A DNA stretch of 27,550 nt from Brevundimonas sp. (GTDB lineage Bacteria; Pseudomonadota; Alphaproteobacteria; Caulobacterales; Caulobacteraceae), in assembly GCF_031082345.1 (NCBI RefSeq), contig NZ_JAVHLH010000006.1, forward strand, positions 1-27,550, given 5' to 3'. Below are positions 1 to 27,550 of the stretch, one piece after another. A program made the translations under genes and the position numbers. The notes below the pieces were generated by a model. That model worked only from the letters and a program-made list of their open reading frames with translations, had not been told where the DNA came from and did not search any database. Numbering within the stretch: position 1 is the stretch's first letter; every line of letters begins with the position of its first letter.

Positions 1-245
1 TCCGCTTTTCTCGAGCCTGTCTTCCCGCCTGAGGAAACGGCGGGTGCACAATGCCGTGCGTCCTGTCTCCCGGCAGGCTCCGGTCTTTGACAATCACATC
101 CGCACGGTTCGGACGGTTTGGACGGTTCGGACGGTGCTTTTGAATTTTTACCGGGTGAAATCCGGACCCGGCGCCGCGGATTCGCCCCCGGACCTCTTAC
201 GGACCACTATCGCCGGAAACGCCCCATGATTCGGGCCGAGGCGAC
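1..245 (+). promoter_or_regulatory. Upstream region of cckA
   Basis: This 245-base non-coding stretch precedes cckA. It holds a weak hairpin at 24-44 (CCCGCC/GGCGGG, 9-base loop), possibly the 3' end of an upstream transcript, a TTGACA hexamer at 87-92 and a short tandem repeat at 106-132. No -10 box at the right spacing from TTGACA is convincing, so the promoter position is a guess. A seven-codon reading frame (226-249, M-I-R-A-E-A-T) ends in ATGA overlapping the cckA start. The cckA ribosome site is GAGG at 238-241, four bases before the ATG. Confidence 0.4.
106..132 (+). repeat. Three tandem copies of a 9-bp unit upstream of cckA
   Basis: Three adjacent 9-mers, GGTTCGGAC, GGTTTGGAC and GGTTCGGAC, are followed by a further GGT. 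They begin 14 bases after a TTGACA hexamer and end about 113 bases before cckA. This could be a binding-site array or a simple slippage product; the sequence alone does not decide. Confidence 0.7.
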
Positions 246-2279
246 ATGACCGCAACCGACCGCAAGGGCTTCGATCCGCTGCTCATCGTCATGGCGATCG
301 GCTTCGTCGTGGCGGTCGGGGCCCTGGCCTATCCAGCCTTCCGCGCCGATCCGATGAGCGCGCCCGGCCTGGTGCTGATCTTTACGGTCGGGGCCGTGGC
401 CCTGATCGGCCTGTTCGCCTTCGCCCGCGGCGAGACGCGCAAGCCGTTGGGCGACACCACCGTCGATCTGCTGGACGCCATGGCCGAGCCCGCCGCCCTG
501 GTCTGGGCCTCCGGCCAGGTGCTGGCCTTCAACGGCGCCTGGGCCGAAAGCAACGGCGCCACCACCAGCCTGCCCAAGGGCCGCTCGGCCTCGGCCCTCT
601 ACATGGCCTTCGCCCAGGCTCGCGCCGGCGAGCAGGGCCGGGCCATCGTCGTCATCGGCGACCGCGAGCAGGAAGTCCTGATCGGCCAGGCCGGGGAGGG
701 GCGTTTCCTCGTCCGCGCCGCGCCGGACGCCGCCATCCCCGTGATGACCGGCGGCGCGCCCGCCCCCGGCTCCAATGCGGCCGAGAGCCGGGCCATGGCC
801 GCCGGGGCCCCGTTCGGCTCGGCGGTGATCGCCGCCGAGGACCTGTTCGGGGGCAAGGTCGAGGAAGCCAACGCCGCCCTCGCCGTCCTGACCGGCCCCG
901 CCGCCGCCCGCGACGCCGCCTTCGGCCACCTGTTCGACCCGGCCCTGGTGGCCGAGGCCCGCGCCCGGCTGGCCGCCGGTTCTTCGGGTCCGATCGAGCT
1001 GGTCGCGCGCGCCTTCCCCGACAAGATGCTCCACCTCTACGTCGCCCCCGAAGGCGACAAGCGGCGCATCTGGCTGTTCGACGTCTCGGCCCAGAAGTCG
1101 ATGGAGCTGCAGCTGTCGCAGGCCCAGAAGATGCAGGCCGTGGGCCAGCTGGCCGGCGGCGTGGCCCACGACTTCAACAACCTGCTGACCGCCATCCAGC
1201 TGCAGCTGTCGGGCCTGCTGGAGCGCCATCCGGTCGGCGACCCCTCCTATGAGGGCCTCAACGAGATCCGCCAGACCGCCATCCGCGCCGCCGATCTGGT
1301 GCGCAAGCTGCTGGCCTTCTCGCGCAAGTCGACCGTCCGCCGCGAGCGGCTGGACCTGGGCGAACTGGTCGGCGAGTTCGCCGTCCTGCTGCGCCGCCTG
1401 CTGCGCGAGGACGTGCGGCTCGAGACCGACTACGGCCGCGACCTTCCGGTGGTCCTCGCTGACAAGAGCCAGCTGGAAACCGCGGTGATGAACCTCGCGG
1501 TCAACGCCCGCGACGCCATGCGCGGCGTGGTCGAGCCGGGCGCCGGCGTGGTCACCATCCGCACCGCCCGGTTGACCCGCGACGAGGCCCGGGCGCTGGG
1601 CTGGGCCGCCGCTCCGACCGAGGCCGTCGCCCTGATCGAGGTCAGCGACACCGGCCCCGGCGTGCCGCCCGAGATCCTCGGCAAGATCTTCGAACCCTTC
1701 TTCACCACCAAGGCGGTGAACGAGGGCACCGGCATGGGTCTGGCCACCGTCTACGGCATCGTCGAACAGGCCGGCGGCCACATCAATGTCTCCAATCTCG
1801 AGGGAGCCGGGGCCGCCTTCCGCATCTTCCTGCCCGAGGCCGACGAGGCCGAACTGGCCGAGACCCCCGTGGTCGAGATCAAGCTGAAGACGCCGCGCGA
1901 CCTGTCCGGGGCCGGCCGCATCCTGTTCGTCGAGGACGAGGCCGCGGTGCGCGGCATCGCCGCCCGCCTGCTGCGCCAGCGCGGCTACGACGTCATCGAG
2001 GCCGAGGACGGCGAACAGGCCCTCGAGCTGGCGGAGCTGCACGCCGGCACCATCGACATGATGATCTCCGACGTGATCATGCCCGGCCTCGACGGTCCGG
2101 CCCTGCTCAAGAAGGCCCGGCCCTTCCTCGGCGACGCCCCCGTGCTGTTCATCTCCGGCTATGCCGAGAGCGACTTCTCCGACCTGCTCCAGGACGAGGT
2201 CGGGGTCTCCTTCCTGCCCAAGCCGCTCGACATCAAGACGCTGGCGGAACGGGTCAAGCAGGAGCTGCGCGCCGCCTAG
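246..2279 (+). CDS. cckA: CckA hybrid histidine kinase of the CtrA phosphorelay
   Basis: This 677-residue inner-membrane kinase/phosphatase passes phosphate through ChpT to CtrA and CpdR in alphaproteobacteria. Two membrane helices are visible at about residues 12-32 and 38-61, then a PAS-type sensory region to about 290. The dimerisation helix carries GGVAHDFNN with the phospho-accepting His308. The ATPase domain shows an N box ([10 protein letters not shown]), G1 (DTGPGVP), F box (FEPFFTT) and G2 (GTGMGLA). The C-terminal receiver (about 555-675) has the acidic pair in FVEDE, Asp609 in SDVIMPG and the switch Lys in LPKPLD. The Caulobacter residues, from memory, are His322 and Asp623; both are shifted here by the same 14 residues, which supports orthology. 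The stop overlaps the end of the convergent lipoprotein gene. Confidence 0.96.
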
Positions 2280-2626
2280 GACTTGCCCCGCCGTCCGTGG
2301 TCGCGGCCCCGGTCGTCGTCCCGGTCGCGGCGGTGATCGCGGTCGTGGTGGTCCCGGCCCGGGCGCCGTCGCCAGTAGGAAGAGTCGGGCGGGATATAGA
2401 TGTCCCGGTACCCGTAGTCCCCGGGGCAGTACCGCTGGTTGGCGCCATAGGGCAGGCCGGGCGGCGGGGCCCAGTAACAGTACGCGTTCTCGTATTCGAG
2501 ATCGGCCGCGGCCTGGTCGAGGCCCATGGCGACCGCCTCCCAGAAGGCGGGGTCGCTGCTGCAGCCCGCCGCCGCCATCGCCGCCGCCGCGATCCCCGCC
2601 GCCCGAAATTCCCTGCGCATGGTCAT
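2276..2626 (-). CDS. Small lipoprotein with an Arg/Asp/His-rich tail
   Basis: This 116-residue protein was found by reading the end of a longer minus-strand frame. The start at 2626 is fixed by GGAGG at 2635-2639 (minus strand) seven to eight bases upstream. A basic N-terminus and an Ala-rich hydrophobic stretch lead into the lipobox A-A-G-C, with Cys22 as the predicted lipidated residue. The mature part has a Tyr/Pro-rich centre (YCYWAPPPGLPYG) and ends in a charged run of Arg, Asp and His that looks disordered and could bind metal or anionic surfaces. The stop overlaps the cckA stop tail to tail by about four bases. No family recognised; envelope location is inferred from the lipobox. Confidence 0.75.
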   Translation of the reverse strand: MTMRREFRAAGIAAAAMAAAGCSSDPAFWEAVAMGLDQAAADLEYENAYCYWAPPPGLPYGANQRYCPGDYGYRDIYIPPDSSYWRRRPGRDHHDRDHRRDRDDDRGRDHGRRGKS

Positions 2627-2743
2627 GCTCCCGTCCTCCGACCCATCGTCGCCGCGGCGGGCCTTCCGGCAACCGACGAAAGCTGACGCTTGTCGAAGCG
2701 CCGTCGTTCGTCGCAACCTGTCCGCCCACGGGAGGGCCACGCC

Positions 2744-4540
2744 ATGATCGACCGCCGCCGACTGCTTCTGACCGCCGCCGCCGGAGCGGGCCTCGCCGCC
2801 GCCGGCCCGGTCTTCGCCCGCAGCGAGGCCGACGACCGGCTGGACGCCATGCTGTCGCGCTGGTTCGACGAGGACGTCGACAACTCGCCCGAAACCGCCA
2901 CCAACCTCGGCCTCGACCGCGGCGCCCGCGCCCATCTGTCCTCGAAGCTGACCGACCGCAGCGAAGCGGCATGGCGGACCGACCGCGCCACGGCCGACGC
3001 CCGCCTTCAGAGCCTCGCCGACTTCGACCAGACCGGCCTGACCCGTCCCGGCACCATCAACCTGGCCGTCGCCGCCTTCCGCGCCCAGACGGCCTCGACC
3101 GGGGCCTCGTTCGACTATGGCGCGGCCGTCGGCGGCGGGCGGATGGGCCCCTACCTCGTCAACCAGATGACGGGCTCCTATTTCACCGTCCCCGACTTTA
3201 TGGACACCCAGCACCGGGTCGAGGATCGCGACGGGGCCGAGGCCTTCCTCGCCCGCCTGTCCGCCTTCGGGCCCAACCTTGACGCCGAGACCGGCCGCAT
3301 CGTCCGCGACGCCGGCAAGGGCGTGGTCCCGCCCGACTTCGTCATCGACCTGACGCTGGGCCAGCTGAAGGCGGTGCGCGGCCAGCCCGCCGCCGACATG
3401 GCCATGATCCGCACCCTCGAGCGCAAGGCGACGGCGCTCGGCCTGACCGGCTACGGCGACCGCGCCGCCGCCCTCGTCGAGGCCGAGGTCAAGCCGGCGC
3501 TCGACCGTCAGATCGCCGCCTTCGAACGCCTGCGCCCCGACGCGGTCCACGACGCGGGCGTCTGGCGGCTGCCCGACGGCGAGCGCTTCTACGCCCACGG
3601 CCTGAAATACTGGACCACCACCAACATGACCCCCGACGAGGTCCATGCCGTCGGCCTCGAACAGGTGGCGAGCATCAGCGCCGAGATCGACACGATCCTG
3701 AAGGCTCAGGGGATGACCGAGGGCACGGTCGGCCAACGCATCGACGCCCTCAACAAGGACCCGGCCCAGCTGTGGCCCAACACCGAAGAGGGCAAGGCCG
3801 CCCTGATCGAAAGCCTGAACCGCCAGGTCGCCGCGCTGGACCCGCTGCTGCCGCGCCTGTTCGGCCGCCTGCCGCGCTCGAGAGTCGAGGTGCGCCGCGT
3901 CCCGCCGGCGATCGAGGCCGGGGCGCCGGGCGGCTATTACCAGGGCCCGCCGCTCGACGGCTCGCGGCCGGGCGCCTACTACATCAACCTGCGCGACACG
4001 GCGAACTGGCCGAAATTCGCCTTGCCGACCCTGACCTACCACGAGGCCTCGCCGGGCCATCATCTGCAGGTCGCCCTGCAACGGGAAACCGAGACCCTGC
4101 CCGCGTGGCGCCGCGCCAACGGCTTCTCCGCCTACAATGAGGGCTGGGCTCTCTACGCCGAGGCGGTGGCCGCCGACGACCTCGACGTCTACGCCGACGA
4201 TCCGCTCGGCCGGGTCGGCTTCCTGATGTCCTACCTGTTCCGGGCCGTGCGGCTGGTGGTCGACACCGGCCTGCACCACAAGCGCTGGAGCCGCGAACAG
4301 GCGGTCGACTACATGGTCGCCTCCGGAGCCAAGCCGGTCGGGGCCGCCAACAGCGAGATCAACCGCTACAGCGTCATGCCGGGGCAGGCCTGCGCCTACA
4401 AGATCGGCCACACCGTGATCGCCCGGCTGCGCGCCGAGGCCGAGGCGCGCCCCGGCTTCAACCTGCGCCGCTTCCATGACGCCGTGCTGGTCAACGGCTC
4501 GACGCCGCTGTCGGTGCTGGAAGATCTGATGCGGTCGTGA
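2744..4540 (+). CDS. DUF885 family secreted metallohydrolase (putative peptidase)
   Basis: This 598-residue protein has an N-terminal signal with IDRRRLLLTAAAG, which looks like a Tat signal, ending near A-x-A (VFA). It is therefore probably exported folded. The DUF885 hallmark HEASPGHH lies at 433-440, with a downstream Glu in NEGWALYAE (Glu466). In this family the His residues and Glu are thought to form a zinc site similar to that of gluzincin peptidases; the substrate is unknown. The start at 2744 is preferred over a frame opening at 2690 because GGAGGG at 2731-2736 sits seven bases upstream and the signal peptide begins there. It is monocistronic and divergent from the lipoprotein gene across 117 bp. 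Confidence 0.88.
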   Translation: MIDRRRLLLTAAAGAGLAAAGPVFARSEADDRLDAMLSRWFDEDVDNSPETATNLGLDRGARAHLSSKLTDRSEAAWRTDRATADARLQSLADFDQTGLTRPGTINLAVAAFRAQTASTGASFDYGAAVGGGRMGPYLVNQMTGSYFTVPDFMDTQHRVEDRDGAEAFLARLSAFGPNLDAETGRIVRDAGKGVVPPDFVIDLTLGQLKAVRGQPAADMAMIRTLERKATALGLTGYGDRAAALVEAEVKPALDRQIAAFERLRPDAVHDAGVWRLPDGERFYAHGLKYWTTTNMTPDEVHAVGLEQVASISAEIDTILKAQGMTEGTVGQRIDALNKDPAQLWPNTEEGKAALIESLNRQVAALDPLLPRLFGRLPRSRVEVRRVPPAIEAGAPGGYYQGPPLDGSRPGAYYINLRDTANWPKFALPTLTYHEASPGHHLQVALQRETETLPAWRRANGFSAYNEGWALYAEAVAADDLDVYADDPLGRVGFLMSYLFRAVRLVVDTGLHHKRWSREQAVDYMVASGAKPVGAANSEINRYSVMPGQACAYKIGHTVIARLRAEAEARPGFNLRRFHDAVLVNGSTPLSVLEDLMRS

Positions 4541-4550
4541 GGGCGGCGGA

Positions 4551-5480
4551 TCAGCCCGCCTCGACCGCCTCCCGGGCCGCCCGTACGGCCGGATCGGCCG
4601 CCGCGGCCGCGAGGATCCAGTCGCGGAAGCGGGCGATCTTGGGCGACCGCCGCCGGCCTTCCGGCCACACCAGCCAGTAGGCGTAGTCCGGGATCAACTT
4701 GACGCTCAGGGGCACGGGCTGGACCAGCAGCCCTGCCTCGATCTCGCGCGCGAACAGCACCGGCGAGGCCAGGGCGATGCCCTGATCGCCGAGCGCCGCC
4801 GCCACCTCCAGCGCCTGATAGTCTGCGCGCAGGCGCGAGGGCGCCTGGCCGTCGGCGACCACCCCGGCGGCGGCGAACCAGACGTCCCACTCCTTGTCGA
4901 GCCCGATCCGCGGCGCCCGCAACAGATCCTGCGCCGTCTCCAGCCCCAGCCGGTCGCGCAAACGGGGACTGCACACCGCGGTGAACACGCTGGGCATCAC
5001 CTCGACGCTCTCCAGCCCCGGCCAGACGCCCGCGCCCGAGCGGATGCCGACGTCGAACCCCTCGCGCGACAGGTCGACCAGATGCGCCGCCGTATCCAGC
5101 CGCACCGCCAGTTCGGGACTGGCCAGCTGAAACTCGCCGAGACGGGGCGCCAGCCACTGGGTCGCCAGCGTCGCCAGGGTGGTGATCGACAGCACGGCCT
5201 GATCGGCTTCGGTCAGGTCGGACAGGGCCCGGCGCAGAAGGGTCATGGCCTCGGTCGCGGCGCTGGACAGGCGTTCGCCGGGTTCCGTGGGGACGACCTC
5301 ACGCGGCAGCCGTCGGAACAGGCTCTGACCCAGCCGGCCTTCCAGCGCCTTGATCTGCCAGCTGACTGCGGCCTGGGTCATGCCCAGCTCCTCGGCCGCG
5401 CGGGTGAAGCTGTTCAGGCGGGCGGCGGCCTCGAACACGCGAATGGAGGCGAGGGGAATGCCGGCGAGAGGATCGGCCAT
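4551..5480 (-). CDS. LysR family transcriptional regulator, GcvA-like
   Basis: This 309-residue regulator has an N-terminal winged helix-turn-helix at about residues 8-68 (FEAAARLNSFTRAAEELGMT, then QAAVSWQIKALE), followed by an effector-binding domain. The wording of the helix is typical of the GcvA/AmpR branch of LysR proteins. The effector is not predictable. It converges on the DUF885 gene (10-bp gap) and is divergent from the 49-aa gene at 5581 across about 100 bp, a usual arrangement in which a LysR protein controls itself and the divergent neighbour. I found no clear T-N11-A operator. No strong Shine-Dalgarno precedes the ATG, but no alternative start fits better. Confidence 0.9.
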   Translation of the reverse strand: MADPLAGIPLASIRVFEAAARLNSFTRAAEELGMTQAAVSWQIKALEGRLGQSLFRRLPREVVPTEPGERLSSAATEAMTLLRRALSDLTEADQAVLSITTLATLATQWLAPRLGEFQLASPELAVRLDTAAHLVDLSREGFDVGIRSGAGVWPGLESVEVMPSVFTAVCSPRLRDRLGLETAQDLLRAPRIGLDKEWDVWFAAAGVVADGQAPSRLRADYQALEVAAALGDQGIALASPVLFAREIEAGLLVQPVPLSVKLIPDYAYWLVWPEGRRRSPKIARFRDWILAAAAADPAVRAAREAVEAG

Positions 5481-5580
5481 AAGGGCGCCTTATGTTGTGC
5501 GTCGCCAATCTGGTTTGCGAACCGCGTCTGTCAAGCGCATTTGAACCTTGCCCTCACCGCAGGAGCGCAAGGAGATCGAT

Positions 5581-5730
5581 ATGGAAGAGGTACATCACAC
5601 CCATAAGCAAACCACGGGCGGCTGGATCCACGCCCTGGAAACTTGGCGCATGAGCCGCACGCGCCGCCGCATCCATGGCCCCAAGCGCGTCGTCACGCCG
5701 TGGGGCCGGGTGAGGGGGACGTCCTACTGA
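5581..5730 (+). CDS. 49-aa basic hypothetical protein
   Basis: A short frame with a strong ribosome site (AAGGAG at 5569-5574, six bases before ATG). The frame can be extended upstream to a TTG at 5548, but the Shine-Dalgarno points to 5581. The product is rich in His, Arg, Lys and Trp, opens with MEEVHHTHKQTTGGW, and has no signal peptide or membrane helix. It is divergent from the LysR gene, so it may be that regulator's target. Not recognised as any family; it could bind nucleic acid or be a regulatory micro-protein. Confidence 0.55.
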   Translation: MEEVHHTHKQTTGGWIHALETWRMSRTRRRIHGPKRVVTPWGRVRGTSY

Positions 5731-5769
5731 GCCGGACCTAAGGCTCCCGCTGCTGAACCGTCCGGGCGG

Positions 5770-6681
5770 CTAGTCGACCATCCAGCCGTCCGCCTGGCGC
5801 AGGGCGTTGTGGATGGCGGTGGCGGCGAGAGCGGCCTCGGCTCCGGCGACGGCGATCTGGTTCAGCCCGCGTACCACGTCGCCGGCCGCATACAGTCCCG
5901 CCACGCTGGTCGCCTGATGGTCGTCGACGATCAGGCGACCGTCGTCGCTCACCCTCGCGTCCAGCGACCGGGCGAGGTCCGCATTGGGCGAGGTTCCAAG
6001 CGCCGAATAGACGAGGTCGAACACCCGGAAAGTCCCGCCCCAGCCCAGCGCCGTCACCCGATCGCCCTCAAGCCGGACGTTGTCGATCGGCGCCCGGATC
6101 AGTTCGACGCCCAGCCGGCGCAGCTCATCCTCTTTCGTCAGCGCGTCGGCGGGACCGGCGTGGATCAGCGTCACCTGGTCGGAATAGGTGCGCACGAACG
6201 CCGCCTCGCGCGCGCCCGCGTCATCCTTGCCGAGGATCGCCACGGACTTGCCGATCGCCTCGTAGCCGTCGCAGATCGGGCAGATCCGGACCAGCGCCCG
6301 CTCGATGGCCCGCTCGACGCCCGGCAGGTCGGGATGGTGGTCCGTGACCCCGGTCGCCAGCAACACCGCGCGGGCGCGAACCTCGCGTCCGTTCAGCCTC
6401 GCCGTGAAGCCGTCGCCGTCGCGGGCGAGGGCTTCGACCCGGCCGGGCTCGATCACCGCATCGAACTCCATGGCCTGTTCTGTCATGCGTTTCAGGATGG
6501 CGTCGCCGGTGATGCCGTGGGGAAAGCCGGGCAGGTTGTGGCTGACCGGAATCCAGCAGGCCCGGGGCGCGCCGCCGTCGGCGACCAGCACCCCCCGCCG
6601 AAAACGCGCAAGGTAGGTGGCGGCCGTCAGTCCGGCCGGGCCGGCCCCGATAATCAGGACCTCGGGTCCACCGCCGCTCAT
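5770..6681 (-). CDS. Thioredoxin reductase-like FAD/NAD(P) oxidoreductase
   Basis: A 303-residue two-domain flavoprotein. The FAD-binding GAGPAG lies near residues 10-15 and the second FAD contact appears as LYAAGDVVRG near the C-terminus. The thioredoxin-reductase-type CPICDGYE places a redox-active pair at Cys134 and Cys137. The nicotinamide-nucleotide motif normally read as GxGxxA is changed to GKDDAG, so cofactor use may differ from TrxB. The start at 6681 forms an ATGA overlap with the stop of the 51-aa upstream gene and has no Shine-Dalgarno of its own, which suggests translational coupling. A GTG at 6729 in the same frame is less likely. It is a TrxR-like paralogue and not confidently trxB itself. 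Confidence 0.88.
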   Translation of the reverse strand: MSGGGPEVLIIGAGPAGLTAATYLARFRRGVLVADGGAPRACWIPVSHNLPGFPHGITGDAILKRMTEQAMEFDAVIEPGRVEALARDGDGFTARLNGREVRARAVLLATGVTDHHPDLPGVERAIERALVRICPICDGYEAIGKSVAILGKDDAGAREAAFVRTYSDQVTLIHAGPADALTKEDELRRLGVELIRAPIDNVRLEGDRVTALGWGGTFRVFDLVYSALGTSPNADLARSLDARVSDDGRLIVDDHQATSVAGLYAAGDVVRGLNQIAVAGAEAALAATAIHNALRQADGWMVD

Positions 6682-6833
6682 AGGGTTAGCCAGGTGGTTG
6701 GCCAGTCGTCGACGGGCCCGCCCCGGCACTCGATCATCGCCGACTCGTCAGCCAGAACAAAGTTCCGACCGGACCACGTCCAGGTCGAACCCGTTCCGAG
6801 ACCGAGGCCGGTGAGAAGGGGCAAGAGGCGCAT
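6678..6833 (-). CDS. 51-aa putative secreted peptide coupled to the flavoprotein gene
   Basis: This short gene opens with MRLLPLLTGLGLGTGS, a likely signal or anchor, followed by a Trp-rich mature part with one Cys. AGGGAG on the minus strand lies five to six bases before the ATG at 6833. Its TGA overlaps the ATG of the flavoprotein gene by four bases (ATGA), and that gene lacks its own ribosome site, so this frame is probably translated. No family recognised. Confidence 0.55.
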   Translation of the reverse strand: MRLLPLLTGLGLGTGSTWTWSGRNFVLADESAMIECRGGPVDDWPTTWLTL

Positions 6834-6928
6834 GGTTTCTCCCTGATCTCTTCCACCGGTTGCGCGGCTCCCCGCACCGGAGACGATAGTCGCGGCTCGG
6901 CCGCCCCCCTGCAACCGGCCTGCGCCGC

Positions 6929-7063
6929 TCAGGGTTCGCCGTGCTCGTTCGCCGCTTCGGCCCCGTCCAACACGCGTCGCATCAGTTCGGGGTCGATCAG
7001 CACCGGCGTCTCGCAAAAGGCGAGAATCCAGCGCTGGACCAGCGCCTTCGTTTCGGTATCCAA
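6929..7063 (-). CDS. 44-aa hypothetical protein with a TTG start
   Basis: A short frame upstream of and divergent from icd. The codons read as a soluble helical protein ([15 protein letters not shown], then [20 protein letters not shown]) with the codon bias of its neighbours. An in-frame stop lies eight codons upstream and the only possible initiator between is TTG at 7063, preceded by a G-rich run that may act as ribosome site. It ends 95 bp upstream of the 51-aa gene and may share its transcript. Function unknown; the small size makes this tentative. Confidence 0.45.
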
Positions 7064-7170
7064 GATTCTGCCCCCGGCCGTACGCTACAAGCCCGTCCCA
7101 ACGGCGCTGGCGGCGCCGGGTTTCATTCCAAAGGCGTTTCATCGCCGGGTGTGGCGCCGCGCCGCGGGGT

Positions 7171-7198
7171 TTGCGCCCCGGCCTGCGGCGGCTATACC
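7171..7198 (+). promoter_or_regulatory. Weak candidate sigma-70 promoter of icd
   Basis: TTGCGC at 7171-7176 and TATACC at 7193-7198 are spaced by 16 bases, 43 bases upstream of the icd ATG. Both hexamers match the consensus only in part. The surrounding 7064-7240 stretch is otherwise GC-rich non-coding DNA. Confidence 0.3.
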
Positions 7199-7240
7199 GC
7201 CCGCCTCACTCCCCATTCCCAATCAGAGGCACGAACCCGC

Positions 7241-8455
7241 ATGACCAGGATCAAGGTCGCCAATCCCATCGTGGACATCGACGGCGACGAGATGACCCGG
7301 ATCATCTGGCAGATGATCAAGGACAAGCTGGTCTTCCCCTTCCTTGACCTGGAGCTCGACTACTACGACCTGTCGATGGAGAACCGCGACGCCACCGACG
7401 ACAAGGTGACCGTCGATGCGGCGCACGCGATCCAGAAGCACGGCGTCGGCGTGAAATGCGCCACCATCACCCCCGACGAGGCCCGGGTGAAGGAGTTCGG
7501 CCTCAAGAAGATGTGGAAGTCGCCCAACGGCACCATCCGCAACATCCTGGGCGGCGTGGTTTTCCGCGAGCCGATCATCTGCTCGAACGTGCCCCGTCTG
7601 GTGCCCGGCTGGACCCAGCCGATCGTCGTCGGCCGCCACGCCTTCGGCGACCAGTACAAGGCCACCGACTTCCTCGTTCCCGGCCCGGGCAAGCTGACCA
7701 TCAAATTCCAGGGCGAGGACGGCCAGGTCATCGAACACGAGGTGTTCGACTTCCCGTCGTCGGGCGTCGCCATGGGCATGTACAACCTCGACGACTCGAT
7801 CACCGAGTTCGCCCGCGCCAGCTTCGCCTTCGGCCTGGGCCGCGGCTTCCCGGTCTATCTGTCGACCAAGAACACCATCCTCAAGGCCTATGACGGGCGC
7901 TTCAAGGACATCTTCCAGAAGGTGTTCGACGAGGAGTTCGCCGACCAGTTCAAGGCCGCGGGCCTGACCTATGAGCACCGCCTGATCGACGACATGGTGG
8001 CGGCCGCCATCAAGTGGTCGGGCGGCTTCGTCTGGGCCTGCAAGAACTACGACGGCGACGTGCAGTCCGACGTGGTGGCGCAGGGCTTCGGCTCGCTGGG
8101 CCTGATGACCTCGGTGCTGATGACGCCGGACGGCAAGGTGCTGGAATCGGAAGCCGCCCACGGCACCGTCACTCGCCACTACCGCCAGCACCAGAAGGGC
8201 GAGGCGACCTCGACCAACTCGATCGCCTCGATCTTCGCCTGGACCCGCGGCTTCGCCCACCGGGCCAAGCTGGACGGCAACGACGAGCTGGCCAAATTCG
8301 CCGCCACCCTGGAGCGGGTCGTGGTCGAGACCGTCGAGTCCGGCCACATGACCAAGGACCTGGCGCTGCTCGTCGGCGACCAGCAGGGCTGGCTGACCAC
8401 CGAGGGCTTCCTCGACAAGGTCGCCGAGAACCTGACCAAGGCGATGGCCGCCTAG
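7241..8455 (+). CDS. icd: NADP-dependent isocitrate dehydrogenase
   Basis: This 404-residue enzyme oxidatively decarboxylates isocitrate to 2-oxoglutarate in the TCA cycle and supplies NADPH. The sequence is of the homodimeric, eukaryote-like type common in alphaproteobacteria: it opens with [17 protein letters not shown] and has the substrate loop SPNGTIRN with Ser94 and Arg100, Arg109 in VFREPI, and the nucleotide-binding HGTVTRHYR near the C-terminus. Length is normal for that type. The start at 7241 is chosen because the family begins there; AGAGG lies 11 bases upstream and a longer upstream extension shows no homology. It is monocistronic, with a strong terminator after it. Confidence 0.97.
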
Positions 8456-8486
8456 GCGGGCGCTGCCCTTCACGACCCCCAAACGG

Positions 8487-8521
8487 GCCCCGCCGGACTC
8501 GCTCCGGCGGGGCTTTCGTTT
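8487..8521 (+). terminator. Rho-independent terminator of icd
   Basis: An 11-bp perfect stem (8487-8497 with 8503-8513, GCCCCGCCGGA/TCCGGCGGGGC) with a 5-base loop is followed by TTTCGTTT. It lies 31 bases after the icd stop. Confidence 0.92.
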
Positions 8522-8569
8522 GAGCCGGAGCCGCGTTCATGCGTTGATGCGTCAACCTTGGAGGGTCGC

Positions 8570-9166
8570 GTGAAGAAGCTGTTCGGCAATCTGTTGCTTC
8601 TGGCCGTGCTCGCGGCGGTGGTCAGCTTCTTCGCTGCGCCGGCCGTGGCCTTCTTCGGCATCCGCTCGGCGGCGGACGCCAATGACGTCGCCGGCCTGTC
8701 GCGGCTGATCGATTTTACGGCCGTCCGCCAGTCCCTGCGGCCGCAGCTGTCCGGAAATCCCGCGGCGATGACCCCGGCGCCGACGTTTCTCGAGGACCCG
8801 ATCGGCGCCGTCCGTCGCCAGTTCGAGCCGACCGACGCCGCCACGATCGCGGACGCCGACGCCTATCTGACGCCGGCGGCGCTGGCTGGCCTGACGCGGG
8901 GCGAGGGCCGCTACGCCTCGCAGCGGTCCGCTCTTCCCGCTGTCGGCGCCGCCGCCAGCCCGATGCCGGCGCCGGTGTTCTGGGGCGTCAACCGCGCCCG
9001 GCTGGCCGTCGACGACGAAGGCGGCTCGCGCACCGTCTTCACCTTCGAGCGCAAGGGCCCGTTCGAGTGGAAGCTGGTCCACATCGGTCTGCCCGAAGGG
9101 AGCGCGCCCGCCGTCTCCGCGCCGGCCGCCCCGCCCGCCACCGCCGCCCCCGCGCCTCGACCCTAG
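8570..9166 (+). CDS. DUF2939 family protein, first tandem copy
   Basis: A 198-residue protein with one N-terminal membrane helix or signal (about residues 5-30), then IRSAADANDVAGLSRLIDF, the usual opening of DUF2939, and a C-terminal FERKGPFEWKLVHIGLP that resembles the end of the neighbouring gene product. A Pro/Ala-rich tail closes the protein. The GTG at 8570 is chosen because GGAGG at 8560-8564 lies five bases upstream; a TTG at 8558 overlaps that site. It is probably an envelope-anchored protein of unknown function. The next gene is its paralogue, 63 bp downstream. Confidence 0.8.
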   Translation: MKKLFGNLLLLAVLAAVVSFFAAPAVAFFGIRSAADANDVAGLSRLIDFTAVRQSLRPQLSGNPAAMTPAPTFLEDPIGAVRRQFEPTDAATIADADAYLTPAALAGLTRGEGRYASQRSALPAVGAAASPMPAPVFWGVNRARLAVDDEGGSRTVFTFERKGPFEWKLVHIGLPEGSAPAVSAPAAPPATAAPAPRP

Positions 9167-9229
9167 GCAGTCCGCTCGACTCGCGGCAACCGTAGCGGTG
9201 GGGAGGCGTTTCGACGCCAGAGGGTCGTC

Positions 9230-9787
9230 ATGAACAAGAAACTCGTCGTCGGTCTCGCCGTCGTCGCCGTCGCCGTTTTCGCCGTCGCCTGGGCCGCCGC
9301 GCCGGTGTTCGCCGCCCAGGCGCTGATCCGGGCCGCCAAGGCCGGGGATGCGGATCGCATCGAGCAACTGGTCGACTTTCCGGCGCTGCGTGAGAGCCTG
9401 AAGGACGAGCTGACGGCGGAACTGGCCGCCCATATGCGCCGGGACCCGCGCCTGGCGGAGAGCAACCTCGGCGGGCTGGGCCTGATCCTGGCCCCGATGC
9501 TGCTGTCCGGGGCCGTGGACGCCGCCGTCACCCCTGAAGTGGTGGCGCAGATGGTCGCCACGGCCGAAGCGCCCGATCCGGCCGTGCGCGATCAGCCGGA
9601 GCCGGGCGACGACCGTGACGCCGACGACATCCATCAAGCCTGGGGCTACCGCGATCTGAACGCCTTCGCCGTCACCCTGACCGACCGCGACCACCCGGAT
9701 CAGCGGCTGGCGCTGATCCTGGAACGGCGCGGCCTGTTCACGTGGAAGCTGGCCGCGGTGGATATCCAGAACGACGCGGCGGCCTGA
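9230..9787 (+). CDS. DUF2939 family protein, second tandem copy
   Basis: A 185-residue paralogue of the preceding product: N-terminal hydrophobic helix (residues 5-28), then LIRAAKAGDADRIEQLVDF and, at the C-terminus, LERRGLFTWKLAAVDIQ. The middle region differs and is more acidic. The start is supported by AGAGGG at 9219-9224, five bases before ATG; the leader closely resembles that of the first copy, as expected from a gene duplication. Its TGA directly abuts the stop of alaS from the other strand, leaving no room for a terminator between the convergent genes. Function unknown; periplasmic anchoring inferred. Confidence 0.8.
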   Translation: MNKKLVVGLAVVAVAVFAVAWAAAPVFAAQALIRAAKAGDADRIEQLVDFPALRESLKDELTAELAAHMRRDPRLAESNLGGLGLILAPMLLSGAVDAAVTPEVVAQMVATAEAPDPAVRDQPEPGDDRDADDIHQAWGYRDLNAFAVTLTDRDHPDQRLALILERRGLFTWKLAAVDIQNDAAA

Positions 9788-12424
9788 TCAGGCGCCCAGG
9801 GCCGCCCTGACCGCCGCCAGACCCTCTTCCGCCTTCGACCCGTCGGGCGCGCCGCCCTGGGCGAAGTCCGGCTTGCCGCCCGCGCCCTGTCCGCCCATGG
9901 CCAGCACGGCCGCGCGAGCCAGATCCGCCGCATTGACCTTGCCGGTCATGTCGGAGGTCACGGCCACGGTGACTGCGGCCTTGCCGTCGGTGACGCCGAT
10001 CAGGGCGACGACGCCGGAGCCGACCTGTTTGCGGAAATCCTCGGCCACGCCGCGCAGGCCTTTGCCGTCGACCCCGTCGAGGACGCGGGCGATCAGCTTG
10101 ACGCCGTTGATCTCTTCCGGCGCGGCGTTGCCGCCCGAACCGCCGCCCAGGGCCAGTTGCTTCTTCAGCTCGGCGACCTGCTTCTCCAGCGTCTTGACCG
10201 AGCCGGTCAGGGCCTCGACCCGCGCGGGGACGTCGGCGGGCTGGACCTTGAAGCCCTGGGCCAGCTTCCTGGCCACCCCGGCCTGGGCCAGAAGATGCTG
10301 GCGCGCGGCCTCGCCGGTCAGGGCCTCGATGCGGCGCACGCCGGCGGCGATGCCGCTCTCCGAGACGATCTTGAACAGGGCGATGTCGCCGGTGCGAGCC
10401 ACGTGGGTGCCGCCGCACAGTTCGACGGAGTAGGGCTTGTCCGCCTCGGTCAGCGACCGGCCCAGAGTCAGCACGCGGACCTCGTCGCCGTATTTCTCGC
10501 CGAACAGGGCCACGGCGCCGGCTTCGATGGCCGCCTGGGGCGCCATCATCTTCGTTTCGGCCGGGAGGTTCTGGCGGATGACGGCGTTCACCTCATCCTC
10601 CATCCGCGCCAGCTCGTCCTCGGTGACGGGGGCGTTGTGGCTGAAGTCGAAGCGCAGGCGTTCGGCGTCGACCATCTGGCCCTTCTGGGCCACGTGGCCG
10701 CCCAGCACATTGGCCAGCGCCTTGTGCAGCAGGTGGGCGGCCGAGTGGTTGGCGCGGGTGGTCAGGCGGGCGTCGGCGGTGACGCGCAGCTGGACCCGGG
10801 CGCCGATCGCCAGCGTGCCCGAGCTGATCTCGATGCGGTGGGCGAACAGGTCGGAGGCGTGCTTCTGGACGTCGAGCACCGTCCCCGCGCCGGTCTCGCC
10901 GTGGGCGTCGGTCCATTCGATCTCGCCCCTGTCGCCGGCCTGGCCGCCGCCTTCGCCGTAGAAGGGGGTCTGGTCGAACAGGACCTCGGCGGTCTCGCCC
11001 GGGGCCAGTTCGTCGACCGAGGCGCCGTCGCGCACGATGGCCAGAACCTCGCCCGAGCCCTCGATCGCGTCATAGCCGGTGAAGACGGTGGGGCCGAGGC
11101 GGTCGCGCAGGGCCAGCCATTCGGTCGTCGAGGCGGTCTGGCCCGAGCCGGTCCAGTGTTCGCGCGAGCGGCTGCGCTGCTCTTCCATGGCCGCGTCGAA
11201 GCCTTCGGTGTCGACGGTGAAGCCGCGGCGGCGCGCCTCGTCCTGGGTCAGGTCCAGCGGGAAGCCGTAGGTGTCGTAGAGGGCGAACGCGGTCTGGCCC
11301 GGCAGCACGCCGCCCTCGCCGAGATCCTTGGCCGCGTCCTCCAGCAGGCCCATGCCGCGGCCGAGGGTGGTGCGGAAGCGCATCTCCTCCTGCTTCAGCG
11401 TGTCCTCGATGAAGGCCTGGGCGCGGCGCAGTTCGGGATAGGCCTCGCCCATCTCCTGCACCAGGGTCGGCACCAGCCTGTGCATCAGCGGATCGGCCGC
11501 GCCCAGCAGGTGGGCGTGGCGCATGGCCCGGCGCATGATCCGGCGCAGCACATAGCCGCGGCCCTCGTTCGACGGCGTGACCCCGTCGGCGATCAGGAAG
11601 GACGACGAGCGCAGGTGGTCGGCGATGACCCGGTGGCTGGGGGCGCGGTCGCCCTCGGCGGCGGTGTGGGTCTCGTGCTCCGACGCCGCGATCAGGGAAT
11701 GCACGCCCTGCAGCACCGCCGCGACGCGCTCCAGTCCCATGCCGGTGTCGATCGACGGCTTCGGCAGCAGGCTGCGGCTGCCGTCGGCCGCCTGTTCGAA
11801 CTGCATGAAGACCAGATTCCAGATCTCGACCCAGCGGTCGCCGTCCTCGTCCGGCGTACCCGGAGGGCCGCCCCAGATGTGGTCGCCGTGGTCGTAGAAG
11901 ATTTCGGTGCACGGGCCGCAGGGGCCGGTGTCGCCCATCGACCAGAAATTGTCCGAGCCGGCGATGCGGGTGATGCGGCTCTCGGGCAGGCCGGCGATCT
12001 TCTTCCACAGGTCGAAGGCCTCGTCGTCGTCGATGTAGACGGTGGCCATCAGCCGGTCGGCGGGGATGCCGAACTCTTTCGTGACGAGGTTCCAGGCCCG
12101 CTCGATGGCGTGCTCCTTGAAATAGTCGCCGAAGGAGAAATTCCCCATCATCTCGAAGAAGGTGTGGTGGCGGGCGGTGTAGCCGACGTTGTCGAGGTCG
12201 TTGTGCTTGCCGCCGGCGCGGACGCATTTCTGGGCGCTGGTGGCGCGCTTGTTGGCCCGGGTCTCTTGGCCGGTGAAGACGTTCTTGAACGGGACCATGC
12301 CGGCGTTGACGAACAGCAGGGTCGGGTCGTTCTGCGGCACCAGCGGGGCGGACTGGACCTTCTCGTGGCCGTCGGCCGCGAAGTAGTCGAGGAAGCTCGA
12401 GCGGATCTGGTTCAGGCTGGACAT
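9788..12424 (-). CDS. alaS: Alanyl-tRNA synthetase
   Basis: This 878-residue class II synthetase charges tRNA-Ala and edits mischarged Ser or Gly. The order is typical: catalytic core with [15 protein letters not shown] and [17 protein letters not shown] in the first 105 residues, tRNA-recognition region, then the editing domain with zinc-site residues His560 and His564 in HSAAHLLH and Cys670 and His674 in CGGTH, and a C-terminal coiled coil ([15 protein letters not shown]) plus DHHA1 domain. The frame stays open far upstream, but homology begins at [15 protein letters not shown]. No good Shine-Dalgarno is visible. Stop codons of alaS and the DUF2939 gene touch. Confidence 0.97.
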
Positions 12425-12473
12425 GAGGCGCGCGGTCAATCGGGGAGGCGAAAAGGAACGGGCGTCATATAGG

Positions 12474-12506
12474 GCTTTCGGCCCGAAAGCATCACCCGGC
12501 CGTGAT
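12474..12506. repeat. Two adjacent inverted repeats upstream of alaS
   Basis: GCTTTCGG-C-CCGAAAGC (12474-12490) is a near-perfect palindrome with 8-base arms. It is followed directly by ATCAC-N6-GTGAT (12491-12506). They lie 50-82 bases upstream of alaS and just after the stop of the membrane-protein gene. No T-run follows on either strand, so an operator or leader structure is as likely as a terminator. Confidence 0.6.
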
Positions 12507-12516
12507 GCGGGGCCGA

Positions 12517-12993
12517 TCAGGCCGGGTCGGAATCGCCGAGGACGCGTCGGACGATCCAGGCGATCGGCAGGCCGACGCACAGGATGTGGATCACGATCGG
12601 CTTCAGCGCCGCCACGAGGGTGTCGGGCGGCGCAAGGGTCGAGGCCGAGAGCGGCACGACGACGTAGGTCATGGCCAGCCAGACCGCGAGGCCGAAGGCG
12701 ACGCCGGCCGGAAACCACAGCCGGCGCAGCGCCGGCGCCCGCGCCGCGGCGAGCACGAACACCGCGGTTATGCCCAGCATGACGGCGAAATGCGACGCCA
12801 GCCCGAGCCAGGCCGTGGGCCAGCCGCCGCGGTAGGCCTCGTTCCCCAGCCAGCCGCCGGCCACGGACTGCAGCACGACCCGGGCCGGAACCTGCGGATT
12901 GGTCAGAATGGCGGCGCCGATGTCGAGCGTCCCCGCGACCAGCGTGGCGAGCAGGACGGCGCGGATCATGGCGCCGGAAACGGATCGGGTCAT
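12517..12993 (-). CDS. Four-helix integral membrane protein, unknown function
   Basis: A 158-residue hydrophobic protein with four predicted membrane segments at about residues 9-30, 60-85, 92-118 and 128-152. The start at 12993 is set by GGGAGGA six bases upstream on the minus strand; a start at 13008 would overlap that ribosome site. It resembles small inner-membrane proteins annotated only as hypothetical, and no catalytic motif is visible. It lies between recA and alaS on the same strand, but the terminator at 13041-13082 cuts it off from recA, so it probably has its own promoter and may read through into alaS, 92 bp downstream. Confidence 0.8.
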
Positions 12994-13040
12994 GCGACGT
13001 CCTCCCAAGCGTGACGGTTACCCGGCCGCGGCCCGCCGAC

Positions 13041-13082
13041 AAGAAAAAAGGCCGCCCGACCCGGGTGAGGGATCGAGCGGCC
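13041..13082 (-). terminator. Rho-independent terminator after recA
   Basis: On the minus strand a 10-bp stem with one G-T wobble (arms 13082-13073 and 13059-13050) is followed by TTTTTTCTT. It lies about 125 bases after the recA stop and upstream of the membrane-protein gene. Confidence 0.9.
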
Positions 13083-13150
13083 GCTCCGTCCGGCCCGGCC
13101 CGGCGGGGTCGGTGGCGGGTCGGCGGACCCGGCCGGAGAAGGGGGTGGGC

Positions 13151-13192
13151 GGTAGACTCCGGACCGAAAAAACACAGTCGATGGAGTCTACC
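13151..13192. repeat. 10-bp inverted repeat in the recA 3' region
   Basis: GGTAGACTCC (13151-13160) and GGAGTCTACC (13183-13192) pair perfectly around a 22-base loop that contains an A6 run (T6 on the recA strand). A further GTCTACC at 13195-13201 gives an alternative pairing. It lies in the recA 3' untranslated region, 16-57 bases after the stop. Confidence 0.75.
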
Positions 13193-13207
13193 CCGTCTAC
13201 CGGGGGC

Positions 13208-14311
13208 TCAGCCCTCGAGGTCCTGGCCCTCGTCGGGTTCGGGTGTGCCCAGCAGCTCCTCGGCGATCTTGTTGGTCGAGGCGCGCACGGCCTTTTCGAT
13301 CGACTCGGCGATGTCGGGATTGGCCTTGAGGAAGGCGCGCACGTTCTCGCGGCCCTGGCCGATGCGCTGGCTGTCGTAGGAGAACCAGCTGCCCGACTTC
13401 TCGACGATGCCGGCCTTGACGCCCAGGTCGATGATCTCGCCCAGCTTGGAGATGCCCTCGCCGTACATGATGTCGAAGATGACCTCGCGGAACGGCGGGG
13501 CGACCTTGTTCTTGACCACCTTGACCCGGGTGGTGTTGCCGACGACCTCGTCGCGGTCCTTGATCGCGCCGGTGCGGCGGATGTCGAGGCGGACCGAGGC
13601 GTAGAATTTCAGCGCGTTGCCACCCGTCGTCGTCTCCGGCGAGCCGTACATGACGCCGATCTTGTGGCGGATCTGGTTGATGAACAGGACGATGCACTGC
13701 GACTTGTTGATCGAGGCGGTCAGCTTGCGCAGCGCCTGGCTCATCAGACGGGCCTGAAGGCCGGGCAGGCTGTCGCCCATCTCGCCCTCGATCTCGGCGC
13801 GGGGCGTCAGCGCCGCGACGGAGTCGACCACCACGATGTCCACGGCCCCCGAGCGCACCAGGGTGTCGACGATCTCGAGCGCCTGTTCGCCGGTGTCGGG
13901 CTGGGACACCAGCAGGTCGTCGAGGTTGACGCCCAGCTTCTGGGCGTAGCCCGGATCCAGCGCGTGTTCGGCGTCGACGAAGGCGGCGGTGCCGCCGGCC
14001 TTCTGGATCTCGGCCACGGTGTGCAGGGCCAGGGTGGTCTTGCCCGAGCTTTCCGGCCCGAACACCTCGATGACCCGGCCGCGCGGCAGGCCGCCGATGC
14101 CGAGCGCCATGTCGAGGCCCAGCGAGCCGGTCGAGACCGAGGGAATGGCCTCGGTCACGCCGTTCTTGCCGAGCTTCATGACCGAGCCCTTGCCGAAGGC
14201 GCGGTCGATCTGGGCGATCGCCGCCTCCAGAGCCCGCTGCTTGTCGCCGTCGTCCCGGGTCACCAATTTCAAATTCGCCTGTGCCGCCACCTTGCCGCTC
14301 TCCCTTGCCAT
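13208..14311 (-). CDS. recA: RecA recombinase
   Basis: This 367-residue ATPase forms filaments on single-stranded DNA, drives strand exchange and stimulates LexA self-cleavage in the SOS response. Walker A GPESSGKT lies at 85-92, Walker B IVVVDS at about 159-164, and the conserved [13 protein letters not shown] and [17 protein letters not shown] follow. The acidic C-terminal tail ([12 protein letters not shown]) is typical. The start at 14311 is chosen because the protein then begins with [11 protein letters not shown], near normal length; the frame runs on to a TTG at 14413 without homology. A candidate SOS promoter lies about 75-110 bases upstream and an intrinsic terminator follows. Confidence 0.97.
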
Positions 14312-14383
14312 GATTCCCAACCGGTACCCGGGGGAGAGGCCCGCCTTCGGTCCGATGACCGTGACCCACTCCCTGTGAGCGGC

Positions 14384-14420
14384 AATATGTGCACGGTTTG
14401 TTCCGGTTGCCAATATGTTC
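14384..14420 (-). promoter_or_regulatory. Candidate recA promoter with a near-consensus SOS box
   Basis: On the minus strand GAAC-N7-CAAC (14420-14406) matches the alphaproteobacterial LexA site GAAC-N7-GAAC (equally GTTC-N7-GTTC) at seven of eight bases. It overlaps a -35-like TTGGCA (14413-14408) which, after 18 bases, is followed by CATATT (14389-14384). This geometry fits LexA blocking the -35 region of recA. CAATATGT is repeated at 14383-14390 and 14411-14418 on the plus strand. Confidence 0.55.
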
Positions 14421-14540
14421 TTTTCGGAACGGCGGAGGGATACGTCCGATTTTGACGTAGGGCGACCGGCCGGCGCCGACGGGCGACTTCATCGAAGCCG
14501 GGGTCTGCATCGCCCCAAGAGCAGCATTTTCCCCGTTCCG

Positions 14541-14568
14541 GCCCCGTCGCCGGCGCTACCGGCGGGGC
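14541..14568. other. GC-rich hairpin over the stop codon of the gene at 14556
   Basis: GCCCCG plus CCGG pairs with CCGGCGGGGC across a 3-base bulge and a 5-base loop. The stop codon (14556-14558) is in or near the loop. There is no T-run, so it is at most a weak terminator or an RNA-stabilising stem. Confidence 0.4.
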
Positions 14569-14951
14569 TCCTGACGTCCCCATCGGTCGAAGATCTCGAC
14601 CCGTCCGCTGAGCATCACCGTGCCCAGGCTCGCGCCGACCGGAAAGAAATACTGGCCTCGGGCGTCGGGCCTGACAGGCCGCCCATCGACAGTGAGCGTC
14701 AACTGCCTGTTGGGCGGGCAGCTCTGTCGGGGAGCGCAGGCCGTCGAGACCGCGTATTCACCCCGTTCGACCCTCACCCGCGCCGAGAAGCGGCCTTCCC
14801 GATCCGTGGTCGCGATTACGATCGCCGTGCCCCCGGGATTCTTGCCCAGATTGACATCGACCCCGGGGATCGGTTCGCCCGGGTTGATCGCCGCCCCCGA
14901 GACGGCCAGGGCAAGGCCGATGAAGGCGATGAGTCTCAGTATCGATGTCAT
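14556..14951 (-). CDS. Secreted protein with a Cna-B/carboxypeptidase-regulatory-like domain
   Basis: A 131-residue protein with an N-terminal signal (about residues 1-20). The mature part carries PGVDVNLGKNPGGTAIVIA followed by TTDREGRFSARV and GEYAV, the T-D-x-x-G-x-F/G-x-Y-x-V pattern of small beta-sandwich domains of the transthyretin or Cna-B type. Two Cys (CAPRQSC) may form a disulfide. The start at 14951 has GGGAGA six bases upstream on the minus strand, and the signal peptide begins there. The same pattern recurs in two genes of the divergent operon, and the two promoter regions share a bipartite motif, so a joint role is likely. It precedes recA on the same strand but is separated from it by 244 bp. 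Confidence 0.8.
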   Translation of the reverse strand: MTSILRLIAFIGLALAVSGAAINPGEPIPGVDVNLGKNPGGTAIVIATTDREGRFSARVRVERGEYAVSTACAPRQSCPPNRQLTLTVDGRPVRPDARGQYFFPVGASLGTVMLSGRVEIFDRWGRQEPRR

Positions 14952-15000
14952 GTCGGGTCTCCCGCAAGGCCATGCCGGCCGCTGTTTGCGGTCGGACAAC

Positions 15001-15031
15001 GCTGGTCACCGAAAGGCTCCGCTGTCAATGC
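15001..15031 (-). promoter_or_regulatory. Left copy of a bipartite motif (divergent promoter)
   Basis: On the minus strand this is GCATTGACAGC-N11-GTGACCAGC. It includes a TTGACA -35-like hexamer about 72 bases upstream of the gene ending at 14556. The same two blocks with the same 11-base spacer occur in the other orientation at 15167-15197. Confidence 0.6.
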
Positions 15032-15166
15032 AACCTGTGGCCTATTCGTGAAGATCCCCTCGGACGACTGGAGTTCGGGTCCGATTGGCGAGGACATGTC
15101 TCAAGTCTGAATGTCTCCAGAGCACGACCACTGAAACGGTGATGTGGTTTCCCGAATATTCAAACC

Positions 15167-15197
15167 GCATTGACAGCCAGGCTTGGCCGTGACCAGC
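15167..15197 (+). promoter_or_regulatory. Right copy of the bipartite motif (operon promoter)
   Basis: GCATTGACAGC (15167-15177), 11 bases, then GTGACCAGC (15189-15197). TTGACA at 15170-15175 is 65 bases before the first gene of the operon. No consensus -10 is seen, so the second block may be a non-canonical -10 or an operator half. Confidence 0.6.
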
Positions 15198-15240
15198 CTG
15201 ACAAACCGCCGATATTCGTGCGGATACTGGAACTGTCATT

Positions 15241-15933
15241 ATGGCATCGCGAGTGGGTCTGATCGGGCTGGCCAGTCTGGTGGGCCTGGCGTTGTCGACC
15301 GCCGCCTACGCCCAAACGACGCGAAGCACCGGCGGCATCGTCATCGTCTTTTCCGACATCACAATCTCCTCCATGCACGGCGGTCGCACTGTCACCACCA
15401 CGCGTACCGACCGGCAGGGGGGCTTTCGCTTCGAACTGCCCGCGGGTGACTACGACATCTGTCTCAATGGACCCGGTCTCAGGGCGGCGATCGATCGCTC
15501 CGGCGGCGGCCAGGATGAGGACCGCATCATCGGAATCCTGGTTGGACTGCTGCTGCCGGCGGTCCAGGCCGCACCCGCTGAGCGGAGACTGACCTTCCCC
15601 GGTGCCGCCTCGGGACCGGGCCAGGACGGACGACGCGGCCTCTCGCCAGCGGCGCGGGACCTGTGTTTCCCTTACACCGTCAATGCGGGTCCCGGACCCG
15701 CTGACGATGTCGAGACGCGCAGAACCCGCGTCGTCGACAACGTGAGCCCAGCCCCCGTCGATCGTGGACGCGCCGGCGGCGTCCGGGTGGCGACGGGCGA
15801 TGTAAACGGCGACGGGCGCGCCGACCGCCAGGTCGATCCGCGCATCGCGTCCCCTGGCCCCCAGGCGACCCCCGCGCGCCCCGCCGCGCCTCAAACCGTT
15901 GCCGTCGCCGGCTCGATCCGCCTGGTGCGATGA
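15241..15933 (+). CDS. Secreted protein with Cna-B-like N-terminal domain, operon gene 1
   Basis: A 230-residue protein with a clear signal peptide (residues 1-25, cleaving after AYA). The mature N-terminus carries RTDRQGGFRFELPAGDYDI, the same beta-sandwich signature as in the divergent gene and in operon gene 3. The rest is low in recognisable structure, with a Pro/Ala/Gly-rich C-terminal half and DVNGDGRADRQVD, a short Asp-rich stretch that looks like a calcium-binding or FG-GAP loop. The ribosome site before ATG 15241 is weak. Its TGA overlaps the ATG of the CsgG-like gene by four bases, so the two are probably translationally coupled. No named family; envelope or surface location inferred. 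Confidence 0.7.
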   Translation: MASRVGLIGLASLVGLALSTAAYAQTTRSTGGIVIVFSDITISSMHGGRTVTTTRTDRQGGFRFELPAGDYDICLNGPGLRAAIDRSGGGQDEDRIIGILVGLLLPAVQAAPAERRLTFPGAASGPGQDGRRGLSPAARDLCFPYTVNAGPGPADDVETRRTRVVDNVSPAPVDRGRAGGVRVATGDVNGDGRADRQVDPRIASPGPQATPARPAAPQTVAVAGSIRLVR

Positions 15934-16817
15934 GCATGACCGACCTGACCCTGAACCGCCGACTGGTGCTGTCCGGCGCAACCCTCGCCGTGGCGGGCCT
16001 CGCCGCCCCGGCCATGGCCCGGCCCCAGACTCGCGCCGCCTTCGACGGCCTGAGAAAGACCATCGCGGTCGATCTCTTTCAGGCCACCGAGGCCGTCGGC
16101 GGTTCGGTCACGGCCGAGGGCATGACCGCCATGCTGACCCAGGCCCTGGTCGAGGACGGCCGTTTCCTGGTGATCGAAGGCGGCGGGGGAATGGAGGCCA
16201 GCGCCGTCGTGCGCGGAGCCGTGACCAAATACGAGGCGGCGGCGGGCGGCGGCGGGCTGAGCATCAGCGGCGGCCCGCTGGGCGGCCTGCTGGGCGGTCG
16301 CGCCAGCACCCGCAGCCAGACCGCGGTCATGGAGATCGCCCTGCGCCTGGTCGACGCCGCCTCGGGCCAGGTGGTCTCGACCTCCAGCGCCCAGGGGCGC
16401 GCCACGTCGCGCACCTCGGAGGCCGGATTGGTTGAAAGCTGGGGCGGCGGGCGACTGGGCGGCGAGATCTTCCGCACAACCCCCATCGGGCAGGCGGGCC
16501 AGGACGCCATCATGAAGGCGGTGGATCAGATCGCCGGGGGAATGCGCGCAGTGGAATGGTCGGCGCTGGTGGTCGATGCCGCCGACAACGGCGTCTATCT
16601 GAACGCCGGGGCCGACCGCAACGTCCAGTCCGGCCTGATGCTGAGCGTCTGGCGGCCCGGCCGCACCCTGACCGATCCTGGCACCGGCGAGGTCCTGGAC
16701 GTTGAGATGGCCCGCATCGGCCGGGTCCGGGTCGAGACGGTGCGCGACCGGCTGTCCATCGCCAGCATCGTCGATGGCGAGCCGCCCATCCGCGGCGACG
16801 TTCTGAAGGCGGATTAA
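15930..16817 (+). CDS. CsgG/HfaB family protein, operon gene 2
   Basis: A 295-residue protein with an N-terminal export signal containing NRRLVLSGATLAVAGLAA, possibly Tat-type, ending A-M-A. The mature part fits the CsgG family: VTAEGMTAMLTQALVEDGRFLVIE, then EIALRLVDAASGQVVSTSSA. Family members form the outer-membrane pore for curli subunits (CsgG) or help anchor the Caulobacter holdfast (HfaB). Unlike E. coli CsgG there is no lipobox Cys, so its membrane anchoring must differ. A Gly-rich stretch (AAGGGGLSISGGPLGG) may be the pore-loop region. It is flanked by secreted-protein genes rather than by known curli or hfa genes, which suggests a different substrate. An alternative ATG lies at 15936. 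Confidence 0.85.
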   Translation: MSMTDLTLNRRLVLSGATLAVAGLAAPAMARPQTRAAFDGLRKTIAVDLFQATEAVGGSVTAEGMTAMLTQALVEDGRFLVIEGGGGMEASAVVRGAVTKYEAAAGGGGLSISGGPLGGLLGGRASTRSQTAVMEIALRLVDAASGQVVSTSSAQGRATSRTSEAGLVESWGGGRLGGEIFRTTPIGQAGQDAIMKAVDQIAGGMRAVEWSALVVDAADNGVYLNAGADRNVQSGLMLSVWRPGRTLTDPGTGEVLDVEMARIGRVRVETVRDRLSIASIVDGEPPIRGDVLKAD

Positions 16818-16835
16818 CAGCCTCGAGAGATGACC

Positions 16836-17594
16836 ATGACCATCAGACCTGTCGCCATCGCCGCCATCGCCCTGCTGCTCGCGGCCTTCGGGCAAGCCAC
16901 GCCGGGCACCCCGATTTCAGATACACCCATCGGCCTCGAGGGCGAGCCCCAGTGGCTCGCCGCCCCCGTCCGGACCGACGCCCGCGGAGAAGCCGTCTTC
17001 TCCGTCGGACCCGGCCGCTATGCGGTGTTCCTGACCAACCCATCGGTCACAGCCGTCGTGACCGTCACGCCCGTCAACGACGCGCCGTCGATGACCTCCG
17101 CGCCGATCAGACCCGGTCGAGGTCGGGTCTATGCGGTCGACGCTACGGGACGCCGGCTGGTGACCAGCGTCCCGCGCGGCGGCGGCCGCGTTCGTGTCTC
17201 CCTGAGCGTCTGGGATGATACCGATATCGTGCACCGCCAGGTCGATGATGGTCGGATCGACCGCCCCCTGAACGGGGCCGGCTCCGGCGGACTGATCGCC
17301 GCCGGGGCCTCGGCCCCCGTCAATGGCATTGGTGGAACCGGCGGCGGCCGGCTGTCGAACAGGGGGCGCCCGGAAAACGGAGAAACGCGGGCGACCGCCA
17401 ACCCATCCGGCGGACCCATCGACATTGAGTCGTGGTCATGGGGGCGGATCGATCGGGTGAATACGGTGCAGGTGTGCGCAGCGCGAGGCGGGGACGTCGT
17501 CATGCATGAGGGCGTCCAGCAGTGCCGCCTGCCGGCGACGGCCCGCCGCGAGGAGACCAATTCGGCAATGGGGACAGTATCGACCACGCGTTAG
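16836..17594 (+). CDS. Secreted Cna-B-like protein with a C-terminal C-x15-C module, operon gene 3
   Basis: A 252-residue protein with a signal peptide (residues 1-21), a Cna-B-like segment (VRTDARGEAVFSVGPGRYAV), a Gly/Arg-rich linker and a C-terminal module with Cys214 and Cys230: C-x15-C ending GVQQCRLPAT. The same module occurs in the next two genes. The start at 16836 is preferred over 16830 because GAGAG at 16825-16829 then has six bases of spacing. It lies 18 bp after the CsgG-like gene. The 3' end is nearly identical in DNA to that of the next gene. The two Cys probably form a disulfide in the periplasm or outside the cell (inference). No family recognised. Confidence 0.75.
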   Translation: MTIRPVAIAAIALLLAAFGQATPGTPISDTPIGLEGEPQWLAAPVRTDARGEAVFSVGPGRYAVFLTNPSVTAVVTVTPVNDAPSMTSAPIRPGRGRVYAVDATGRRLVTSVPRGGGRVRVSLSVWDDTDIVHRQVDDGRIDRPLNGAGSGGLIAAGASAPVNGIGGTGGGRLSNRGRPENGETRATANPSGGPIDIESWSWGRIDRVNTVQVCAARGGDVVMHEGVQQCRLPATARREETNSAMGTVSTTR

Positions 17595-17734
17595 ACCTGA
17601 CCGGGCCCCGCCAACGGTTCGCCCGTCCCAAAGGCTGCAACAAGGAAATGGACACCATGCGGAAAGCAGCGATCATCCTGGCCGGCGCGGCCATGTTCGA
17701 CCTCGGCATCGTCGTCGTATCGGTCCAGGCGCAG
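17450..17734 (+). repeat. Tandem duplication, unit 1
   Basis: This segment covers the 3' end of operon gene 3, the spacer and the 5' end of gene 4. It is closely matched by 17941-18222 at an offset of 491 bp falling to 488 bp. The best-conserved parts are the QQC module through the stop codon and the first codons of the next gene. Confidence 0.85.
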
Positions 17735-18085
17735 CAGGTAACTCAGCAACCGCTGATCCGACCTGGGACGAACGTTCCGGCTTCTGAGGGACAGGATGCC
17801 CGCGGGACCACCAGAACGGGTGACGAGCGCGCCGGTGCCCTCGGGACCGTCACTTTGAGTGGGAGTACAGACAACGGCGTGCGTGAAAGCAGTCGTGATC
17901 GTCATATCGACAAATCAAACCCGGTAGCCTTCATCAAGATCGATCTGGTGAATACAGTCCAGTCGTGCATCGGCCGCCGGGGCGCGGTGGTCACTGTCGA
18001 CGGCGTCCAGCAGTGCCGCCTGCCGGCGACGCCCCGCCGCGAGGAGGCCAATTCGGCAATGGGGGCAGTATCGACCACGCGTTAG
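17657..18085 (+). CDS. Small secreted protein with one C-x15-C module, operon gene 4
   Basis: A 142-residue protein. The hydrophobic N-terminus (MRKAAIILAGAAMFDLGIVV, ending VQAQ) looks like a signal peptide, though an Asp lies inside it. The middle is polar and low in complexity (Arg, Asp, Ser, Thr, Gly). The module has Cys104 and Cys120 and ends GVQQCRLPATPRREE. The start is set by AAGGAA at 17642-17647, nine bases upstream. Codon use in the middle (AGT, CGT, AAA, TCA) is less GC-biased than in neighbouring housekeeping genes. It shares its C-terminus with gene 3 and its N-terminus with gene 5, as a tandem duplication would produce. Function unknown. Confidence 0.72.
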   Translation: MRKAAIILAGAAMFDLGIVVVSVQAQQVTQQPLIRPGTNVPASEGQDARGTTRTGDERAGALGTVTLSGSTDNGVRESSRDRHIDKSNPVAFIKIDLVNTVQSCIGRRGAVVTVDGVQQCRLPATPRREEANSAMGAVSTTR

Positions 18086-18222
18086 ACCGACGGGGCCCGC
18101 CGACGGGCCACCCGTCCCAAGGACTGCGACAAGGAACAGACACCATGCGGAAGACAGCCCTCATCCTGGCCGGCGCGGTCGCCTTCGACCTCGGCGTCGT
18201 CGTCGTATCGGCCCAGGCGCAG
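17941..18222 (+). repeat. Tandem duplication, unit 2
   Basis: Second copy of the unit at 17450-17734: 3' end of operon gene 4, spacer and 5' end of gene 5. Stop-codon contexts (GTATCGACCACGCGTTAGAC) are identical in the two copies. Confidence 0.85.
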
Positions 18223-18690
18223 GAAAGCGTGCGTCCGTCGCCAGGAGCCGTCGTCGCGGCGCCCGGAACGATCCCGAACCGGGATCACATCGACCAGGAC
18301 GCCCAGATCACGGCCTGCGCCGACGGCAAACACATGCCTGACACCCGGCTCAGCGCCTGTCGGACCAACCCTTCGGATCCGTCGGGCCCCGCCAGTCAGA
18401 CGAGAGCCGGCGACATGTTCCTCAAGATCGACGCCGGATTCACCGCCCGGGCCTGCGCATCCCGGCGCGGCGCGGTCGTCAGGCATGAGGGCGTTCAGCA
18501 GTGCCGCCTGCCGGCGACGGGAGACCTCGACATCCACAAACAGGGTGTGGCGTTGAGCTTTACGAAGATCGACATCCACTACACGGCTCGCGCCTGCATC
18601 GCCCAGCGGGGCGAGATCGTCACGCGGGACGGTGTCCAGCAGTGCGCCCTGCCGGCCGAACCGGGGAACACCAGACCCAGCCGGCGATAA
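18145..18690 (+). CDS. Small secreted protein with two C-x15-C modules, operon gene 5
   Basis: A 181-residue paralogue of gene 4 with the same signal-like N-terminus (MRKTALILAGAVAFDLGVVV, ending AQAQ). It has two modules: Cys104/Cys120 (ending GVQQCRLPATG) and Cys151/Cys167 (ending GVQQCALPAEP), each preceded by KID and T-A-R-A-C, with a 47-residue period. Two further Cys occur earlier (ITACADGKH and LSACRTN). The first module sits at exactly the same residue numbers as in gene 4. The ribosome site AAGGAA (18131-18136) is eight bases before ATG. The stop overlaps the ATG of the YkgJ-type gene in TAATG. Export is inferred from the N-terminus. Confidence 0.72.
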   Translation: MRKTALILAGAVAFDLGVVVVSAQAQESVRPSPGAVVAAPGTIPNRDHIDQDAQITACADGKHMPDTRLSACRTNPSDPSGPASQTRAGDMFLKIDAGFTARACASRRGAVVRHEGVQQCRLPATGDLDIHKQGVALSFTKIDIHYTARACIAQRGEIVTRDGVQQCALPAEPGNTRPSRR

Positions 18691-19499
18691 TGGCTGACGA
18701 TACGAGTTCCGCGCGCGCGGGCGTACGACGCGGGGCGCCGCCGCAACCGGTCGGTCCGGACGAGGACGCGGTCGTGCGCCTGTCGGCGGCCCCGTCCGAC
18801 GGGGAGGCGACCGCGACCGGTCGGGTGGTGCTGGAGGTAGGGAGAGAGCGGATTCCGGTCGAGATGACCGTGCCCGCCGGCCTCGTCGCGGTCGAGGACG
18901 TGCTGCCCATCATTCACGGCCTCAGCAGCCTGTTCGCGACGCGGGCGACGGCGCGGGCCGAGGCGGACGGGCTCGAAATTTCCTGCCGCGCCGGCTGCGG
19001 CGCCTGCTGCCGCCAACTGGTGCCGGTCGCCCCCGCCGAGGCCCGCGCCCTGGCCCGGCTGGTCGAGGCCATGCCCGAGCCGCGGCGCGGACGGGTGCGC
19101 CGCCGGTTCGAAGCGGCTCTCGACACCCTGGAGCCGCTGGGCCTGATGGAGCGGCTGGACCGGAACCGCGATGACCGCCAGCTGATCGCACGGGAGTATT
19201 TCGCCGCCGGCGTCGCCTGCCCCTTCCTTGAGGACGAGTCGTGTTCGATCCACGCCGACCGGCCGCTGTCGTGTCGCGAATATCTGGTCACATCGCCGCC
19301 GGCCCTGTGCGCCGCCCTGACTCCGGGCATCGAGAAGGTGGTCCTTGAGGCCCGGCCCTCGCTGGCGCTTCTGAACGCCGATCTCCGGGACGGGTGGCTG
19401 CCGCTCGTGCTGTCGCTGGTCCAGGACGCCCAGTCTCCGCCTTCGCCCCGTGACCGCCCTGCAGCCGAGATTCTGAAACAGGTGATCAGCGGCCTGTGA
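18690..19499 (+). CDS. YkgJ-type cysteine-cluster (CxxxCxxCC) protein, operon gene 6
   Basis: A 269-residue cytoplasmic protein of the YkgJ/UPF0153 zinc- or iron-chelating family. The cluster is CRAGCGACC (Cys99, 103, 106, 107), completed by Cys177 in CPFLEDESC, Cys185 and Cys195 in RPLSCREY. The family is suspected to bind a metal or Fe-S centre; some members are linked to protein modification, but the role here is unknown. The N-terminal 90 residues are an unusual extension with low-complexity start. It has no signal peptide. Its ATG overlaps the stop of the secreted-protein gene (TAATG), so it is translated from the same mRNA. It is the last gene of the operon; no clear terminator follows. 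Confidence 0.88.
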   Translation: MADDTSSARAGVRRGAPPQPVGPDEDAVVRLSAAPSDGEATATGRVVLEVGRERIPVEMTVPAGLVAVEDVLPIIHGLSSLFATRATARAEADGLEISCRAGCGACCRQLVPVAPAEARALARLVEAMPEPRRGRVRRRFEAALDTLEPLGLMERLDRNRDDRQLIAREYFAAGVACPFLEDESCSIHADRPLSCREYLVTSPPALCAALTPGIEKVVLEARPSLALLNADLRDGWLPLVLSLVQDAQSPPSPRDRPAAEILKQVISGL

Positions 19500-19676
19500 G
19501 ACCGGGCTGGAAGTCGATCAGGGACGAATGCCAACGGTAAAACGTTTCGCTTGGACGTCGCCCAACCTCCGACCTGCAAAACGGACCTCTTCAAGTTGGT
19601 AGGCGTGACAGGATGCATTGGCGGCGCGTCGGCCGCGAGGACTTGATCCTCAAGCGTCGCCATGCGTTCAGGGGCC
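19500..19676. other. Intergenic stretch between the operon and the GNAT-nitrilase gene
   Basis: About 177 bp with lower GC than the neighbouring genes. AAACGTTT is a short palindrome. I see no clear terminator, promoter or small gene here. Confidence 0.5.
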
Positions 19677-21224
<1,548 letters not shown>

Positions 21225-21256
21225 GGGCTTTTGGGCCCTTGCTCGGGCGATGACTG

Positions 21257-21452
21257 GTTCATCACAACGAACACGACGAGGTCACGACGGACACAACGGA
21301 TCCTGCGCGGATGACGGACCCGGGCCCGCGTTCGAAGTGACTGAAATGCGGCGTACGCCGCGATCGCAAGGCACCGGAAAAGACACTGGCGCGGACGCGG
21401 CTCCGGTCCCGTCGTGTCCGTTGTGCCTTCCGTTGTGACCGCTGTGATGAAC
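21257..21452. repeat. Long imperfect inverted repeat with a central palindrome
   Basis: The arm at 21257-21303 (opening GTTCATCACA) is matched in inverse by 21405-21452 at roughly 38 of 48 positions with one gap. Each arm is itself made of about four degenerate copies of CAC(A/G)ACGG. The 101 bases between include the perfect palindrome GCGGCGTACGCCGC at 21348-21361. It fills the gap between convergent genes. It may be a dispersed intergenic repeat or a two-way transcription stop. Confidence 0.8.
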
Positions 21453-21460
21453 TTTCAGCC

Positions 21461-21907
21461 TCAGCCCGGGCGGCGCCAGACGACGATGCCGAGCTTCGAT
21501 ATCTGGACGGGCTCGCCATGCTGGTTGCGGGTCTCGTTGCGGGTGCGGACCATGCCGCGGTCGGGGCGCGACCTCGACGGGGTGATCTCCAGCACCTCGA
21601 TGTGAACCGTCAGCGTGTCGCCGGGGCGGGTCGGGCGCGGCCAGGTGGTTTCGCCACCGACGCCGATCAGGCCGCCGGCGATCGGCAGGCCGTCGACCAG
21701 CAGCCGCATGCTCAGCGCCGCCGTGTGCCAGCCGCTGGCCGCCAGCCCGCCGAACAGGCTGTCGCGGGCGGCGTCCTCGTCGAGGTGGAAGGGCTGGGGA
21801 TCATAGTCGCGGGCGAATGCCTTGATGGCCTCGGTCGTGACGGTGACCGGGCCGGTGACGAAGGTCTGTCCGACGTGGAGGTCTTCGAGGTAGAGCGTCC
21901 CGGCCAC
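21461..21907 (-). CDS. MaoC-like (R)-enoyl-CoA hydratase/dehydratase
   Basis: A 148-residue single hot-dog protein. The MaoC hydratase motif is visible as DYDPQPFHLDEDAA (Asp and His as the likely catalytic pair), followed by FGGLAASGWHTAALSMRLL and a C-terminal strand. Proteins of this type hydrate 2-enoyl-CoA or act in fatty-acid or polyhydroxyalkanoate metabolism; the exact substrate is open. The start is GTG at 21907, chosen because GGAG lies about seven bases upstream on the minus strand and the frame upstream lacks homology. It begins two bases after the stop of the M28 peptidase gene, so both are on one mRNA, although no functional link is obvious. The inverted repeat lies just beyond its stop. 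Confidence 0.9.
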   Translation of the reverse strand: MAGTLYLEDLHVGQTFVTGPVTVTTEAIKAFARDYDPQPFHLDEDAARDSLFGGLAASGWHTAALSMRLLVDGLPIAGGLIGVGGETTWPRPTRPGDTLTVHIEVLEITPSRSRPDRGMVRTRNETRNQHGEPVQISKLGIVVWRRPG

Positions 21908-21909
21908 GC

Positions 21910-23802
21910 TCAGGCTCCGTCCACGGCGGGCGGCGGGACCGGCATCGGTTCCGCCAGCCGCGCCCAGCCGGACAGGGCCGCGCCCAGCACCAGCACCGCC
22001 AGCGCCGCCATCAGCCACGGCCTCGCCGCGCCCTGTTCCGGCGACAGCGGCCGGACCAGCATCAGCGCCAGCAGGCCCAGCAGCACCAACACGCCCGGCA
22101 GGTCGAGGCCGACGCCGAGGAAGACCGGATGCGACAGGCCGATCAGCCAGCCGACGCCGAGCGTCGCCGCGACGGCGATGGGGGCCAGCGACCGTGCGCG
22201 GGTCAGGCCGGGGTCGAGCACGCTCGCCAGCGCCGCCGCGACGGCCGCGAGCAGGCCCGGCCAGATGAACAGGAAGGCGGCTTCCGGCGCCACGGTCTGG
22301 GCGGCGGCTCCGATGAGCAGCGTCAGGGCGATCAGGCCGGTCCAGCCGCCCCAGGTCGTGCGCGCCGCCAGTCCCGGCGCCAGCGACAGGCCGATGGCGA
22401 CGATCGAGGCGCCGATGACGACCGGATTGCCGAACCCGCCCAGGGCGAGGGCCGCGACGGCGGCCGCCGCGAGGGCGACGGCGGTCAGGCGGCGGTCGGC
22501 GCGCTTGCGCCCGCCCAGCACGGCCATGACGAGCGCCAGAACGGTCAGGGCCGCGCCGGCCTCCATCCACGGCAGGCGGGCCAGCAGGGTGTAGTAGGCC
22601 TCGGCGCTGTCGGCCCGGCCCGACATCGGACCCGCCAGCGTCCGCACCGCCTGGGTCAGGACGAGGCCGGCGGCGACGAACCAGAGGCCGTCCAGCGCGC
22701 CCCGGCCGACGTCGGCCATGGTCAGGCCCGCCCGCTTCCGCGCGCGCCACGCCGCCGCGCCCAGCAGGCCGAGCGCGAGGGCCAGAAGGCCCCAGCCCGC
22801 CGCCGGCGGGTGGCTGACGACCACACGCCCGAACAGGTCGGCGTAGACCGTCGTGGCCCCGCTCGCCGGCAGGGCGTCGGCGCGCAACAGGGCGTCGGCG
22901 TTCTCGAGCGTCTGCGAGCCGATGTGCTGGACCGAGCCGCGGTCCAGCACATCCGCCCCGGAATGGGCGTGGTACTGTTCCGGCCGTCCGATGAAGGCCA
23001 GGTTCAGGCCCTGGACGCCGCGGTCCTTGGGGATGGTGAAGTCGGTGCCGTTGGGCATCCGCTCATAGACGAAGCCGGCCAGCGAGTTGGCGGTGACGCC
23101 GCCGTCGGCGCGCACCCCGGCGCGGCTGAACAGGGCGATGGTGTCGGCGGCGCCGCGCCCGGTCTCGAACATCATGGCCCGGCCGCCGCCGCCGCGCGCC
23201 TCCAGATTGATGACGGCGCCGATGCGGTCGCGCAGGGGGTGGCCGCCCCAGAAGATGCGGGCGCCGTCGAGGCCGATCTCCTCGGCGTCGGTGAACAGCA
23301 CCACCAGGGTCCGCTCCGCCGGCCCCCGCGCGCGCAGGGCCCGCACCGTCTCCAGAATGGCGGCCACCCCGGTCGAATCGTCGGCCGCCCCGGCCGACAT
23401 CGGCACGGTGTCGTAATGGGCCATCAGGGCCACGGCGGGCAGGGCCGGGTTCCGCCCCGGCAGCACGCCGATCAGGTTGGTGGCGGTGAAGTTCGCCGCC
23501 TCGGGGTCGCCGCCCATCCGCCGCAGATAGCGCGCCGAGCCGCGCGAGATCGGCCCGGTCTGGATCGAGGTCTGAAGCCCCAGAGCGGTCATCCGCTGTT
23601 GCAGGAACATCCGCACCCGGGCGTGATCCGCCGAGCCGACCGGATGCGGCCGTTGCGCCAGCTCGCGCACGTCGGCCATGGCTCGGTCCGTGGAGAAGGC
23701 CGTGGCGGGTGCCTCAAGTCCGGCCGGGGTTGGGACCTGCAGGGACAGGACCCCGATCAGCAACGCGAGCGCCAGCGATCCGACCAGCCAGAACAGCCGC
23801 AT
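21910..23802 (-). CDS. Membrane-bound M28 family zinc metallopeptidase
   Basis: A 630-residue protein with an N-terminal membrane helix (residues 3-22), a periplasmic M28 peptidase domain (about 35-310) and some nine or ten C-terminal helices (about 325-620). The di-zinc site is visible: His129 in AHYDT, Asp141 or 142 in ADDSTG, Glu174 (general base) and Glu175 in DAEEIG, Glu201 in NLEARG and His278 in YHAHSG. The layout resembles membrane M28 peptidases such as the vacuolar and ER members of eukaryotes. It probably cleaves amino-terminal residues of peptides; substrate unknown. GGGGAGG lies eight bases before the ATG at 23802. MaoC is coupled downstream. Confidence 0.92.
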   Translation of the reverse strand: MRLFWLVGSLALALLIGVLSLQVPTPAGLEAPATAFSTDRAMADVRELAQRPHPVGSADHARVRMFLQQRMTALGLQTSIQTGPISRGSARYLRRMGGDPEAANFTATNLIGVLPGRNPALPAVALMAHYDTVPMSAGAADDSTGVAAILETVRALRARGPAERTLVVLFTDAEEIGLDGARIFWGGHPLRDRIGAVINLEARGGGGRAMMFETGRGAADTIALFSRAGVRADGGVTANSLAGFVYERMPNGTDFTIPKDRGVQGLNLAFIGRPEQYHAHSGADVLDRGSVQHIGSQTLENADALLRADALPASGATTVYADLFGRVVVSHPPAAGWGLLALALGLLGAAAWRARKRAGLTMADVGRGALDGLWFVAAGLVLTQAVRTLAGPMSGRADSAEAYYTLLARLPWMEAGAALTVLALVMAVLGGRKRADRRLTAVALAAAAVAALALGGFGNPVVIGASIVAIGLSLAPGLAARTTWGGWTGLIALTLLIGAAAQTVAPEAAFLFIWPGLLAAVAAALASVLDPGLTRARSLAPIAVAATLGVGWLIGLSHPVFLGVGLDLPGVLVLLGLLALMLVRPLSPEQGAARPWLMAALAVLVLGAALSGWARLAEPMPVPPPAVDGA

Positions 23803-23945
23803 GAGACATCCTCCCCGATGACGGGCGGAGCCTAGCGGCGGCGGGCCGACGCGTCACCTCCGCCGTCGCCGGGCAACCATTTCGGTCAAGGATTCCTTAG
23901 AGCCTGCAACCTAAGCCCGAGGCCGGCGGGGGAAGGCGGCCAGGA

Positions 23946-24077
23946 ATGTTCAAATCCCTGAAGGCGATGATCCGGCGCATGCGATGCCGCCGCCACCGGT
24001 GGCGACCCGACCGGAGTCGGCCGGGCGGCGAATGGTGCGACCTGTGCGGCGCGCGCCGGAAGGCTGCCGCGAGCTGA
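23946..24077 (+). CDS. 43-aa basic protein with a possible C2HC zinc finger
   Basis: A short frame beginning MFKSLKAMIRRMRCRRHRW. Cys14-x2-His17 and Cys31-x2-Cys34 (in GEWCDLCGARR) could bind one zinc ion, and the many Arg residues suggest nucleic-acid contact. A CCAGGA stretch is just before ATG, giving a weak ribosome site. It stops 24 bp before the end of the convergent cheR gene. The Cys/His pattern is what supports this as a gene; no homologue is recognised with certainty. Confidence 0.5.
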   Translation: MFKSLKAMIRRMRCRRHRWRPDRSRPGGEWCDLCGARRKAAAS

Positions 24078-24101
24078 AGAGGGTTGGTCCGGCGTCCGGT
24101 C

Positions 24102-24917
24102 CTACGCCGCTCGGCGCAGCGCCGACGGCGTCTTGACGAACAGGCCGGGGCGGCCGGCGACCGGGCGGAAGGCGAGGCTGTCGCCGTCCAGGGCCTCGTC
24201 GAGCCCGAGGAACAGGCAGCCGTCGTCGACCAGCCGGCGCTCCAGGTTGTCGAGCGCCTGACCGCGCCGCGCCGGCTCCATGTCGGCCAGCACATGGCGG
24301 CAGAAGATGACGTCGAAGCGGTGATCGTCGGCCGGCGGGTCCAGCAGGTTGGCGCGGGCGAAATGGACCACGGCGCGCAACTGGGGCTTGGCGATCCAGC
24401 TGTCCTCGTGCTGGTCGAACCAGTCCAACATGGTCCCGGCCTTGAGGCCGCGCTGGATCTCGAAGCCGGTGTAGGCGCCGGAGCGGGCCTTCTCGAGCGC
24501 CCGCTGCGACAGGTCGGTGCCGATGATCTCGACCGGGAAGCCGGCGTCTAGGGCGCCGATGGCCAGAGACCAGGCCTCCTGACCGGTCGAACAGCCCGCC
24601 GACCAGACCTTGACCGGGATCCCGCCGCGCGCCGCCGACAGGGCCGGCAGCAACTCGCCGGCGAAGGTGTCGAAGGTCGGGCGGTCGCGTCTGAACCAGG
24701 TCTCGGGGTTGAGCAGGGCCTCGATCACGGCCCAGGCCAGGGCCGCCACCGGCTTGGCCCACAGCGAGGCCAGCAGGTCGTCGACGGTCTCATAGCCCTC
24801 GCGGCGGGCCAGCGGCCCCAGCCGGTGCTCGGCCAGCTTCATGCGGTCGCGCGTCAGCCGGAACCCGGCGCGCGACGCCATCAGCGACTGCAGGCGATCG
24901 AAGGCTTCCGGCGACAT
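24102..24917 (-). CDS. cheR: CheR-type protein-glutamate methyltransferase
   Basis: A 271-residue SAM-dependent enzyme that methylates glutamates on chemoreceptors. The all-helical N-terminal domain (about 1-75) leads to LNPETWFRRD, the family N-x-T-x-F-R motif, then SAM motif I VWSAGCSTGQEAWSLA (104-119), GTDLSQRAL (133-141) and FDVIFCRHVLADM. No TPR or receptor-binding extension is present. The ATG at 24917 is four bases after the TGA of the cheY-like gene, so the pair is an operon. There is no receptor, cheA or cheW nearby, so it is an isolated chemotaxis pair as in the third set of Caulobacter (from memory). It could also methylate a non-receptor target. Confidence 0.93.
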   Translation of the reverse strand: MSPEAFDRLQSLMASRAGFRLTRDRMKLAEHRLGPLARREGYETVDDLLASLWAKPVAALAWAVIEALLNPETWFRRDRPTFDTFAGELLPALSAARGGIPVKVWSAGCSTGQEAWSLAIGALDAGFPVEIIGTDLSQRALEKARSGAYTGFEIQRGLKAGTMLDWFDQHEDSWIAKPQLRAVVHFARANLLDPPADDHRFDVIFCRHVLADMEPARRGQALDNLERRLVDDGCLFLGLDEALDGDSLAFRPVAGRPGLFVKTPSALRRAA

Positions 24918-24921
24918 GGGT

Positions 24922-25293
24922 TCAGACGGCCCCCACCTCGGCGAATTTCGACGTCAGGATCTCGCCGTCGAACGGCTTCATCACATAGTCGTCGGCGCCG
25001 GCGGACAGGGCCTCGGCGATGCGTTCGGCGCGCGTCTCGATGGTGCAGAACAGGACCTTGGGGCCGGCTCCGCCCGGCAGGGTCCGCAGCCGCCGCAGGA
25101 AGGTCAGCCCGTCCATGACCGGCATCGACCAGTCCAGCAGGATGACCTCGGGCATGACCCCGGCGCAGAAGGTCAGGGCCTCGGAGCCGTCCGCGGCCTC
25201 ATCGACCTCGAAGCCGAGGCCTTCGATGATGCGTCGCGCGACCTTGCGGATGATCCGGCTGTCGTCGACGATCAGGCAGGTTCTGGGGGTCAA
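24922..25293 (-). CDS. Single-domain CheY-like response regulator
   Basis: A 123-residue receiver with the acidic pair Asp10-Asp11, phospho-accepting Asp54 in ILLDWSMPVMDG, Thr84 and Lys106 in MKPFDG. It has no output domain. The only usable initiator is TTG at 25293: an in-frame TGA lies nine codons further upstream with no ATG or GTG between. The Shine-Dalgarno is weak. It is first in the cheY-cheR pair, and its gene lies just after chpT on the same strand, with CtrA-like boxes in between. It may be a phosphate acceptor in chemotaxis or a partner in cell-cycle signalling. The likely Caulobacter counterpart is cheYIII, but this is from memory. Confidence 0.9.
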   Translation of the reverse strand: MTPRTCLIVDDSRIIRKVARRIIEGLGFEVDEAADGSEALTFCAGVMPEVILLDWSMPVMDGLTFLRRLRTLPGGAGPKVLFCTIETRAERIAEALSAGADDYVMKPFDGEILTSKFAEVGAV

Positions 25294-25363
25294 GGCCTTG
25301 GGTTCCGGAACTGACGCTCACAACGCCTGCGTGTGCGTTATCCTTATCATCGCAGCGCGCCGG

Positions 25364-25402
25364 TTAATGAGTCCTTGGGAAACCCGCTTAAGGGTCAGTT
25401 AG
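25364..25402 (-). promoter_or_regulatory. Two candidate CtrA boxes upstream of the cheY-cheR pair
   Basis: TTAA-N7-TTAG at 25388-25402 matches the CtrA site TTAA-N7-TTAA at seven of eight fixed bases, and TTAA-N7-TTGG at 25364-25378 matches at six. They are 24 bp apart and lie about 70-110 bases before the cheY-like gene; the first covers the chpT stop codon. This would place cheY-cheR under the regulator that CckA and ChpT phosphorylate. Confidence 0.55.
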
Positions 25403-26051
25403 GCATGTGGATGGTCAGGGCCACGCGGCCCTCGTCGGCCTGCACCGCGAGCGAGCCGCCCGCGTCCCGGGCCGTCAGCCACAGCCAGTAGGGCTGGATC
25501 CATTGTCCCGGCAGACCCTCGTCCAGCGGGCGCCCCGTCAGGCCGGCCACGGCCTCGGGCTTGAGCCGGGCCCGCGCGCCCTCGGCCACGCCGGCGATGG
25601 TCAGATTGGCGCCCTCGCGTCGGGTCGAGACCGCCGCCGAGCCGCCCGACGGGAGGGCGGCCATGGTCAGGTAGGCGAGGTTCACCAGTGCGCGGGCCTG
25701 GGCCTTGGAATAGTCGCCGCCCTCGGCCCGCCAGTCCAGCGTCGCCCGACCGCCCTCCGTCAGGCCGGCGATCAACTCGCCCAGCTCCGCCGCGGAGAAT
25801 CGCTCCGCCGAGGTCGAGGCCCCGAAGGCCACCCGGGCGAAGGCCACCAGCGCGACCATCTTTTTCGCGCTGGCCTCGATCAGCCCCATGGCGTCCTCGC
25901 GCATGTCCTGGGCGGTCGGATCCTTCAGCAGGTCCAGCCCGGAACTGATCGCCCCGGCCGGGCTGATGAAGTCGTGGCACAGCTTGCCGGCGACCAGCGC
26001 GGCCAGGGCCTGGCCGTCGGGAAGGGAGGAGGGCGTGTCGGTGTCGGTCAT
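25395..26051 (-). CDS. chpT: ChpT histidine phosphotransferase
   Basis: A 218-residue cytoplasmic dimer that relays phosphate from the CckA receiver to CtrA and CpdR. The dimerisation helix has LCHDFISPAGAISSGLDLL with phospho-accepting His26. The rest is a degenerate histidine-kinase-like ATPase fold (HPTransfase family) that lacks N, G1 and G2 nucleotide motifs, as in ChpT. The start at 26051 gives MTDTDTPSS; no strong Shine-Dalgarno is seen. It is divergent from cysQ across 90 bp. It lies upstream of the cheY-cheR pair, an order I recall from Caulobacter. The nearby cckA (start to start about 26 kb) is unusual compared with that genome. Confidence 0.92.
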   Translation of the reverse strand: MTDTDTPSSLPDGQALAALVAGKLCHDFISPAGAISSGLDLLKDPTAQDMREDAMGLIEASAKKMVALVAFARVAFGASTSAERFSAAELGELIAGLTEGGRATLDWRAEGGDYSKAQARALVNLAYLTMAALPSGGSAAVSTRREGANLTIAGVAEGARARLKPEAVAGLTGRPLDEGLPGQWIQPYWLWLTARDAGGSLAVQADEGRVALTIHMPN

Positions 26052-26141
26052 CGGGCTCGAAAACAACAGGTGGGCGGTCGCGCGAACGCTGCCCTGATTT
26101 GCCGGTTCTTCAAACCGTCCCGATGGTCTATCGGAGCGGCC

Positions 26142-26927
26142 ATGAGCAAGAGACTGACCGCCGACCTCGCCTCGGGCGCATTGACCGAGGCGTTGGCCGA
26201 CATCGCCGAGGACGCCGCCCGCGTCATCCTGCCTTACTGGCGCAACGGGGTCGTGGCCGAGTCCAAGGCCGACGACAGCCCGGTGACCAAGGCCGACCAG
26301 GAGGCCGAAGCCCTGATCCTCGAGCGGCTGGAAGCCCTGTATCCCGGCGTCCAGACCGTGGCCGAGGAGGCCGTCGCCGCCGACGGCGCCCCGGCCGAGG
26401 CCGCCGACTGGTTCTGGCTGATCGATCCGCTGGACGGCACCCGCGGCTTCATCGAGGGCCGCGAGAGCTACACCGTCAACATCGCCCTGGTGCACAAGGG
26501 CGTGGTCGTCGCCGGCGTGGTCACCGCCCCGGCCACGGCCACGACCTGGCGCAGCGGCAAGCCCGGCGCCGGCGCCTTCCGCCGCCGTTTCGGCGAGGCC
26601 TGGCAGGCCATCAAGGTGCGCAACCGCCCCGCCTCGCCGATGGCGGTGATGAGCCACTCCATGACCGACGTCGAGGCCGAGCGCCTCGCCTCGCGCCACG
26701 GCTGCGTCCAGTGGCAGGGCACGGATTCGTCGCTGAAATTCTGCCTGATCGCCGAGGGCCGCTTCGACGCCTATCCGCGCACCGGCCCGACCTCGGAGTG
26801 GGACACGGCTGCGGGTCAGGCCGTGCTCGAGGCCGCCGGCGGACGGGTCATGGCCGAGGACGGCCAGCCGCTGCGCTACGGCAAGGCCCGCTTCGCCAAC
26901 GGCGGCTTCGTGGCGCTAGGGGGCTAG
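26142..26927 (+). CDS. cysQ: CysQ-type 3'(2'),5'-bisphosphate nucleotidase
   Basis: A 261-residue, Mg-dependent, Li-sensitive phosphatase of the inositol-monophosphatase superfamily. CysQ removes the 3' phosphate of PAP formed in sulfate assimilation. Metal ligands are visible: Glu75-Glu76 in VAEEA, Asp95 and Asp98 in DPLDGT, and Asp221 in EWDTAAG. GRFDAYPRTGPTSEWDTAAG is characteristic of CysQ rather than of SuhB or HisN, though histidinol-phosphatase-like activity remains a formal alternative. The start has GGAG at 26133-26136, five bases upstream. It is divergent from chpT and ends four bases from the convergent last gene. Confidence 0.9.
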   Translation: MSKRLTADLASGALTEALADIAEDAARVILPYWRNGVVAESKADDSPVTKADQEAEALILERLEALYPGVQTVAEEAVAADGAPAEAADWFWLIDPLDGTRGFIEGRESYTVNIALVHKGVVVAGVVTAPATATTWRSGKPGAGAFRRRFGEAWQAIKVRNRPASPMAVMSHSMTDVEAERLASRHGCVQWQGTDSSLKFCLIAEGRFDAYPRTGPTSEWDTAAGQAVLEAAGGRVMAEDGQPLRYGKARFANGGFVALGG

Positions 26928-26931
26928 AGGC

Positions 26932-27550
26932 TCAGGGCCGGGCGACCGGCTCCGGCGTCGCCAGCACGACCCTTTGCATCAGCGCCGGGACGCCCCATTC
27001 GCGGGCGGTTTCGAGCGCCTCGGCCAGCATCAGCCCGACGGCGCGCGGCCCGGTTCCCGTCAGCCGCCCCCTGGCCATGGCGAGATGCGCCATGCCGATC
27101 TGGTCGGCGGCCCAGTCGACCGGGTCGGTCCGGGTCGCGTTCGTCAGCCGGCGGCGGATGATCGCCTCCAGCCCCGTCAGCGTCTCGAGGTCGGCCATCG
27201 ATTCGGCCAGCGTGGCCTCGGCGGCCAGCCGGCGTTCGCGGGCGAGCGCGCCCAGGATCAGGCCCGGCTCGCGGCTCAGCGCCTCCGCTTCGGCCAGGGC
27301 CAGAAGCGGGGCGGCGTCCCGGGTCTGCGCCAGCCGCACGGCGACCCAATCGAGCGGGCTGTGATCGGGCGTGAACGCGTCGGCGGCGGCGTCGAACAGG
27401 GCTTGACCCTGGACCCGGGCCGCGTCGTTCCGGGCCAGATCGGCCAGCGCCATCAGCCCGGTCCCGGCCAGGGCCAAGGCCCGCGCCCGCGTCAGCGGCC
27501 GATAGTCGGGCGAGGCGGCCTCGACGAGGGCGCGCAGGTCGCGCCCGGCC
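26932..27550 (-). CDS. Unrecognised alpha-helical protein, 5' end outside the window
   Basis: The frame is open to the window edge, so the N-terminus is missing; at least 205 residues are seen. A TTG at 27477 is inside the frame but is not a good start because the codons upstream (GRDLRALVEAASPDYRPLTR) continue smoothly. The visible part is Ala/Leu-rich with helix after helix (ADLARNDAARVQGQALFDAA, ALAEAEALSREPGLILGALA), like TPR or solenoid proteins. No catalytic motif, signal or membrane segment is seen. It converges on cysQ. Function unknown. Confidence 0.7.
   Translation of the reverse strand, partial: AGRDLRALVEAASPDYRPLTRARALALAGTGLMALADLARNDAARVQGQALFDAAADAFTPDHSPLDWVAVRLAQTRDAAPLLALAEAEALSREPGLILGALARERRLAAEATLAESMADLETLTGLEAIIRRRLTNATRTDPVDWAADQIGMAHLAMARGRLTGTGPRAVGLMLAEALETAREWGVPALMQRVVLATPEPVARP

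Follow-up and report, generated by a model that had tools for sequence, protein, structure and literature searches.

What does a CsgG-type gene do beside a row of genes for small, exported-looking proteins? The question is raised by a cluster in Brevundimonas sp., found in the window analysed here (the whole 27,550-nucleotide stretch of contig NZ_JAVHLH010000006.1, to which all positions refer). Six of its genes lie on the plus strand. P1 (15241..15933) encodes an exported-looking TTR/Cna-B-like protein of 230 aa with a DVNGDGRAD motif, P2 (15930..16817) a CsgG-type protein with zero cysteines and a twin-arginine sequence (NRRLVLSG) at its start, and P3 (16830..17594) an exported-looking protein, TTR-like, whose C-terminal part holds a Cx15C module (17433..17543). 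P4 (17648..18085, with a signal-like leader from 17657) is an exported-looking protein with one Cx15C module (17927..18034), and P5 (18145..18690), also exported-looking, has two (18412..18519 and 18556..18663) as well as three Hcp-like segments, bringing the modules to four. P6 (18690..19499) is a YkgJ-type CxxCxxCC protein in which a signal was not seen. Export signals were judged by eye throughout. P1 and P2 overlap by 4 bp and P5 and P6 by 1 bp; the gaps are 12 bp for P2/P3, 53 bp for P3/P4 (62 bp to the leader at 17657) and 59 bp for P4/P5. The original prediction, that six plus-strand genes overlap or lie within 62 bp of each other and include one CsgG-family and one YkgJ-type gene, is borne out: all six reading frames are in place, and both families score above their Pfam cut-offs (PF03783, 55.4 bits against 20.8; PF03692, 35.7 bits against 23). 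On the minus strand, divergent P7 (14556..14951) encodes an exported-looking TTR/Cna-B-like protein of 131 aa. The Cna-B-like assignments in the cluster are all below cut-off in Pfam (CarboxypepD_reg 26.4 bits for P1 against 32.3, and likewise sub-threshold at 25.1 bits for P7 and 14.3 bits for P3; SdrD_B 17.6 bits against 29.7), as is the FG-GAP match of P1 (18.9 bits). No Rfam family reached its gathering score in positions 14000-20000. Promoter-like sites number 2 versus 0.4 expected and terminator-like sites 2 versus 2.2 expected. P7, the Hcp-like segments and an hfaABD-like locus elsewhere had no place in the original prediction.

Hcp forms the tube of the type VI contractile injection machine, and the new element of this cluster is the presence of short Hcp-like segments in exported-looking Cx15C and Cna-B-like proteins. 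Comparison with a profile built from 18 Hcp sequences, all of them from outside Cx15C clusters, shows that these proteins bear distinct, mostly non-overlapping segments of the Hcp chain. P5 scores 15.9 bits against the profile (0/300 shuffles), and its three segments, ITACADGKHMPDTRL (18307..18351; Hcp profile 70-84; hhalign E 4e-6), DMFLKID (18406..18432; 2-10; E 1.6e-6) and VALSFTKIDIHYT (18547..18585; 124-134; E 1.7e-4), were each unmatched by 60 shuffles. The segment of P3, IDIESWSWG (17397..17459), corresponds to Hcp profile 16-36 (11.0 bits, 0/300 shuffles) and, by hhalign, to Hcp 22-33 (E 1.6e-6, 0/60). In the case of P1, the segment (15337..15384, ends approximate; Hcp profile 99-112) is weak in the window sequence alone, where its 0.7 bits are reached by 3/300 shuffles; an alignment of eight orthologues gives E 4e-4 (0/60) in hhalign, and the orthologue in L037 reaches 5.4 bits (0/500). 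Profiles of such cassettes against Hcp 2-10, 22-33, 70-84, 82-109, 99-112 and 124-134 gave 0/60 shuffles each, tests that are optimistic because the cassettes were selected by eye for Hcp likeness, and Cx15C and TTR control profiles found no Hcp match by hhalign.

An unselected control took in 381 called proteins, none longer than 300 aa, from loci chosen for the cluster. Among them 29 reach 5 bits, namely 4 exported Hcp and 25 cluster proteins, some of the latter being second calls of one protein; none of 49 control alignment windows reached a score of 18. Similar segments recur in a Caulobacter operon (L069), where four exported-looking proteins match Hcp 18-42, 37-59, 83-124 and 121-134 (0/500 shuffles each). 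Pfam itself recognises T6SS_HCP at 24.2 (cut-off 23.5) in a Cx15C protein of Phenylobacterium and comes just below cut-off in two other Cx15C proteins (21.5 and 20.7). Several candidates were rejected: P4, whose score is reached by 128/300 shuffles, the cassettes PVNGIGG (3/60) and NSSGATIA (17/60), and an exported TTR-like gene at 4358-4906 of L072, read by eye as Hcp strand 3 (16/500). By profile, no Hcp similarity was found in L031_C1, L033_C, L146_2, L149_C, L038_cas or L039_cas, and L041_C (5/300) and L147_2 (2/300) are borderline.

Such short segments could be generic hairpins. The cluster would then encode domain-shuffled surface proteins of an envelope adhesin or coat, exported or anchored by the CsgG-like protein, in which strands of an old exported Hcp serve as generic beta hairpins or linkers and build nothing Hcp-like. 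It fits this account that the segments are out of order and variable between species, that several proteins lack them, and that the accompanying TTR/Cna-B-like parts (below cut-off) and DUF11 (31.2 bits in L033, above cut-off) are typical surface modules. The AlphaFold model of P5 is also of low confidence (pLDDT 44); it is unusable for structure search, so no Hcp-like fold is visible for this protein. Against these points, the pieces come from several regions of a single fold, not from one preferred hairpin, they occur together in one operon, and the CsgG type adjoins an intact exported Hcp in another genus. On balance, we consider generic reuse of this kind somewhat unlikely.

The character of P2 bears on a second alternative, that it is a true secretion channel of the curli or HfaB type with the small proteins as amyloid-like or adhesive substrates. 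Besides its PF03783 score, P2 aligns by profile with solved CsgG (E 6.6e-7) over a region that takes in TM1 and the start of TM2, and the TM1 and TM2 equivalents (36 and 36 residues) are similar in length to those of CsgG (30 and 39) and HfaB (38 and 38). The lipobox pattern, however, is found in none of 20 rows of one alignment (A5; first 45 residues, starts picked by the analyst) and none of 22 rows of another in which some rows are cut at the N-terminus (A6). The TM2 equivalent is polar by a crude score that overlaps with some relatives (e.g., L106, 2.58) and has 2 aromatics, compared with 5 in CsgG and 4 in HfaB. The C-terminal domain of P2 (residues 219-283; 16584..16778) scores 17.0 bits for FlgT_C, short of the cut-off of 27, and matches by profile the chain 6ve2_O (E 1.9e-7), which we take to be TsaP, the name that the depositors use for 3jc8. 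In fold, P2 matches FlgT/TsaP over the middle and C-terminal domains, and its monomer model fits the FlgT ring better than CsgG, the best match being a flagellar LPHT ring chain. P2 thus resembles FlgT of the flagellar H-ring and TsaP of the type IV pilus in its two-domain arrangement and C-terminal domain; it differs from them in its sub-threshold FlgT_C score and in having no LysM match, and flagellar or pilus neighbour genes were not noticed by eye.

P2 shares PF03783 and the N-terminal domain fold with CsgG of curli (type VIII) secretion, but has the FlgT/TsaP-type domain and no lipobox, and, as originally predicted, no csgA/B/E/F or hfaA/D family was recognised among P1-P7 (Pfam and NCBIfam, E up to 1). 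The genome also has a separate hfaABD-like locus outside the cluster, so P2 is the second CsgG-type protein of the genome; two products of that locus are presumably HfaA and HfaD. The cluster is like the Caulobacter holdfast anchor HfaABD in that both are Caulobacteraceae systems in which exported proteins accompany a CsgG-family member. It differs in the added domain of P2 and in partners with Hcp segments, and the genome's own HfaB has a GGC lipobox-like signal end and a more hydrophobic TM2, neither of which P2 has. One study reports that surface HfaA and HfaD require HfaB (PMC6707917). Pore formation by P2 is doubtful, and with the missing lipobox, the polar TM2 and the FlgT-like model the predicted role of the CsgG-like protein as exporter is not supported; we regard the channel reading as unlikely.

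Whether the genes belong together can be judged from other genomes. Homologous operons do not lack the CsgG gene as a rule, a point on which the prediction of a joint system had hung: among 17 loci read with both Cx15C and YkgJ-type genes, 14 have it in the same locus, 10 of them in the window's genus (own locus included) and 4 in other genera. The three exceptions (L146, L147 and L148) have it elsewhere in the genome, and Cx15C and YkgJ-type genes remain linked even there. In the family sample, the CsgG type occurs in all 10 genomes with a Cx15C module versus 17/299 overall (p 1.4e-14, ignoring phylogeny). It is missing from 3/12 YkgJ genomes (G178, G225 and G334), and two YkgJ loci of CsgG-less genomes (L150 and L151) had no Cx15C gene in the stretch read. 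The CsgG type is also present with no recognised Hcp piece nearby, for instance before proteins that are DUF11-like by eye. Of the predicted joint system, the existence of a separate CsgG-family locus encoding exported proteins is supported, and its operation as a CsgG exporter is not.

The cluster is found in 10 of the 121 genomes of the genus (own included). Beyond the window, this amounts to 11 loci in nine other genomes, with variable gene content and different chromosomal sites, and the recurrence exceeds chance. In L031, gene 1 is represented by a match of just 25 residues, and this locus alone has a close orthologue of gene 4; L038 is rearranged, and contig ends interrupt L039 and L040. 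P7 is the seventh member of the cluster, being divergent in the loci of six relatives (L031, L032 and L034-L037) and in another orientation or place in further loci. For all seven genes dN/dS is 0.14-0.77, calculated against the best-matching ORF in five relatives, with partners of gene 4 mostly paralogues. Weak CsgG matches (E 1e-8 to 1e-4) were also seen in other genomes of the genus. In a class sample with few Caulobacteraceae, Cx15C proteins occurred in 2/279 genomes, both of the window's genus.

This sporadic distribution at varied chromosomal places would suit a device against type VI secretion, in which exported Hcp-strand mimics bind or poison the Hcp tubes of attackers and the ring protein acts as holder. 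It would also suit such a device that no full PF05638 Hcp domain was found in the window's own genome, which has the segments only, and that VipB (the VipB/TssC sheath) was found in none of nine cluster genomes tested, own included, with G282 as positive control. Elsewhere, in the genus of G615, a full-length Hcp with signal peptide lies immediately upstream of csgG-flgT_C in 4/6 genomes; the CsgG-type loci of the other two (G518 and G639) lack an Hcp within the 1.5 kb flank. Conversely, the signal-peptide Hcp-like proteins in G304, G269, G266, G148, G518:C1 and G615:C24 are not accompanied by a CsgG-type gene within the 12-13 kb read. An intact exported Hcp beside the same ring gene is no fragment mimic, and we judge the defensive role improbable.

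The family of P6 has eight invariant Cys (10/10 rows of alignment A2) and the motif CX3CX2CC. The Cx15C module matched no known Pfam domain in P5, and P4 gave only DUF359 at E 0.12; DUF333 is a candidate lead. The enzyme FliB methylates flagellin, an exported subunit, and has a [4Fe-4S] cluster, eight conserved Cys and a CX4CX3CC motif (PMC8598068), a pattern to which P6 is similar but not identical. The E. coli YkgJ mutant forms filaments in biofilms, with no change seen in biomass, curli or adhesion (PMC8743551), and because of this it offers no direct support. The Cys-rich YkgJ-type domain and its tight linkage to Cx15C could also mean an envelope metal-handling module for metal or redox buffering with incidental Hcp likeness, but with just two Cys per module and an Hcp likeness well above controls this is highly improbable.

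Proteins with Hcp-like segments are, on the sequence evidence, shown to be encoded together with a twin-arginine CsgG plus FlgT/TsaP-type protein and a YkgJ-type protein. Placed beside a CsgG/FlgT-like envelope protein, the Hcp pieces suggest a surface structure made from a dismantled tube protein. We tentatively favour, at a little under an even chance, an exported, Hcp-derived envelope assembly that is independent of type VI secretion; its function is inferred. Compared with type VI Hcp, the cluster proteins share segments of the chain but have signal peptides, and the fragments lie on separate proteins, fused to Cx15C or TTR-like parts. In the proposed assembly, the YkgJ-type protein, with its Cys motif like that of the Fe-S methylase FliB, would act in the cytoplasm, modifying or metallating the Cx15C proteins before they leave it. 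These would then be exported by Sec, and their Cys pair would form a disulfide in the periplasm. The CsgG/FlgT-like protein would form an outer-membrane ring that holds or passes them, Hcp strands would pair mutually or with a partner to give an Hcp-like envelope structure (a ring, tube or coat), and TTR/Cna-B-like domains would be the exposed stalks. The boldest version, in which Hcp strands split over three to four exported proteins undergo pilin-like strand complementation outside the cytoplasm to build the ring, tube or coat on the CsgG/FlgT-like ring, with subunits matured by a YkgJ-type Fe-S enzyme, is unlikely. In that version, a tube or surface organelle would have its Hcp fold in common with type VI secretion and share none of its machinery.

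Among the literature matches listed, titles and abstract openings describe no such system of Hcp pieces. If the proposed assembly is real, a tube fold would prove exportable by the general export pathway and divisible among several polypeptides. With this cluster, the fragmentation of a fold could be tested directly. For the Caulobacteraceae, it may represent a new surface structure, and it would give YkgJ-type proteins a candidate role.

The original prediction described a surface or export system encoded by six plus-strand genes at 15241-19499 (+), and this arrangement was borne out: two pairs of neighbours overlap, by 4 and 1 bp, and the other three lie 12, 53 and 59 bp apart. The encoded proteins are P1 (TTR/Cna-B-like), P2 (a CsgG domain with a FlgT/TsaP-type C-terminal domain, termed here the CsgG type), P3 (TTR-like with a Cx15C module, in which 15 residues separate two cysteines), P4 (one Cx15C), P5 (two Cx15C) and P6 (YkgJ-type). 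Gene 2 lies above the Pfam CsgG cut-off and gene 6 above that of CxxCxxCC, as anticipated; the proposed Cna-B-like matches are present, but all fall below the Pfam cut-off, and an NCBIfam search of the cluster genes gave no match above any cut-off. P7, a divergent TTR/Cna-B-like gene at 14556-14951 (-), is part of the set. The leader of the Cx15C proteins, MRKTALILAGAxxFDLG, is unusually conserved. The region is flanked by recA- and alaS-like genes and by genes that we take to resemble cckA and chpT (246-2279 and 25395-26051). Genes 3 and 4 end in DNA that by eye is near-identical (17511-17598 and 18002-18089), as after tandem duplication. A conserved hydrophobic IIGILVGLLLPA-like stretch within the exported-looking P1 (15526-15561) and its homologues is also seen in TTR-like proteins of two other loci (L069 and L072); the Hcp-like protein of L201 and a gene adjoining that of L207 have comparable LLPAIQKVREA ends.

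Another CsgG-family gene lies on a different contig of the same genome, flanked by ORFs that presumably are hfaA and hfaD, and gene 2 therefore represents a second system. Within the genus, gene 2 has matches in 24 of 121 genomes (E 0.001) and copies at 74-100% identity in 10 of the 121, this genome included, at 12 loci; named records of these copies are mostly Brevundimonas, two being placed only as Caulobacteraceae or Caulobacterales. All 11 other loci were retrieved for comparison. The YkgJ-type gene is present in 10 of the 12, the remaining two (L039 and L040, from one genome) being cut by contig ends. Gene content is otherwise variable: all that matches gene 1 in L031 is a stretch of 25 residues, that locus alone has close orthologues of gene 4, the count of TTR-like genes varies, and L038 is rearranged, its csgG part preceded by TTR-like, Cx15C and YkgJ-type genes. 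L033 contains a DUF11 protein above the Pfam cut-off. Its extra exported-looking genes beside csgG, at about 6793-6209 and 6115-5564 (-), encode a Cys-pair protein and this DUF11 protein, the former resembling by eye one adjoining csgG in L074. With the best-matching ORF of each of five relatives as partner, dN/dS ranged over 0.14-0.77; the CsgG and YkgJ types had the lowest values and P3 and P4, whose partners are partly paralogues, the highest.

Three loci, those of the window, L031 and L035, have recA on one side of the cluster and a GNAT-nitrilase gene on the other; a search of the stretches examined of the other loci recovered neither. The GNAT-nitrilase gene was matched in 26 of 61 genus genomes, and in eight of the 26 loci the 1.5 kb upstream include recA, about 215-250 bp away in five cases; the intervening DNA contains no cluster gene. 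Since these neighbours occur without the cluster and the cluster occurs at other places, it most likely arrived by insertion, at several different places.

The sample of genomes numbered 1880, repeats included; relatives' genes were predicted with a crude custom caller, and p-values ignore phylogeny. Among 299 Caulobacteraceae genomes, the CsgG type was found in 17 and the YkgJ type in 12 (both at E 1e-10) and the Cx15C module in 10 (E 1e-3), the CsgG type accompanying the module in all 10 of its genomes and the YkgJ type in nine of 12. A scan of named records gave 24 loci in Brevundimonas, Caulobacter, Phenylobacterium and unplaced Caulobacteraceae or Caulobacterales. Cx15C, YkgJ-type and CsgG genes stand together in L069, L072, L073 and L098. 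In L146, L147 and L148, Cx15C adjoins the YkgJ-type gene and CsgG lies elsewhere in the same genome; this makes the Cx15C-YkgJ pair the more closely linked unit, though not without exceptions. In L150 and L151, from two of the three YkgJ genomes that lack the CsgG type (G225 being the third), the YkgJ-type gene has no Cx15C gene in the stretch examined, and L149 (G302:C9:595301) encodes a lone Cx15C protein with no YkgJ-type or CsgG gene in 12 kb. The CsgG type alone, followed by long proteins that are DUF11-like by eye, is seen in L075, L077, L078 and L079.

A further link leads to Hcp, the type VI tube protein. In G615, from another family, the upstream neighbour of the CsgG-type gene encodes a complete Hcp (123 bits in Pfam T6SS_HCP) with a signal peptide, assessed, like all others here, by eye. 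The CsgG type occurs in 6 of 7 genomes of that genus, and an exported Hcp lies directly upstream in 4 of the 6 (1.5 kb flank). Comparison revealed segments common to the G615 Hcp and the small cluster proteins. One Phenylobacterium Cx15C protein exceeds the T6SS_HCP cut-off (24.2 bits, profile 80-111) and two others fall just below it. Against an Hcp profile built from 18 of the recovered Hcp sequences, all from outside the Cx15C clusters, P3 scored 11.0 and P5 15.9 bits (0/300 shuffles as high, each) and P1 0.7 bits (3/300). There was no significant match for P4 (128/300) or the L149 protein (21/300), and none for P2, P6 and P7.

Profile-profile alignment placed short cassettes of P5 at Hcp profile 2-10, 70-84 and 124-134, of P3 at 22-33, of P1 (8 orthologues) at 99-112, and of Phenylobacterium/Caulobacter proteins at 82-109, each beating all 60 column shuffles; the Cx15C parts, the TTR parts and P4 fail this test. 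A PVNGIGG cassette also failed and was rejected as an Hcp piece. Because the cassettes were chosen by eye, an unselected scan is the fairer test: among the 381 proteins no longer than 300 aa that were called in the loci, 29 score 5 bits or more against the Hcp profile, namely 4 exported Hcp and 25 cluster proteins (some of these are duplicate calls of a single protein). In the Caulobacter L069 operon, four exported-looking proteins match Hcp 18-42, 83-124, 37-59 and 121-134 (0/500 shuffles as high, each), with the segments in a different order along the operon than in Hcp. It is well supported that the putatively exported cluster proteins carry Hcp segments.

A type VI sheath does not accompany them in the genomes tested. 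The window's own genome has no T6SS_HCP match and no VipB (the sheath protein), and VipB was found in 0 of 9 cluster genomes tested and detected in G282, which has an ordinary Hcp. Across 199 genomes of the family, 22 have a T6SS_HCP match, which in one case is a Cx15C protein. Four Caulobacteraceae loci, L176 (G304), L198 (G266), L201 (G148) and L204 (G269), encode full-length Hcp-like proteins with a signal peptide and cysteines, and a CsgG-type gene is absent from the 12-13 kb around these genes. G304 is a cluster genome that also has such a full exported protein.

A possible mode of action can be outlined. FliB methylates lysines of flagellin by means of a [4Fe-4S] cluster, and its authors compare its Cys motif with PF03692 (PMC8598068); an analogous role of P6 may be to modify the Cx15C proteins ahead of export. 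Signals and families predict that export would proceed through Sec or Tat, followed by disulfide closure of the Cys pair and docking at a CsgG/FlgT-like ring. A bold, testable reading has the Hcp strands re-assembled into an Hcp structure; the P5 structure model (pLDDT 44) is too poor to judge whether the strands meet. The exported proteins, the CsgG/FlgT-like protein and the YkgJ-type protein likely form a joint system, much as first suggested, and the Hcp segments go beyond that proposal. A real locus underlies the original prediction, and it is more unusual than was proposed.
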